Shown piece by piece: positions 1 to 64,000 of a stretch of DNA of 64,000 bases. Source of the stretch: Streptococcus oralis subsp. dentisani (GTDB lineage Bacteria > Bacillota > Bacilli > Lactobacillales > Streptococcaceae). Under the pieces are notes generated by a model. That model was not told where the DNA came from. It ran no database searches and saw only the letters and a list, made by a program, of their open reading frames with translations. Location of the stretch: assembly GCF_007475365.1 (NCBI RefSeq), contig NZ_CP034442.1, positions 1,054,001 through 1,118,000 of the forward strand, given 5' to 3'. Numbering within the stretch: the stretch's first letter is position 1; each line of letters starts with the position of its first letter. Made by a program: the position numbers and the translations under genes.

Positions 1-4
1 GCCA

Positions 5-238
5 TTAGTCTAATCCAATCACTTCATAGCCGTTCGCTTCTAGCGTGCGGACAATCTTGTCCATAGGAGTTCCTTCGAGCTTAGAACCCTGTTTGAGCGA
101 TACTTTGCGACCGACTGTATTGCGCATCAAGGGATTAGCAAGTGGTTTAAAACCCAGCTCCACTAGGATTTCCAAGACTTCTGGATGCTTGTCCACCACT
201 TCTGCAACGGGAATTGATACATCGATGATATTGTCCAT
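5..238 (-). CDS. DUF1858 domain protein
   Basis: A small soluble protein of 77 residues that I place in the DUF1858 family from its overall pattern: an N-terminal stretch on keeping a 'hostile to variation' VAEVVDKHPEVLEILVELGF helix, then a GRKVSL segment. The molecular function of the family is unknown; members often sit beside DUF438 or hemerythrin-like sensor proteins, but any such downstream gene would lie off the left edge. An in-frame ATG at 250 is part of the ATGGAGG ribosome-binding site itself, so the Met at 238 is the likelier start. It has its own extended -10 promoter at 280-288 and follows the rbfA terminator, so it is probably a separate transcription unit. Family assignment is by recall, without a profile search. 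Confidence 0.75.
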   Translation of the reverse strand: MDNIIDVSIPVAEVVDKHPEVLEILVELGFKPLANPLMRNTVGRKVSLKQGSKLEGTPMDKIVRTLEANGYEVIGLD

Positions 239-279
239 GACGACCTCCATGTATGTTCTAAAATGATTTTACTGCTTAT

Positions 280-288
280 ATTATACCA
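280..288 (-). promoter_or_regulatory. Extended -10 promoter of the DUF1858 gene
   Basis: On the minus strand this reads TGGTATAAT, a complete extended -10 element. No good -35 hexamer is visible 17 bases upstream, as is common for extended -10 promoters. Confidence 0.6.
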
Positions 289-308
289 TAAGGACGATTA
301 GCATACAC

Positions 309-334
309 AAAAAAAGAGGGTTGCCCCCTCTTTC
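309..334 (-). terminator. Rho-independent terminator after rbfA
   Basis: Minus strand: AAAGAGGG and its complement form an 8-bp stem with a short loop, followed by a run of seven T. It begins directly at the rbfA stop codon and separates rbfA from the DUF1858 gene. Confidence 0.85.
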
Positions 335-685
335 TTAGTTTTTATCCAGATTGCGTAGCATCTCGTCAATCTTGTTTCCATATTCGATGGATTCGTCTTT
401 GACGAAGGTCAAATCTGGGATTTTGTACAATTTCAAATTGCGACCAAGTTCACGTTTGATGGTACCAGTTGCTTTTTCAAGCCCGATTTGAGCTTTTTGG
501 TTATCCGAAGCAAGGTTACTCAAAATGGTGTAGTAAACCTTGGCAACAGACAAGTCACCTAGCATCTGAACATCTGTAATGGTCACACCTTGGACACGCG
601 GATCACGGACTTTCTTTTGCAAAATCTCATTGACTTCACGCTTGATTTCCATGCCCACACGATCCGTACGAAAATGATTTGCCAT
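335..685 (-). CDS. rbfA: Ribosome-binding factor A
   Basis: A 116-residue protein that binds the 30S subunit and helps mature the 5' end of 16S rRNA; it matters most at low temperature. The sequence shows the typical start [11 protein letters not shown], the [19 protein letters not shown] segment, and the conserved ISDVQ-like [19 protein letters not shown] strand of the KH-like fold. Nine further in-frame codons lie upstream (to 712), but the Met at 685 matches the family start and is preceded by an AAAGGAA ribosome-binding site. It lies downstream of infB in the usual nusA-infB operon order, but 166 bases and two hairpins separate them. Length is normal for the family. Confidence 0.95.
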
Positions 686-713
686 GATATTCCTTTCTCT
701 ACTTTGAACCAAA

Positions 714-801
714 AGCTAGGCCAGCAGACCTAGCTATTTCTGTTAGATAGAGGAACTAGAGCCATTTGAATCTAGAAAACAAGCCTTAGATAGAACTAAG
801 G
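714..801 (-). other. Two hairpins between infB and rbfA
   Basis: Two inverted repeats fill this gap: AGCTAGG/CCTAGCT (714-720 with 729-735) and CCTTAG/CTAAGG (784-789 with 796-801). Each could fold in the minus-strand transcript, but only short T stretches follow, so they may be weak terminators, attenuators or processing sites rather than full terminators. Confidence 0.45.
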
Positions 802-851
802 GTTCATCAAGGCGCTGTTGACGACGAGTCAAATTGGCTATCGTTTCTCTA

Positions 852-3638
852 TTATCGTTTGATTTCTTCCATGACATAAGCCTCAATCACATCATCCATC
901 TTGATATCATTGTAGCCCTCAATCATCAATCCACCTTCACGACCGTTCGTAACTTCTTTAACGTCGTCTTTATAGTGTTTCAAGCTTGCGAGTTCACCGT
1001 CATAGATAACAACACCGTCACGGATGACACGGACTTTAGAGTCACGGGTAACTTTACCACTCGTAACCATGAATCCACCGATAGTTCCCACTTTAGACAC
1101 CTTGAAGGTTTCACGGATGATTGCTTCACCGATGATTTTTTCTTCAAATTCAGGATCGAGCATCCCTTTCATGGCTTCTTCCATCTCTTCGATAACCTTG
1201 TAAATAATGCTGTGGAGACGGATTTCTACATCGTCAGCTTCTGCTTGCTGACGAGCTTGTGGTGTAGGACGTACGTTGAAACCAACGATAAAGGCATTTG
1301 AAGCTTCCGCAAGAGTCACGTCAGATTCATTGATGGCACCGACCGCTGAGTGAACGATAGTAACTTTTACTCCTTCTACATCGATCTTTTGAAGTGAGGC
1401 AGAAAGGGCTTCAACCGAACCTTGTACGTCGGCCTTGATGATAACGTTGACTGACTTGAGCTCACCAGCTTTAAGTGTATCAAAGAGGTTTTCAAGGCTA
1501 ACACGTTGGGTAGCTTGACGTTGTTTCATAAGGGCACGTTTGGCACGCTCTTCACCTGCTGCACGCGCAGATTTTTCATCTTCGTAAACGGCAAAGTGGT
1601 CACCCGCCATCGGTGCTTCGTTCAATCCTGTGATAGAAACCGGCGTTGATGGGCCTGCGACCTTGACACGACGACCAAGGTCATTGGTCATGGCACGGAC
1701 ACGACCGAAGGTATTTCCGACAACGATAGGGTCTTGCACATTCAGAGTACCTTGTTGCACAAGAAGAGTTGCGACCGCACCTTTCCCTTTATCCAAGCGA
1801 GCTTCGATAACCGTACCGATAGCACGAACTGTTGGGTCTGCCTTGAGTTCTTGGATTTCAGCCACAAGAAGGACTGTTTCCAAGAGTTCATCGATATTTT
1901 GGTTGAATTTAGCTGAGATTTCAACAAATTCAGAATCTCCACCCCAAGCTGTTGACATAACCCCATGCTCTGCCAATTCACCGATAACACGTTCTGGGTT
2001 GGCACCTGGTTTATCAATCTTGTTGATAGCTACGATAATTGGAACGTTGGCCGCTTTTGAGTGGTTGATGGCTTCGATAGTCTGAGGCATAACCCCGTCG
2101 TCGGCCGCTACAACCAAGATAGTAATATCGGTAACAGATGCACCACGCGCACGCATAGATGTAAAGGCCGCGTGTCCTGGTGTATCAAGGAAGGTAATCT
2201 TCTTGCCATTTTCCACGATTTGGTAGGCACCGATATGCTGAGTGATACCACCTGCTTCACCTGTCGCAACACGAGAGTTACGAAGGGTATCCAAGAGGGT
2301 TGTTTTACCATGGTCAACGTGTCCCATGATGGTTACAACTGGTGGACGCTCAACCAATTCATCTTCATTAAGATAACCATCTTCGACAAAGAAACGTTCG
2401 ATGTCGGCATTATCCACTTCAACCTTTTGTTTGGCTTCGATACCGTAATCCACCATGAGGAGTTCGATGGTTTCTCCATCCAAGGATTGGTTTTGTGTGG
2501 CCATCACACCCATCATAAAGAGTTTCTTAACGATTTCTGCTGGTTCACGTTTGATACGTTTTGCGATTTCCGCAACAGTCATACCATCTGTATATTCAAA
2601 TTCTGTTGGCAATTCGTGGAACTTACGCTCTGTAACAGGTTTTGGAGTCTGGTTACGGTTGTTTTGCTTGTTGCCTTTTTTATTTTTCTTATTGTTATTC
2701 CAGTTACTATTTCTTTGATTTCTCACTTGATTCTGACTACTTCGATTCTTTTGTTGTTTTCTAGGACCATCTTCTTCGTGATCATAATCGTCACGTTCTT
2801 TGTCTGGTCGAGCTTGTTTTTTACGACGTGTATCCACTGGCGCTTCTTTCGCTACAGGAGCTACTGTTACCGCTGGCTGCGTTTGTTCAGCTAGCTTAGC
2901 AGCTTCTTCAAAGATTTCCTCAGGTTCCTTGCGTTTATTAGCTTGAGCCAAGGCTTCTTTGGCAGCTTGCGATTGTTTGAAGCGCTCCTCGCTTGAGCGT
3001 GCGTACTCTGCATTTTGCTCTGCTTTTAGGGCTGCTGCACGGGCTTTAAAGTCAACACGTGGTCCAGCTTGCTTGGGCTGGAAGTCTTGTTGCTGACGGC
3101 GATCATTGCCACGATTCCCTTGACCTTGTGGTTTTTTCCCTTGGTCGTTAAATCGGCGATTGTCGCGGTTCCCTTGACCAGGTTTGACACCATTACGACC
3201 GTCATTTTTCTGACGGTTGCCGTTTTGTTGTTGGTCACGGTTGTTGCCCTTGTTTTGTTTGCGTCGCTCTGCCTGCTCTTTGGCACGTGCCTCACGCTCC
3301 GCCTTGAAGTTTCGACTCTGTGGTCTTGCAGCCACTACTTTTTCTTCCTTAGGAGCTGCAGGTGCAGCTGGTTTGCTTTCTTCCTTTGCGGCAGCTGGTT
3401 TAGCTGACGCAGGCTTTTCTGCTTTCTTTTCTACACTTGCTTTTGCTGCTACAGGTTTTGCTTCTGCCTTAGGAGCAGGTGCAGGCTTAAAGCTAGCTGC
3501 GATTTGTTCAGCAGCAGCAGCTTCCACGCTCGATGAGTGGCTTTTCACATCCAAGCCCAACTCTTTTGCACGCGCTACAACTTCTTTACTTTCTTTTCCA
3601 AGTTCTTTTGCGATTTCGTACAATCTTTTCTTAGACAA
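852..3638 (-). CDS. infB: Translation initiation factor IF-2
   Basis: GTPase of 928 residues that brings initiator fMet-tRNA to the 30S subunit and promotes subunit joining. The N-terminus is the IF2_N helix-turn-helix ([20 protein letters not shown]), followed by a long low-complexity linker rich in Ala, Pro, Glu, Lys, Asn and Gln (about residues 50-340), which is typical of streptococcal IF-2. A second IF2_N-like segment ([17 protein letters not shown]) leads into the GTPase domain with G1 GHVDHGKT, G3 DTPGH and G4 NKID, then beta-barrel domains and the IF2 C-terminal fMet-tRNA-binding domain. It is the last gene of rimP-nusA-ylxR-ylxQ-infB, starting 16 bases after ylxQ. No damage is seen. 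Confidence 0.98.
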
Positions 3639-3654
3639 ATCATGTCCTCCTCTT

Positions 3655-3954
3655 CTATTCCATAAGAGACCTCATTTTCTTTGTAAATCCAGCATCTGTC
3701 ACAGCCAAAACCTTTCTCGATTTTCCGACTGCTATGCTTAATTCCAGTGTTGAAAACACGGTTATAACTTCTATTTGATAATAGTCACTTTTATCTTGAA
3801 TCTTCTTGGTCAGATTGGGACCAGCATCATGGGCTAGAAAGACTAGCTTGGCTTTCTGGTCTTGGATAGCCTTGACCACCAATTCCTCACCCGATATGAT
3901 CCGGCCTGCTCGTTGAGCAAGTCCCAAGAGATTGCTTATCTTTTGCTTATTCAA
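3655..3954 (-). CDS. ylxQ: YlxQ, L7Ae-family RNA-binding protein
   Basis: A 99-residue protein of the L7Ae/L30e fold that binds RNA, perhaps kink-turn motifs. It begins [19 protein letters not shown] and carries the family's [22 protein letters not shown] segment. Its exact ribosomal role is not settled. The gene overlaps the end of ylxR by 8 bases, indicating translational coupling, and lies directly before infB, as in most Firmicutes. Length is normal. Confidence 0.9.
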
Positions 3955-4240
3955 GTCCTAACTCTCTTCTTTTCACTTTGTGATCAACATAAGCGATCAA
4001 CTCGTCATAAAAGCTTTCTTCCACTTCCATGTTAAAGCTGCGGTTAAAGACTTTCTTCTTTTTGGCCTCTAGGGCCTCTGCATTGTCTAGCTTGATATAA
4101 GCGCCTCGGCCATTGGCCTTGCCTGTCGGATCGATAAAGACTTGCCCTTCTTTGTTCTTGACAATGCGGAGCAAATCACGCTTATCAATCACTTCGTTGG
4201 ATACAACAGACTTGCGCAAAGGGATTTTTCTTGTTTTCAT
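3947..4240 (-). CDS. ylxR: YlxR, RNase P-modulating nucleic-acid-binding protein
   Basis: A 97-residue basic protein (RnpM/YlxR family; DUF448). Family work on B. subtilis reports RNA binding and modulation of RNase P. Visible features are the R-K-IPLRKSVVS start (the related motif is usually RxCxxC/R near the N-terminus), the GRGAYI motif, and a Lys/Arg-rich C-terminus. It sits between nusA and ylxQ in the conserved operon, starting 21 bases after nusA ends. Product identity is well supported by context; the biochemical role comes from the family and not from this sequence. Confidence 0.9.
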   Translation of the reverse strand: MKTRKIPLRKSVVSNEVIDKRDLLRIVKNKEGQVFIDPTGKANGRGAYIKLDNAEALEAKKKKVFNRSFNMEVEESFYDELIAYVDHKVKRRELGLE

Positions 4241-4261
4241 CTTTCCCTCCTCTAGCAGCTT

Positions 4262-5398
4262 TTATTCTTCAGTTGATTCGTCTGTGTCAGCGTAATCCAC
4301 TTGACCTGCTTCTTCCATAGCTTCAAATTCACTTGCAGACTTGATATCGATACGGTAACCCGTCAAGTGAGCTGCCAAGCGAACGTTTTGTCCACGACGA
4401 CCAATGGCAAGAGAAAGCTTGTTATCAGGCACAACGACCAAGGCACGTTTGCTGTCGTTTTCATCAAAGATAACTTGGTCAACCTCTGCAGGTGCGATAG
4501 CATTGTAGATAAATTCAGCTGGATCTGCTACCCACTCGATAACGTCGATGTTTTCTTCAACAGGAATCATGCGGTCGCTCTTAGCATCGTAGCGAGCTGG
4601 ATGGAACTTGCTAGTGATTTTCTTGATATTAGCACCACCACGTCCAACGATTGTCCCGATAGCGTCCACGTTTGGATTGTGGCTACGAACAGCAACCTTA
4701 GTACGGTCACCAGCTTCGCGGGCTACGCTCATGATTTCGACAGTTCCATCGTAAACTTCTGGAATTTCTTGCTCCATCAAGCGTTTGATCATTTCTGGAT
4801 GGCTACGACTAACAAAGACGTTGACACCACGAGGGTTGTCTTCAACCTTGTAGACATAAACTTCGATACGATCGTGGGAAGCAAAGACTTCTCCAGGGAT
4901 TTGGTCCTGTTTTGACAATTGGGCTTCGATGCTGCCAAGGTTGACGTAAATAAAGCGGTTGTCAAATCGTTCTACTGTACCAGACATGATTTCTTGCTCA
5001 TGTTCTTTGTAAGTATTGTAAGTGATGGCACGTGTTTGCTTGCGCATTTTTTCCATGATGGTTTGTTTAGCAGATTGGGCTGCTACACGACCAAACTCAG
5101 CTGGTGCTTCTTCAAACTTGATTTTGTCACCAAGCTCATAGGCTGAATTAATGGCAAGGGCATCTTTCAAGCTAATTTCCAAACGGCTATCAAATACTTC
5201 ATCAACAACTTCACGAACAGTATAGACGGTAAAGTCACCTGTCTTTTCATTGAAGTCAATGGCTACGCTATCAGATTGACCATAGCGTCTGCGATAAGCG
5301 GAACGAAGCGACTCTACTACTGCGTCGATGATGTCTTCTTTTTTGATTCCCTTGTCTTCTTCCAAAATGCGGAAGGCCTCTAGCATTTCTTTACTCAT
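4262..5398 (-). CDS. nusA: Transcription termination/antitermination factor NusA
   Basis: RNA polymerase-associated factor of 378 residues that controls pausing, termination and antitermination. Domains in order: N-terminal RNAP-binding domain (residues 1-125), S1 domain (about 135-200), then two KH domains, the first with the GRGGANIKKI loop and the second with the GRRGQNVRLA loop. The C-terminal acidic repeats of proteobacterial NusA are absent, as is normal in Firmicutes; the tail here is short and acidic. It lies 42 bases after rimP in the same operon. Confidence 0.97.
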   Translation of the reverse strand: MSKEMLEAFRILEEDKGIKKEDIIDAVVESLRSAYRRRYGQSDSVAIDFNEKTGDFTVYTVREVVDEVFDSRLEISLKDALAINSAYELGDKIKFEEAPAEFGRVAAQSAKQTIMEKMRKQTRAITYNTYKEHEQEIMSGTVERFDNRFIYVNLGSIEAQLSKQDQIPGEVFASHDRIEVYVYKVEDNPRGVNVFVSRSHPEMIKRLMEQEIPEVYDGTVEIMSVAREAGDRTKVAVRSHNPNVDAIGTIVGRGGANIKKITSKFHPARYDAKSDRMIPVEENIDVIEWVADPAEFIYNAIAPAEVDQVIFDENDSKRALVVVPDNKLSLAIGRRGQNVRLAAHLTGYRIDIKSASEFEAMEEAGQVDYADTDESTEE

Positions 5399-5440
5399 GT
5401 TCTTTTTACTTTTGAATCCTCAAAAGCTATCCTTTCTTTT

Positions 5441-5920
5441 CTATAGTTTAACTGCTAAACGTGCTTTTGATACTAAACTGTATGGAATTTGGACTGTTTT
5501 CTTACGTGTCTTGTCCATATATTCCATAGTCAACTCATCCCCTTCAAAGGATACCAAGGTTCCTTCAAAGACTTTTTGCTTATCGATAGCTTGGTAGAGC
5601 CCGACATGGATGTATTTCCCAACAGCTCCAGCGACAGCATCCTTGGTTTTCAAAGGACGTTCCAAGCCTGGACTGGTGATTTCTAGGAAATATTGTTCTG
5701 GGAAGGGATCTGGCTTGATGGTGTCTAAGACAGGACTGATAATTTCTGTCAAGTCTGCCGTGTCGTTCAAGGTGATTCCTTCAGGTTTATCTAAAAAAAT
5801 ACTGAGAATCATGTCACTGCCAATCTTTCCATACTCGATATCCACGAGCTCGAAAGGCGCTTGGATGACAGGTTCTACAACTTCTCTGACTAATTCTACG
5901 ATTGTTGCGATTGTGTCCAC
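5441..5920 (-). CDS. rimP: Ribosome maturation factor RimP
   Basis: A 159-residue protein needed for 30S subunit maturation, first gene of the nusA-infB operon. The sequence shows the family's FELVDIEYG strand, the [19 protein letters not shown] segment and the [11 protein letters not shown] motif. The usual annotated start is the GTG at 5918-5920, but the complete Shine-Dalgarno match AGGAGGTG overlaps that very codon, which is too close for normal initiation; the ATC at 5909-5911 lies at ideal spacing and would give a protein three residues shorter. The end and the family are certain; the start is not. Promoter at 5981-6009. Confidence 0.93.
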
Positions 5921-5980
5921 CTCCTCATAAGCAAGAGGCGAAGATATTTCCCCGCCTCACTTTCTCATATTCTTGCTATT

Positions 5981-6009
5981 AGTATAACACTCTTGATTCT
6001 TTTTGTAAA
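5981..6009 (-). promoter_or_regulatory. Promoter of the rimP-nusA-infB operon
   Basis: Minus strand: TTTACA, a 17-base spacer, then TATACT preceded by TG (extended -10). It lies about 60 bases upstream of rimP. The transcribed leader contains a GAGGCG/CGCCTC inverted repeat (5935-5940 with 5953-5958) just before the ribosome-binding site. Confidence 0.7.
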
Positions 6010-6046
6010 GCAAAAGCATTCAAAGGGCTTGTTTTCAAGCTTAATC

Positions 6047-6682
6047 TTAAAATTCTGCTTCAACTCGGTAAATCACTTGACCTTTGCTGGAGAATTTTTG
6101 CTCATATTCTGTCATGACATTGCCTTCAAAATCACTGGCATGCAAGTCTAGCCAAACACCATTGAGTTTCATCCCATACTGAGAAAAGCTCACTAGACTA
6201 TACTCAAATAAGCCACGGTTATCTGTCTTGAAATGGATTTCCCCATTCTCAGGCAAGATGCGCTTAAAGGTATCCAAGAAACTCTTGTAAGTCAAACGAC
6301 GTTTTTCATGGCGTTTTTTAGGCCAGGGATCTGAAAAGTTTAGGTAGAGACGATCAATTTCACCGTCTTCAAAGTAGTCGGTCAAATCCGAACCATCTAC
6401 CCACAGCAACTTGATGTTGGGCACTCCAACTTCAAGCACCTTGTCCAAGGCATAACTCAAGACCGACTTTTGGATGTCAATCCCGATGTAGTTGATGTTA
6501 GGGTTTTGCTTGGCCATTCCAGATACGAAGGCCCCTTTCCCACTTCCAACTTCAACATGAATAGGATGATCATTTCCAAACAAGTCTCGCCATTTCCCTT
6601 TAGCTTCCAAGGGATTGAGGACAACATACTGGGGATTAGCCTCTAGTAACTCTGTCGCCCCTTTACGATTTCTAACTCTCAT
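6047..6682 (-). CDS. trmB: tRNA (guanine-N7-)-methyltransferase TrmB
   Basis: SAM-dependent enzyme of 211 residues that makes m7G46 in tRNA variable loops. The SAM-binding motif is visible as [15 protein letters not shown], followed by the family signature [16 protein letters not shown], which contains residues for catalysis and tRNA binding. The start overlaps the end of ccrZ by 4 bases (ATGA type), so the two are cotranslated. The same ccrZ-trmB pair is kept in pneumococcus, where both are in one transcript. Length is normal and no key residue is missing. Confidence 0.96.
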
Positions 6683-7473
6683 CTCTTCTTTCCATACTTG
6701 TCACGGAAGACACGCAAGGCATAAATCTCCCGGTTTACATTATCTAAATCTTGATTTACAAAGTATTTGGCAATCTGGCTCAAGTAAGAATACTGACCAT
6801 ACCAATACAATTTATCTAAAACTGTCTGATTGTACTTATAACCGTAATAAGTCAGCCAATCATGCCAATGTTGCTCTGGAATATAATGACACAACATATG
6901 CGCCACATCAAACATACGATCCGTCAGACGAACCGAATCCCAATCCACTAGATAAACGAGTCCACTCTCTGTCTCAATCCAATTACTATGGCGAAGATCA
7001 CCGTGCACAATCGTAGCATGGTCTTCCCTAAAACCTGGAACCGTTCTGCGCAGATCATCAATCACCGAGTTTAAGTACTGATGTCGTTTCAAGACTTCGG
7101 GTGCTTCCTGCCTCCAAGACTGCAACAAGTCTACTGGCGTCTCCATGGTATATCCCAAACGGCTCAACTGCTTCATCAAGGGACGTGAGCGGTGAAGACG
7201 TGTCAAGATATTGATAATCTGCTTGCGGTTCATATCGTGCGGTGTCAAGATTTTGCCCGTCAACCATTCTTGGGCACACATATCACGACCATCTGGCAAA
7301 CGACGAGTCCATAGTAATTGAGGAGCGATTTGTTCTCTGGCTAGGCCAGGTAGGATTGGAGAGGTGTTCATTTTTATAAAGACGCGCTTCCCATCAGGGT
7401 AGCTTCCCATATAAGCCTTGCCACTCTTCCCAGGTATAGGGGTCAGCGTTAGCTCATTATCACCCAAGTCCAT
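6679..7473 (-). CDS. ccrZ: Cell-cycle regulator CcrZ (aminoglycoside-phosphotransferase fold)
   Basis: A 264-residue protein of the choline-kinase/aminoglycoside-phosphotransferase fold. In S. pneumoniae CcrZ associates with FtsZ and links division to DnaA-driven replication initiation. The kinase-like core is visible: the Brenner-type catalytic motif HGDLRHSNW and the metal-binding LVDWDSV that follows, with FIKMNTSP as the likely nucleotide-binding Lys strand near residue 30. It overlaps trmB by 4 bases and starts 47 bases after ecsB. Identity rests on the ccrZ-trmB linkage and fold motifs; older annotations call it a phosphotransferase. Confidence 0.88.
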
Positions 7474-7520
7474 TTCTTTCCTCCGTATAAAGTTTCCTTA
7501 CTATTCTACTAGTTTTTGGT

Positions 7521-8570
7521 CTATTCGTCAACCAATCTTTTCAGTTGGTAAGGTAAATAAAACAATTGTAGGAAGAGACTAGCCCCTACAAGAGCCAACA
7601 AGGCTATTTTTTCTTGAAAAACCACTGCTCCGACCAGCAATTCTAACAAAAGAACTGCACTTCCCGCACCGACTACAATCTGTTTCAATCCCTTCTCTTT
7701 CTCCCCTTTTTCTAGTGGAAAGAGCTGGGTCAAGTACTGGTAGTCAAAGGCATGATAGAGGGCCAGTAACTGAAAGAGCAAGAGGTAGTTAAATAGAACC
7801 ACTACTGCCGTCGCAATCCAAGCTTGCTCGATAAAGACCTGCGCTAACAAAGAAAGCAAGAGCAGACGTAGACTAAGGGCAAAGAGGTCTCCATTTCGCA
7901 GGTAAGAACGAAGATAGAGGTTTTGCCAAATCTTGCTCGGCACTTTCTGAACTGCTTTTAGGATAAAATCCAGATAAGAGCGACGTTTGACACTATTTGA
8001 AACGCCCTTGACCTGAGTAAAGAGAGCAAAGAAACGAAGCAAAACTTGCTTGCGCTTGCTTTCTTGGGAGATCACATAGTCCCAGTCAAGCCTATTCTCT
8101 GTAAAAAATTTACTGGATTTTTGGCGAAATACTAGGTACTTCGCTGCTCCCAATAAAAGCACATAGATGAGAAAGACTGGCAAGCCATAGCCCATGGCTA
8201 AAAATAAGGGCGCAAATAAAAGTAAGAAAAGGGTCTGGACAAAGAGCCAAAAGACTACTGAGCGCACTGTCTGCCCTTTGAGGTGGGACGTAACCTCCTC
8301 TTCACTGACTAAGAGAAAGAGTTTGTCAGGTACTTCCATGTAGGTTGCGATTCCTCCCCAAGCTAAAAGCAAAGCAGAGACAATCCCCAAAAACAAAAGA
8401 ATAGGCCAGTGATTTTCAGGAAAATTTTGCAAAAGTTGACTATACTGGTAGGCTAGAAAACCGATGAGAACCAGCAGGAACAAGACAAAGTGGTCATTGA
8501 GAACATAGCGCAGATAACCGACACACTCCTTACGAAAAGCCTGCTTTCGCTTTAAAAACAAGTCTTTCAT
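7521..8570 (-). CDS. ecsB: ABC transporter permease, EcsB type
   Basis: An integral membrane protein of 349 residues with paired hydrophobic segments (around residues 25-75, 105-145, 230-275 and 290-340), matching the EcsB family. It is the membrane partner of the ATPase encoded directly upstream; the two genes overlap by 4 bases. Ecs transporters in Firmicutes affect protein secretion, regulated intramembrane proteolysis and, in some species, competence or peptide export; the substrate cannot be read from the sequence. Confidence 0.82.
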   Translation of the reverse strand: MKDLFLKRKQAFRKECVGYLRYVLNDHFVLFLLVLIGFLAYQYSQLLQNFPENHWPILLFLGIVSALLLAWGGIATYMEVPDKLFLLVSEEEVTSHLKGQTVRSVVFWLFVQTLFLLLFAPLFLAMGYGLPVFLIYVLLLGAAKYLVFRQKSSKFFTENRLDWDYVISQESKRKQVLLRFFALFTQVKGVSNSVKRRSYLDFILKAVQKVPSKIWQNLYLRSYLRNGDLFALSLRLLLLSLLAQVFIEQAWIATAVVVLFNYLLLFQLLALYHAFDYQYLTQLFPLEKGEKEKGLKQIVVGAGSAVLLLELLVGAVVFQEKIALLALVGASLFLQLFYLPYQLKRLVDE

Positions 8571-9298
8571 AGCCCCTCCTCTTTGGTCAGAGCCAAGTAA
8601 ATATCATTCAAACTCGCTTCAGGCATGTCAAAGGCTTCGCGGAGTTGCTCCAGATTCCCCTGAGCCCGCACCTCCCCCTTGTGGAGAATAACAAAGGCGT
8701 CACACATCTTCTCCGCCGAATCCAGCACGTGGGTACTCATGAGAATGGACTTGCCTTTTTGTTTTTCTGCTTCCAAAAGTTGAATCAAGTCAGAAATAGC
8801 CAGCGGATCGAGCCCAAGAAAAGGCTCATCAACAATGAAAAGACTCGGATCTACGACAAAGGCACAGATAATCATGACCTTCTGCTTCATCCCTTTGGAA
8901 AAACGCACTGGGAACCAGTCTAATTTTTGATCCAAACGAAACATTTTTAACAAAGGTCCCACACGATCAAAAGCCACTTTTTGCTCAATACCATAGGCCA
9001 TGGCAACCGTCTCGATATGCTCTCTGAGGGTCAATTCCTCATACAGACTAGGCGTTTCTGGGATATAACCAATCTGCTTGCGGTAGTTGGTCGCATCTTC
9101 TCGCAGGTTGAGACCGTTAATCTTAATTTCTCCACTGTAAGGTGTCAACAGACCGATAATCTCATTGATTGTCGTTGATTTCCCAGCACCATTGAGACCA
9201 ATCAAACCGACCAACTGCCCACTTTCAACTGTAAAGGACACATCTTTCAAGACAGGGACGTGAACATAACCTCCTGTCAGGTTTTTAATTTCTAACAT
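8567..9298 (-). CDS. ecsA: ABC transporter ATP-binding protein, EcsA type
   Basis: ATPase of 243 residues energising the EcsAB exporter. Walker A is GLNGAGKST (residues about 34-42), the Q-loop is in IGYIPETPSLY, the signature is the variant FSKGMKQK in place of LSGGQ, Walker B is LFIVDEPFLGLDP, and the H-loop is MSTHVLD. The SKGMKQ signature is usual for this exporter group. The gene heads the ecsAB pair and is divergent from the HIT gene across a 67-base gap in which their -10 elements lie only nine bases apart. Confidence 0.9.
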   Translation of the reverse strand: MLEIKNLTGGYVHVPVLKDVSFTVESGQLVGLIGLNGAGKSTTINEIIGLLTPYSGEIKINGLNLREDATNYRKQIGYIPETPSLYEELTLREHIETVAMAYGIEQKVAFDRVGPLLKMFRLDQKLDWFPVRFSKGMKQKVMIICAFVVDPSLFIVDEPFLGLDPLAISDLIQLLEAEKQKGKSILMSTHVLDSAEKMCDAFVILHKGEVRAQGNLEQLREAFDMPEASLNDIYLALTKEEGL

Positions 9299-9312
9299 AT
9301 TTTCTCCGAATC

Positions 9313-9338
9313 TGGTATAATGTAGCTATATTATATCA
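9313..9338. promoter_or_regulatory. Facing extended -10 elements for the HIT gene and ecsA
   Basis: Plus strand: TGGTATAAT at 9313-9321, directed to the HIT gene. Minus strand: TGATATAAT at 9330-9338, directed to ecsA. The two transcription starts would overlap face to face, so simultaneous initiation may interfere. Confidence 0.55.
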
Positions 9339-9365
9339 AAATTCAATACAGTAGAGGTGGATTTT

Positions 9366-9776
9366 ATGTCAAATTGCATTTTTTGTAAGATCATCGCAGG
9401 CGAGATTCCTGCTTCAAAAGTATACGAGGATGAGCAGGTTCTTGCCTTCCTTGATATCTCTCAAGTAACACCTGGACACACCTTGGTCGTACCCAAAGAG
9501 CACTATCGCAATCTTTTGGAGATGGATGCTGCGAGCGCCAGCCAACTCTTTGCCCAAGTGCCAACAGTGGCTCAAAAAGTCATGAAGGCTACCAAGGCTG
9601 CTGGCATGAATATCATTGCCAACTGCGAGGAAGTCGCTGGTCAAACGGTCTTTCATACCCATGTGCACCTTGTTCCTCGCTACGGTGCAGAAGATGACCT
9701 CAAGATTGACTTTATCGCCCACGAACCTGACTTTGACAAACTTGCCCAAGTCGCTGAAACTATTAGAAATGCCTAA
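9366..9776 (+). CDS. hit: HIT-family nucleotide hydrolase
   Basis: A 136-residue histidine-triad protein, likely a dinucleoside-polyphosphate or aminoacyl-AMP hydrolase of the Hint/HinT branch. The N-terminal SNCIFCKIIAGEIPASKV is typical, with a Cys-x-x-Cys pair that often binds zinc, and the histidine triad is visible as FHTHVHLVP near residue 100. The Met at 9366 fits the family and follows an AGAGGTGG ribosome-binding site; the upstream ATG at 9357 does not. It is followed after 9 bases by a small membrane-anchored protein. Confidence 0.93.
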   Translation: MSNCIFCKIIAGEIPASKVYEDEQVLAFLDISQVTPGHTLVVPKEHYRNLLEMDAASASQLFAQVPTVAQKVMKATKAAGMNIIANCEEVAGQTVFHTHVHLVPRYGAEDDLKIDFIAHEPDFDKLAQVAETIRNA

Positions 9777-9785
9777 GGAGTTGCC

Positions 9786-10064
9786 ATGAAACTATCAAAT
9801 CTACTGCTATTCGTAGGAGCTGCAGCTGGAAGTTATTTTGTCGTAAAAAATCGCCAAGCCATCACGGAGGAGTTTATAGACACTAGCGACCGTGTCGAGG
9901 CTATGAAGGAGGATTTGGATATCATTCAAAACAGCCTGCAAATCATCGACCAACAAAAAGCCCTTATCAAGGAATACCAAAAAGACTTGACCTACAAGTT
10001 CAAAGTCTTGGAAAAGGATTTCCAAACCAGAATGGCAGTCCTCCAAGAAGAAAAACAAGGATAA
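9786..10064 (+). CDS. Small membrane-anchored coiled-coil protein
   Basis: A 92-residue protein of unknown function. The first 20 residues form a hydrophobic anchor (LLLFVGAAAGSYFVV) and the rest is charged and helical with heptad-like spacing (DRVEAMKEDLDIIQNSLQIID... ), which suggests a cytoplasmic or cell-surface coiled coil. It resembles YtxH-like small proteins but I cannot assign it firmly. A good AAGGAG site precedes the ATG. It follows the HIT gene by 9 bases and is probably cotranscribed with it. Confidence 0.75.
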   Translation: MKLSNLLLFVGAAAGSYFVVKNRQAITEEFIDTSDRVEAMKEDLDIIQNSLQIIDQQKALIKEYQKDLTYKFKVLEKDFQTRMAVLQEEKQG

Positions 10065-10127
10065 GAGAGTCTCCAACTTTCCTTAAACTCTTTTTTGGAT
10101 ACTAGGTTTGAACAGAAAAGTGAGGGA

Positions 10128-10787
10128 ATGAAAGTGAAACAGTTTTTAAAAGTTCTAGCGAAGGTCGTCGCGATCCCTTGTGGTTGCCTCTGCCTGCTTG
10201 CAGTCTTGGCATTTCTACTACTGATGAATCTTTTCAAGGCCTCACCGAGTGACATCCAAAAAGGGAATGACGACTTAAAACAAATCTTTATCTCTCTTGA
10301 CATGCCTCCTGAGAAAGTAGAATCAAATGGAAGGTATCAATTCGAGGGTGGAGGCTTACATTTTTATGTTACTTTCTCAGATGAGGTCATCAATAGCCAC
10401 CCCGTCCTAAAAGAAAGTCCAAAACTCACCAAAAACCGACTCGAAGTCTATGTCCTACAGGCAGGAGAGATTTCCTACTATAAAGTAGGGGATAACTTGT
10501 TCAACCATGGCTTATTCCAATTTTTAGAGAAGGAAAGTGAAAAGTATTTCCAAGAAAAAGGAAAGACATTTAACCCTAATTACTCACTTCTCTTTTGGGA
10601 TGATCAGGAAAGTTTTAAAAAGGGAATTTCATTCTATGAAAAAGCTTTGACTTTGGTGGAGATTCAGGATAATTCGGCAATCAAACACATTGATACTATC
10701 ACAGTTAAGCCTGGCAAAGAAGCGGAAATCAAGCAACTCATTCAGGAGATGGATGCGGCTGGCTTGCTCACTCAAAAGTATAAATAG
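10128..10787 (+). CDS. Membrane-anchored protein of unknown function
   Basis: A 219-residue protein with a single hydrophobic segment near the N-terminus (residues about 8-36, containing CGCLCLLAVLAFLLL) and a mostly polar extracytoplasmic domain. I recognise no domain. A Cys cluster lies inside the hydrophobic segment but is not followed by a usable lipobox arrangement, so a lipoprotein is unlikely. The in-frame region extends back to a TTG at 10095, but the ATG at 10128 has a GTGAGGG ribosome-binding site at good spacing. It ends before a bidirectional terminator shared with dnaJ. Confidence 0.7.
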   Translation: MKVKQFLKVLAKVVAIPCGCLCLLAVLAFLLLMNLFKASPSDIQKGNDDLKQIFISLDMPPEKVESNGRYQFEGGGLHFYVTFSDEVINSHPVLKESPKLTKNRLEVYVLQAGEISYYKVGDNLFNHGLFQFLEKESEKYFQEKGKTFNPNYSLLFWDDQESFKKGISFYEKALTLVEIQDNSAIKHIDTITVKPGKEAEIKQLIQEMDAAGLLTQKYK

Positions 10788-10840
10788 TAAACCAGCTGGA
10801 GAATGATTTTCTCTGATGTTAAATTTCCAAAGATTACACA

Positions 10841-10863
10841 AAAAGAGCCCATCGGCTCTTTTT
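10841..10863. terminator. Bidirectional terminator between the unknown gene and dnaJ
   Basis: AAAAAGAGCC and GGCTCTTTTT form a strong stem around a short loop, with A and T runs on both sides, so it can end transcription from both converging units. Confidence 0.85.
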
Positions 10864-10866
10864 ACT

Positions 10867-12003
10867 TTATTCTCCTTCAAAGGCATCTTTTATATGGTCA
10901 AAGAAGCCTTTTTTCTTTGGATTGACTTTCAAGTCACCTGCAGCTGCGAACTCTTTAAGCGCTGCTTTCTGACGATCGTTCAAACCTGTCGGAGTCACGA
11001 CATTGACAGTTACATATTGGTCACCAACGGCACCACCACGAAGGCTTGGCGCTCCCTTGCCACGTAGACGGAATTTCTTGCCAGTCTGAGTTCCTTCTGG
11101 GATGACCAATTCAACATCACCATGTACAGTTGGAATTTCCACAGTATCCCCAAGAGCTGCTTGGACAATATTGAGATTCAACTTGTAGAAAATAGTTGTT
11201 CCTTCACGTTCAAACTTATCGCTGGCTTCTACTGAAACCACTACATACAAGTCTCCGTAAGGTCCACCGTTAAAGCCTGCTTCACCTTGACCAGCGAGGC
11301 GGATTTGTTGGCCTGTTTCCACACCAGCAGGAATCTTCACATGTACGCTATGAGCTTGTTTTTCATGACCTGTCCCGTGACAAGTTGTACATGGATCTTT
11401 GATTTCTTTTCCGCGACCATGACAGACATCACAGGTTACTTGGCGGCGCATCATACCAAGCGGAGTCTGCGTATCAACGTTAATGACACCAGCGCCATGA
11501 CAGCGTCCACAAGTGACTGGACTTGTCCCTGGCTTAGCACCAGAACCATTACATGTACGACAGCTGGCTTCACGATTGTATTTAACTTCTTTTTCCGTTC
11601 CAAAGATAGCTTCTTCAAAAGTCAAATTCACACGATACTGGAGGTCGTCTCCTTGACGAGGAGCGTTTGGATTGCGCGAAGCTCCGCCTCCGCCAAAGAA
11701 ACTTGAGAAGATATCTTCAAAACCACCGAAGCCACTTGCTCCGTCAAAGCCACCAAAACCGCCAGCACCACCAAAGCCACTGTTGGCACCTGCAGCACCA
11801 TATTGGTCGTAGGCTGCACGTTTTTGGTCGTCACTCAAAGTCTCATAGGCTTCTTGAACTTCCTTGTATTTTTCCTCAGCACCAGGCTCCTTGTTGATAT
11901 CTGGGTGATATTTTTTGGAAAGCTTACGATAAGCCTTTTTGATCTCGTCTGCCGAAGCGTTTTTTGACACCCCCAGACGATCATAAAATTCAGTATTGTT
12001 CAT
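10867..12003 (-). CDS. dnaJ: Chaperone DnaJ
   Basis: Hsp40 co-chaperone of 378 residues that stimulates DnaK ATPase and binds unfolded clients. The J domain contains the HPD motif in KYHPDIN, followed by a Gly/Phe-rich region (residues about 75-115), then four zinc-finger repeats: [24 protein letters not shown] and CTTCHGTG, and the C-terminal substrate-binding barrels. It is the last gene of the heat-shock cluster but is separated from dnaK by a DJ-1/PfpI gene and a terminator, so it may have partly independent expression. Confidence 0.97.
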
Positions 12004-12154
12004 ACAAGATACTAAGAGCGAACAGAAAGCGACTGAAATTTAGGAAACCGACAAGAAATCCTGATTTCTTAGGAGGTTTATCTAATTTCCAAGCTTTCCG
12101 CTCGAGTTCAATTACGAACACCCTTATTCCTTTCTATAATTTATAAGTAAATCA

Positions 12155-12787
12155 TTAGAGGGTATTTTCTATACTCTGCTTCACTTCATCAAACTCTTTG
12201 TCCGATAGAGTAAAAATCAAGTCCTCTTCTGAATATTCGTTCTGTTCTTTAAAATAGTTGTCAGTATTTTCTGCCAAACCTAGACCAAGAATCACTTTTC
12301 TTGCAAACTCTTGATGTGCAAAGCCAATAGCAGTAATGATATTTTTATCTTGCAGGACAGCTTTTGCTTTGAAATTCTCCCGAGGAAGAAATTCAAAATA
12401 ATCAAAGAAGTTTTGCCAAATCCCACCAGTAAATTTCGTGTCATTCAACAAGCCAGCTTTCGCTAACAAAATGGGCGCAGAAGAAATTGCTGTAATTAAG
12501 ATATCCTGCTCACCGAGTTCTCTCAAAAATGAGGCTAATTTTTCATCCTGTAGAGCAGGCCCTATATTTACCATTCCTGGCAAAATCACACAAGAATACT
12601 CTTCTATACGTACTTGATCCAATGTTTTTGTAGGTAAACAAGGCAAGCCATCTTCAGAGACCACCATCGAATGATCTGAAGCTACATAATCAATCGTGAT
12701 GTCAAAAGACAGAGCTAAAGTACTTGTTAAAGAGGCTATCTCATAAAGAGAAAAATTGGGATAAAGGATACAAAGTACTTTTTTCAT
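12155..12787 (-). CDS. DJ-1/PfpI superfamily protein lacking the nucleophile Cys
   Basis: A 210-residue flavodoxin-like protein of the DJ-1/PfpI (ThiJ) superfamily: N-terminal MKKVLCILYPNFSLYEIA strand-turn-helix with Glu16 at the conserved acidic position, a LPGM turn near residue 70, and the nucleophile elbow at residues 99-105. In the active family the elbow reads A-I-C-x-x-P; here it reads TAISSAP, so Ser102 stands where Cys is expected. Met at 12787 is chosen because GAGGGTG precedes it; a GTG further upstream is less likely. It lies between dnaK and dnaJ, on the same strand. Function unknown; possibly a stress-related or scaffold member. Confidence 0.85.
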   Translation of the reverse strand: MKKVLCILYPNFSLYEIASLTSTLALSFDITIDYVASDHSMVVSEDGLPCLPTKTLDQVRIEEYSCVILPGMVNIGPALQDEKLASFLRELGEQDILITAISSAPILLAKAGLLNDTKFTGGIWQNFFDYFEFLPRENFKAKAVLQDKNIITAIGFAHQEFARKVILGLGLAENTDNYFKEQNEYSEEDLIFTLSDKEFDEVKQSIENTL

Positions 12788-12810
12788 AAGCAACACCCTC
12801 TATTTTACCG

Positions 12811-12838
12811 AAAAACAGAGGCTGGGTTGCAACCTCTG
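12811..12838 (-). terminator. Terminator between dnaK and the DJ-1 gene
   Basis: Minus strand: CAGAGG pairs with CCTCTG around a loop, followed by five T. It would end or attenuate transcription from hrcA-grpE-dnaK before it reaches the DJ-1 gene and dnaJ. Confidence 0.65.
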
Positions 12839-13053
12839 GATTTCTTCTTATCATTACGACGTTCAAGTTTTAAAAATCAAACTAGTAATGCTGAATTGAG
12901 CACGCCCTAACCTCTTGGTGAAAAAGAGACGTAGCTGTTTTCGCTTTAGCGAATTACAGATATGGCTACCTTTAGGTGCAAATCTTTCTAGAAACTAAAG
13001 TTTCTGCGTCAGATTTCCTATTTTCACTGTAAGGTTTTAACGGGCTTTGCATC

Positions 13054-15248
<2,195 letters not shown>

Positions 15249-15764
15249 CTAGTTATAGACTACCACCATTGCTGGGCGTAGGATGCGGTCGTGGAGTTTG
15301 TAGCCTTTTTGGAAGACTTGAGCGATGGTGTCTGCTGGGTGTTCATCGTCTGCTGGGAGAGTTTGGATGGCCATGTGATAGTTATGGTCAAATTCACCAT
15401 CAGCTGCGATTTCTTCGATTCCTTCTTCTTTCAAAGCGTGAATCAAGCTCTCTTGCACCATCTCCAATCCTTTTTTGACATCGTCTGTCAATCCTTCAAC
15501 TGCAAGTGCACGTTCTAGGTTGTCGAGCGATGGTAAGATTGCTTTTGCCAAATCTTGACTACGATAGCGTTGCAAGAGTTGGCGTTCTTCATTAGCTCGG
15601 CGCTGGATATTTTGCATTTCTGCATGAGCACGAAGATATTTATTTTCAAACTCGTCCGCACGTTCATTTGCCAAGTCTAATTCCGACTTTTCAGGAGTTG
15701 TTTCTTCAGTTGTTTCAACAACTTCCTCTTCTTTTACTTCTTCGTTTTTTATTTCCTCAGACAT
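15249..15764 (-). CDS. grpE: Nucleotide-exchange factor GrpE
   Basis: Co-chaperone of 171 residues that releases ADP from DnaK. It shows an acidic N-terminus ([15 protein letters not shown]), a long coiled coil (about residues 35-90, [26 protein letters not shown]) and the C-terminal GrpE beta domain ending in [14 protein letters not shown]. An upstream in-frame ATG (15806) gives an extra basic segment and is not supported; the Met at 15764 has an AAAGGAGG ribosome-binding site. It follows hrcA after 38 bases. Confidence 0.96.
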
Positions 15765-15802
15765 TTTTCGCCTCCTTTTTAGGAATTTATGTAATTTCAT
15801 GT

Positions 15803-16837
15803 TCAACTCACCTCATAATGATTACTACTCAAATAGCGATAGAAATCTGTGAGTTTCATAGTTAGTACTCGATTGACAACATTGAGTTGATTAACCAATT
15901 GCTGGTAATCCAGATTAACCGGACCGATAATGGCAAGAATTCCAAAACCTCGATAAGGAATGAGGAATTTACTGCTAATCACTGCTAGATCTGCTAGACA
16001 AGACTCTTGACTGTCCGCAACACGGACATTTTGCATTTGATCTTCATGCAGACCCTCACGAATTTCCAGAGCCACTTTCTGTGGTTGGTCAAAAAACTGA
16101 TAAGCTGCCAGATTGGCAAAATTCAAAAGATTGACCTTGCCCGACACTACAATGTTTTCGTTGAACATTTCTTTAAAAATGTGTTCAAAAAGATCCATAA
16201 CATTGTCCGTTGTTGTAAAGTAACGCTGGATAATCTGCGGAATCTCCGTCCGAATCTTGTAGTGAATATCTAGAACGGTGTGACCTAGGAAACGTTCCTG
16301 AATGATTGCCTTAAGCTTCAGCAAATCCTCCTGCAAGAAGTTCCTTGGAATCAGAAACTGACTGGTAACCGTTCGCGACTCGTCTAGGGTAAATACTGCC
16401 AAGGCTGTATGTTGCCCCAAAACAACGATATCAAAGGCTGTCAAACGTTGCCTACTGGGCTCAACATCCAGTGCTACTACCGTACAGTCACTCAGGTCTG
16501 TCAGAAGATTAGCAGCTTCTTGCAGAATATCCTCCAGTTTGAAGAACTCCTGATCAAAGGCTTTGACAATCTCATAGACCTCATTTTCAGCCAGTCGGTC
16601 AAAATCCAGTGAGTGTTTCACATAGTACTGAAAACCAGCAACACTTGGCATCCGACCGCTGGAAGTATGAGCCTTCTCAAGCAAACCTTGCTTTTCTAGA
16701 GCCGCCATATCATTACGAATGGTAGCACTACTAGAATTGATAGACTCTTGTAGCGCCTTGGATCCGACAGGTTCGTGCGTTTTGGTAAAGATGTCAATAA
16801 TCAGATTTAAAATATCCTGCTGACGCTCTGTAACCAT
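15803..16837 (-). CDS. hrcA: Heat-shock repressor HrcA
   Basis: A 344-residue repressor that binds CIRCE and controls class I heat-shock genes with help from GroEL. The N-terminal winged helix-turn-helix begins [17 protein letters not shown] and includes [32 protein letters not shown]; the C-terminal GAF-like domain ends with a [19 protein letters not shown] segment. The Met at 16837 is chosen over an in-frame start at 16870 because the latter lies within a CIRCE half-site. Autoregulation is shown by two CIRCE sites around its promoter. Confidence 0.97.
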
Positions 16838-16863
16838 CTCATCACTCCTCTCTGTCCAATCGA

Positions 16864-16890
16864 TTAGCACTCTATGTACCCAAGTGCTAA
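16864..16890. promoter_or_regulatory. CIRCE operator, promoter-proximal copy
   Basis: TTAGCACTC, a 9-base spacer, then AAGTGCTAA; one mismatch to the consensus right half (GAGTGCTAA). It lies between the -10 element and the hrcA start codon. Confidence 0.9.
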
Positions 16891-16901
16891 CTCATGATTC
16901 T

Positions 16902-16929
16902 ATTATACACCCTTGAGAGAGAATGTCAA
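16902..16929 (-). promoter_or_regulatory. hrcA promoter
   Basis: Minus strand: TTGACA, a 16-base spacer, then TATAAT, a consensus vegetative promoter bracketed by two CIRCE elements. Confidence 0.85.
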
Positions 16930-16946
16930 GACAAAAACTCAAAAAA

Positions 16947-16973
16947 TTAGCACTCTTTTGCCAAGAGTGCTAA
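16947..16973. promoter_or_regulatory. CIRCE operator, upstream copy
   Basis: A perfect TTAGCACTC-N9-GAGTGCTAA inverted repeat, located just upstream of the -35 element of the hrcA promoter, so HrcA could grip the promoter from both sides. Confidence 0.95.
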
Positions 16974-16997
16974 AAATCAGTCTACAGACCTAGAATC

Positions 16998-17510
16998 TTA
17001 CTTCTCATCTACTTGGTATTTCCTTTTAAGTCTAAAAAAACCATAGATTAGATAAGAAATCAAGCAAGCGTATAAAACGAAAATAATAAAGAAAGACTGA
17101 GACAAGTTTTCTCGATACAAACTCATGCAAACAACAAGACCGCCCGAGAAAGCAGCTGTACAGGAACGAAGTCTAGACCGCATCACTTCCCACTTGAGGT
17201 CCTTACTCATATAGACTTGATCCTCTGGAAGTATATCTGAAGATGATTTACGAAGAATCAAACAAGAACCACTTTCTATCAATTCCCAATCTCTATTCCT
17301 AAAAACTTGCAGTTCATGCTTATACTTTTTAAGAAATCTAGAATCATAGATATGATAGATGACATCAGCTGGTTGACATTGTTCAAAATAGAAAAAACCA
17401 AAACGGTTAGTTCTATATCTCCAACCTTTCAAGTGCATCTCATGCAAATATTCTTCTTCCTTGTCCAAATCAACTATTGTAAAAATCCGAAATTGTACTT
17501 CACTATTCAT
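16998..17510 (-). CDS. DUF2812 membrane protein
   Basis: A 170-residue protein with the DUF2812 pattern: an N-terminal cytoplasmic domain containing DLDKEEEYLHEMHLKGWRY, a segment reading YFEQCQPADVIYHIY, and two transmembrane helices at the end (about residues 115-160). Function is unknown. Members are commonly paired with PadR regulators, as here. It follows a second DUF2812 gene after 34 bases and shares the motif order and some identity with it, so the two probably arose by duplication. It ends just before the upstream CIRCE element. Confidence 0.8.
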   Translation of the reverse strand: MNSEVQFRIFTIVDLDKEEEYLHEMHLKGWRYRTNRFGFFYFEQCQPADVIYHIYDSRFLKKYKHELQVFRNRDWELIESGSCLILRKSSSDILPEDQVYMSKDLKWEVMRSRLRSCTAAFSGGLVVCMSLYRENLSQSFFIIFVLYACLISYLIYGFFRLKRKYQVDEK

Positions 17511-17544
17511 TATCTTACCTCCAAACTAGAACACACGTATTATT

Positions 17545-18123
17545 TCATTTATCAGACAATTCATGCCATTTTTGGAACAATCTCCAAAAAATATAAGAAA
17601 TCTGAATCGCAAAAACTATCAATAAAACCCAATCTATTATGAAAATCAAAAATACTTCCCAACTGAAAGAACTACCTTCACTGACAAACTTTGAAAAAAC
17701 CGGTAGTAGAGCTGAAAAGAGAAGCAAAATAGGAAGCATCCGCAGTCTTAAAATACGCTTTACCATGGCTAACTTCCCAGCCGCGTCATTATAAATTTCA
17801 AACTCGGCATCCGACTCAACTCCAGAATAAAGTTTTCTAAAGTAGGAAAAACCATTATAATCTGCAATATGCTCCCAGCCACAATCTTTAAATAGTTGCA
17901 AATAAGAGGCTCTCTCTGACTCTTTCATAGGATAAAAGTCCAACTGATAAACCACCTGCTCCGGTTGGCACTTTTCAAAGGTATACTTAACTGCAACCAA
18001 TAAGATAGAATAGCTTACTTTCCTAAGCTTCCAGCCCTTAGCATGCATTTCCCCTAGAAAAACTGCCTCCCTCTCATAATCCGCTATTGTAACAATTCGA
18101 TAAACATTTTTCTTTTCTATCAT
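17545..18123 (-). CDS. DUF2812 membrane protein, second copy
   Basis: A 192-residue protein of the DUF2812 family. The conserved N-terminal domain is visible as ADYEREAVFLGEMHAKGWKLRK, and FEKCQPEQVVYQLDFYP is the second family motif; two transmembrane helices follow (about residues 130-185). It is translationally coupled to the PadR gene (the start overlaps the PadR stop by 4 bases). Together with its neighbour it may form a regulated membrane sensor or transport-associated unit, but no function can be read from the sequence. Confidence 0.82.
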   Translation of the reverse strand: MIEKKNVYRIVTIADYEREAVFLGEMHAKGWKLRKVSYSILLVAVKYTFEKCQPEQVVYQLDFYPMKESERASYLQLFKDCGWEHIADYNGFSYFRKLYSGVESDAEFEIYNDAAGKLAMVKRILRLRMLPILLLFSALLPVFSKFVSEGSSFSWEVFLIFIIDWVLLIVFAIQISYIFWRLFQKWHELSDK

Positions 18124-18440
18124 AATTCCTCTTGACTGTTTCTGTAGAGCCGTTCAATACGTTTCAGTTCAATCTCCAAAACTTTTCGTCCCAAGTCTGT
18201 AATCTGATAGATTTTCCGTTTCTCCTCTTCTCGGACGAAGGAAATCAAGCCATCCTTTTCCATCTTTGACAAGGTCCCATACATGGTCCCTGGACTAATC
18301 GAAACTTGCGAATCTGTCATCTCCTTGACCTTTTGTGTAATACCATATCCATGGTTCTCCTTCTGTAGACAAAACAAGATATAAAAACCAGTTTCAGTCA
18401 TGGGAAGGTAAACACGCCTGATCTTATCTGTTAATTCCAT
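18120..18440 (-). CDS. PadR-family transcriptional regulator
   Basis: A 106-residue winged helix-turn-helix protein: TETGFYILFCLQKENHGYGITQKVKE is the PadR HTH segment and GTMYGTLSKMEKDGLISF is the recognition helix region, followed by the wing and a dimerising helix. It heads an operon with two DUF2812 genes. Its upstream region (18441-18515) is AT-rich and contains two direct copies of TCGATATA and an ATATA/TATAT inverted repeat at the likely promoter, which may be its operator. The inducer is unknown. Confidence 0.88.
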   Translation of the reverse strand: MELTDKIRRVYLPMTETGFYILFCLQKENHGYGITQKVKEMTDSQVSISPGTMYGTLSKMEKDGLISFVREEEKRKIYQITDLGRKVLEIELKRIERLYRNSQEEL

Positions 18441-18459
18441 TTAACCACACCTTCTATTC

Positions 18460-18511
18460 AGTTCGATATACCGCATCTCGTTATATAAACTATATCACAC
18501 CTCGATATAAA
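18460..18511 (-). promoter_or_regulatory. Candidate PadR operator region
   Basis: Two direct copies of TCGATATA (around 18463 and 18502) flank an ATATA-aac-TATAT inverted repeat upstream of the PadR gene. The arrangement suits a dimeric regulator controlling its own operon; no test is possible here. Confidence 0.4.
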
Positions 18512-18517
18512 AAGCAA

Positions 18518-18544
18518 GAAAAAAAGATCACCCTCAGGCAATCT
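18518..18544 (-). terminator. Terminator of glnRA
   Basis: Minus strand: AGATTGCC pairs with GGTGATCT (with G-U pairs) around TGAG, followed by seven T. It lies 11 bases after the glnA stop. Confidence 0.8.
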
Positions 18545-18554
18545 TTCTCCTATA

Positions 18555-19901
18555 TTAGTAAAGATCTAAATAATTATCGACTTCCCATTGTGAAACGAAG
18601 GTCGCATAGCTAGCCCACTCGATACGTTTGGCTTCAAGGAAGCTAGTGTAGATGTGGTCACCTAGGGCAGCCTTAACCACTTCGTCTTCAGTCAAAGCCT
18701 TCAAAGCGTTGTGAAGAGTTGATGGAAGGTCGGTAATTCCAGCTTCCTTACGCTCTTCAGCTGTCATGATATAGATATTTTCTTCGATAGGAGCTGGTGC
18801 TTCGATTTTGTTTTCAATACCATGCAAACCAACTTCCAAAAGAACCGCCATAGCGATGTATGGGTTTGCCATTGGATCCACCGAACGCAACTCAAGACGA
18901 GTTCCCATACCACGTGAAGCTGGTACGCGCACAAGTGGCGAACGGTTGCGACCAGCCCAAGCAATGTAAACAGGCGCTTCGTATCCTGGAACCAAACGTT
19001 TGTATGAGTTAACTGTTGGGTTCATGATGGCAGTATAGTTGTAGGCATGCTTGATCAAACCACCAAGGAAATGATAGGCCGTTTCCGACAACTGCATACC
19101 TTTTGAATCATTTGGATCAAAGAAGGCGTTATTTCCATTCTCATCAAACAAGGACATATTACAGTGCATACCTGACCCAGCTATACCAAATTTTGGTTTT
19201 GCCATAAAGGTTGCGTAAAGACCGTGTTTACGAGCAATGGTTTTTACAACAAGCTTAAAGATTTGAATCTTATCACAAGCGCGGAGAACTTCATCATACT
19301 TGAAGTCAATTTCATGTTGTCCAACCGCAACCTCGTGGTGACTTGCTTCTACTTCAAATCCCATTTTGGTCAAGACATTAACGATTTCACGACGCGTATT
19401 GTCTGCAAGGTCAGTAGGGGCCAAGTCAAAGTAGCCACCCTTGTCATTTACCTCAAGTGTCGGGTCACCATTTTCATCCAACTTAAATAGGAAGAATTCT
19501 GGTTCTGGACCAAGGTTGAAGGATTTGAATCCTACTTCTTCCATATGACGAAGTGCACGCTTCAGATTCCCACGAGGGTCACCTGCAAATGGTTCTCCTT
19601 CTGTTGTATAGACATCACAGATCAAACCTGCAACACTTCCGTTCTCATCTCCCCAAGGGAAGACTGTCCATGTATCCAAGTCTGGGTACAAGTACATATC
19701 TGACTCATTGATACGTACAAAACCTTCAATAGAAGATCCATCAAACATAGCCTTGTTTGACAAGACTTTATCTAACTGTTCATCTGTAGCAGGAATTTCG
19801 ACGTTTTTCATCGTCCCCAAGATATCTGAAAACATGAGACGAATAAAGGTAACATTTTTTTCCTTGACTTCACGACGAATATCTGCAGCTGTGATTGGCA
19901 T
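18555..19901 (-). CDS. glnA: Glutamine synthetase, type I
   Basis: Enzyme of 448 residues making glutamine from glutamate, ammonia and ATP in the cytoplasm. Type I-alpha length. Visible motifs: the latch [16 protein letters not shown], the active-site metal ligands in GPEPEFFLF and [23 protein letters not shown] with the catalytic His, and NRSPLVRVP with the ATP-phosphate Arg residues. No adenylylation-type tail, as expected for Gram-positives, where feedback-inhibited GlnA instead controls GlnR. It follows glnR after 36 bases in the same operon. Confidence 0.98.
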
Positions 19902-19937
19902 GGTTTTTCTCCTTAATATCTGACTACTTGCGGTTGC

Positions 19938-20294
19938 CTAACCGCGACCAAAAGGCGACTGTGCTGAAGCAAAGCGTCCCTGTTGGAGGAGCTCATTATG
20001 AAGCGCACGACGCACTTCCGTTGGGCTCACTGCTTTCTTGGATTTCGCCTCACGTTCAGCATATTTCTTCTTAATGGCAGCGATATTGAAACCTTCAGAA
20101 ATATAATCTTTGATTTCAAGCAAACGATCCATGTCATTCAAAGAATACATGCGACGGTTCCCTTCGTTTCGATCAGGCTTTATCAACTCTTGATCTTCAT
20201 AATAACGAATCTGACGCGCCGATAGATCGGTCAACTTCATCACACTGCCGATAGGAAAAACAGCCATATTTCGGCGAAATTCTCTTTCCTTCAT
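19938..20294 (-). CDS. glnR: Nitrogen regulator GlnR (MerR family)
   Basis: A 118-residue repressor of nitrogen-assimilation genes under good nitrogen supply. The MerR-type HTH is visible: FPIGSVMKLTDLSARQIRYYEDQELIKPDRNEGNRRMY, followed by the dimerisation helix and a C-terminal region that interacts with feedback-inhibited GlnA. It is the first gene of glnRA and is autoregulated, shown by the GlnR box 60 bases upstream. Family-normal length. Confidence 0.97.
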   Translation of the reverse strand: MKEREFRRNMAVFPIGSVMKLTDLSARQIRYYEDQELIKPDRNEGNRRMYSLNDMDRLLEIKDYISEGFNIAAIKKKYAEREAKSKKAVSPTEVRRALHNELLQQGRFASAQSPFGRG

Positions 20295-20317
20295 TCACAA
20301 TTTCCTTCTTTCTGTCT

Positions 20318-20346
20318 ATTATAGTCTAAAAAAATACATACGTCAA
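20318..20346 (-). promoter_or_regulatory. glnR promoter
   Basis: Minus strand: TTGACG, a 17-base spacer, then TATAAT. The GlnR box lies just upstream of the -35 element. Confidence 0.8.
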
Positions 20347-20353
20347 TTGATAA

Positions 20354-20370
20354 TGTCACAAAATATAACA
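20354..20370. promoter_or_regulatory. GlnR operator
   Basis: TGTCA, seven bases, TAACA: a full match to the GlnR/TnrA consensus TGTNA-N7-TNACA, 7 bases from the -35 element. It directly abuts the stop codon of the next gene upstream (20371). Confidence 0.88.
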
Positions 20371-20898
20371 TTATTTTCTTTTTTTCTCAAAAAGATTTCT
20401 GAAACGATCAATATCATAATTTACGAGTATTGCCACAAAAACACCCATAAAAGTTTCAAATACACGAGCAAACACGTACAATATTGTCTCCCCGCTCGGT
20501 ATTGATAGGGTAATGATCAACATAGCTGCTACACCACCAATAACTCCCGCCTTATTGTTCATGGCGACATTTGTCATAATGGTTAACATAGTGCAAATTG
20601 GCACAATCAGCAAGGTCACCCAAAAGGCTTCTTGAAATAAGCTATTTAAGAGGAAAAAGACAAGGGCGTAGAAACCACCGATACTGTTTCCTAGAATGCG
20701 TGATGTTCCAAAATGAACACTCTTATCAAAGCTTTCTCGCAAACTGAAAACTGCTGTCAAAGCCCCAATTTGAAGCCCCTTCCAACCAAAAAATCCAAAA
20801 ATCAAGAGAACTAAAAAAACAGCAATTCCGGTTTTAAAGGTTCGTAGACCAAGCTTAAACTGTGACTTATCAAATTTATATTTTTTAAAATATCCCAT
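20371..20898 (-). CDS. Aromatic-acid-exporter-like (ArAE/FUSC-type) membrane protein
   Basis: A 175-residue integral membrane protein with about five hydrophobic segments after a basic N-terminus (MGYFKKYKFDKSQFKLGLRTFKTG). It has the pattern of the N-terminal half of aromatic acid exporters (ArAE, DUF939-like): FKTGIAVFLVLLIFGFFGWKG, ALTAVFSLRESFDKS and a repeated hydrophobic block. The soluble C-terminal domain of the larger members is absent, so this is a short family version; the substrate is unknown. It sits upstream of glnR on the same strand with no terminator between them. Confidence 0.78.
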   Translation of the reverse strand: MGYFKKYKFDKSQFKLGLRTFKTGIAVFLVLLIFGFFGWKGLQIGALTAVFSLRESFDKSVHFGTSRILGNSIGGFYALVFFLLNSLFQEAFWVTLLIVPICTMLTIMTNVAMNNKAGVIGGVAAMLIITLSIPSGETILYVFARVFETFMGVFVAILVNYDIDRFRNLFEKKRK

Positions 20899-20984
20899 AA
20901 TCTCAACTTTCTATTTCCATTTTATCATAATTTAGTTGATTTTATGAGCCAAAATCAATCGGAAACGTTTTTAATTCAAGCTAC

Positions 20985-21014
20985 AAGAAAAAGAGGAAAC
21001 AAAGTTCCTCTTTT
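20985..21014 (-). terminator. Terminator of pgk
   Basis: Minus strand: AAAAGAGGAAC pairs with GTTTCCTCTTTTT around a TTT loop, ending in a T-rich run; it starts about 22 bases after the pgk stop. Confidence 0.82.
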
Positions 21015-21035
21015 CATCGTTTCATTTAAGAAAGC

Positions 21036-22235
21036 TTATTTTTCTGTAAGTGCAGCCAATCCTGGCAATACTTTACCTTCAAGGAGTTCCATTGATGCTC
21101 CACCACCAGTAGAGATCCATGAGAACTTGTCTGCGCGACCAAGGTTGATAGCTGCAGCAGCTGAGTCACCACCACCGATGATTGATTTCACGCCTGGTTG
21201 TTTCACGATAGCGTCCATCACACCGATTGTACCAGCTTGGAAGTCAGGGTTTTCAAATACACCCATAGGTCCGTTCCATACAACTGTTTTGGCACCAGTC
21301 AAGGCTTCGTCAAATTTAGCGATAGATTTTGGACCGATATCCAAACCAAGGAAGCCTGGGTCTACTGCTTCACCTTCAGTATCACGTACTTCAGTGTAGT
21401 CAGCAAATGCGTTTGCTTCTTTTGAGTCAACTGGCAAGATCAATTTGCCGTTTGCTTTTTCAAGAAGAGCTTTAGCGACATCCAATTTGTCTTCTTCTAC
21501 AAGTGAGTTACCGATTTCGATCCCTTGAGCTTTGTAGAATGTGTAAGTCATCCCACCACCGATAAGAACTTTATCAGCTTTTTCAAGCAAGTTTTCGATA
21601 ACACCGATCTTGTCAGATACTTTTGAACCACCAAGGATAGCCACGAATGGACGTTCTGGGGATTCAACAGCTTCTTGGATGTAGGCAATTTCGTTTTCAA
21701 GAAGGAATCCAGCAACTGCTTTTTCAACGTTTGCTGAGATACCAACGTTTGATGCGTGTGCACGGTGAGCTGTACCGAATGCATCGTTTACGAAGATATC
21801 ATCTCCAAGTGATGCCCAGTATTTACCAAGTTCAGGATCATTTTTAGATTCTTTCTTGCCGTCAACATCTTCGAAACGAGTGTTTTCAACCAAGAGAACT
21901 TGTCCATCTTCAAGAGCGTTAACAGCGGCTTCCAATTCAGCACCACGTGTAACACCTGGGATAAATTTAACTTCTTGTCCCAATTTAGTAGCCAAGTCAG
22001 CAGCTACAGGAGCAAGTGATTTACCTTCTTTATCTGCTTCTTCTTTTACACGGCCAAGGTGAGAGAAGAGGATTGCACGTCCACCTTGTTCAAGGATGTA
22101 CTTGATAGTTGGAAGAGCTGCAGTGATACGGTTGTCATTGGTAATCACGCCATCTTTAACAGGTACGTTGAAGTCAACACGAACGAGAACTTTTTTCCCT
22201 TTCAAGTCAACGTCTTTAACAGTCAATTTTGCCAT
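21036..22235 (-). CDS. pgk: Phosphoglycerate kinase
   Basis: Glycolytic enzyme of 399 residues converting 1,3-bisphosphoglycerate and ADP to 3-phosphoglycerate and ATP. Visible signatures: [12 protein letters not shown] near the N-terminus, SHLGRVK in the substrate site, [13 protein letters not shown], the hinge region and the ATP-binding GGGDSAAA with [13 protein letters not shown] at the C-terminus. Codon use is strongly biased (e.g. GAA, GGT, AAC forms), as expected for a highly expressed gene. An extended -10 promoter (22269-22277) precedes it. Confidence 0.98.
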
Positions 22236-22268
22236 TAGATATGACTCCTTCTTTTTTTATACGTGTTA

Positions 22269-22277
22269 ATTATATCA
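22269..22277 (-). promoter_or_regulatory. Extended -10 promoter of pgk
   Basis: Minus strand TGATATAAT, about 35 bases upstream of the start codon, with no clear -35 hexamer. Confidence 0.6.
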
Positions 22278-22406
22278 CAAAATCAACAAAAGAGATAGCA
22301 AAACCCTAAACTTTTCTAGTTCATTCTTGCAACTGAAACTACTTTTTTTAAAATTAAAACTAGAAAAAACTTGCCAAATAACTAATTAATGCAAGAAAAA
22401 CTAGTT

Positions 22407-22446
22407 AAAACAAGGTCTGACTAATCTTCAGTCAAACCTTGTTTTT
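22407..22446. terminator. Strong hairpin terminator after the GH85 gene
   Basis: AAAACAAGGT and ACCTTGTTTT pair, with an inner TGAC/GTCA stem, giving a long interrupted hairpin flanked by A and T runs on both sides. It ends transcription of the leftward GH85 gene. A second imperfect inverted repeat (AACTAG...CTAGTT with CTTGC/GCAAG, about 22355-22405) lies beside it. Confidence 0.8.
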
Positions 22447-22483
22447 TAGTTTTTATGAGAAAATTCAAGATTCGTAAATCCGA

Positions 22484-25400
22484 TTAGTCTTCTCTCCTCT
22501 TTCTAGCAAGCAAGCCGTAGCCACTCATTACTCCGAGGAGTCCCAGCGCTACTAGACTAGCATCTCTTGTCGCTCCCGTATTTGGCAGCTCTTTACTTAC
22601 TTCTTCAACTTTTGCTGGTGTTGCTGAAAGAGCTTGATCCCTTGTTTGTGAGACTTGATCCTCTTTCGTTCCTACTTCAACAATTTCTGGAAGAGCTTCC
22701 TTGAGATCCTCAGTAGAATGAAGGGTGCGTTTGCCCTGAGCATCAACTTCTACAAAGCGACGAACTTGGCCTTCAACTCCTGCTTGAACTAGCTGGCGTT
22801 GTCCTTTGAGAAGGGCTGCATTTGGTCGTTCCTGACGTTCGAAGGAAACTGTCCCCTCTTCAATTTCCAGTTTCGGAGTTTCTAGAACTAAATCTTTCAC
22901 ACCTTCAGCTGGTTGGTTGCTTGATAGAACTTTTGTTCCAACTTCGGTGATTTCTGGGATTGCTTCCTTGACTATCTCAGTCGAACGAAGAGTGCGTTTG
23001 CCTTGGGTATCTACTTCTACAAAGTGACGAACTTGACCTTCAACTCCTGCTTGAACTAGCTGGCGTTGGCCTTTGAGAAGCTCGGCGTTTGGTCGCTCCT
23101 GATGTTCGAAGGAAACTGTCCCCTCTTCAATTTCTAGTTTCGGAATTTCTAAAACTAGATCTTTCACACCTTCAGCTGGTTGGTTGCTCGATAGAACTTT
23201 TGTACCAACTTCGGTGATTTCTGGGATTGATTCCTTGACTACCTCAGTCGAACGAAGAGTGCGTTTGCCTTGGGTATCTACTTCTACAAAGTGGCGAACT
23301 TGACCTTCAACTCCTGCTTGCACAACACGGCGTTGGCCTTTGAGAAGCTCGGCGTTTGGTCGCTCCTGACGTTCAAAGGCTGTTGTTTCAGTTTCAATAA
23401 CTAGTTCAGGGAGGGCCTCAACCGTTGGAGCTACTTCATTTGGATCCATGCTACCAACATGATGGCTTTCTTCTGCAGGAGCTAGTTTCTTATTCAGCTT
23501 TTCTTTCATTTCCGCAAAAGCTTGTGGAGTTGGCATCTCTGAAGCTAACAAAGTTTCTGCTTGTTCAATCAACTCAGCTTTAGGATCTTTTTCACGGACA
23601 GATTCGAGCAATCCTTCCAATTCCTCTCTAGCAGTCTGATAACGTTGATTTCCATCCAAGTCTGTCCCTGCTTGTTTCAACTCATTCAAAGCCTGGTTGA
23701 CTTCTTCTTGGCTAGCATTGTGGCTTTCTGCTACTGCTTTCGCTGCAGTGAGCTTCTCTACTAGTGTTGCTTGTTTGTCCTCACTTGAGAAGGTGTAGGC
23801 AAGGGTTGACTGACGGCCTTGGGCAGCAGTGATTTCTTGTTTGAGGTACTCATCGTTGACAGCTGCTTTTGGAGAAACCAAGACATCAAACTCAACAGTG
23901 TGTCCTTTATAATGCAAGGTCAAGGTTTGACGACCAGTCTTTTGAGCATCGTAGCCCGTAATTTCAACACCTTGATCTGTGAACGTATGCGTCTCTTCCG
24001 TCTCATCATCATAGAGAACTCCAAAGCGACCTTCTGCAAGATCCAGTTGCTCTCCTACTAGATAATCCGTTTTCGGTTTCTGAGTAATGTACAAACCTGC
24101 TACTTCTTTTGGTTTTCCTTCATCTTGACCTGTCACTTGTACCTTTAAGTCACCAGTAACTGGAAGTCCAAGGTAGTTGACTGTGAGCTTTTGTTCCCCT
24201 TTTTGATGAGCGTCGTATCCAGATACAGTCACACCTGAGTGAGTAAGGTTGATCAGTTCATCGTCTTGTCCCCCTTCGTATTGAACACGGAGAGTGCCGC
24301 CTCTAAGGTCAAGTTTTTCTCCCTCTTTGTAAACTGTCTTCTTCGGCCCTTTTTCAAGGCTAACCGCAGCAATTTTTCTCTCATCCTGCGGAATCGCTAC
24401 TGCCAAGGTGTTACTGATTTCTTTGCCAGGTAGTTGGGTACGATAGTAGAGGAGAGTTGGTTGCTTGTCAAAGCCCAATGGCGCTGTTGCCAAGTCGCCA
24501 CCATTTTCAGATTTCAAAGTTGCAATTGGTGTTTGTGAATCAGCCTTTTCGTAAACGGTGATGGTTGCGCCTGCCGGAACATCAGAGAAGCCTAGTTGAA
24601 CTTGGTGGTTTCCAAGTGAACGAGCAGCTACCTTAGCCATTGGAATATTTTGACTTTCTGTGTCCAAGGTTTCGTACATCTTCCAGTTATAGATACGAAT
24701 GGCCTTCCAAGGTGTTCCGTTATCAGATGTGATAACTTTTAGACGCCAGTCTTGAGCAGTAATTGGTTTGTCAAGAGTGATATCTGTCACGTGCGCTTTA
24801 TTGCCACGGACTTCCTTAGCTAACTTCCATTCACCATCCGCATCTTTATAATAAAGGTCAAAGTCTTTGGTGTTCATCAAACCGTCGTTTACGGATTCTC
24901 CACCAGCTCCCGCATGATCCATGACCCATCTAACAACACGACGTGGCTTGGTCAAGCGAATATCCACACTACCGCTCAACTGAGCTGAAGACCACTTATC
25001 TGACAAGCTAGTAATGGTACCGTTCAACATACCTTCAATGCCTTCTCCACCTTCAGTGTTTGGGAAAGTGCTACCAATTACCGTTGCCCCTGGAACAATA
25101 TTTTCAGCCAAAGGTCTTGGGAGAGTTGTATCCTGAACAGTCATGCCCCAGTTGAATGACGCAGTTGCAGCCTCAGAACGGAGTCCATTTTTACCAACTG
25201 CAACAACTTTCAATTCCTGAGTCCTACCAGTCGCATTAGCAGAGCGGCTAACTTTTGGTAAGTAGATGGTTGAAGCAGATGAACCTGTCAACAAACGCCA
25301 GTTGTCCCCGTCTTTTTCGTAGACTTCATAGAAATCTGCATCTTGGTTACCCGAAAATTGAACCACCGCTTCAGCTTCTTGGGCATTCTTGAGAGATTGT

Positions 25401-27433
25401 TTCACCACAGAAAGTCCCGTCGGCGCTTGTGGTGATTGGTGATTGTCTGAAATTGTTAATTGACCTAAGTTGAACTGATAATCTTTTACAGCTCCTTCAT
25501 GTTCGAAGAAGAGTTTGACTGCATAGATGGTTTTCCCAGCTAGTGAGCTGAGGTCAAATTCTTCATTTGTCCAGTTATCAGAAAGAGTCAGTTCTTTCCA
25601 TGCGGCTGCATCCTCAAATTTGTAGTCTGGAGTCGTAGAGAAGGCCATATAAACTTTCGAGCCTTTTCCTCCCTTGTGAGCAACACGAAGTTTGGTTTTC
25701 TCAGTTACTTCTAGTTTAGTAGAATACAAATTCACATCCTGGTCCGTCTTGCCAGCTACATGACCTGAGAATTTAAGAGAATTACCGCCATTGTAGGCAT
25801 CTGTAAAATCATATTCTGCACGAAGTTTTTCCCCTGTCGAAGTCTGCCACCAGCGCCATGTTGGCAAGACACCTGAAACCGAACGGTAGTTCCACTCAGA
25901 ATCCTTAGAAACTTTACCGTCTACAAACCACTTTCTACCGTGGCCTGTATTAAAAGAGGTAGTGAAGGTGCGTCCTACTGCTGGTGTCCGGTCCGCAACT
26001 AAATTAGCAATCCCATACCACTCTTTGTCCGCTGGTTTTTGAGCCGTTGGATCTCCTTGGTAACCTGTGAAGAAGATGTCTTCGTTCTTGTGGTAATCTT
26101 CTCCTGTTTTCCCTAGACTGGTAATCGTATCTGGTGCAAAAAGTCCTAACGACAAACGCAACTTACCTTTTTCATCTAAGAGGGCATCCCATTTGACTTT
26201 GGTCTTATAAGAACCACCCTGTTGCAATTCCAAGCCTGCAAAAACATCATATTGACTACGCTCTAGCCATTTTGCCATCTCCACAGAGTGGTCATTCTTT
26301 TCCTTGTTCCAGTTGAAGTTGGCAAAGAATTGATCCGCAGGGACCTTGTCACCTTCTTTTTGCATGAACTGGTAGTTGTAATCACCTAGACCATCTTCGT
26401 GGTAACGACCGTATTTGTAGGTCATGGCATCGTACCAAGCATACTTGATTGGGTGATTGACTTTAGCTGCGTATTCTTTTGTATAGAGCATGAATTGGCG
26501 CATTTTTTCACCAAGAGGTTCTACCAAATCGCCCGTTGTTTCCTGGTTGATGAAATAGCCATCAAATCCGTAATACTTAGCAAGATCGACAAGTTTTCGT
26601 GCGATAGGGAAGGTACCATCTGCATCTTGTTTCAAGGCAGCGGCAAATTTCTCTTGGTCAGCAATGCTGTTTGACCAGTTGAAAAAGAGTGTTCCATAAA
26701 CGGGAACTCCGTTGCGGTGACCAGCATCAATGACATCTGGAGTTGGAACTAGGCCTTCCCAGAAGACCATTGAATCCAAGTATTGCCAGTAATCAAAAGC
26801 GTAGGCCTTGAATTCTTCTCCACCGACAGAAGCGTGGTCTTTGGCCTTTGAGTTGGTATTTGCTAGCGCTTGAACTTTAGCTCTTCTGCTTGCTTTTTCG
26901 TTAACCAACTGACCTCTATGGCGCTTGGCAAGTTCAACTGAGGAACGGTTGATGGGATCATCCTCACGCGCACCCGGTTCCCATTTCAACAAATCCTCCC
27001 AAGTATCAAATTTGATTTCCTTTGGTCGGAGACTCTTTTCTTCATTTTTAGGAATGTCTGCTAGAGTCGGTTTGTCGGCTTTCTTCTCAGCCACTTGAGG
27101 AGCTTCCTCTGGTTTGACTTCTTCTTTTTCAGTTGGTTGAGCAGGTTTTTCAGTTTTATCTGTCGGAGTTGGCTTTGCTTCTTCTTTTTCATTAACCAGA
27201 CCCGTTATTGCTGGAGTGTTTTCTAAAATTGGTTGCTCAGCTACTTTATTCTCTGTTTCCGATAATTGTTTTTCGATAGCTGCGGTGTCTGGTTTAGCTG
27301 TTTCAGGGACAGCGACCTGTTCGGCAAGAGCTGGGCTTGCGAATAGAGCTGATCCAATCATTAAGGAACAAGCCCCGATTGATAGCTTGCGAATACTGTA
27401 ACGGCAACGTTTTTCAAAAAATAGATCTTTCAT
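22484..27433 (-). CDS. endoD: Cell-wall endo-beta-N-acetylglucosaminidase (GH85)
   Basis: A wall-anchored glycosidase of 1649 residues that cuts the chitobiose core of N-linked glycans, releasing host sugars. Order: YSIRK signal peptide (YSIRKLSIGACSLMIGS, residues 12-28) with an ALAEQ cleavage region; a Glu/Pro/Thr-rich linker; GH85 catalytic domain (about 140-470) with the catalytic pair Asn296 and Glu298 in GYFINQETTGD; a jelly-roll and fibronectin-like region; a discoidin-like segment; two bacterial Ig-like domains (near 1010-1160); a FIVAR-type helical segment; three tandem G5 repeats of 89 residues; and LPNTG, a hydrophobic span and KRRED. It looks intact. A cre site sits in its promoter. 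Confidence 0.93.
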   Translation of the reverse strand: MKDLFFEKRCRYSIRKLSIGACSLMIGSALFASPALAEQVAVPETAKPDTAAIEKQLSETENKVAEQPILENTPAITGLVNEKEEAKPTPTDKTEKPAQPTEKEEVKPEEAPQVAEKKADKPTLADIPKNEEKSLRPKEIKFDTWEDLLKWEPGAREDDPINRSSVELAKRHRGQLVNEKASRRAKVQALANTNSKAKDHASVGGEEFKAYAFDYWQYLDSMVFWEGLVPTPDVIDAGHRNGVPVYGTLFFNWSNSIADQEKFAAALKQDADGTFPIARKLVDLAKYYGFDGYFINQETTGDLVEPLGEKMRQFMLYTKEYAAKVNHPIKYAWYDAMTYKYGRYHEDGLGDYNYQFMQKEGDKVPADQFFANFNWNKEKNDHSVEMAKWLERSQYDVFAGLELQQGGSYKTKVKWDALLDEKGKLRLSLGLFAPDTITSLGKTGEDYHKNEDIFFTGYQGDPTAQKPADKEWYGIANLVADRTPAVGRTFTTSFNTGHGRKWFVDGKVSKDSEWNYRSVSGVLPTWRWWQTSTGEKLRAEYDFTDAYNGGNSLKFSGHVAGKTDQDVNLYSTKLEVTEKTKLRVAHKGGKGSKVYMAFSTTPDYKFEDAAAWKELTLSDNWTNEEFDLSSLAGKTIYAVKLFFEHEGAVKDYQFNLGQLTISDNHQSPQAPTGLSVVKQSLKNAQEAEAVVQFSGNQDADFYEVYEKDGDNWRLLTGSSASTIYLPKVSRSANATGRTQELKVVAVGKNGLRSEAATASFNWGMTVQDTTLPRPLAENIVPGATVIGSTFPNTEGGEGIEGMLNGTITSLSDKWSSAQLSGSVDIRLTKPRRVVRWVMDHAGAGGESVNDGLMNTKDFDLYYKDADGEWKLAKEVRGNKAHVTDITLDKPITAQDWRLKVITSDNGTPWKAIRIYNWKMYETLDTESQNIPMAKVAARSLGNHQVQLGFSDVPAGATITVYEKADSQTPIATLKSENGGDLATAPLGFDKQPTLLYYRTQLPGKEISNTLAVAIPQDERKIAAVSLEKGPKKTVYKEGEKLDLRGGTLRVQYEGGQDDELINLTHSGVTVSGYDAHQKGEQKLTVNYLGLPVTGDLKVQVTGQDEGKPKEVAGLYITQKPKTDYLVGEQLDLAEGRFGVLYDDETEETHTFTDQGVEITGYDAQKTGRQTLTLHYKGHTVEFDVLVSPKAAVNDEYLKQEITAAQGRQSTLAYTFSSEDKQATLVEKLTAAKAVAESHNASQEEVNQALNELKQAGTDLDGNQRYQTAREELEGLLESVREKDPKAELIEQAETLLASEMPTPQAFAEMKEKLNKKLAPAEESHHVGSMDPNEVAPTVEALPELVIETETTAFERQERPNAELLKGQRRVVQAGVEGQVRHFVEVDTQGKRTLRSTEVVKESIPEITEVGTKVLSSNQPAEGVKDLVLEIPKLEIEEGTVSFEHQERPNAELLKGQRQLVQAGVEGQVRHFVEVDTQGKRTLRSTEIVKEAIPEITEVGTKVLSSNQPAEGVKDLVLETPKLEIEEGTVSFERQERPNAALLKGQRQLVQAGVEGQVRRFVEVDAQGKRTLHSTEDLKEALPEIVEVGTKEDQVSQTRDQALSATPAKVEEVSKELPNTGATRDASLVALGLLGVMSGYGLLARKRRED
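22680..23420. repeat. Three tandem 267-bp repeats encoding G5 domains
   Basis: Near-identical units recur at exactly 267-base spacing (for example the CCTGACGTTC / CCTGATGTTC landmarks at 22831, 23098 and 23365). Each encodes an 89-residue G5 domain (GQR.LVQAGVEGQVRHFVEV). Such repeats can expand or contract by recombination. Confidence 0.93.
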
Positions 27434-27501
27434 CTTATCCTCCTAATAGAACAAAAAAAGTAACTGTTCCCACAATCAAACATCAGAACAGGATTATCTT
27501 C

Positions 27502-27529
27502 ATTCTATCCAATATGAAAGCGTTGTCAA
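27502..27529 (-). promoter_or_regulatory. GH85 gene promoter
   Basis: Minus strand: TTGACA, a 16-base spacer, then TAGAAT. A cre site covers the -35 element and most of the spacer. Confidence 0.78.
27514..27528. promoter_or_regulatory. CcpA cre site in the GH85 promoter
   Basis: ATGAAAGCGTTGTCA matches the cre consensus WTGNAANCGNWNNCW at every defined position. Its place over the -35 element and spacer predicts direct repression by CcpA when preferred sugar is present. Confidence 0.82.
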
Positions 27530-27677
27530 TCCGTTTGATAAAAAAACTATAACTAGGATAAGAAACAGTTTAATTTGGATATAATCCTTGCAGACATTTA
27601 TACTTGAGGTAAGAACTCTATTTAAGGAAGAAATTTAAAAAAGTTAGCGATTTCTTACTAAAATATCAAGAAAACAC

Positions 27678-27706
27678 TTGTGGGATTTCCTATTATCCTT
27701 TAAAAT
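27678..27706 (+). promoter_or_regulatory. Promoter of the Na/Pi cotransporter
   Basis: TTGTGG, a 17-base spacer, then TAAAAT, about 43 bases upstream of the ATG; the gene has a strong CGGAGGAAA ribosome-binding site. Confidence 0.6.
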
Positions 27707-27749
27707 AGAATAGGAGAAATTCCGCGATTATTTTTCGGAGGAAAAAGAA

Positions 27750-29381
27750 ATGTCCATTAATTGGCAGGAAATTTTATTTCACTTTTTAGGAGGTCTAGGA
27801 CTGTTTTTATACAGCATTAAGACCATGGGAGATGGTTTGCAACAAGCTGCTGGAGATCGCCTTCGTTTTTACATTGACAAGTACACCAGCAATCCCTTTT
27901 TAGGTGTTCTAGTCGGGATTGTCGTAACTGCTCTCATTCAGTCAAGCACAGGGGTTACAGTTATCACTGTTGGGCTGGTCAGCGCTAGTCTTCTAACTCT
28001 TAGACAAGCTATCGGAATTATCATGGGAGCCAATATTGGAACCACTGTTACTTCCTTTATCATCGGTTTCAAATTGGGTGAGTATGCTTTGCCCTTGATT
28101 TTCCTTGGAACCATGTTCCTCTTCTTTACAAAAAACAGAACAGCAAACAATATCGGGCGCATCCTGTTTGGTGTCGGGGGAATCTTCTACGCCCTCAACC
28201 TCATCAGTGCCGGTATGAGCCCACTTAAAGATTTACCACAATTCAAGGAATATATGGTAACCTTGGGGCAAAATCCTATTTTAGGAGTGGTAGCTGGTGC
28301 AGTGATTACCGTCCTCATCCAGGCTTCCTCGGCTACAATTGGGATTTTGCAAGGTCTCTATGCAGGTAATTTCCTTGACCTTAAAGGTTCACTACCAGTT
28401 CTCTTCGGGGATAATATTGGGACAACCCTAACCGTTATCATTGCAGCAGCTGGAGCCAATGTCTCTGCGAAACGCGTTGCAGCAACCCACGTTACCTTTA
28501 ACGTTTTAGGAACTATTCTTTGCTTAATCTTATTAGGCCCCTTTACTGCTATGATCGAGTACTTCCAGGCACTCCTTCACCTCTCACCTGAGATGACGAT
28601 TGCCTTCTCTCATGGTGCCTTTAACGTAAGTAACACCATTGTACAATTTCCGTTCATCGGAGCCTTGGCCTACTTTGTAACCAAGCTCATCCCTGGTGAA
28701 GACGAGGTTGTCAAGTACGAGCCCCTTTATCTCGACGAACAACTTATCCAGCAATCTCCTTCTATCGCTCTCGGAAATGCTAAAAAAGAACTCTTGCACT
28801 TGGGGAACTATGCAGCCAAAGCTTTCGACCTCTCTTATACCTATATCATCGGTTTGGATGAAAAGGTAGCTGAAAAAGGGCACAAGACAGAGGAAGCCAT
28901 CAACACCATCGATGAAAAACTCACTCGTTACCTCATCAGACTCTCAAGCGAATCCTTGAGCCAAAAGGAAAGCGAAGTGTTGACTAACATTCTGGATTCA
29001 TCTCGTGATTTGGAACGGATTGGGGACCACGCAGAAGGCTTGCTCAACCTAACAGACTACCTCCAACGCAAAGATGTTCATTTTTCTGAAGCTGCTCTAG
29101 AGGAATTAGCTGATATCTATCAAAAAACTACTGCATTTATCAAAGATGCCCTTGATAGTGTGGAAAATAACGATATTGAAAAAGCTCAAAGTCTGATTGA
29201 ACGCCATAAAGAAATCAACAATATGGAACGTGTTCTCAGAAAGACCCACATCAAACGCCTTAACAAGGGTGAGTGTTCAACACAAGCTGGGGTCAACTTT
29301 ATCGACATCATTTCCCACTACACTCGTGTATCTGACCACGCTATGAACTTGGCTGAAAAGGTCATCGCTGAACAAATCTAA
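27750..29381 (+). CDS. nptA: Na+/phosphate cotransporter (NptA-type) with PhoU domain
   Basis: Membrane carrier of 543 residues. Two inverted Na/Pi repeats are visible, each with the signature Gln-Ser/Ala-Ser-Ser-like motif: ALIQSSTGVTVITVG in the first and VLIQASSATIGILQG in the second, with GANIGTTVTSFI and GDNIGTTLTVII following. After the last membrane helix (about residue 320) the cytoplasmic C-terminal half is a PhoU-like helical domain (ILDSSRDLERIGDHAEG). In pneumococcus this type of NptA functions as a second phosphate transporter. It lies in an independent unit with its own terminator. Confidence 0.92.
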   Translation: MSINWQEILFHFLGGLGLFLYSIKTMGDGLQQAAGDRLRFYIDKYTSNPFLGVLVGIVVTALIQSSTGVTVITVGLVSASLLTLRQAIGIIMGANIGTTVTSFIIGFKLGEYALPLIFLGTMFLFFTKNRTANNIGRILFGVGGIFYALNLISAGMSPLKDLPQFKEYMVTLGQNPILGVVAGAVITVLIQASSATIGILQGLYAGNFLDLKGSLPVLFGDNIGTTLTVIIAAAGANVSAKRVAATHVTFNVLGTILCLILLGPFTAMIEYFQALLHLSPEMTIAFSHGAFNVSNTIVQFPFIGALAYFVTKLIPGEDEVVKYEPLYLDEQLIQQSPSIALGNAKKELLHLGNYAAKAFDLSYTYIIGLDEKVAEKGHKTEEAINTIDEKLTRYLIRLSSESLSQKESEVLTNILDSSRDLERIGDHAEGLLNLTDYLQRKDVHFSEAALEELADIYQKTTAFIKDALDSVENNDIEKAQSLIERHKEINNMERVLRKTHIKRLNKGECSTQAGVNFIDIISHYTRVSDHAMNLAEKVIAEQI

Positions 29382-29386
29382 TGACC

Positions 29387-29417
29387 AAAAAGCTATCCTG
29401 AATGGGATGGCTTTTTT
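29387..29417 (+). terminator. Terminator of nptA
   Basis: AAAAAGCTATCC pairs with GGGATGGCTTTTTT around a short loop, ending in six T. Confidence 0.85.
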
Positions 29418-29453
29418 CGTCTCCTAATCAAGCATGTCTTTTCAACCATATAG

Positions 29454-29489
29454 AAAAATGCTTTGATCCACAATGGAATCAAAGCATTT
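29454..29489 (-). terminator. Terminator overlapping the end of the immunity gene
   Basis: Minus strand: ATGCTTTGAT and its complement ATCAAAGCAT form a 10-bp stem followed by five T. The stop codon of the immunity gene lies inside the upstream arm. Confidence 0.82.
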
Positions 29490-29784
29490 TAAAGAGTTCA
29501 CCAAACATGATAGCAGAGACTGCAGTGCCCCTGTACTTGGCCTCTTCTCTTTTGATAAAGCGCGCCAAGTTGATCAATTCAGGTGCTGGGTGTTTGGGAT
29601 TAGTGAGCAATTCACGATTGACAAGTCCTGAGAGTCGGACTGCTAGTAATTGCTCATTTGTAGTAGGTAGTTTTTTAGCAGTCTCTAGGAGAGCAGCAAC
29701 TAAATCTTCACTCAAGCCCTGACGAGCATGGTTATAGAGATCTTTTATAAGGCTTTCTAGGTTTGGTTCTGCCATCCCGACCAC
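29479..29784 (-). CDS. Bacteriocin immunity protein (EntA-type)
   Basis: A 101-residue soluble helical protein of the enterocin A-type immunity family (EntA_Immun), recognised by its helical pattern LIKDLYNHARQGLSEDLVAALLETAKKL and the C-terminal LARFIKREEAKYRG segment. Such proteins protect cells from class II bacteriocins by acting with the mannose PTS receptor. No bacteriocin, processing or export gene is nearby, so it is an orphan. It follows pepA after only 12 bases and likely rides on the pepA transcript; a GTG/ATG choice near 29784 does not affect identity. Confidence 0.82.
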   Translation of the reverse strand: MVGMAEPNLESLIKDLYNHARQGLSEDLVAALLETAKKLPTTNEQLLAVRLSGLVNRELLTNPKHPAPELINLARFIKREEAKYRGTAVSAIMFGELFKML

Positions 29785-29796
29785 CTTCCCTTATGC

Positions 29797-30861
29797 TTAA
29801 TAATTTTTAATCAAATCAACCGTTGAACGATCCAATTTTTTCACCAAGGCTTGCAAGAAGGCTTGAGCTTCTAGGAAGTCATCCATCGCGTAGAGAGTTT
29901 GGTGAGAATGGATATAACGAGCGCAGACACCGATGGTTGTAGATGGGACACCACCATTTTTCAGATGAGCTGCTCCAGCGTCTGTTCCGCCTTTACCACA
30001 GTAGTATTGGTACTTGATGCCCGCTTCTTCAGCCGTTGTCAAAAGGAAATCCTTCATCCCTGGGAGAAGCAAGTGACCTGGATCATAGAAACGAATCAAG
30101 GTTCCATCCCCAATCTTACCTTGGCCACCGTAAACATCACCAGCAGGTGAGCAGTCAACTGCGAGAAAGACTTCTGGGTCAAACTTAGTTGTAGAAGTAT
30201 GAGCACCACGAAGACCGACCTCTTCTTGGACGTTAGAACCAAGATAGAGCTCATTTCCCAGTTTTTGACCTGACAAGGCTTTAGCTAGTTCGCTAACCAT
30301 AAGAACACCGTAGCGGTTGTCCCAAGCTTTAGAGATGATATTTTTTTCATTGGCTGTCAAGATAGCTGTACTATCAGGGACAATCGTGTCACCCGGACGG
30401 ATGCCAAAACTTTCTGCTTCAGCCTTGTCCGCAAACCCACCATCAAAAATGATATCAGAGATAGCTGGCATGGTTGGTCCACCTGTTCCACGTGTCAAAT
30501 GTGGAGGGACAGAACCTGAGATCACAGGAATTTCACGACCGTCACGAGTAAAGAGTTTAAAGCGTTGGCTGCTGACCACCATAGGGTTCCAGCCACCGAT
30601 TTCAACCACACGGAAAGTACCATCTGGCTTAATCTCGCTGACCATAAAACCAACTTCATCCATGTGAGAAGCGACCAAAACACGCGGCGCATCGGCAGCT
30701 TCTGAATGCTTGATACCGAAAATACCACCCAAGCCATCTGTCACCACTTCATCCACGTGCGGTGTCAACTTATCACGAAGATAGACACGGACAGGTGCTT
30801 CATGACCTGAGATCGCAGCAAGTTCTGTTACTTCTTTGATTTTTGAAAATAATGTTGTCAT
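29797..30861 (-). CDS. pepA: Glutamyl aminopeptidase (M42 family)
   Basis: Metallo-aminopeptidase of 354 residues that trims Glu/Asp from peptide N-termini in the cytoplasm and forms a dodecamer. Metal-binding residues are visible in ASHMDEVGF (His), SKAWDNRYG (Asp), VQEEVGLRGA (Glu pair with catalytic Glu), AVDCSPAGD (Asp) and HSHQTLY (His). The gene has an extended -10 promoter upstream (TGGTAAAAT on the minus strand near 30890). Normal length. Confidence 0.95.
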   Translation of the reverse strand: MTTLFSKIKEVTELAAISGHEAPVRVYLRDKLTPHVDEVVTDGLGGIFGIKHSEAADAPRVLVASHMDEVGFMVSEIKPDGTFRVVEIGGWNPMVVSSQRFKLFTRDGREIPVISGSVPPHLTRGTGGPTMPAISDIIFDGGFADKAEAESFGIRPGDTIVPDSTAILTANEKNIISKAWDNRYGVLMVSELAKALSGQKLGNELYLGSNVQEEVGLRGAHTSTTKFDPEVFLAVDCSPAGDVYGGQGKIGDGTLIRFYDPGHLLLPGMKDFLLTTAEEAGIKYQYYCGKGGTDAGAAHLKNGGVPSTTIGVCARYIHSHQTLYAMDDFLEAQAFLQALVKKLDRSTVDLIKNY

Positions 30862-31019
30862 ATCAGTTCCTTCTTTCTGTCCTCCATTTTACCACTTTTT
30901 ATAGGAGAAGGATAGTGGGAAGGTGGATTGGGTTTTACAAGTTTACCCTATAAAAGAGGGAACTAGCACTTATTTCAGGAAGTTTTCCTTATTTTTACAT
31001 TAAATTGTCAGAATATTTA

Positions 31020-31048
31020 TTGACAGATTAAAGAAATCATGCTACATT
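31020..31048 (+). promoter_or_regulatory. Promoter of the piu iron-uptake operon
   Basis: TTGACA, a 17-base spacer, then TACATT, about 47 bases upstream of piuB. In pneumococcus the piu promoter is repressed by the orphan response regulator RitR; I could not define a RitR site here. Confidence 0.75.
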
Positions 31049-31094
31049 ATCTCCAAGGGTATTTTTATACCAAATCTACAGGAAAGGACGGGGC

Positions 31095-32054
31095 ATGAAA
31101 CTCTCTCATATTTTAACAGGCTTACTTCTACTCCTAGTCTTTCTCTCCATTACCATTGGAACCAGTGATTTTTCTTGGGAAAAATTCTTTGCTTTTGACC
31201 AACAGACTTGGCTTCTCTTTCAAGAGTCGCGTCTTCCAAGAACCATCAGTATTCTCCTTGCAGCGTCTAGTATGAGTATGGCGGGACTACTCATGCAGAC
31301 CATCACCCAAAATCAGTTTGCTGCTCCGAGTACAGTCGGAACAACCGAAGCCGCTAAACTGGGAATGGTGTTAAGCCTCTTTGTCTTTCCGTCTGCGAGT
31401 CTGACCCAAAAGATGCTCTTTGCTTTTGGATCATCCATTTTATTTACCCTCTTCTTCCTGGCCTTTATGACTATTTTTTCTATAAAGGAAAGGTGGATGT
31501 TGCCTCTGATCGGGATCATCTATAGTGGGATTATTGGGTCTATCACAGAAGTTATCGCCTATCGTTTCAATCTGGTTCAGAGTATGACGGCCTGGACCCA
31601 GGGCTCCTTCTCCATGATTCAGACCCATCAGTATGAGTGGCTTTTCTTAGGCCTCATCATCCTGATAGCCGTTTGGAAATCATCCCAAACCTTCACCATC
31701 ATGAATCTAGGCAAGGAAGCCAGTGAGAGTTTGGGCATTTCTTACTCCCTACTTGAAAAGCTGGCCCTCTTTCTAGTGGCGCTAACGACAAGTGTCACCA
31801 TGATTACCGTGGGTGCCTTGCCATTTCTCGGGGTCATCGTTCCCAATCTTGTCCGCAAGCGCTATGGAGATAATCTGAGTCAAACCAAACTCGTCGTCGC
31901 ACTGGTCGGTGCCAATCTGGTCCTAGCCTGCGACATCCTCTCTCGTGTCTTGATTCGGCCCTATGAGCTGTCTGTCAGTCTCTTGCTAGGAATCATCGGT
32001 AGCCTCGTCTTTATCCTACTTCTATGGAGAGGGGGACAAAAAGATGCAGTTTAA
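31095..32054 (+). CDS. piuB: Iron-complex ABC transporter permease PiuB
   Basis: First permease subunit, 319 residues, with about nine hydrophobic segments of the FecCD/BtuC fold. The family motif GTxGAAKLG-like region is visible as STVGTTEAAKLGMVLSLF, and the EAA-like loop near NLGKEASESLGISYSLLEK contacts the ATPase. It works with PiuC, PiuD and PiuA to import iron-siderophore or catecholate-type iron complexes. A GGACGGGG-type weak ribosome-binding site precedes the ATG. It overlaps piuC by 11 bases. Confidence 0.93.
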   Translation: MKLSHILTGLLLLLVFLSITIGTSDFSWEKFFAFDQQTWLLFQESRLPRTISILLAASSMSMAGLLMQTITQNQFAAPSTVGTTEAAKLGMVLSLFVFPSASLTQKMLFAFGSSILFTLFFLAFMTIFSIKERWMLPLIGIIYSGIIGSITEVIAYRFNLVQSMTAWTQGSFSMIQTHQYEWLFLGLIILIAVWKSSQTFTIMNLGKEASESLGISYSLLEKLALFLVALTTSVTMITVGALPFLGVIVPNLVRKRYGDNLSQTKLVVALVGANLVLACDILSRVLIRPYELSVSLLLGIIGSLVFILLLWRGGQKDAV

Positions 32055-33000
32055 AAGCAAACATACCAAGCTCTTTTGCCTTCTCATTATTCTGGCCATC
32101 GGAGCTTGTCTCCTCTACTTTTGGCCCATCACCCAGCTGTCTGCCTTTGCCTGGAAGCTGCGTTCCCAAAAAATCATCGTTTATCTCTTGGTAGCCATCG
32201 CGACAGGGATTTCGACCATTAGTTTTCAAACCCTGATGGAAAATCGCTTCCTGACGCCAAGTATTTTGGGAATCGAATCCTTCTATGTCTTGCTACAAAC
32301 CCTGCTACTGATATTTGAAAGCAAATTTCTACAGCTTGGGAAGTCGCCTGTCTTAGATTTTCTAGTCTTGCTTCTGCTTCAATCTCTCTTCTTTCTCGCC
32401 TTACAAGGCTACTTGAAGACGCTGATGAAGCAAGATCTGGTCTTCATCTTGCTAATCTGCCTAGCCCTCGGAAGTCTCTTTCGAAATATCAGTACCTTCC
32501 TTCAGGTCCTGATGGATCCAAATGAATACGATAAACTACAAAACAGTCTCTTTGCTTCCTTTCAGCATCTCAACACTTCCATCCTAGCCGTCGGTTCTTT
32601 GATCATCCTCGCCTTGACAATCTTTTTCTTCCGAAAAGTAGTCATTCTGGATGTCTTGCACCTGCAAAGAGAAACAGCTCAGATATTGGGACTCGATATT
32701 GAAAAAGAACAGAGAGAACTCCTCTGGGGTATCGTGCTTTTGACCTCAACAGCCACTGCCTTGGTAGGGCCTATGGCATTCTTCGGCTTTATGCTGGCCA
32801 ACCTCACCTACCTAATCGTCAAAGATTATCGGCACAAGTTGCTCTTTATCGTAGCCATTCTGATTGGATTTATTAGTTTGACCTTAGGGCAAGCCCTCAT
32901 CGAACGAGTCTTTGCACTAGAAATTCGCATCAGTATGATCATCGAGAGTGTGGGTGGCTTCTTATTCTTTATCTTACTTTACAGGAGGGCGCGTCGGTGA
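32044..33000 (+). CDS. piuC: Iron-complex ABC transporter permease PiuC
   Basis: Second permease, 318 residues, same FecCD family as PiuB but diverged. Nine hydrophobic segments, with the conserved FLTPSILGIESFY segment (the family's TPxxLG motif) and the ATPase-contact loop near LHLQRETAQILGLDIEKEQ. The gene overlaps piuB by 11 bases and piuD by 4 (GTGA), so all are translationally coupled. Confidence 0.93.
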   Translation: MQFKSKHTKLFCLLIILAIGACLLYFWPITQLSAFAWKLRSQKIIVYLLVAIATGISTISFQTLMENRFLTPSILGIESFYVLLQTLLLIFESKFLQLGKSPVLDFLVLLLLQSLFFLALQGYLKTLMKQDLVFILLICLALGSLFRNISTFLQVLMDPNEYDKLQNSLFASFQHLNTSILAVGSLIILALTIFFFRKVVILDVLHLQRETAQILGLDIEKEQRELLWGIVLLTSTATALVGPMAFFGFMLANLTYLIVKDYRHKLLFIVAILIGFISLTLGQALIERVFALEIRISMIIESVGGFLFFILLYRRARR

Positions 33001-33749
33001 AACTGGAAAACATTGACAAATCCATTCAAAAACAGGATATTTTGCAAGACATTTCCCTTGAAGTCAGTCCTCAGAAACTGACAGCTTTCATTGGGCCAAA
33101 TGGTGCCGGAAAATCAACTCTCCTCTCCATTATGAGCAGACTGACCAAGAAGGATCAGGGAATTCTCAGTATCAAAGGCCGTGAAATCGAGAGTTGGAAT
33201 TCGCAAGAACTAGCTAAAGAACTGACTATCCTAAAGCAGAAGATCAATTACCAAGCCAAATTGACCGTTGAAGAACTGGTCAGCTTTGGACGTTTTCCCT
33301 ACAGCCATGGTCGACTGAAGGCAGAAGACTGGGAAAAAATCCGAGAAACTCTGGACTATCTGGAACTGACCAACTTAAAAGACCGCTATATCGATAGCCT
33401 GTCTGGTGGACAGTTGCAACGTGTCTTTATCGCTATGGTACTAGCTCAGGATACAGACTTTATCTTGCTAGACGAACCGCTCAACAATCTCGATATCAAG
33501 CAAAGTGTCAGCATGATGCAGATTCTTCGACGACTGGTGGAAGAACTCGGTAAGACCATTATCATCGTCCTCCACGATATCAACATGGCCAGCCAGTATG
33601 CGGATGAAATTGTTGCCTTTAAAGACGGCCAAGTCTTTTGCAAGGGAACGACTGCTCAAATCATGCAGGCTGACCTGCTCAGTCAACTTTATGAGATTCC
33701 CATCACGCTGGCTGATATCAATGGCAAAAAGATCTGTATCTATAGCTAG
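32997..33749 (+). CDS. piuD: Iron-complex ABC transporter ATPase PiuD
   Basis: ATP-binding subunit of 250 residues. Walker A GPNGAGKST (residues about 33-41), Q-loop in TILKQKINYQ, signature LSGGQLQRVFIA, Walker B FILLDEPLNNLD and H-loop VLHDINMASQYAD are all intact. The start is GTG, within the piuC stop region and preceded by an AGGAGGG ribosome-binding site. The FecE-like sequence fits siderophore-type iron uptake. Confidence 0.95.
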   Translation: MKLENIDKSIQKQDILQDISLEVSPQKLTAFIGPNGAGKSTLLSIMSRLTKKDQGILSIKGREIESWNSQELAKELTILKQKINYQAKLTVEELVSFGRFPYSHGRLKAEDWEKIRETLDYLELTNLKDRYIDSLSGGQLQRVFIAMVLAQDTDFILLDEPLNNLDIKQSVSMMQILRRLVEELGKTIIIVLHDINMASQYADEIVAFKDGQVFCKGTTAQIMQADLLSQLYEIPITLADINGKKICIYS

Positions 33750-33779
33750 CTATTCTGAACTCATGTTAGAGAACCCACT

Positions 33780-33810
33780 GTCTCTTAGCTAACAAGCCTA
33801 TCTAAGAGAC
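33780..33810 (+). other. Hairpin between piuD and piuA
   Basis: GTCTCTTAG (33780-33788) pairs perfectly with CTAAGAGAC (33802-33810) in the piuD-piuA mRNA. No T run follows, so it is not a terminator; an mRNA-stabilising or processing hairpin that uncouples the binding-protein level from the permeases is plausible. Confidence 0.6.
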
Positions 33811-33847
33811 TCCCTAGATCGTTATCACATTTTAAAAAGGAGAAATC

Positions 33848-34819
33848 ATGAAAACATCCCTTAAACTTTATCTTACTGCCCTAGTGGCTAGCTTCTTGCT
33901 CTTACTTGGTGCATGTAGTACAAATGCAAACTCAAGCACTAGCCAGACAGAGACAAGTAGCTCTGCTCCAACAGAGGTAACCATTAAAAGTTCACTAGAT
34001 GAGGTCAAACTTTCAAAGGTTCCTGAAAAGATTGTGACCTTTGACCTCGGTGCTGCGGATACTATTCGCGCTTTAGGTTTTGAAAAGAATATCGTCGGAA
34101 TGCCTACAAAAACTGTTCCGACTTACCTAAAAGATCTTGCGGGAAATGTCAACAATGTGGGTTCCATGGTTGAGCCAGACCTAGAAGCCATTGCTGCTCT
34201 TGAACCAGACCTAATTATCGCTTCACCACGTACCCAAAAATTCGTAGACAAATTCAAAGAAATCGCTCCAACCGTCCTCTTTGAAACAGGAAAAGAAGAC
34301 TACTGGACTTCAACTAAAACCAACATCCAATCATTAGCTGCTGCCTTTGGCGAAACTGGTACACAGAAAGCCAAGGAAGAATCAGCTAACCTAGACAAGA
34401 GCATCCAAGAAGTCGCTACTAAAAACGAAAGTTCTGACAAAAAAGCCCTTGCTATCCTCCTTAACGAAGGAAAAATGGCTGCCTTTGGTGCCCAATCTCG
34501 TTTCTCTTTCTTGTACCAAACCTTAAAATTCAAGCCAACTGACACCAAATTTGAAGACTCACGCCATGGTCAGGAAGTCAGCTTTGAAAGTGTGAAAGAA
34601 ATCAATCCTGACATCCTCTTTGTCATCAACCGTACCCTTGCCATTGGTGGGGACAACTCTAGCAACGATGGCGTCCTAGAAAATGCCCTCATCGCTGAAA
34701 CTCCTGCTGCTAAAAATGGTAAAATTATCCAACTAACACCAGACCTCTGGTATCTAAGCGGTGGCGGTCTTGAATCAACTAAACTCATGATTGAAGACGC
34801 TCAAAAAGCTTTGAAATAA
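33848..34819 (+). CDS. piuA: Iron-complex-binding lipoprotein PiuA
   Basis: Surface lipoprotein of 323 residues that captures the iron complex for the PiuBCD importer. The signal peptide ends in the lipobox LLGAC with Cys near residue 23, followed by a Ser/Thr-rich linker (about 25-45) and the FhuD-type periplasmic-binding fold (PEKIVTFDLGAADTIRALGF at the start and YLSGGGLESTKLMIEDAQKAL at the end). It is separated from piuD by 98 bases with a strong hairpin and a good AAAAAGGAG ribosome-binding site. It is a known surface-exposed vaccine-candidate type protein in pneumococcus. Confidence 0.95.
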   Translation: MKTSLKLYLTALVASFLLLLGACSTNANSSTSQTETSSSAPTEVTIKSSLDEVKLSKVPEKIVTFDLGAADTIRALGFEKNIVGMPTKTVPTYLKDLAGNVNNVGSMVEPDLEAIAALEPDLIIASPRTQKFVDKFKEIAPTVLFETGKEDYWTSTKTNIQSLAAAFGETGTQKAKEESANLDKSIQEVATKNESSDKKALAILLNEGKMAAFGAQSRFSFLYQTLKFKPTDTKFEDSRHGQEVSFESVKEINPDILFVINRTLAIGGDNSSNDGVLENALIAETPAAKNGKIIQLTPDLWYLSGGGLESTKLMIEDAQKALK

Positions 34820-34826
34820 GCAAGAA

Positions 34827-34861
34827 AACCCAACATCAGGTGATGTTGGGTTATTTTTTTT
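34827..34861. terminator. Bidirectional terminator between piuA and yidD
   Basis: AACCCAACATCA pairs with TGATGTTGGGTT, a 12-bp perfect stem with a two-base loop, then eight T on the plus strand; it also lies at the end of yidD on the minus strand. Confidence 0.9.
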
Positions 34862-35093
34862 CTTGATTTCGTTTGAGTGAAAAGTGATCTGGCACAGGAT
34901 CCTTGCCTATTTTCGACCAAGGATGGCATCGGAAAATTCGAGCCAAGCCCATCAGAACACCCTTGAAACCATGCTTTTCAATGGCTTGGATCATGTAGTT
35001 GGAACAAGTCGGCTCAAAGCGACAAGAGGGTGGAAAGGCTGGTGAGATAAAACGTTGGTAAAAGCGTATTGGCGCTATTAAGATTCGTTTCAT
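34851..35093 (-). CDS. yidD: Membrane protein insertion efficiency factor YidD
   Basis: An 80-residue amphipathic protein associated with YidC/Sec. The signature [19 protein letters not shown] with three conserved Cys positions (here [11 protein letters not shown]) and RIFRCHPW is complete. The start overlaps the rluB stop by one base (TAATG), and the terminator stem overlaps its stop codon end. Typical family length. Confidence 0.94.
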
Positions 35094-35815
35094 TATTTCT
35101 TGGTTACAGCCATAGTGTGTAGTTGGCTGATTTCTTTTTTATTAAGGCGACGGGATTCTCCTGGACGAAGACCTGTCAAGTCTAAGTGTCCAAAACGTGT
35201 CCGAGACAACTTATCCACTTGAAGACCGACGGCTTCAAACATCTTTTTAACCTGATGGTTGCGTCCTTCATGGATAGTCAACTGCACTACTGAGCGATTT
35301 TTTACTGGATCCACTTTGAGAATCTCATAGACAGCAGGCTTGGTTTTCTTGCCATCAATCTCAAGGCCACGGGTCAAGGGGCGGAGATTGTCCTTATTAG
35401 CCACACCTTTAACACGCGCGACATAGACCTTGTCAATCTCATTACGGGGGTGAATCATCTCGTCTGTAAAGTCCCCATCATTGGTTAAAATCAAGACACC
35501 TGATGTATCCCAGTCCAAACGTCCAACTGGGTAAATGCGTTCTTTTACATTTGGCAAGAGATCCACAACAGTCTTGCGGCCCTTGTCATCTGTCACACTG
35601 GAAATCACTCCACGTGGTTTGTTAAGCAGATAGTAGACCTTTTCTTCGTTGTAGATAGGTTGGCCTTCTACTTCGACCTTGTCACCTGCCTTGATAGTCG
35701 TCGCTAGTTCATGTACCACTTGACCGTTAACCGTCACCAAGCCTTGCTTGATCAGCTCTTCTGCTTTTCTCCTACTGGCCACACCTGCGTGGGCAATATA
35801 TTTATTGATTCTCAT
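35093..35815 (-). CDS. rluB: 23S rRNA pseudouridine synthase RluB type
   Basis: A 240-residue enzyme of the RsuA/RluB family that isomerises uridine in 23S rRNA. It starts with an S4 RNA-binding domain ([22 protein letters not shown]) and has the catalytic motif [19 protein letters not shown] with the essential Asp (in GRLDWDT). It overlaps scpB by 14 bases. Which uridine it modifies is inferred from family only. Confidence 0.92.
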
Positions 35816-36371
35816 CTTCTTCTATCCTTTCACCAAATAATTGTCTTTCTTGGGCTTGAATCTCAAGCTCATCAATCACTGGTAATTCTTCCAAATGGTT
35901 AATTCCCATGTAATCTAGGAAATAATCCGTAGTCACATAGAGGTTGGGGCGGCCCAACACTTCTTTTTTTCCGTCTTCCTTGATTAGGTCAAAAGCCTGC
36001 AACTTTGCCAAGGCCCCACTCGAGTTGACTCCACGGATAGCATCGATTTCTATCCGCGTGATGGGTTGCTTGTAGGCAATGATAGACAAGGTCTCAAGGG
36101 CCGCCCGAGATAAACTCTGGTTAATGGGCGCCTTGGAGTATTCCTTTAAAATCGCTGCAAATTGAGGCTTGGTCACCAATCTGTAAGCTCCCCCTGTCTC
36201 AATCAGGGACAAACTCGACTCTTGGTCTTTTTCATACTTTTGGGCTAATTTTTCTAAACTCTGTTGGATACCTGTCGGGGGAAGCGATAGGAGTTCAGCC
36301 AACTGACGGACTCGAATCCCATCTTCACCTGCTACAAACAAGAGCGCTTCTATTTCTGCTAAAGTACTCAT
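35802..36371 (-). CDS. scpB: Segregation and condensation protein B
   Basis: A 189-residue kite protein that forms the condensin-like Smc-ScpAB complex at replication origins. The tandem winged-helix pattern is visible with [22 protein letters not shown] at the start and [27 protein letters not shown] in the middle, which is the most conserved stretch. It is followed by an acidic tail. Lies between rluB and scpA. Confidence 0.95.
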
Positions 36372-36389
36372 CTTTCCTCTCTATCAAGT

Positions 36390-37118
36390 CTAGCTTTGTG
36401 CCTCTTGACTTTCTTCCTTCTTTTCCATGAGATAGATATCTCCGAAACTCTCCTCTTGAACGAGGATCAGTTCCTGGGTTTTGATTAACTCTAAGGTCGC
36501 CAAAAAGAGGGTAATGACCTCTTGGACATTCTGGGCTTCCTTGAACAAATCTTGCAAGCGCAACTGTTCTCGTCCAGTCAAGGACTCTTTTACGATGACC
36601 ATCATATCCTCAATCTTATACTCATCCCGCAAGATGGTCGTGTGATTCTGAGCGAATTCCTCTTTTTTCTTGGCTAGAATATTTGAAAAAGCCAAAAAGA
36701 GGTCAATGGTCGTCTTGTCATGCACAAGCTCCGCATCCTCGTAAATCAACTCTGTCGGCGCTTTGGAATAGTACTGGGCCCGATCTCGGTGCTTAGCCTC
36801 CAAGTGCTCACCCAAGAGCTTGAACTTGCGGTATTCTTCGATTTGGGAGAGAAGGTCCTGCTCCAGATCATCCTCCAAATCTGTCACTTCTGCTACCTTT
36901 GGAAGAAGCTTGCGACTCTTGATCAGCATCAGCTGACTAGCCATGACCATATACTCGCCCGTCACTTCCAGACGCATGACCTGCAAGGTTGAGACATAGG
37001 CTAGATACTGTTCGATAACTTCCGTAATGGGCACATCGTAGATATCCATCTGGTACTTAGAAACCAGGTGCAAGAGCAGGTCCAGGGGCCCTTCAAAATC
37101 TTTTAATTTAATATCCAT
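36390..37118 (-). CDS. scpA: Segregation and condensation protein A
   Basis: A 242-residue kleisin that bridges Smc heads. The N-terminal [31 protein letters not shown] is the Smc-neck-binding segment; the C-terminal winged helix ends near [29 protein letters not shown]. It starts at the xerD-like stop (1-base overlap) and lies 18 bases before scpB. Confidence 0.95.
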
Positions 37119-37858
37119 TATCTATATTTTTCTAAGGTCAGGACTGTTTTTAATCCTAGTTTTTTTGCAATTTCGTACAAATCGACCTTGTTTTCTATTT
37201 GTCTTAGAATGAACTGTTCCCGCAAGGCTTGAGCGGATAAGGCTGGAAAACCTTTCTCCTTGACAAAGGACTCCAGCTGACGAAAGGCCCACTGACGAGA
37301 ATAGGCTTTCCCTCCCCTTTCAAAGAGATAGGTCTGCCCCATCAAGGGTTCTAGCTCTGGAATCAAGGTCGTGGGTATGGTGACAATCCTCTGTTGGGAA
37401 GCCTTGTTAATTCGCAACACCTGAAAATCCAGATTGATATCTGCAACTTTAAGAGCTAAAATCTCGCTTGGCAAGAGTCCTATTTCCAAGATAAGAAGCG
37501 CCAGCAAGCGTCCCTCTGGATAATTACTTTCCTGCCAAAAAGACTCTAGGTCTAACAGTTCTGGCTTTTCAGTCTGCTTTTCAGCTTGTTTGGCTAATTC
37601 CAGACGGTAAAAGCTGTCCACTTCTCCTTTTTGATAGAGAAAGTAGAGAAATTGATTACAGGCCGAAAGTTTTCGCTTCTGGGCGCTGATTTTTAGATTG
37701 GCTAGCTGGGCTTGGTAAATCTTGAGACTGGTCTCAGAGATCCGCTCCCCTACCATATCTAAAAATTGCTCCAGATCATACCTGTAAGACTGCTTTGAAT
37801 TGGTAGACAAGCCCTGCTTTTTCTCTAAAAAGGCTGAAATCCTATCTCTCATTTGCAT
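37118..37858 (-). CDS. xerDL: XerD-like protein with degenerate recombinase active site
   Basis: A 246-residue protein of the tyrosine-recombinase fold, known in streptococci as XerD-like and reported not to act at the dif site (which is served by XerS). The Tyr near the end (EKY) is kept, but the first catalytic Arg (normally GLRxSE) is Leu129 in IGLLPSE, the box II His is replaced in QALREQF, and the C-terminal His is replaced in [12 protein letters not shown]. It lies between the CBS gene and scpA and overlaps scpA by one base. A second in-frame ATG at 37852 is equally possible. Confidence 0.9.
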
Positions 37859-38310
37859 CGAATCTCATATTCCTTACTAAAGTCATGTAAGAGAGCATTA
37901 ACGGCCTTGAGGATGGACTTGCGCGTGATGATTCCTTGGAAAATTCCTTCATCATCTACCACTGGCAAGAAGGGTTCATCCACCAGTTTATGGAGGACTT
38001 CAGTGATGTTATAGTCTGGAGCGACGACTGCCACATCTGTCTTGGTCATATTGACGATGTCTGTCGTTGCCATCTGCTCATCCGTCAAACCTTGCTCCAT
38101 CTGATAAGCCAAAATGTCTCTCAGCCCAATGGTTCCAACAAAGCGTTTGTCAAAGGTCACAACAGGGATACGGGTATAGGTGATTTGGCTCAACACTAAA
38201 ATCGCATGATCAGCATTATGGGTATCAATCAAGGCTGCTAGATTCTCAGCGGGGGTAAGAAAAGTCTCTTCCTGCTCCAGTAAAAATGCTTCAAATTCCT
38301 TGGCAATCAT
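37849..38310 (-). CDS. cbpB: CBS-domain protein, c-di-AMP-binding CbpB type
   Basis: A 153-residue protein made of two CBS motifs, of the DarB/CbpB (YkuL) type, which binds cyclic di-AMP in related Firmicutes and controls (p)ppGpp synthesis. The first CBS covers THNADHAILVLSQITYTRIPVV, the second VVAPDYNITEVLHKLVDEPFLPVVDDEGIFQG. It overlaps the phosphoesterase stop by 4 bases (ATGA). Binding of c-di-AMP is inferred from family. Confidence 0.85.
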   Translation of the reverse strand: MIAKEFEAFLLEQEETFLTPAENLAALIDTHNADHAILVLSQITYTRIPVVTFDKRFVGTIGLRDILAYQMEQGLTDEQMATTDIVNMTKTDVAVVAPDYNITEVLHKLVDEPFLPVVDDEGIFQGIITRKSILKAVNALLHDFSKEYEIRCK

Positions 38311-38828
38311 CGAGCAAACTCCTTGGACAAGCCTGGATAAACCTCATGATCACGTGTCAAAAAGTCTACTTTAAAATAGCTGTCATCAATCTCCACACGG
38401 GCATAGAGACATTCTCTGATGGTTCCTCGTGGTTGGCTGATGGAGCCTGGATTGAGAAAGAGCGTTTTGCCTTCCATCCAAGCATTTGGTACATGCAAGT
38501 GACCGTAGAGACAGATATCGGCATCTTCTTCCTGAGCCCAGTAGTCCAACTTTTGAAAGTTGAAATTGATATCAAACAAGTGTCCATGGGTCTGGATGAT
38601 TTTGGTCGGACCAAGTCGAGTCACCAAACGTTCTGGATAACCAGCATAAAAGTCCATGTTGCCTTTGACGACATGGATGCCTTCCCAGAGCGGAGAGTCT
38701 GGACGGAGTTCAGAGTCACCATCGTGAAAAATGGCATCGACTTTCCCCAGATAGCGATCACGAATTTCTTCCACAATCAAGCTATCGCCATGGGAATCAC
38801 TCATTACAATGATGGTTTGCTTTGCCAT
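38307..38828 (-). CDS. YfcE/MJ0936-type metallophosphoesterase
   Basis: A 173-residue calcineurin-like phosphoesterase. The metal-binding motifs DSHGD (residues about 9-13), HDGD, GNMD, THGH and GHLHVP occur in the right order. Typical substrates of this family are small phosphodiesters, but the natural one is not known. It overlaps the pyrophosphatase gene by 25 bases. Confidence 0.9.
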
Positions 38829-39775
38829 GATGGAAATACCTCCAAAAGTTTCTTAACGGCTAAGGCGCGGTGAGATTGGCTATTTTTTTCTTCAAGGGTT
38901 AATTCAGCTGCTGACTTACCTGTCTCTCCCACAAGGAAGAGCGGATCATAACCAAAACCATTCTCCCCCTTGGGTTCAAAGTTAATATAACCTGGCCAGT
39001 CAGCTTCAACCACCAAGCTTTCCTTGTTTGGACTAGCTACGACTAGGGTTGTGTGGAATTGAGCCGAACGGTCCTTGAGGTCAAAGACCATGGCCAATTC
39101 GTGCAAGAGTTTGGCATTGTTTTCACGGTCAGTTGCTCCCACACCAGCAAAACGGGCTGACCAGACACCTGGCAAGCCACCGAGGACATCTACTTTGAGA
39201 CCAGAATCATCTGCCAAAACCATCTTGCCTGTTAATTGGGAAATAGTTTCTGCTTTAAGTCGAGCATTTTCTTCAAAGGTCATACCAGTTTCGGCTACTT
39301 CAGGCAGATCTGGATAGTCATTGAGATTTTCCACGTCGTAGCCTAACTTGTCAAAGATAGCTCGGAATTCCTTGGTCTTGCCTTCGTTACGAGTCGCAAT
39401 GAGCAGAGTTTCTCTAACCTTGCTAGTTTCAAAGAAGGCTTCTACATCGACTCCTTCTTTAGGCAATTCAACATGCAAAAGCTTTCCATTTTCAACCAAG
39501 AGCAGAGCTCCCTGACGTTGGATGACTTCTAGATTGTGGCCTGCTTCGGCATTTAAAATCTCAACGATAAAGGAGAGCAGACGAAAGTTAGAAGACCAGC
39601 GCATCACTGTTATCGTAATCGGAAAGCCATTTTCCTCGTCACGAAAAATCCGCGCTAAATCTATAAAATCAAGCTCAAGAGGATCTTTGATAAGGCTATA
39701 GATGCCTCCGTAGACATCCCAGACACCGACATACCAGTCCTGGTCATCCTTGTATTCGTAAATTTTGTTTGTCAT
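38804..39775 (-). CDS. rdgB: XTP/dITP pyrophosphatase with N-terminal extension
   Basis: A 323-residue protein. The C-terminal 200 residues are the Ham1/RdgB house-cleaning domain with [21 protein letters not shown] (substrate/nucleotide site), [23 protein letters not shown] and GFGYDPLF; it hydrolyses non-canonical purine NTPs. The first 120 residues are an extra domain found in streptococcal versions (DUF-type, function unknown). The start at 39775 overlaps the murI stop as ATGA; upstream codons back to 39814 fall inside murI. Confidence 0.92.
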
Positions 39776-40566
39776 AAAGTTACATGCTCCACATGAATCT
39801 CTTTTTCCAGCCATTCTGCTCCAATTTGGGCAAAACTTTGGCTATTGGCTGTTGTGTAAAAACGATGTTGAAGAGGTCCCGCATCTCGGCTACGATTGAT
39901 TTCAAAATAGTTAAGCAAAACCGAGATATCTCGTACACACTCTGCACCACTATCGATCAGCTGAACCTTTGGTCCCATGACATTCTGGATAATAGGGCGA
40001 AGGAGCGGATAATGGGTACAACCCAGAATCAAGCTATCCACCTTGCCGACCAAGGGACGCAGGGTTTCATAAACCACTTTCTTGGTTACACTGGTTGACA
40101 GGGCACCAGACTCCACCAAGGGAGCAAACTTGGGACAGGCCAAACTCTCCACCTGTAAGTCCGGATCCAGATCATGGATTTTTTGACGATAGATGTCTGA
40201 TTGGACCGTCATGGGTGTTCCAATGACCCCGATTTTCCCACCTTGACTGGACTTGATAGCTGCCGAAGCTCCTGGCAAAATCACGCCTAAGACAGGAATA
40301 TCTAGTTGGGCCTTGATTTCTTCCCAGACGACCGCAGTCGCAGTGTTGCAAGCAATGACAATCATCTTGACATCCTTGGTCAAGAGAAAGTTGACCAACT
40401 GCCAAGTATATTCACGGATTTGCTCAGCAGGACGGGGACCATAGGGCGCCCGTGCCGAATCTCCAATATAGACGATTTCTTCATGGGGAAGCTGGCGCAT
40501 GAGCTCACGAACAACGGTTAAGCCACCAACACCCGAATCCAAAAAACCAATTGGTCGATTATCCAT
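39772..40566 (-). CDS. murI: Glutamate racemase
   Basis: A 264-residue enzyme making D-glutamate for peptidoglycan. The two catalytic Cys signatures are present: [10 protein letters not shown] and [29 protein letters not shown] at the start is the glutamate site. It is the first gene of a run of overlapping genes down to yidD, so wall, nucleotide-pool and chromosome-segregation functions share a transcript. Confidence 0.97.
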
Positions 40567-40737
40567 ACAGTCTTCTTTCTAGTCTTTTTTCTGATTGATA
40601 GTTCATCATGATTACTCGTCCTAAATGAACGGATAGACAGCTTGATAAAATGTCAACTGCCTCTCTTTTAATCATAATCAAATATCAATAGAATGCAAGG
40701 AAAAAGTCTTATCCTTGAGAACTATTGAACATAGTGA

Positions 40738-40766
40738 GAAGTCTGGAACTTTCATCCCAGACTTTT
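40738..40766 (-). terminator. Terminator after the YneF gene
   Basis: Minus strand: AGTCTGG pairs with CCAGACT around a loop; only a weak T stretch follows. The 205-bp gap from here to murI holds no gene, and a TTGACA at about 40655-40660 (minus) may belong to murI. Confidence 0.55.
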
Positions 40767-40771
40767 CCTAT

Positions 40772-41017
40772 TTATTTCTTTTTATTGTTAGCAAGGGCTG
40801 CTTTTTGTTGGCGGATAATTTGGTGGTAAACTTGTTGTACCTTGGCTTCGCTTGGTTTTTGACCATTTGCACTCAAGAGAGCACGAACTGCCTCAGCGTT
40901 CAAACGTGGGTTGTCCGCAAATTCTTTTTCGATTTGCTTACGAACCAAGTACATCCCTCCAAGAGCTCCTCCTAGAAAAGCTAGCACAATCAAGACAATT
41001 GCTAAAAGTAAATCCAT
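40772..41017 (-). CDS. yneF: YneF-type (UPF0154) small membrane protein
   Basis: An 81-residue protein with one N-terminal transmembrane helix ([23 protein letters not shown]) and a cytoplasmic segment ([39 protein letters not shown]) that is diagnostic of the YneF family. Function unknown. It has its own extended -10 promoter (41051-41059) and a terminator. Confidence 0.9.
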
Positions 41018-41050
41018 TCTTTTTCTCCTGTTTCTTTTTGAGTCTTCTAT

Positions 41051-41059
41051 ATTATACCA
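41051..41059 (-). promoter_or_regulatory. Extended -10 promoter of yneF
   Basis: Minus strand TGGTATAAT, with a weak -35 TAGTCA 17 bases upstream. Confidence 0.6.
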
Positions 41060-41113
41060 TAAAGTGACTTTCCTGACTAGTTTGTTTTACGCTTTCAAGA
41101 AGGGCAATAGGCG

Positions 41114-41154
41114 ACAAAAAAGGAGCTCCTCATTTCGATGAAAGAGAGCTCCTT
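41114..41154 (-). terminator. Terminator of the treP-treC unit
   Basis: Minus strand: AAGGAGCTC pairs with GAGCTCCTT, a 9-bp stem with a 16- to 17-base loop, followed by T residues. Confidence 0.88.
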
Positions 41155-41161
41155 GCTGCGT

Positions 41162-42787
41162 TTAATTTACATAAATAGCCAGTGTTTGATAAGGTTTTAG
41201 AAGAATTGTTTCTGATACTTCTACATCTTCATAGTTAGAAAGCAAAATTTGTCCATTTTGGTAGACCACTGGCAAGTCGATTTCCACTTCTGTGGCATAA
41301 AAGTTATTGAGGACCAGTAATTTTTCATCCTCATACTGACGTTCAAAGGCATAGACTTGCTTACTGTCTTCAAAAGCTGGTTTGTAGCTTCCTTCTGAGA
41401 TAATCGGCATTTCCTTACGAAGTCGAATCAAGTTTTGGTAGAAGGCGAAAATTGGGCCTTGGATTTCATTTTCTACGTTGATGTGAGGGTAGGATTTTCC
41501 TGCCTTCAGCCAAGGAGTTCCTTTTGTAAAACCTGCATTTTCCGAAGCATCCCACTGCATAGGAGTTCGTGAGTTATCACGAGACTTAGCCTGAATAATC
41601 TGGAAGGCTTCTTCCTGACTTTTCCCTTCTTTTAAGAGCATCTGGTAAGCATTAAGCGACTCTACATCCACATAATCATCCATCGAATCATAATCAGGGT
41701 CAACCATCCCGATTTCCTCGCCCATGTAGATATAAGGTGTCCCACGTGACAGGTGAATGCTGGCAGCCAGCATGGTCGCCCCTTCATTACGGAAGTTTTG
41801 AATATCAATAAAACGGTTCAAGGCACGTGGTTGGTCGTGATTGTTCCAAAAGAGGGCGCTCCAGCCGTTTTTGTCACTCATTTCCTTGCCCCAGCTATGG
41901 TAAAGACCTTTCAACTCTTCGAAATCAAAGGGAGCTAAAGTCCACTTCTGCCCATCCTTGTAGTCCACCTTGAGATGATGGAAATTAAAGGTCATGGATA
42001 ATTCCTGACGTTCAGGTGACGAATAGAGGACACAGTTTTCCATGGTTGTCGAGGACATTTCCCCAACTGTCATAAAGCTATCGTCTGATCCAAAAGTGGC
42101 TTGATTCATCATGCGCAAATAGTCATGAACAATGGGCTTGTCTGTGTAAGCTGGCTTTCCTTCATTTTCAGGACAATCCACTAAAACCTCATCCTTGCCG
42201 ATTAAGTTAATCACATCAAATCGGAAACCTTTGACCCCCTTGTCTCGCCAGAAATTAACAACCTTGAAAAGCTCCTTGCGGACATTGGGATTGCGCCAAT
42301 TAAGGTCAGCCTGGGTCTCATCAAAGAGATGGAGGTAATATTTCCCTGTATCCCCGAAAGGTGCCCAGGCAGAGCCGCCAAACTTAGACTGCCAGTCTGT
42401 CGGTTGGTCTTGGATGAAGAAAAAGTCTTGGTAGTACTGGTCGCCAGCTAGGGCTTTCTGAAACCATTCGTGTTCTGTCGAACAATGATTGAGCACCATA
42501 TCCAGCATAAAGTCAATCTTGTGTTCTTTACCGACACGCACCATCTCCTCAAAATCAGCCATATCACCAAAAAGAGGATCTACTGCCATATAATCTGAAA
42601 TATCGTAGCCATTATCCCGTTGGGGGCTTGGATAGAACGGATTGAGCCAGACCATATCAACGCCCAGTTTGGCTAGATAGGGAATTTTTTCGATAATCCC
42701 ACGGAAATCCCCAATACCATTTCCAGTGGTGTCTTTGTATGATTTTGGATAGATTTGATAGACTACTTTTCCTTTATCAAGTGCCAT
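41162..42787 (-). CDS. treC: Trehalose-6-phosphate hydrolase
   Basis: A 541-residue GH13 enzyme splitting trehalose-6-phosphate into glucose and glucose-6-phosphate in the cytoplasm. The four GH13 regions are visible: DMVLNHCS, GFRFDVINLI with the nucleophile Asp, FMTVGEMSS with the acid Glu, and WNNHDQPR with the third Asp. GH13 members such as oligo-1,6-glucosidase are close, but the adjoining PTS gene and TreR-type regulator support TreC. It follows treP after 63 bases that carry a hairpin. Confidence 0.92.
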   Translation of the reverse strand: MALDKGKVVYQIYPKSYKDTTGNGIGDFRGIIEKIPYLAKLGVDMVWLNPFYPSPQRDNGYDISDYMAVDPLFGDMADFEEMVRVGKEHKIDFMLDMVLNHCSTEHEWFQKALAGDQYYQDFFFIQDQPTDWQSKFGGSAWAPFGDTGKYYLHLFDETQADLNWRNPNVRKELFKVVNFWRDKGVKGFRFDVINLIGKDEVLVDCPENEGKPAYTDKPIVHDYLRMMNQATFGSDDSFMTVGEMSSTTMENCVLYSSPERQELSMTFNFHHLKVDYKDGQKWTLAPFDFEELKGLYHSWGKEMSDKNGWSALFWNNHDQPRALNRFIDIQNFRNEGATMLAASIHLSRGTPYIYMGEEIGMVDPDYDSMDDYVDVESLNAYQMLLKEGKSQEEAFQIIQAKSRDNSRTPMQWDASENAGFTKGTPWLKAGKSYPHINVENEIQGPIFAFYQNLIRLRKEMPIISEGSYKPAFEDSKQVYAFERQYEDEKLLVLNNFYATEVEIDLPVVYQNGQILLSNYEDVEVSETILLKPYQTLAIYVN

Positions 42788-42810
42788 CTGTTTCTCCTTT
42801 TCTGATAAAA

Positions 42811-42833
42811 GGGAGGAACTTATGTTCCTTCCC
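42811..42833 (-). other. Hairpin between treP and treC
   Basis: GGGAAGGAAC pairs with GTTCCTCCC around a four-base loop, with one bulge, followed on the minus strand by a short T run (TTTT). It may be a partial terminator or attenuator that lowers treC relative to treP. Confidence 0.55.
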
Positions 42834-42850
42834 TGTTTGTGTTATTTTAA

Positions 42851-44818
42851 TTAGATTCGTGTAGCGACCATGAGAGCTTCCCCAGCTTGGATAGTTGTTG
42901 GATAAGTTCCAGTGATGGTCGCTGTATAAGCATCTTGATTGGTGATGATAACAGGAGTTTCTGTCACGAAACCTGCAGCCTTAATGACATCCATATCAAA
43001 ATGAATCAGTTTCTGACCAACTGTGACGTGGTCTCCTTGGGCTACAAGACTTTCAAAACCTTTGCCATCAAGACCTACTGTATCCATACCGATGTGGATG
43101 AGCAATTCTACCCCCTCATCAGAGACAATACCGATGGCATGCTTAGTAGGGAAAAGAACCGTCACTGTCCCATTGACTGGAGAAGTCAACTCGCCTTGGC
43201 TTGGTTCAATGACTAGACCTTGTCCCATGACACCTGATGCAAAAACAGGATCCGTCGCTTGACTCAATTCTTTCACTTGACCAGCAAGTGGGCTGACAAT
43301 CTCTACTGGAGCAAGGGTTACTGGTTCATGAGTCACAAATTCCGCTTCTTCTTGGGCAACGAATTCTGCTTGCAAGGCTGTATCATCTTCTGTTTTTGTA
43401 AAGAAGCCTGCCTTACGGAAGAAGAAAGTCAAGAGCATTGGAACAACAATAGCAACTAACATAGTTCCTGCAAACGGCAGCATGTATTGAGGTTGAATAG
43501 AGAGGATACCCGGCAAACCACCGATACCGATAGAAGCCGCCGTTACATTGAAAGTAACGGACAACATGCCCGCAAGGGCTGAACCGATCATCCCAGCTAC
43601 AAATGGATAGATGTATTTGACATTGACCCCAAAGAGGGCTGGTTCTGTAACACCGAGATAGGCTGAAATGGTTGCAGGAAGTGAAATTTGAGCCTCACGC
43701 TCATCATGACGATGCATGAAATAATAGGCAAATACGGCTGAACCTTGGGCAATGTTTGAAAGAGCAATCATTGGCCAGAGGGCAGTTCCACCAGCATCCG
43801 CAATCAATTGTGTATCGATGGCATTGGTCATGTGGTGCAGACCTGTGATGACAAATGGAGCATAGAGGGCACCAAAAATCGCACCGAAGAGCCATTTAAC
43901 TGGACCAGTCAAACCTGCCAAGACAACTGCGGAGAGGCCTTGCCCAATTGTCCAACCGATTGGTCCCAAGACAGTATGAGCCAAAATCAAAGCTGGAATC
44001 AATGACAAGAAAGGTACAAAAATCATCGAAATGACTTCTGGGATATGCTTGTGCCAGAAAATTTCAAGATAAGACAGACTCAAGCCTGCAAGCAAGGCTG
44101 GGATAACTTGAGCCTGGTAACCGATACGATTAACAGTAAAGTAGCCAAAATTCCAAACCCAGTTTGTAGCAATATCTGATGCAGGTGTTGAGGCAACTGC
44201 ATAGGCATTGAGCAACTGAGGTGAAACCAAACAGATCCCGAGAACAATTCCCAAAATTTGACTGGTTCCCATCTTACGAGAAACAGACCAGGTAATCCCT
44301 ACTGGTAAGAACTGGAAGATAGCTTCACCAGGCAACCAGAGGAAGTGATTGACACCTGACCAAAACTGAGAGGATTCTGTGATGGTCTTGCCATCCAACA
44401 TCGACCAATGAACACCTTCCAAGACATTACGGAAACCGAGGATCAATCCTCCGACAATCAAGGCTGGAATAATCGGTGTAAAAATCTCCGCCAGAGTGGT
44501 CATGACACGTTGGACCAGGTTTTGATTGCTCTTGGCTGCCGACTTGGCTGCTTCTTTGGAAACACCCTCAATGCCTGAAACAACTGTAAAATCATTATAA
44601 AAAATCGGCACGTCATTTCCAATGATTACCTGAAATTGACCCGCATTTGTAAAGGTCCCTTTGACGGCTGGAATCGACTCGATGACCTTGACATTGGCCT
44701 TCTTTTCGTCTCCGAGAACAAAGCGCATCCGTGTCGCACAGTGAGTTACGGCAGTGACATTCTCCTTACCTCCGATCGCCTGAAGCAGATCCTTGGCTTC
44801 TTGTTCAAATTTTCCCAT
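42851..44818 (-). CDS. treP: Trehalose PTS EIIBCA component
   Basis: A 655-residue fused phosphotransferase permease importing trehalose as trehalose-6-phosphate. It carries an N-terminal IIB domain with the phospho-Cys in THCATRMRF (Cys27), a IIC domain with about ten hydrophobic segments, and a C-terminal IIA domain with the phospho-His in LLIHIGMDTVGL. The ORF extends upstream to 44971, but the Met at 44818 has AAGGAGAA as ribosome-binding site. The promoter (44865-44893) overlaps a cre site; treR is divergent. Confidence 0.94.
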   Translation of the reverse strand: MGKFEQEAKDLLQAIGGKENVTAVTHCATRMRFVLGDEKKANVKVIESIPAVKGTFTNAGQFQVIIGNDVPIFYNDFTVVSGIEGVSKEAAKSAAKSNQNLVQRVMTTLAEIFTPIIPALIVGGLILGFRNVLEGVHWSMLDGKTITESSQFWSGVNHFLWLPGEAIFQFLPVGITWSVSRKMGTSQILGIVLGICLVSPQLLNAYAVASTPASDIATNWVWNFGYFTVNRIGYQAQVIPALLAGLSLSYLEIFWHKHIPEVISMIFVPFLSLIPALILAHTVLGPIGWTIGQGLSAVVLAGLTGPVKWLFGAIFGALYAPFVITGLHHMTNAIDTQLIADAGGTALWPMIALSNIAQGSAVFAYYFMHRHDEREAQISLPATISAYLGVTEPALFGVNVKYIYPFVAGMIGSALAGMLSVTFNVTAASIGIGGLPGILSIQPQYMLPFAGTMLVAIVVPMLLTFFFRKAGFFTKTEDDTALQAEFVAQEEAEFVTHEPVTLAPVEIVSPLAGQVKELSQATDPVFASGVMGQGLVIEPSQGELTSPVNGTVTVLFPTKHAIGIVSDEGVELLIHIGMDTVGLDGKGFESLVAQGDHVTVGQKLIHFDMDVIKAAGFVTETPVIITNQDAYTATITGTYPTTIQAGEALMVATRI

Positions 44819-44864
44819 TTGATTCTCCTTATACTTGTCAAAGCAAGTTTGACTTGATAGCTCT

Positions 44865-44893
44865 ATTGTAAACGATACCAAACTTGTAGGCAA
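44865..44893 (-). promoter_or_regulatory. treP promoter
   Basis: Minus strand: TTGCCT, a 17-base spacer, then TACAAT. Confidence 0.72.
44866..44880. promoter_or_regulatory. CcpA cre site in the treP promoter
   Basis: TTGTAAACGATACCA matches WTGNAANCGNWNNCW at every defined position and covers the -10 element of the treP promoter. Confidence 0.8.
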
Positions 44894-45002
44894 CTTGTTT
44901 GTTGAAAAAAGAGGATCTTTTTGTAATTTTTTTGGCACTTGTATGGTAAAATAGATACAGCTGTCCGTCAAACTAGACTAAAAACCCATTTAAGGAAGTA
45001 AA

Positions 45003-45716
45003 ATGAAGAAATACCAACAACTATTTAAGCAAATCCAAGAAACCATTCAAAACGAGACTTACGCTATCGGAGATTTTCTTCCTAGCGAGCACGAACTCAT
45101 GAAGCAGTATCATGTGAGCCGTGACACCGTCCGAAAAGCTCTGTCCCTACTCCAAGAGAAAGGATTAATCAAAAAGATAAGGGGACAAGGTTCTCAAGTC
45201 GTCAAAGAAGAAACGGTCAATTTCCCTGTCTCTAACCTAACCAGCTACCAAGAACTGGTCCAGGAACTTGGACTTCGCTCGAAAACCAATGTCGTCAGTC
45301 TGGACAAGATCATTATCGATAAAAAATCCTCACTGATAACTGGTTTTCCTGAGTTTCGTATGGTTTGGAAGGTGGTCCGCCAGCGTGTGGTGGATGACCT
45401 AGTATCCGTTCTAGATACGGACTATCTGGATATGGAACTGATCCCAAATCTCACTCGCCAAATTGCTGAGCAGTCTATCTATTCTTATATAGAAGACGAT
45501 CTCAAACTCCTTATTGATTATGCTCAGAAGGAAATTACCATTGACCACACCAGTGACCGAGACAAGATTCTCATGGATATTGGCAAAGACCCTTATGTCG
45601 TTTCAATCAAGTCAAAAGTCTATCTCCAAGACGGTCGCCAATTTCAGTTCACCAAAAGTCGCCATAAATTAGAAAAATTTCACTTTGTTGACTTCGCCAA
45701 AAGAAATCCGAAATAA
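45003..45716 (+). CDS. treR: Trehalose operon regulator (GntR family)
   Basis: A 237-residue GntR/HutC-type repressor: N-terminal winged HTH (LPSEHELMKQYHVSRDTVRKALSLLQEKGLI) and a C-terminal UTRA ligand-binding domain (KIRGQGSQVVKEE onward). It is divergent from treP and probably senses trehalose-6-phosphate. A terminator follows. Confidence 0.93.
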   Translation: MKKYQQLFKQIQETIQNETYAIGDFLPSEHELMKQYHVSRDTVRKALSLLQEKGLIKKIRGQGSQVVKEETVNFPVSNLTSYQELVQELGLRSKTNVVSLDKIIIDKKSSLITGFPEFRMVWKVVRQRVVDDLVSVLDTDYLDMELIPNLTRQIAEQSIYSYIEDDLKLLIDYAQKEITIDHTSDRDKILMDIGKDPYVVSIKSKVYLQDGRQFQFTKSRHKLEKFHFVDFAKRNPK

Positions 45717-45722
45717 ACACTT

Positions 45723-45751
45723 ACAGTTGGGGATACTCTCAACTGTTTTTT
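45723..45751 (+). terminator. Terminator of treR
   Basis: ACAGTTG pairs with CAACTGT around a ten-base loop, followed by TTTTT. Confidence 0.85.
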
Positions 45752-45856
45752 AGTAGTAAATAAAGGAGTTGATAGTTGGAAAAGAGAGACTGCTTGCTAC
45801 TTATTCTACTATTTTAAGAAAAAACAACAGCAAATATGTATCTTATTAAAAAGCTC

Positions 45857-45884
45857 TTGACAAATGCTAAACGACCATTAGAAT
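45857..45884 (+). promoter_or_regulatory. Promoter of the GH95 gene
   Basis: TTGACA, a 16-base spacer, then TAGAAT. Confidence 0.8.
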
Positions 45885-45934
45885 GGGAGGTGAGGAGATA
45901 AATAGAAACAAAATAAACGAAACTGCTTCATGTA

Positions 45935-45949
45935 ATGTAAGCGATTTCA
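45935..45949. promoter_or_regulatory. CcpA cre site in the GH95 leader
   Basis: ATGTAAGCGATTTCA matches WTGNAANCGNWNNCW at every defined position. It lies about 50 bases downstream of the -10, in roadblock position, and just before the AGGAGGG ribosome-binding site. Confidence 0.82.
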
Positions 45950-48900
45950 GATAAACAAAGGAGGGTTTTATGAAAAAACACTTTTGGGAGAAATCCTGTC
46001 GCTATAGCATCCGCAAGCTGACGGTTGGGACTGCTTCTGTTTTACTGGGAGCTATTTTTCTAATCAACCACACTGTAGCTGCAGACAGTGTTTGAGGTCA
46101 AGCAAACTGAACCAAGCTCTGTCGAAACTATCACTAAGCCTGATAGTGAACCCAAAGCAGATGAAGCTACTGAAACTACAAATCCGTCTCTAGCCGAGAA
46201 TCCCGTAGTTCCCGAAAGCAAGCCAGCTAACGAGACTCAGACGACAAATAGTCAAGCTAGTGAAGAAGCCATTGTAGAAGCTAAAGAAAATAAGGAACCT
46301 GAAAAAGCAGATCAGCCGGTGACAAAGCAAGAAAACTATCAACTCAACTACGATCAACCAACAGCTCCCTCCTATGATGGATGGGAAAAACAAGCCCTTC
46401 CTGTCGGAAACGGAGAAATGGGAGCCAAGGTTTTCGGACTCATTGGGGAAGAGAGAATCCAGTACAACGAAAAGACCCTCTGGTCAGGAGGACCACAACC
46501 CGATAGCACCGACTATAACGGAGGAAACTACAAGGAGCGCTACAAGGTCTTGGCTGAGATTCGTAAAGCCCTCGAAGCTGGTGACCGCCAAAAAGCAAAA
46601 CAACTAGCTGAACAAAATCTAGTTGGACCAAACAACGCCCAGTATGGACGTTACCTAGCCTTTGGAGATATCTTTATGGTCTTTAATAACCAGAAAAAAG
46701 GACTAGATACTGTAACAGATTATCATCGTGGTTTGGATATCACTGAAGCCACTACGACAACTTCTTACACCCAAGATGGGACGACCTTCAAACGCGAAAC
46801 TTTCTCCAGTTATCCTGATGATGTCACTGTGACCCACTTGACCAAAAAAGGAAACAAGACACTTGACTTTACCCTTTGGAATAGCCTGACAGAAGACTTG
46901 CTTGCTAATGGCAACTACTCTTGGGAATATTCCAACTATAAGAATGGTCATGTCACTACAGATGCAAACGGAATCCTTCTAAAGGGAACTGTCAAAGATA
47001 ACGGCCTAAAATTTGCATCCTATCTAGGAATTAAAACGGACGGAAAAGTGACTGTTCAGGATGAGACTCTGACCGTTACAGGCGCAAGCTATGCAACCCT
47101 CTATCTCAGTGCCAAGACTAACTTTGCTCAGAATCCAAAAACCAACTATCGAAAAGACATTGACCTCGAAAAAACGGTTAAGGGTATTGTAGAAGCAGCT
47201 AAGGCCAAAGACTACGAAACACTTAAAAAGGACCATATCAAGGATTATCAAAGTCTCTTTAACCGCGTTAAACTAAATCTAGGCGGAAACAAGACTGCTC
47301 AAACGACAAAAGAGGCCCTTCAAGGCTATAACCCAGAAAAAGGGCAAAAATTGGAAGAACTCTTCTTCCAATACGGACGTTATTTACTCATCAGTTCGTC
47401 TCGTGATCGGACAGATGCCCTTCCTGCCAACCTACAAGGAGTCTGGAATGCCGTAGACAATCCACCTTGGAACGCTGACTACCACCTCAATGTCAACTTG
47501 CAAATGAACTATTGGCCAGCCTACATGAGCAACCTTGCTGAAACAGCCAAGCCAATGATCAATTACATTGACGACATGCGCTATTATGGTCGTATCGCTG
47601 CCAAAGAATACGCTGGCATCGAATCCAAAGACGGACAAGAAAATGGTTGGCTGGTCCACACTCAAGCAACTCCATTTGGCTGGACTACTCCTGGTTGGAA
47701 TTACTATTGGGGTTGGTCGCCAGCTGCTAACGCTTGGATGATGCAGAATGTCTATGACTATTATAAGTTCACCAAGGATGAGACCTATCTCAAAGAAAAG
47801 ATTTACCCAATGCTCAAGGAGACCACTAAGTTCTGGAACTCCTTCTTACACTATGACCAGGCCAGTGACCGTTGGGTGTCTTCTCCATCCTACTCACCAG
47901 AACACGGTACCATCACCATCGGAAACACCTTTGACCAGTCGCTAGTCTGGCAATTATTCCACGACTACATGGAAGTCGCCAACCATCTGAATGTCGACCA
48001 AGACTTAGTCACAGAGGTCAAGGCTAAATTTGACAAACTAAAACCACTTCACATCAATAAAGAAGGACGCATCAAGGAATGGTACGAAGAAGACAGCCCA
48101 CAATTCACCAACGAAGGCATTGAAAACAACCACCGCCACGTTTCCCATCTAGTTGGGCTCTTCCCAGGTACACTCTTTAGCAAAGATCAAGCTGAATACC
48201 TAGAGGCTGCGCGTGCTACCCTCAACCACCGTGGAGATGGGGGTACTGGTTGGTCTAAGGCTAATAAAATCAACCTCTGGGCTCGTCTCTTAGACGGTAA
48301 CCGCGCCCATCGTTTACTCGCCGAACAGCTCAAGTATTCAACCCTAGAAAACCTTTGGGATACCCACGCACCATTCCAAATCGATGGAAACTTTGGAGCA
48401 ACCAGTGGGATGGCAGAAATGCTCCTGCAATCTCATACTGGCTATATTGCACCATTGCCAGCCCTTCCAGATGCTTGGAAAGACGGTCAGGTTTCTGGCT
48501 TGATTGCCCGTGGTAACTTTGAAGTCAGCATGAAGTGGAAAGATAAAAACCTTCAAAGCTTGTCCTTCCTTTCAAATGTCGGTGGAGATCTAGTTGTAGA
48601 CTATCCAAATATCGAAGCCAGTCAGGTTAAGATCAATGGCAAACCAGTCAAGGCAACTATCCTCAAAGATGGCCGCATCCAACTGGCAACACAAAAAGGT
48701 GATGTCATTACCTTTGAACATTTCCCTGGTCGTGTAACCAGTCTGACAGCAGTTCGACAAAATGGAGTCACTGCCGAACTCACCTTCAACCAAGTAGAAG
48801 GCGCTACCCACTATGTCATCCAAAGACACATGAAAGACGCGTCTGGCCAAACCTCTGCAAGCAGAGAATTTGTAACCAATCAAACCCACTTTATTGACCG

Positions 48901-49006
48901 ATCGCTGGATCCTCAACTCGCCTATACCTATACTGTCAAGGCGATGCTGGGCGAAGTTTCTACACAGGTATCCGAAAAGGCTAATGTCGAAACCTACAGC
49001 GAGTTG

Positions 49007-49846
49007 ATGGATGACCGAGATAGCCGCATCCAGTACGGAGCTGCATTTGGAAACTGGGCAGACTCAGAATTATTTGGAGGAACAGAGAAATTTGCTGACC
49101 TTTCAAAAGGGGACTACACAGACCAAGACATCACTGCAACCATTCCTTTCACTGGCGTTGGTATTGAAATCTATGGACTGAAATCGTCCGAACTAGGTCT
49201 TGCCACTGCTAAAATTGATGGTAAAGAGGTCGACGAGCTTGACTTCCATACTGCTGGGGCAACTGAAAAAGGTAGTCTCATCGGTCGCTTTACAGGATTG
49301 TCTGACGGACCTCATACATTGACTCTTAGTGTTAAACGTGAGCACAAAGGACGTGGAAGTGAACGCTCGAAAATTTCATTAGATTACTTCAAGATCCTAG
49401 CAGGAACAGGTAATTCAATTGAAAAAATGGATGATCGCGACCCTCGTATCCAGTATGGTTCCCAGTTTAAAGACTGGTCTGACCCTGAACTCTACGGAGG
49501 TACCGAAAAATACGCTGACATCAACAACAGCGACTCTGGTACAGCTTCAGAAGCTCAAGCAACCATTTCCTTTACAGGAACGGGCATTCGTATCTATGGT
49601 TTGAAGAGCCTTGCGCTTGGACGAGCGCGTGTGACACTAGATGGCAAAGAAATGCCAAGTCTAGACTTCTACACTTCAGGTGCAACTGAAAAGAGGGCCT
49701 TTATTGGCGAATTTACAAATCTTACTGACGGTCCGCACACACTGACATTACAAGTTGACACAGATTCGCCAGAAGGTCGCAAGAAAATTTCTCTAGACTC
49801 CTTTGATATCATCAAAGCTCCAGCTGTTGGTTTAGATAGCCCTGGC
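49007..49846. repeat. Two tandem 420-bp repeats in the GH95 gene
   Basis: The MDDRD-RIQYG landmarks at 49007 and 49427 begin two 140-residue modules of similar sequence, each with a GVGIEIYGLKS- or GTGIRIYGLKS-type strand, probably carbohydrate-binding or beta-sandwich modules. Confidence 0.88.
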
Positions 49847-50209
49847 ATCGCGCCTCTTAAGGAAAATGACAAAACCATTTCCTTAAGCCTACCAGCTGGA
49901 GATTGGGAAGCCATCGCTGTGACCTTCCCTGGGGTCAAAGATCCTCTGGTTTTGCGCAAGGAAGATGAAACACATCTGGTTACAAGTGGAGAGCAAACCC
50001 TATTGGCTATCAAAGACAATCAAGTTCAAATCCCAATCCCTGAGGCTACTGATCGACAAACTGGAAAAGCGATTGAAGCTTATACCATTCAAGGAAATAC
50101 CACAAGCAGTCCTGTCGTAGCCGTCTTTACTAAAAATGATGAGAAGAAAGTTGACGAGAGTCAGCCAACTACAAGCAAGGGGAACGAACCAGCTCCTACT
50201 GTTGAAAAA

Positions 50210-50512
50210 CCTGAATATACCGAACCTATCGGAACCGCAGGTCAAGAAGAGCCACCTACAGTAGAAATTCCGGAGTATACCGACCCTATCGGAACTGCTG
50301 GGCAAGAGGAAGCTCCTACTATTGAAAAGTCTGAATACACCGAACCTATCGGAACCGCAGGTCAAGAGGAACCGCCTACAGTGACAATTCCTGAATACAC
50401 CGAACCTATCGGAACCGCAGGTCAAGAGGAAGCTCCAATAGTAGAAAAACCTGAGTACACTGACCCTATCGGAACTAGTGGAGTTCAGGCCGCTCCAACC
50501 CTCATCCGACCT
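50210..50512. repeat. Five tandem 60-bp repeats in the GH95 gene
   Basis: Each unit encodes PEYTEPIGTAGQEE-PPTVE or a variant (20 residues). They form a Pro/Glu/Thr-rich wall-spanning stalk and could vary in number. Confidence 0.93.
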
Positions 50513-51107
50513 GAGTATCAGTTACGCACCTTGAAAGATAAAAAGACGGGTGTCGAAATTATCGGTGGAGTTGCCGACTTAGAAGGAATTTCTCACGTTT
50601 CTAGCCGACGTGTCCTAGCTCAAGAACTCTTTGGCAAGACCTATGATGCTTACGACCTACAGCTTAAAAATCCAACCGATCATAGCTTGCAGCCAAAAGG
50701 CTCTGTTCTGGTTCGCTTGCCTATTTCAGCTAGAGTAGAAAATATCTACTACATCACTCCGACCAAGGAGTTGCAAGCCCTTGATTTCACCGTTCGAGAC
50801 GGAAAGGTAGAATTCATCACTAATCATTTCAGTACCTATGCTGTCGTCTATCAAGCTACTGGAACAACCTCTAACACAGAGGAAAAACCAAGTACTTCAG
50901 ATACAGAAACCTTGGCACACGAGACTAAACAACTTTCAGCTAGTTCTAACCTTGCTAAAACTGGAAATCATTCTCCTAAAGAAGAACTTCCAGCAACAGG
51001 AGAAGCGTCCAACCCACTCCTCTTCTTAGCAGGCCTCAGCCTAGCCCTCACAGCCACTTTTATGTTAAAAGGGAGAAAGGATGACTCTAACTGACCTTTA
51101 AGCACGC

Positions 51108-51145
51108 AAAAACAGGATGAAGATCACCTTCATCCTGTTTTATTT
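51108..51145. terminator. Bidirectional terminator between the GH95 gene and mraY
   Basis: ACAGGATGAAG pairs with CTTCATCCTGT around a four- to five-base loop, flanked by A and T runs on both strands. Confidence 0.88.
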
Positions 51146-51163
51146 TGTAATCAGAAATTATTT

Positions 51164-52144
51164 TTACAGTAGGTATAAAAAGGCTAGGGTCAAGAGACTT
51201 GCTAGAAGCCCAACTCCCCAAAAGAAGAAGTCAACTTTCCACTCGCTCCAAGGATTGCCCTTGCCTGAGAATCCTCCAAGCTCAAAATGATGATGCACAG
51301 GTGTCATACGGAAAATACGCTTCCCGCCACTAAGTTTGAAGTAGGTAACTTGCATCATAACAGAGCTTGTCTCAAAGACATAGATAATCCCAATCAGTAA
51401 AAGAGTCCATTCTTGGTGGAGGGCCATAGAGATTGCTGCCAGCATCCCACCTAAAGCCAAACTTCCCACATCACCCATGAAGACCTTGGCAGGCTTGTGA
51501 TTAAAGACGAAGAAGCCTAACAAACCACCAATCATGGAAAGAATCACAAGTAGGATATCGAGTTGATTTTGCATATAAGCAATCACACCGTAGGCTGACA
51601 AGCTAATCACCACGGAAATACTCGCTAAGCCGTCAATCCCGTCAGTCAGATTCACCGCATTAGAAAAACCTACCAGCCAGAAAAGGGCAAAGAAGATATA
51701 GAAAATACCCAGATGAAGAGGATAGCCAAAGACTGAAAGCATGTCACCACCACGCTCATAAAAGAGGTAGAAAATCACTCCTCCAAGCAGCTGGAGAGCA
51801 AGTTTTTGCTTGGGATTCAAGCCCTCGTTGATCTTGCGAAAGACCTTGAGGAAATCATCCAAAAAACCTACCAAACCATACAAAACCAAGATAAACAAAA
51901 TCATGCTAACATTGTTGGTCAATTGTTGGGTAAAGAGAGCGACAAGGAAACTCACAACTACTGCAACGATCAGGAAGACAAGACCTCCCATAGTTGGAGT
52001 CCCAGCTTTAGCTTGGTGTTGCTTGACATCCTCGTGCATCTGCTGACCTGTAATCTGTGCTTTTCGATAAAATCGGATAAAGGCTGGAATGCCGATCAGG
52101 GTCAATAGAAAGGCAAGAATTCCAGCACTAATGGAACTAATCAT
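51164..52144 (-). CDS. mraY: Phospho-N-acetylmuramoyl-pentapeptide transferase
   Basis: A 326-residue membrane enzyme making lipid I from UDP-MurNAc-pentapeptide. Ten transmembrane segments are apparent; active-site signatures are GTPTMGGL near residue 50, [11 protein letters not shown] with the catalytic Asp pair, [12 protein letters not shown] and MTPVHHHFE. Last gene of rsmH-ftsL-pbpX-mraY, separated from pbpX by one base. Confidence 0.97.
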
Positions 52145-52145
52145 C

Positions 52146-54401
52146 TTAATCTCCTAAAGTTACTTTCAATTTTTTGATATCTTTGAGGGCAGTATTGGCA
52201 CGGACACTTTGTTTCTTGACCGTTTTACCACTATCTTCCCACTCGATTTCTATATTCAGCCATTTGGCAAATGTTTGCACATTTTCATCTGTCCAGCCGT
52301 ACATATCAGGCATTTCTTCGACCTTATCTGACAGGATCAAGATCTGCTGATTGGCTTCCAAATTATCTCCTTCAGAAACCGAGAGTTCCTTGATTTTAGT
52401 TCCTGTTCCGATAACGATTGGTTGGACAAGGTTACGACGTAATTCCTCTGCTAGGTCACCCGGAGTAAAGTCCTTGGTAGATGGCATAGAATAGCTTGTC
52501 GTCTTGCTGACCTGATCCAAGTTCTTGGCAGTTGACTGAAGATTGAGGGATTCTTTCATAGCAGAAGCTCGCTCAAGGATTGGATTGGCAAACTCCCCAA
52601 GCTGAATACCTGAATAATGCTCTGGCTGTTGCACCGTCACATAGAGGATAAAGTCAGGATTTTCTGCAGGATGCATCGACACAACAGAGAAGATATAGTT
52701 GGTTTCACCTGTCAGGTAACCTCCATTTTTCTCATCGGCAATCTGAGCAGTCCCTGATTTCAGGGCGACATTCTGACCTGGAACATTGACAGTTGCTTTT
52801 CCTGTGCTATGGTTGTACATGGTACCATAGACAGGATCTGTTCCGACCATGACCATGTGGTCTCGAGTAGAGGATGCAGCCGCTTTTGACACAGGATTTC
52901 CGACAATTTCCTTTTGAGACTTACGAACAGACTGGTCATTTGGATCATATAGGGCACTGATAAATTTCGGCTCCAACATAACCCCATCGTTGGCAATGGC
53001 TGTAAAGGCACGAAGCATCTGGGTCTGGGTGACAGAGATCCCTTGTCCAAATGAGCTCATGGCGATATTGACAATGTTATCCGCAGGCAATTGACCTGTG
53101 TACTCATCTGCCAGACCAAAACGGGTCGGCACCCCAAACTTAAAGCGGTTAAGATAGTCCAGCCAGGTTGCATCTCCCATCTTTTGCTCAAGCAAGGTCA
53201 TCCCGATATTACTTGAGTGGGCAAAACCTTGAGAGAAGGTCATGGTACCACCACTGGTCAATCCTTCATTGACGTCCCAGTCTCGAATAGTCGCATCTGC
53301 TATTTTCAATTCACTACTGTTAAAGTATTCCCCACCAGGGAAGGTATTGTTATCAATGGCTGAGGCCAACATCATCACCTTCATGGTCGATCCTGGTTCA
53401 TAGTTACTTTGATAGAGGATATCACGCCAGACAAAGTCTTTTGTGATGCCATCCTTGGTATCGGCATTGAAGGTCGGCCGTTGAGTTGTAGCCAGGATTT
53501 CCCCTGTCTTAGCGCTAACCAAGGTAGCTGTCATATACTTGCCTTTTACCTTTTCCTGAAAGGCATCCATCTGTGTTTCCATAAAGGATTGCAAGGGACT
53601 AGAAAGGGTTGTGTACACATCTTTTCCATCTACTGTTTGTTGGGAAGCTTGATCTGTACCTGGAACAATATTTCCCAAACGATCCTTCTCATAGGTGATG
53701 ATCCCATCTGTACCCGCCAGAATGCTATTTAGGGAACTCTCCAATCCAGATGTCCCAATCAAACGTTTGGTGCCATCCTCATTTTCATGGAGTTGCGCTA
53801 AACCGATAAAGGAAGAAGCAAACTGTCCATTGGGATAACTACGGTTAGGGCTAGTTGTAAAGTCCACTCCCTCAACGCCAGCAGTTTTTAGGTCATTTTT
53901 AATAGCCATCATATTGGCATAGGTAATCCCATTTCCCTTGGTACCAAAAGATACCTGTTTTAAATCTGGCTGAGAAAGCTGTTCTTTGACATAAGACTCC
54001 TCCATATCCAGATACTTATGGAAAATTTCAGCTACCTTATTAAATTGAGAATCCTCTACATAGAGAATTTTGCCTGTTGCTGACTTGTAGGTCTTGTCAA
54101 TAACGGCATAGATATTATACGAAGTCGCATCCTCTGCAATAGGTGTCCCATTTCGATCGTATATAGTCCCTCGTTTTGCAGGAATCGTCTTGGTTGTTTG
54201 GTGAACCTTTTTAGCTTCTTGCACCAAGTCCTTCCCAAATTTTTTACCCGTTCCGATAATGACCGCAAAGTTGACCAAAAAGACAGCGAAGAGTATGACA
54301 GCCAATAAACTCAGGCTTTTCCCTACTCTTCGGCGGTTTTCTTCTGGAGATTTACGGTTACGAACGGCATAACGGATGATTTTTTCTTTCCACTTTTTCA
54401 T
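52146..54401 (-). CDS. pbpX: Penicillin-binding protein 2X
   Basis: A 751-residue class B transpeptidase for septal wall synthesis, with an N-terminal membrane anchor (about 28-50), pedestal domain, transpeptidase domain and two C-terminal PASTA domains (from about 635). Active-site motifs are intact: STMK near residue 337-340, SSN in FAHSSNIGM, and KSGT in [18 protein letters not shown]. The residues next to STMK (Thr338), before SSN (His394) and after KSGT (Gln552-type) are the penicillin-susceptible forms, so no mosaic resistance change is visible at these points. Lies between ftsL and mraY. Confidence 0.97.
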
Positions 54402-54404
54402 TTC

Positions 54405-54722
54405 TTACTCCGCTGCTCGGATATTTTCGTTATTCAGCTGCAAATCCTTGGAGTTTGCAATCTCTTTCAAACGTTCTGAACGAATCAATTCATTGACCTC
54501 TTGCTTGGCATCGTCTAGCTCGGTTTTCTTTTCTTCGATTTGAGCATTGACCTTGGTCAATTCATTCTGAACTTGTAATAGCTTGGTCTGCATAAACACA
54601 ACACTAATTGCCAGGATAATCATTGTTGCAGCAATCGAAACATAGAAGGCCTTTTCCACGCGTGAAAAACCTTTAAACTTCGTTTGCAATAACTGGCTTG
54701 TTTTTTCGATTCTTTCTGCCAT
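54405..54722 (-). CDS. ftsL: Cell division protein FtsL
   Basis: A 105-residue bitopic division protein: cytoplasmic N-terminus, one transmembrane helix (VSIAATMIILAISVVFMQT, about residues 29-47) and an extracytoplasmic coiled coil (LQVQNELTKVNAQIEEKKTELDDAKQEV). It connects with DivIB/FtsB to activate septal wall synthesis. It precedes pbpX by 3 bases. Confidence 0.95.
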   Translation of the reverse strand: MAERIEKTSQLLQTKFKGFSRVEKAFYVSIAATMIILAISVVFMQTKLLQVQNELTKVNAQIEEKKTELDDAKQEVNELIRSERLKEIANSKDLQLNNENIRAAE

Positions 54723-54732
54723 GTTTTTCCTC

Positions 54733-55683
54733 TTACTTGTGAATTTTTCTAGCCACGCGCAACTTGGCTGAATGCGAACGATTGTTGGCTGCTAGCTCTT
54801 CAGCACTTGGCAAAATTGGCTTACGGGATACCAATTCCATCTTAGGCTTAAGGTCATCTGGAATGAATGGCAAGCCTTTGGGAACTTCCACTGTTGAAGC
54901 TTCTTTAAATAGTTGCTTAGTCAAGCGGTCTTCCAGCGAATGGAAGGTAATGACCGAGATTCTACCATCCAGAGCCAGCATGTCCATGGCCTGCTGGATG
55001 GATTCATCTGCTGCGCCCAGCTCATCATTGACTTCTATTCGGATAGCCTGGAAAATCTGCTTGGCAGGATGCCCCTTTTTCTTGAGCTCCTTGGCTGGCT
55101 TGGCTGACTTGATAATCTCTGCCAACTCCGTCGTTGTCTCAATTGGTTTCACCTCACGCGCTTGCTCAATCTTACGGGCAATCTGTTTAGAAAACTTATC
55201 CTCACCATACTTGAAAAAGATCCGAACCAAGTCATGATAGTCATAATGATTGACCACCTCATAGGCCGTCAGACTAGCTTCCTGATTCATCCGCATATCC
55301 AGTGGCGCATCCTTTTTATAAGAAAAGCCACGCTCACGCTGATCCAGCTGAGGACTGGACACTCCCAAGTCATAACAAATTCCATCAATTTCCTGGACAT
55401 CAGCCTCCTGCAAACGTGCCTGCAAATGACGGAAGTTATCCTTGATAAAAGTCACCATCCCTTTTTCGATATAGGGTGCCAAACGTTTTTGCGCATTGTC
55501 AATAGCATTCTGGTCCTGGTCAAAGGCATAGAGATGCCCTTTTTCGCTCAATTTACTTAATAAATATTCGCTATGGCCTGCTCCGCCCAAAGTCGCATCA
55601 ACGTAGATACCGTCAGGTTTTACGTTAAGCATATCAATCGTTTCATGAAGCAAGACCGTTACATGATGAAATTCTTTTGTCAT
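54733..55683 (-). CDS. rsmH: 16S rRNA (cytosine1402-N4)-methyltransferase
   Basis: A 316-residue SAM-dependent methyltransferase for 16S rRNA C1402. SAM motif [16 protein letters not shown], catalytic-loop [26 protein letters not shown] and the C-terminal [12 protein letters not shown] are typical. First gene of the division cluster, with an extended -10 promoter at 55693-55701. Confidence 0.97.
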
Positions 55684-55692
55684 ATCTTATCT

Positions 55693-55701
55693 ATTTTACC
55701 A
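55693..55701 (-). promoter_or_regulatory. Extended -10 promoter of rsmH
   Basis: Minus strand TGGTAAAAT, 9 bases upstream of the start codon region; a palindrome CTTGTC-T-GACAAG (about 55724-55736) lies further upstream. Confidence 0.5.
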
Positions 55702-55766
55702 CAAATCTGACCAGCTTGCACTTGTCAGACAAGGCTAAGTTTCTTCGAAAAAAATTCTCAAAAAAA

Positions 55767-55827
55767 TGTCGTGTATACTTGACATCTCTTCCCCGAAAGA
55801 ATATAATATAGTCAAATATATGCGACA
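55767..55827. promoter_or_regulatory. Inverted repeat bracketing the XRE operon promoter
   Basis: TGTCGTGTATA (55767-55777) and TATATGCGACA (55817-55827) are inverted copies with two mismatches, one on each side of the promoter. They suit operator half-regions for the regulator encoded downstream. Confidence 0.55.
55779..55807 (+). promoter_or_regulatory. Promoter of the XRE-membrane-protein operon
   Basis: TTGACA, a 17-base spacer, then TATAAT: a perfect consensus promoter 39 bases upstream of the first gene. Confidence 0.9.
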
Positions 55828-55845
55828 TATCAGAAAGGAGACCCT

Positions 55846-56040
55846 ATGAATCGTGTGAAAGAATTCCGCAAGGAACTGGGCATTTCCCAGCTCGAGCTCG
55901 CCAAAGATATCGGTGTCTCGAGACAGACTATCAACATGATTGAAAATGACAAGTACAATCCAACCCTGGAACTCTGTCTCAACCTCGCCCGCAGCCTCCA
56001 AACTGACCTCAATAGCCTCTTTTGGGAAGACGATTTTTAA
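55846..56040 (+). CDS. Small XRE-family regulator
   Basis: A 64-residue protein that consists almost only of a helix-turn-helix: VKEFRKELGISQLELAKDIGVSRQTINMIENDKYNPTLELCLNLARSL. Such minimal Xre/Cro proteins often control an adjacent membrane-protein gene. An AAGGAG site precedes the ATG. A consensus promoter and inverted repeats suggest autoregulation. It is first in a plus-strand run of four genes, divergent from rsmH. Confidence 0.9.
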   Translation: MNRVKEFRKELGISQLELAKDIGVSRQTINMIENDKYNPTLELCLNLARSLQTDLNSLFWEDDF

Positions 56041-56055
56041 AAAAGGAGCAAACAA

Positions 56056-56598
56056 ATGAAAAAAGAAACTCTCACTGAAAGACTCATCAAACGCACATAC
56101 GGCATTTCTGATCCACTTGACGAATACAAACGACGCGAAGCTGATCGTATCGGTAACCAAGTCTTTATCTTCCTATTTTATCTGATGATTTTCGGCAATC
56201 TTATTCCGCTCGTTCTGGCCTATAAATATCCTCAACTAGTGGCTCTAGTCTATCCTCCTCTGATTTTAGTGATTGCCCTCATCACTGCTGGCTATGTCAC
56301 CTACCAAATGCAAAAAACAGGGATTACAACTATTGAACCAGATATGCTGAGTGAGAAAGAAAGTAAGCAACTACACTACCCAGGTCTTAAAGCGGGTGTG
56401 TTCTTTGGCCTATGGATGTTTTTTATAACCCCTCTTCTCCATATACTTATAGGTGAAGGGCAGGACTATTTTCATTCTCTTCTTACTATAAGAAATGCTT
56501 TAACGAGTATTCTCGGTTCTGTTTTCTTCGGAGTGAGCATACAGTTCCTCATCTCCCGTCGCATTGCAAAATCCAAGAAAGATCAGGAAGACGACTAG
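56056..56598 (+). CDS. DUF3278-like membrane protein
   Basis: A 180-residue protein with four transmembrane segments (about residues 35-58, 62-85, 115-135 and 148-168). The N-terminal pattern KKE-LTERLIKRTYGISDPLDEYKRREADRIGN matches what I recall of DUF3278, and the gene 360 bases downstream has the same pattern. Function unknown. It follows the XRE gene after 15 bases with a good AAAAGGAG site. Confidence 0.75.
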   Translation: MKKETLTERLIKRTYGISDPLDEYKRREADRIGNQVFIFLFYLMIFGNLIPLVLAYKYPQLVALVYPPLILVIALITAGYVTYQMQKTGITTIEPDMLSEKESKQLHYPGLKAGVFFGLWMFFITPLLHILIGEGQDYFHSLLTIRNALTSILGSVFFGVSIQFLISRRIAKSKKDQEDD

Positions 56599-56608
56599 GA
56601 GGTGCCTT

Positions 56609-56950
56609 ATGAAATCACTAGCTAGACTACTGATCAGTCATGTTTTTATCAGTATCTTTATTACCTTTTTCCTACTTTCTGAATATATTGAGCATCCTTT
56701 CTTGATTATCTTTCTTTTATTCCTTCCTGTATTGAACAAGGGACAGAGATTCCAGAAAATCCAATCAAAAAAAATACGTCTTCTAAACGCATCTCTCTGT
56801 TTTATCCTCGTATCCTTTCCACAACTTTTAACAAATCCTATGGATTGGAGATACCTGGTATTTCTAATAATCTGTATCATTTTTAGTTTGGTTTACTTCT
56901 ATACTCTCTATCAACTCTTTAAAGAAGTCAATCAAAAATCGCTCATTTAG
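56609..56950 (+). CDS. Small membrane protein of unknown function
   Basis: A 113-residue protein made mostly of hydrophobic helices (about residues 6-38, 60-75 and 85-105). It has no recognised family. The in-frame region starts at 56564, but that part overlaps the end of the preceding gene; the Met at 56609 has an AGGAGGTG site. It lies between two DUF3278-like paralogues. Confidence 0.65.
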   Translation: MKSLARLLISHVFISIFITFFLLSEYIEHPFLIIFLLFLPVLNKGQRFQKIQSKKIRLLNASLCFILVSFPQLLTNPMDWRYLVFLIICIIFSLVYFYTLYQLFKEVNQKSLI

Positions 56951-56962
56951 GAGGTTACTCCC

Positions 56963-57502
56963 ATGAAAAAAGAAGATTTCACCACTCGCTTACTCAAACT
57001 ATTCTTTCACATACAAGGTCCCTTTGATGAATGCCGCCAAGAGATGATCTACAGGGCTTGTTCCCGTGCCTTAATCCAAATCGTTTACTCCTCCCTCCTA
57101 CTCTTCTTGTTCTATCTCCTATTTGGACGCTTCATAGAGTTGGTTCGAGATGCCATGCCCTACCTCTATTTTGGACTTATCTTCGTCCTCTCATCTAGGG
57201 CAAGACTAGCAGTTCGCGACTTACGTTTAGACAAGGATGACCCGTCCGAAATCCATCACAAAAGCTACAGCAAAAGCCAGATCAAAGTTCGTAGTTGGGG
57301 TGTATTCATCAGTATTCCAATTGGCTTGTTTGTCTTATCAGCCTTTTACAAACTCTTTGTTCAGCATCTTCCCTTAGATACCTTTGGGGATGACCTCTTC
57401 CATTTCGATAAAATGCTCCCTTTACTAGTGTTGGGATTGGGTATTGGTGCCATCTTTGGAACCATGACCTATGCCTTTTTATCGGAACGCGTTAAAAAAT
57501 AG
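56963..57502 (+). CDS. DUF3278-like membrane protein, paralogue
   Basis: A 179-residue protein sharing with the gene at 56056 the N-terminal MKKE-(F/L)T-RL(L/I)K pattern, the GPFDECRQE-like segment and a similar membrane plan of four segments, so the two are paralogues. Function unknown. It has an AGGAGG site and is the last gene of the XRE operon. No convincing terminator is seen after it; an IS relic begins about 100 bases on. Confidence 0.72.
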   Translation: MKKEDFTTRLLKLFFHIQGPFDECRQEMIYRACSRALIQIVYSSLLLFLFYLLFGRFIELVRDAMPYLYFGLIFVLSSRARLAVRDLRLDKDDPSEIHHKSYSKSQIKVRSWGVFISIPIGLFVLSAFYKLFVQHLPLDTFGDDLFHFDKMLPLLVLGLGIGAIFGTMTYAFLSERVKK

Positions 57503-57894
57503 ACCAAGATTCGCTAATTTTTCGTTTTATAGGTTTGAATGATCAAATTAAGTACACCATTTACCACAAAATACTTCATAAGGAGTTTCCCTATTAAGAC
57601 ATTACTTAGATAAGAAGGGAATTCAATCATCAATATTACGCAAGGGCAACAATCCAGACAATGGCATAATGGAGTCTTTCTTTAGCATTTTAGAATCCGA
57701 GATGTTTTATGATTTTGAAAAGGCGATTGTCAATTACATCAATTACTACAACAACAAACGAATTAAAGTCAAACTAAAAGGACTTAGTCTTGTGCAATAC
57801 AGAACTAAATCCTTTACTTAAATTATTTGTCTAACTTTTGGGGTGCGGTACAATAGCGGGTGGTTTAGTTGTCAGTAGACTGGAATTGATGATA
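57503..57894. other. Gap holding an IS3-type relic
   Basis: Between the last membrane protein gene and the acetyltransferase, nothing is coding except the relic described at 57600-57852. Confidence 0.7.
57600..57852 (+). mobile_element. Relic of an IS3-family insertion sequence
   Basis: Seventy-three continuous codons (57600-57821) encode the C-terminal end of an IS3/IS150-group transposase: RKGNNPDNGIMESFFSILESEMF, then YYNNKRIKVKLKGLSLVQYRTKSF before TAA. The Asn at PDN replaces the usual CLDN/CYDN context. Upstream the frame is broken by stops (near 57592-57599) and most of the gene is missing. After the stop, TTGTCTAACTTTTGGGGTGCGGTACA (ending 57852) looks like the terminal inverted repeat. 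The copy cannot move by itself. Confidence 0.85.
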
Positions 57895-58407
57895 TTATGG
57901 TCTCCTTATCTCAAATACTGCTGTATGAACCCACTCATTATGAATTTGTAAGTCATTTTCTATCATTCTACTAAAGGTGAAGCCATTTTTTAAAAGCACC
58001 CTCTGAGAGGCTAGATTACCCGTTGCCGTTCCTGCAATGATTCTATTGAAACCATAAGTCGTAAAGGCCTTGTCTAAAACGAGCTTAACTGCTTCGCTAG
58101 CATAACCTAAGTTACTAACATTTTCCCCAATCCTATACCCAAGCTCTGCTGTTTTCCGATCACCCTCTAAGACACTTAAATTGATTCTCCCGACCATAAC
58201 GCCTTGCGAATCTCTAATAAGATGCATATAGACATCACGATTCGTTTGTTCCGTTAACAATTCCCTTGTAATTTCTTTAAAACCTTCTAAATCAAAATAG
58301 TTAGCTGGTCTAGGAGGTAAATTTCGCTCAAAATACTCCCGATTTTCTTTTTCAAAAGCATATACATCTAGACTATTTTCTTCAGACAGCAACTCTAAAC
58401 TGATCAT
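57895..58407 (-). CDS. GNAT acetyltransferase, RimJ/RimL type
   Basis: A 170-residue N-acetyltransferase. The acetyl-CoA-binding region is visible in ELGYRIGENVSNLGYASEAVKLVLDKAFTTYGFNRI followed by NLASQRVLLKNGF. It may acetylate ribosomal proteins or another substrate; not known. The Met at 58407 follows an AGAGGAT ribosome-binding site; an earlier in-frame codon at 58440 is less likely. Lies alone next to the IS relic. Confidence 0.85.
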   Translation of the reverse strand: MISLELLSEENSLDVYAFEKENREYFERNLPPRPANYFDLEGFKEITRELLTEQTNRDVYMHLIRDSQGVMVGRINLSVLEGDRKTAELGYRIGENVSNLGYASEAVKLVLDKAFTTYGFNRIIAGTATGNLASQRVLLKNGFTFSRMIENDLQIHNEWVHTAVFEIRRP

Positions 58408-58542
58408 TACAAATCCTCTTCCATCATTATCCACACTCAAATTTTTGTATGTTGACTCCAGCTAAAATCTTCGATAAACTGACAAATCTCCCCTTCTCTT
58501 CTTAGTAAAAATATCGTTAGACTGACCTATCCCTAGCAACTC

Positions 58543-59508
58543 CTACTCTAATTTTTGCAACAGCTTTACAACTTGACGATTTTCAATCCTCACATAGTAT
58601 ACACCACTATCATTGACAAGTTTATCCTCTTTATACTTAGCAATTTTTACAGCATAAAGACCTCTTGGTAAGGGTTGGTTGGCAAAAAATTCCTTCATGA
58701 GTGCTTCAAGCTCTTTAAGATAGTCATCATACAAGAGATCTCTTTTTTCTTTTGGAACGAAATACTGAAATTCAAATGTCGGTATAAAAATCTCTTTTTG
58801 GAAAAGATATTGAGCATCCATTGGATACATTCCTTGCAGAGCTTGGCCCTTACTTTGATTTTCCTCTAATATTTCATTATAAAGATAGATATTATCAGAT
58901 TGACTATTGAATTCAAAACCAATACCTTGATACTTCAAATAAGGCAGTTTAGGATCTTTGATTGAACTGTCCAGTGTTTTTAAAAATTCGCTGGTGCCTG
59001 GACTAACCTCAATCCCTAAATAGGCTAATTCTGGGAAAACATCATAAATTTTTTTATAATTTTTGTAATTAACCTCTGCATCTGTCTTTCTATATGTTTT
59101 AATTTCCGAAAAACGAGTATAGTATTTAAATCGAGTTTTAACCTCATAGGTTTTTCCGGCTATATTTTCACTATAGGTACCATGGATTATAAATCCTCCT
59201 ACACTTGTATAGTTTTTCTCGTATTCCTCTAACTCAAACTGTCCTGTAAGACCATAATTTTGATAAGAACGATGCACAGCTTGCTCAAGTTCAGTTCGAC
59301 TTGCATGGGCAAATAGCCCCCACATATCAATTAGAGCAAAAATTGGACTGAACACTGTGAAGATTACGATTGGGATCACTATGGATAAGCAACCTATTAA
59401 TAGCCAATTTCTTTTCTTGGCGTTTCCCTCAGATTTTTTAGCAGTTTTCTGTTTCTGTTTTAAGATTAGAATGAGCAAAACCAAAATCCCTAATACTAAT
59501 AAAACCAA
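58543..59508 (-). CDS. Membrane protein of unknown function with TTG start
   Basis: A 321-residue protein with two hydrophobic segments at the N-terminus (about residues 1-18 and 33-65) and a long polar, Tyr- and Phe-rich extracytoplasmic domain; no family recognised. The start appears to be TTG at 59508, preceded at good spacing by AAAGGAG. It lies between the acetyltransferase and a 432-bp gene-free stretch. Confidence 0.65.
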   Translation of the reverse strand: MVLLVLGILVLLILILKQKQKTAKKSEGNAKKRNWLLIGCLSIVIPIVIFTVFSPIFALIDMWGLFAHASRTELEQAVHRSYQNYGLTGQFELEEYEKNYTSVGGFIIHGTYSENIAGKTYEVKTRFKYYTRFSEIKTYRKTDAEVNYKNYKKIYDVFPELAYLGIEVSPGTSEFLKTLDSSIKDPKLPYLKYQGIGFEFNSQSDNIYLYNEILEENQSKGQALQGMYPMDAQYLFQKEIFIPTFEFQYFVPKEKRDLLYDDYLKELEALMKEFFANQPLPRGLYAVKIAKYKEDKLVNDSGVYYVRIENRQVVKLLQKLE

Positions 59509-59940
59509 TCTACAATCTCCTTTTATTTTAGATAGCTGCTAACGGATGTATAGGAGACTGACAGAAATACTCATCTCACCTGATAACTTATCCTGAATTC
59601 CATAAACTCGTCTGAAATGAGGAGCAACTCTTGTCCCATTATATCACATGAGCGATACCGTGAAAAGATGAGAAAAGCCAAAAACACCCCATGGTGTGAA
59701 GCATGAAGTGTTGTAAATGCTGTATTGTAGATGGTTCTTAACGTTTAGAGAACTCTGGCTAGCTTTACGAGCCTTTTTCAAGCCTGGTTTGAACAGTCTT
59801 GGTTTTAGGACATCTCAAAATCGCTTAATAGCAACCTTTAGAGGAGTTTCTTCCGATTTTGATTTCAAGAAATAAGAATAGATGTATCTAAAATAGTGAA
59901 ATTTCTTAACGCAAAACTTTCAATCCTATCCTCTTCCTTC
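59509..59940. other. 432-bp gene-free stretch
   Basis: No open gene is visible on either strand. It contains a small hairpin at 59680-59698, and otherwise AT-rich sequence I cannot identify. A decayed mobile element is possible but I found no readable transposase. Confidence 0.6.
59680..59698 (-). terminator. Possible distal terminator of the mle operon
   Basis: Minus strand: ACACC pairs with GGTGT and is followed by TTTTTGG. The stem is short (five pairs) and it lies about 240 bases beyond mleP, so the assignment is weak. Confidence 0.4.
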
Positions 59941-60888
59941 TTATCCTAATAAAGTTTGTAATATCGGAATAACAACGATAAATAGAACCGTACTTAGAGT
60001 CACCACATTCGTAGAGAATTCCACATCTCCTTTTCCCTGATTCGCAAGGATCGGAAGAACAGCTAAAGCTGGTGTAGCAGACTGAATCATAAAGGTCTTA
60101 AATTCTACTGTCGCCATATTTGGTGCAAAGAACTTCAATACAAGAAGCATGATTAGAGGAGCTAGGATAAAGCGTCCAACCAAAGTGACAATTGTATCTT
60201 TATCAAGAGCAATGGTATTCAAGCCTGCCTTAGCAAGAACAATACCAATATAAATCAGAGATAGGGGAGTGACGATATTTCCAACATAGGTTAAGGTATT
60301 CGTTGCGAAATCTGGAATAGAGATTCGAAGAATCAAAAATAGTAGAGCCACAAGAAAACCTACAAGCGGAGCTGGTAGCAATTTCTTCCAGTCAAATTTA
60401 CTTGTCTCCTTACTTTGACCCGATTTACTATCGCTCGTCATCAAATACACGCCCAATGTCCAGGTGGAAATCGTATTGGTGATATAGTAAATTAAGAAAT
60501 AAGGAAGAGCCTGATCCCCAAAAAGAGCAACGTTTAATGGTAAACCAATAAAAATAGTATTGGCATTCACAAAGGTATTAATCATGGTCCCTCGCCGTCC
60601 TGGACAGACCTTGAAAAGCCTAACCGCAATATAAGCTACGATATATCCCAATTTAAATGCTACAAAAGTATAAAGGAGGCCTCCAGAAAGACTGATTAGC
60701 TTATCTAGCGTTAGGTATTTCATCACCGACACAAAGATTGATGCTGGCAAGGCTACATTCATGATTAAACGAGACAGGTTAGGTCCAAAGTTATCTCCAA
60801 ACCATCCCCTCACCTGAAGAATGTACCCCAAAACAATAATAGCGATAATCGGAATGATACTCGTAATCGAGGTTAAAAAGAGCGACAT
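59941..60888 (-). CDS. mleP: Malate permease of the auxin efflux carrier (AEC) family
   Basis: A 315-residue membrane protein with about ten helices in two repeats, of the AEC family to which lactic-acid-bacterial malate/lactate carriers belong. The motif NTIFIGLPLNVALFG is the family's conserved NxxxxGxP-type loop. It probably exchanges malate for lactate, coupled to the enzyme encoded directly upstream. The Met at 60888 has a GAAAGGAT site; in-frame upstream codons reach 60918 but lack one. Confidence 0.9.
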   Translation of the reverse strand: MSLFLTSITSIIPIIAIIVLGYILQVRGWFGDNFGPNLSRLIMNVALPASIFVSVMKYLTLDKLISLSGGLLYTFVAFKLGYIVAYIAVRLFKVCPGRRGTMINTFVNANTIFIGLPLNVALFGDQALPYFLIYYITNTISTWTLGVYLMTSDSKSGQSKETSKFDWKKLLPAPLVGFLVALLFLILRISIPDFATNTLTYVGNIVTPLSLIYIGIVLAKAGLNTIALDKDTIVTLVGRFILAPLIMLLVLKFFAPNMATVEFKTFMIQSATPALAVLPILANQGKGDVEFSTNVVTLSTVLFIVVIPILQTLLG

Positions 60889-60964
60889 AGGTATCCTTTC
60901 TAAATTACTTAAGTCCACAGCCTATATAAATCTGTCGGTATAGAAGGATAGCTGCAGAAATGAA

Positions 60965-62590
60965 TTATTTATACTCTGGATACCACTTCAAATCACGAAC
61001 TGCTTTGGCCATATCTGTTTCCTTAGCGCGTGCAAGACCTTGCTCTTGCGCTTTTTTAGCGACTGCTTCTGCTACTCTAATAGAAACATCTGCTACATAT
61101 TTGAACGGTGGCAAAACAGGAGCTCCTGGTTGGCCTGGATTGACAATACCACTCAATGAATGAGCTGCTGCTCCAATCATTTCATCAGTTAAAAGACTTG
61201 CTTCAGAAGCCAGCATACCTAGACCAAGACCTGGGTAAATCAAGGCATTATTGGCTTGACCAATCACATAGTCGACACCTTTATAAGAAACCGTATCAGC
61301 AGGAATTCCTGTTGCGACAAAAGCTTTGCCATCTGACCATTCAATCAAATCTTTGGCACTAGCTTCAGCTAGTTTGGTTGGATTTGACAAAGGGAAGATC
61401 ATCGGACGCTCTGTATTTTCACACATAGCCTCTACTATTTCTTTAGTGAAGGTATTAGGTTGAGTCGAAGTTCCTACAAGAATGGTTGGCTTCACAGTCT
61501 TCACTACTTCAAGCAGGTCAGTCAACTTGTCTGCGTTACTAAAGTCAGCACGTTTCTTAGCAAACGGTTTTTGTTCAGGAGTTAGGTCATCCATGTCATC
61601 AAAGAGAAGACCTTGTTTATCAACCATAAAGAAACGTTTATAGGCTTCTTCTTCAGAAAGACCTTCACTCACCATTTCACGAAGAACACGAGAGGCAATT
61701 CCTGCACCCGCAGTACCACCACCATAGCAGAGATAAACTTGATCTGTTAATTTTTCACCACTAATATCCAGTGAACCAAAGATACCACCCAAGGTAACGA
61801 TTCCTGTACCTTGAATATCATCATTAAAGGTCGGAATTTGTTTCCGGTATTTTTCAAGAATATTGGCAGCATTCAAGCGACCGAAGTCTTCCCAGTGAAG
61901 GTAGAGTTTAGGAAAGAGACGTTCTGCTGTTTGAACAAATTGGTCAATGAAGTCGTAGTAACGATCTCCGCGAACCCGTTCGTGACGATTCCCTAAGTAA
62001 TTAGGATTGTTACGAAGTTCTTCACGATTAGTCCCTGCATCAATTACTAAAGGAAGGACCATAGAAGGATCGATTCCAGCAGCACCCGTGTAGACCATCA
62101 ATTTCCCAACAGAAATATCGACACCATTTGTTCCCCAGTCACCGATTCCAAGGATTCCTTCTGCATCTGTTACAACAATGAGACGAATCTCGCGATTCCC
62201 AGCAGCATTTTTCAAAGTGGCTTCAATATTTTCAGGATGATTGATATCAAGATATCCCGCATATTGTGGATCTACAAAGAGATCACTATAGCCTTCAATG
62301 GTATCTGCAATAGTTGGATCGTATACAATTGGATTGAATTCCTCCAAATGTTGAGAAAAGAGGTAATAGAAAAGAGTCCGGTTGGTATTAAAAATTTCCA
62401 TTAGGAAAAGACGCTTTTCCAAATCATTGGCTTTTGTTTGCATTTGTGCATAAGTTTGCGCCGCTTGTTCTTCAATCGTTTGAACATACGGTGGCAGTAA
62501 ACCAATAAGGCCTAGTTCCTTCCGCTCCTCTAATGTAAAGGCAGTCCCTTTATTTAGGAAAGGATTGTTTAAAATATCATGTGCAATCAT
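60965..62590 (-). CDS. mleS: Malolactic enzyme
   Basis: A 541-residue NAD- and Mn-dependent enzyme converting L-malate to L-lactate and CO2, which raises internal pH and contributes to proton motive force. The N-terminal [19 protein letters not shown] and [18 protein letters not shown] are characteristic of malolactic rather than malic enzymes; later motifs are FNDDIQGTG (metal/substrate), the NAD-binding [10 protein letters not shown] and [20 protein letters not shown]. It precedes mleP by 76 bases. Confidence 0.95.
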
Positions 62591-62613
62591 AGTGCAACCT
62601 CCTTTTTACTTCT

Positions 62614-62622
62614 ATTATACCA
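62614..62622 (-). promoter_or_regulatory. Extended -10 promoter of mleS
   Basis: Minus strand TGGTATAAT, about 24 bases upstream of the mleS start; the -35 region is weak, suggesting a need for an activator such as MleR. Confidence 0.65.
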
Positions 62623-62887
62623 CTTAAAACGAATTGTTTGGAAAACTTTGTTGTTTGAAAAATACAATTGTGTACGCATATGTTATAATGAGTCTACGAG
62701 AACGATTTCTAATAAGCTCTTTTATACTTAAAATACCATTATTAATGACACTTTAAGTTGTTATATTTTATAAAGTTCTGAACTTATAAAACTCTCAATG
62801 ATCACTCTTTACTAAAAGCTTCGAGTAAAAGAAACTAATCTTACAAATTGGCAATCCGAATTAAAATAAATATCATATAAGTTTGTT

Positions 62888-62903
62888 ATACAATACTTTG
62901 TAT
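62888..62903. promoter_or_regulatory. Inverted repeat upstream of the XRE gene, copy 1
   Basis: ATACAA-TACT-TTGTAT: a perfect six-base inverted repeat with a four-base centre. Confidence 0.6.
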
Positions 62904-62924
62904 TTTTTAAGATGTTTTTTTGTC

Positions 62925-62939
62925 ATACAAAACTTGTAT
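62925..62939. promoter_or_regulatory. Inverted repeat upstream of the XRE gene, copy 2
   Basis: ATACAA-AAC-TTGTAT: the same arms as copy 1 with a three-base centre, only 10 bases before the start codon; a likely autoregulatory operator. Confidence 0.6.
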
Positions 62940-62948
62940 TCTATTTAT

Positions 62949-63299
62949 ATGACGAATAAAAACTATTTACAACAATATATTTCCCAAAAAGTGAAATATT
63001 TTCGAACACAGAAAAAAATGAGCCAGGAAGAACTTTCGGAACAAGCAGGACTTGGGCTTAAGTATATCAATCAACTTGAAAACCAAAATGTGAATCTGAC
63101 CATTCACAGTCTTGAAAAAGTGATTGTCGCCCTAGAGATGACCCCAGAGGAATTTTTCAATTTTGATAGCCTTGAATCAACCTCTGATAAGACCGACAAT
63201 CTTTCACTCAAAAGAATCAACATGAAGATTAAACAGCTCCCTATTGATAAACGAGAAAAGATGTTGGTCATTTTTGAAAGTATCTTAGATAACCTTTGA
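62949..63299 (+). CDS. XRE-family regulator
   Basis: A 116-residue protein with an N-terminal helix-turn-helix (FRTQKKMSQEELSEQAGLGLKYINQLENQ) and a C-terminal helical part of unknown family. The Met at 62949 fits the domain; an upstream in-frame start (62883) would place the two inverted repeats inside the gene. No strong Shine-Dalgarno precedes it. It lies between mleS and an mleR-like gene, but a role in malate use is only inferred from position. Confidence 0.85.
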   Translation: MTNKNYLQQYISQKVKYFRTQKKMSQEELSEQAGLGLKYINQLENQNVNLTIHSLEKVIVALEMTPEEFFNFDSLESTSDKTDNLSLKRINMKIKQLPIDKREKMLVIFESILDNL

Positions 63300-63426
63300 T
63301 ATCCCTGACTCACTTACATTTTAACCGGTGAATACTCGTATAGTCAAATTGTAGGATACGGATAAAAAGTATTTATCTGATGATTTCCACTTATTTTCCT
63401 TCTCCAGCTAATGAAAGTGAGCCTAT

Positions 63427-64000
63427 ATGAATTTAAAAGATCTACAATATTTTTATGACCTCTGCCAACTTCAATCCTATACGGAAGTAGCAAAACAACA
63501 TAAAGTCAGCCAACCATCTATTTCTTATGCCATCAAGCGCTTAGAGGAATCTTTTAATTGCAAATTGATTCACCATGATCCCTCACATCGATCCTTCAAA
63601 TTAACTACTCAAGGACAAATCCTTCTGAAGCATACAGAAAAGATCTTACCTGAGATCATTTCTACTCGCAAAGAAATCAATCGTTCCTTGGCACAATACT
63701 CTACTGTAGGATTCCCTCCTATTATCATTCAGTATCTCTTTGCTGCCTTAAACGGAAAAGATAAATTCGACTTTTTAAAAAAGGTACGTCCTATTCGTGG
63801 TGGATCCGTAGAATTATTAAATCTTCTCCTTAAGGGAGAACTAGATGCGAGCTTACTCGGATTGATTGAACCACTCAATCATCCTTCAATAGAGACACAT
63901 GAACTCTTTCATAAAGAACTGTATGTCGTTTTATCTAAGAACCATCCTCTTGCTACTGCTCCTTCCCTCACTTTTGAAGAATTAGTAGATCAATCCTTTA
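63427..64000 (+). CDS. mleR: LysR-family regulator, MleR-like (partial, cut by window end)
   Basis: The first 191 residues of a LysR-type activator: HTH MNLKDLQYFYDLCQLQSYTEVAKQHKVSQPSISYAIKRLEE, then the start of the effector-binding domain. The closeness to mleS-mleP and the LysR type match MleR, which activates malolactic genes in the presence of malate. An AATGAAAGTGAG-type weak ribosome-binding site precedes the ATG. The end lies outside the window. Confidence 0.85.
   Translation, partial: MNLKDLQYFYDLCQLQSYTEVAKQHKVSQPSISYAIKRLEESFNCKLIHHDPSHRSFKLTTQGQILLKHTEKILPEIISTRKEINRSLAQYSTVGFPPIIIQYLFAALNGKDKFDFLKKVRPIRGGSVELLNLLLKGELDASLLGLIEPLNHPSIETHELFHKELYVVLSKNHPLATAPSLTFEELVDQSF

Follow-up and report, generated by a model that had tools for sequence, protein, structure and literature searches.

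A YSIRK signal peptide out of frame with a predicted wall-anchored GH95 α-1,2-fucosidase in the recorded genome of Streptococcus oralis subsp. dentisani

PMC10154630 names Glu E566 as the GH95 catalytic acid of AfcA, the α-1,2-fucosidase of Bifidobacterium bifidum, together with N421 and N423 as its base-pair asparagines. Among streptococci, the S. pneumoniae α-1,2-fucosidase SpGH95 (Hobbs et al. 2019) is listed with LPXTG anchoring in a table of the review PMC9937060.

The locus described here lies in the window, i.e., the whole stretch of 64,000 nucleotides of S. oralis subsp. dentisani that was analyzed. It encodes a protein with a GH95 catalytic domain (PF22124, 2.4e-148) and the accompanying N- and C-terminal sandwich domains (PF14498, 4.2e-55; PF21307, 1.8e-26), whose best match in the PDB was AfcA itself (2EAB, E 4e-148). 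In the 2eab alignment, inspected by eye and with a chain numbering that is one higher, E566, N421, N423 and D766 of AfcA were conserved, while the position of E485 was occupied by Gln. Based on its domains and on these conserved residues, the window enzyme is a predicted GH95 α-1,2-fucosidase.

Two overlapping reading frames

The features of the locus are compiled in Table 1. The YSIRK peptide was not in frame with its own protein, since the peptide frame is closed by the TGA at 46093–46095 after an overlap of 8 nt with the enzyme frame, which is a different one. This was directly observed in the ORFs and the Pfam matches, and bears out the preliminary description, according to which the signal-peptide frame from 45970 ends in TGA at 46093 with the enzyme in the next frame. 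The further claim that the remainder of the 1668-codon gene carries no other lesion held as well, as no internal stop was found in 46088–51094.

Table 1. Features at and around the GH95 gene (window positions).
Feature	Position	Strand	Remarks
TreR, trehalose operon repressor, upstream neighbour	45003..45716	+	TIGR02404 2.9e-86
Sigma-70-like promoter match, 11/12	45857..45884	+	weak
Shine-Dalgarno-like stretch AAAGGAGGG of signal-peptide ORF	45957..45965	+	read from sequence
YSIRK signal-peptide ORF	45970..46095	+	41 aa, ATG start; PF04650 6.4e-13, TIGR01168 2.3e-14
Junction, enzyme GTG overlapping signal-peptide TGA	46088..46095	+	frames differ
GH95 α-fucosidase-like LPXTG-anchored protein without signal peptide	46088..51094	+	GTG start, 1668 codons
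GH95 N-terminal, catalytic and C-terminal domains	46343..48706	+	residues 86-348, 376-779, 781-873
60/120-bp tandem repeats overlapping SIALI-17 repeat matches	50191..50475	+	NF043031 3.5e-24
LPXTG cell-wall anchor	50969..51082	+	PF00746 2.7e-06, TIGR01167 1.3e-05
MraY, downstream neighbour	51164..52144	-	TIGR00445 3.5e-78

Promoter-like sites numbered two in a 601-base scan, compared to a mean of 1.0 in shuffled sequences. Within the signal-peptide ORF (46033–46052, + strand), a stem resembling a terminator precedes a T-rich stretch, probably by chance; the scanned region had two terminator-like sites, where shuffled sequences had 0.4 on average.

With regard to gene neighbourhood, the GH95 gene is located between a racemase cluster and mraY in two other loci (L084 and L118), the former being placed as in the window. 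Neither treR nor mraY was found in the stretch examined around three S. oralis copies (L086, L087 and L126). The trehalose genes treC, treP and treR (window 41162–45716) adjoin the GH95 gene in the window and in L116 and L097, and were not found beside it in L084, L118, L123 or L125.

The same gene in other streptococci

We searched 284 Streptococcus species genomes, one per species, of which 111 gave matches with an E-value of 1e-30 or lower, and the 73 with the closest catalytic part were examined for the signal peptide; the genome of the window (G000) is included in both figures. Sixty-nine of these 73 copies were full-length, with 89.5–100% identity in the catalytic part, and four were in pieces at 82–98%. 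The YSIRK peptide was present in 68 of the 73, starting with GTG instead of ATG in two of them (G197 and G074). The preliminary description had proposed a comparison with the same gene in other genomes, and its outcome was clear: the peptide and the catalytic part were joined in one frame in 67 of the 68 YSIRK-bearing copies and broken in G000 alone. Joined frames, which were directly observed, occurred in many species, among them S. oralis BCC10 (L084), whose wall-anchored protein has the same domains as that of the window; catalytic identity among the S. oralis-type wall-anchored copies was 97–99%. Furthermore, the YSIRK motif and the catalytic part are 325 nt apart in the window, compared to 324 nt in the majority of its closest relatives. 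Taken with the joined frames of the relatives, this one-base difference indicates that the recorded sequence truly carries a lesion and that the two ORFs are not paired by chance.

As a lesion, the frameshift is of a common kind. Since related species have the frames joined, it looks like an ordinary mutation of recent date, or else an isolated error in the sequence, and not like a special switch, which is in line with the preference of the preliminary description for an ordinary recent indel of either origin.

Within the genome of the window, nine YSIRK matches were above the cut-off and eight of them fell within open frames of 562–2421 aa, so a general decay of YSIRK proteins was rejected. 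Another YSIRK/LPXTG protein is encoded within the window itself, in a single open frame of 1649 aa (22484–27433, - strand); it resembles GH85 endo-hexosaminidases and carries Big_3 and G5 domains. Elsewhere in the genome, G000:C1:106292-106600 (L002) shares about 50% identity with the C-terminal repeat region of the GH95 protein and lies within an open frame of 1103 aa that has a YSIRK match of its own upstream. No second GH95 copy that could serve as a backup was found, the match being the only one genome-wide. A single GH29 α-fucosidase match was also present (G000:C1:1369230-1370048; L184).

Explanations of the frame break

The reading that we favour, with a probability of roughly 0.65, is a strain-specific one-base length change at the end of the YSIRK signal peptide, by which the surface display of the GH95 enzyme was recently lost. 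In its favour are the joined frames of the other 67 YSIRK-bearing copies, the rarity of frame changes in the compared part of the assembly, the constraint on the catalytic part, the eight YSIRK matches in open frames and the damage of other kinds or at other places in further copies of the gene (G123, G222, G106, G069, G127 and G092). Ribosomes starting at the well-placed ATG of the signal peptide would halt at the TGA at 46093, so no exported enzyme would be produced. The usual route of export and anchoring is closed to a protein without a YSIRK peptide. A restart at the GTG at 46088, which overlaps the stop, is possible by position alone and would yield at most a little unexported protein; no Shine-Dalgarno-like stretch was seen by eye before this GTG. 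The enzyme would thus lack export and is probably barely translated. We infer that the change is carried by the cells themselves and is not confined to the assembly, and that they produce little enzyme, if any. A literature search on this lesion returned nothing in titles or abstract openings, which is not proof of absence.

The main competitor, which we consider somewhat unlikely, holds that the gene is intact in cells and that a lone error arose in sequencing or assembly. The genome of the window is a single contig of 1,926,555 bases, of which 864 kb were compared with 800 kb of a relative (G112). Among the 550 ORFs of the latter, 433 had a hit in G000, and 366 of these passed the thresholds and were compared (416 kb), with 67 left out. 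One of the 366, the GH95 gene itself, was frame-changed in G000, and two others had an inner stop. The reverse comparison (609 ORFs, 442 with a hit, 362 compared) gave a single frame change along with four inner stops, and a smaller version of the check on 117 genes gave one frame change and four stops, three of which lay at residue 4 of ORFs that had been started too far upstream. Indels are therefore rare in the compared part and the assembly is not generally indel-prone, so that an indel-rich assembly was rejected for these 366 genes. This rarity, together with the very short base run at the junction, weighs against an error; nonetheless, a few residual errors would also produce such a count over 416 kb, and the uniqueness of the broken state to G000 among the genomes examined is likewise in keeping with such an origin.

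The state of the enzyme body, open and constrained as in relatives, fits an error too. Over 800 codons of the catalytic part, G000 had an average pairwise dN/dS of 0.033 against 24 S. oralis-type copies, which places it inside the 0.028–0.044 spread of the 25 S. oralis-type means (G000 included), and the lesion therefore looks either recent or not real, although pairwise dN/dS would not reveal constraint that had been relaxed along a short terminal branch. As the nearest relative compared differed by about 104 synonymous changes in these 800 codons, the change is not closely datable by comparison.

Far less probable is a mixed on/off state or recoding, in which a +1 ribosome shift or length switching would leave some enzyme displayed. 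The close overlap of the stop with the new frame and the openness of the enzyme ORF over 1668 codons would agree with it, but the arrangement recurred in none of the 67 other YSIRK-bearing copies, and the 67 of 68 copies in frame argue against a conserved programmed frameshift, which was rejected on this ground. No simple repeat tract was found at the junction by a scan that is blind to very short runs and that returned only the 60/120-bp C-terminal repeats; repeat-tract phase variation was rejected accordingly, and the tolerated on/off state suggested in the preliminary description found little support. In the prfB frameshift context, the shift codon is closely preceded by a stimulator that resembles a Shine-Dalgarno sequence. 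The resemblance to prfB that had been put forward was not upheld, as no such stretch was visible by eye just upstream of the junction and no examined relative shares the arrangement. The RNA fold across the junction was also unremarkable (z-score -1.84; 9 of 200 shuffled sequences folded equally well or better).

Copies without the export end and known fucosidases

Two further copies departed from the usual start. In G222 (L071), a deletion covers the signal peptide and the linker, in a region matching about 45946–46304 of the window. In G123 (L018), which is counted among the 67 in-frame copies, the usual start position has neither ATG nor GTG, and the upstream part of the open frame contains none of ATG, GTG and TTG either. 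Both seem, from their sequences, to have lost export of the GH95 gene with the remainder open. Four other copies are split inside the gene into two or three frames (G106, G069, G127 and G092; L064, L066, L067 and L070). The export end was thus hit in three of seven damaged copies (G000, G123 and G222 versus the four split ones), a small number in which G000 is the starting case. In addition, G122 is in frame but shorter (1302 aa), the anchor is missing from the end of G071 (970 aa) and of G072 (946 aa), and the copies of G202, G212 and G213 run into a contig end. The LPXTG pattern search found no motif in seven copies (G178, G008, G279, G006, G220, G063 and G281). Draft assemblies are present among the relatives, and the damage in some copies may be error too.

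A different form was observed in four genomes of S. infantis/timonensis type (G067, G066, G242 and G271; L072–L075), which carry short GH95 frames of 820–833 aa whose catalytic part is 89.5–91.6% identical to that of the wall-anchored form. Neither a YSIRK peptide nor LPXTG was found in these four copies, and the C-terminal part of the GH95 protein had no match in them. The named records of short copies (L122–L125) are S. infantis UC921A, S. infantis SO, Marseille-Q0941 and S. timonensis. Two of these loci were checked (L123 and L125), and both have the short copy next to the same racemase cluster as the surface forms. In a catalytic-domain tree of 69 full-length copies and four outgroups, from which split copies were left out, the short copies fell among S. 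infantis-type surface forms and not in one clade, with poor support (17 at the joining node). Their mean pairwise dN/dS to nine surface forms was 0.044–0.080, compared to 0.026–0.044 among those nine; judged by this measure, the short copies are still constrained, with a slight apparent relaxation in G271.

The existence of these four constrained copies without signal and anchor, next to the racemase cluster in the two checked, and of the seemingly export-less G222 and G123 with the remainder open, would be compatible with a useful allele of the window, whose enzyme is kept in the cytosol through a restart at GTG 46088, but we give this very little credence, as that GTG has no Shine-Dalgarno-like stretch ahead of it (by eye), the long wall module is still present and would be useless inside the cell, and recency alone accounts for the open frame.

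G222, G123, the split copies and the short forms make surface display of the GH95 enzyme seem dispensable. This suggests more than one loss of display within the mitis group and the persistence of an export-less form in some species. A broader proposal, which we regard as quite doubtful, is that the wall-anchored GH95 gene of the mitis group repeatedly loses its export end with the enzyme kept and moved from the wall to the cytosol, by routes that would comprise a frame change (G000), an apparent loss of the start codon (G123), a deletion (G222) and an established short form (four genomes), with the window allele as an early step.

If the favoured loss of surface display is real, the isolate would be devoid of a surface α-1,2-fucosidase even though its annotation would list a GH95 enzyme, and its glycan use would be mispredicted from gene lists alone. 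Overall, this is an ordinary case with a modest evolutionary point. Compared to AfcA, the window enzyme differs in its C-terminal modules and anchor. SpGH95, as far as the table of the review describes it, can be likened to the window protein by family and anchoring alone, both being GH95 proteins with an LPXTG anchor; unlike SpGH95 as listed there, the window protein has its signal peptide out of frame.
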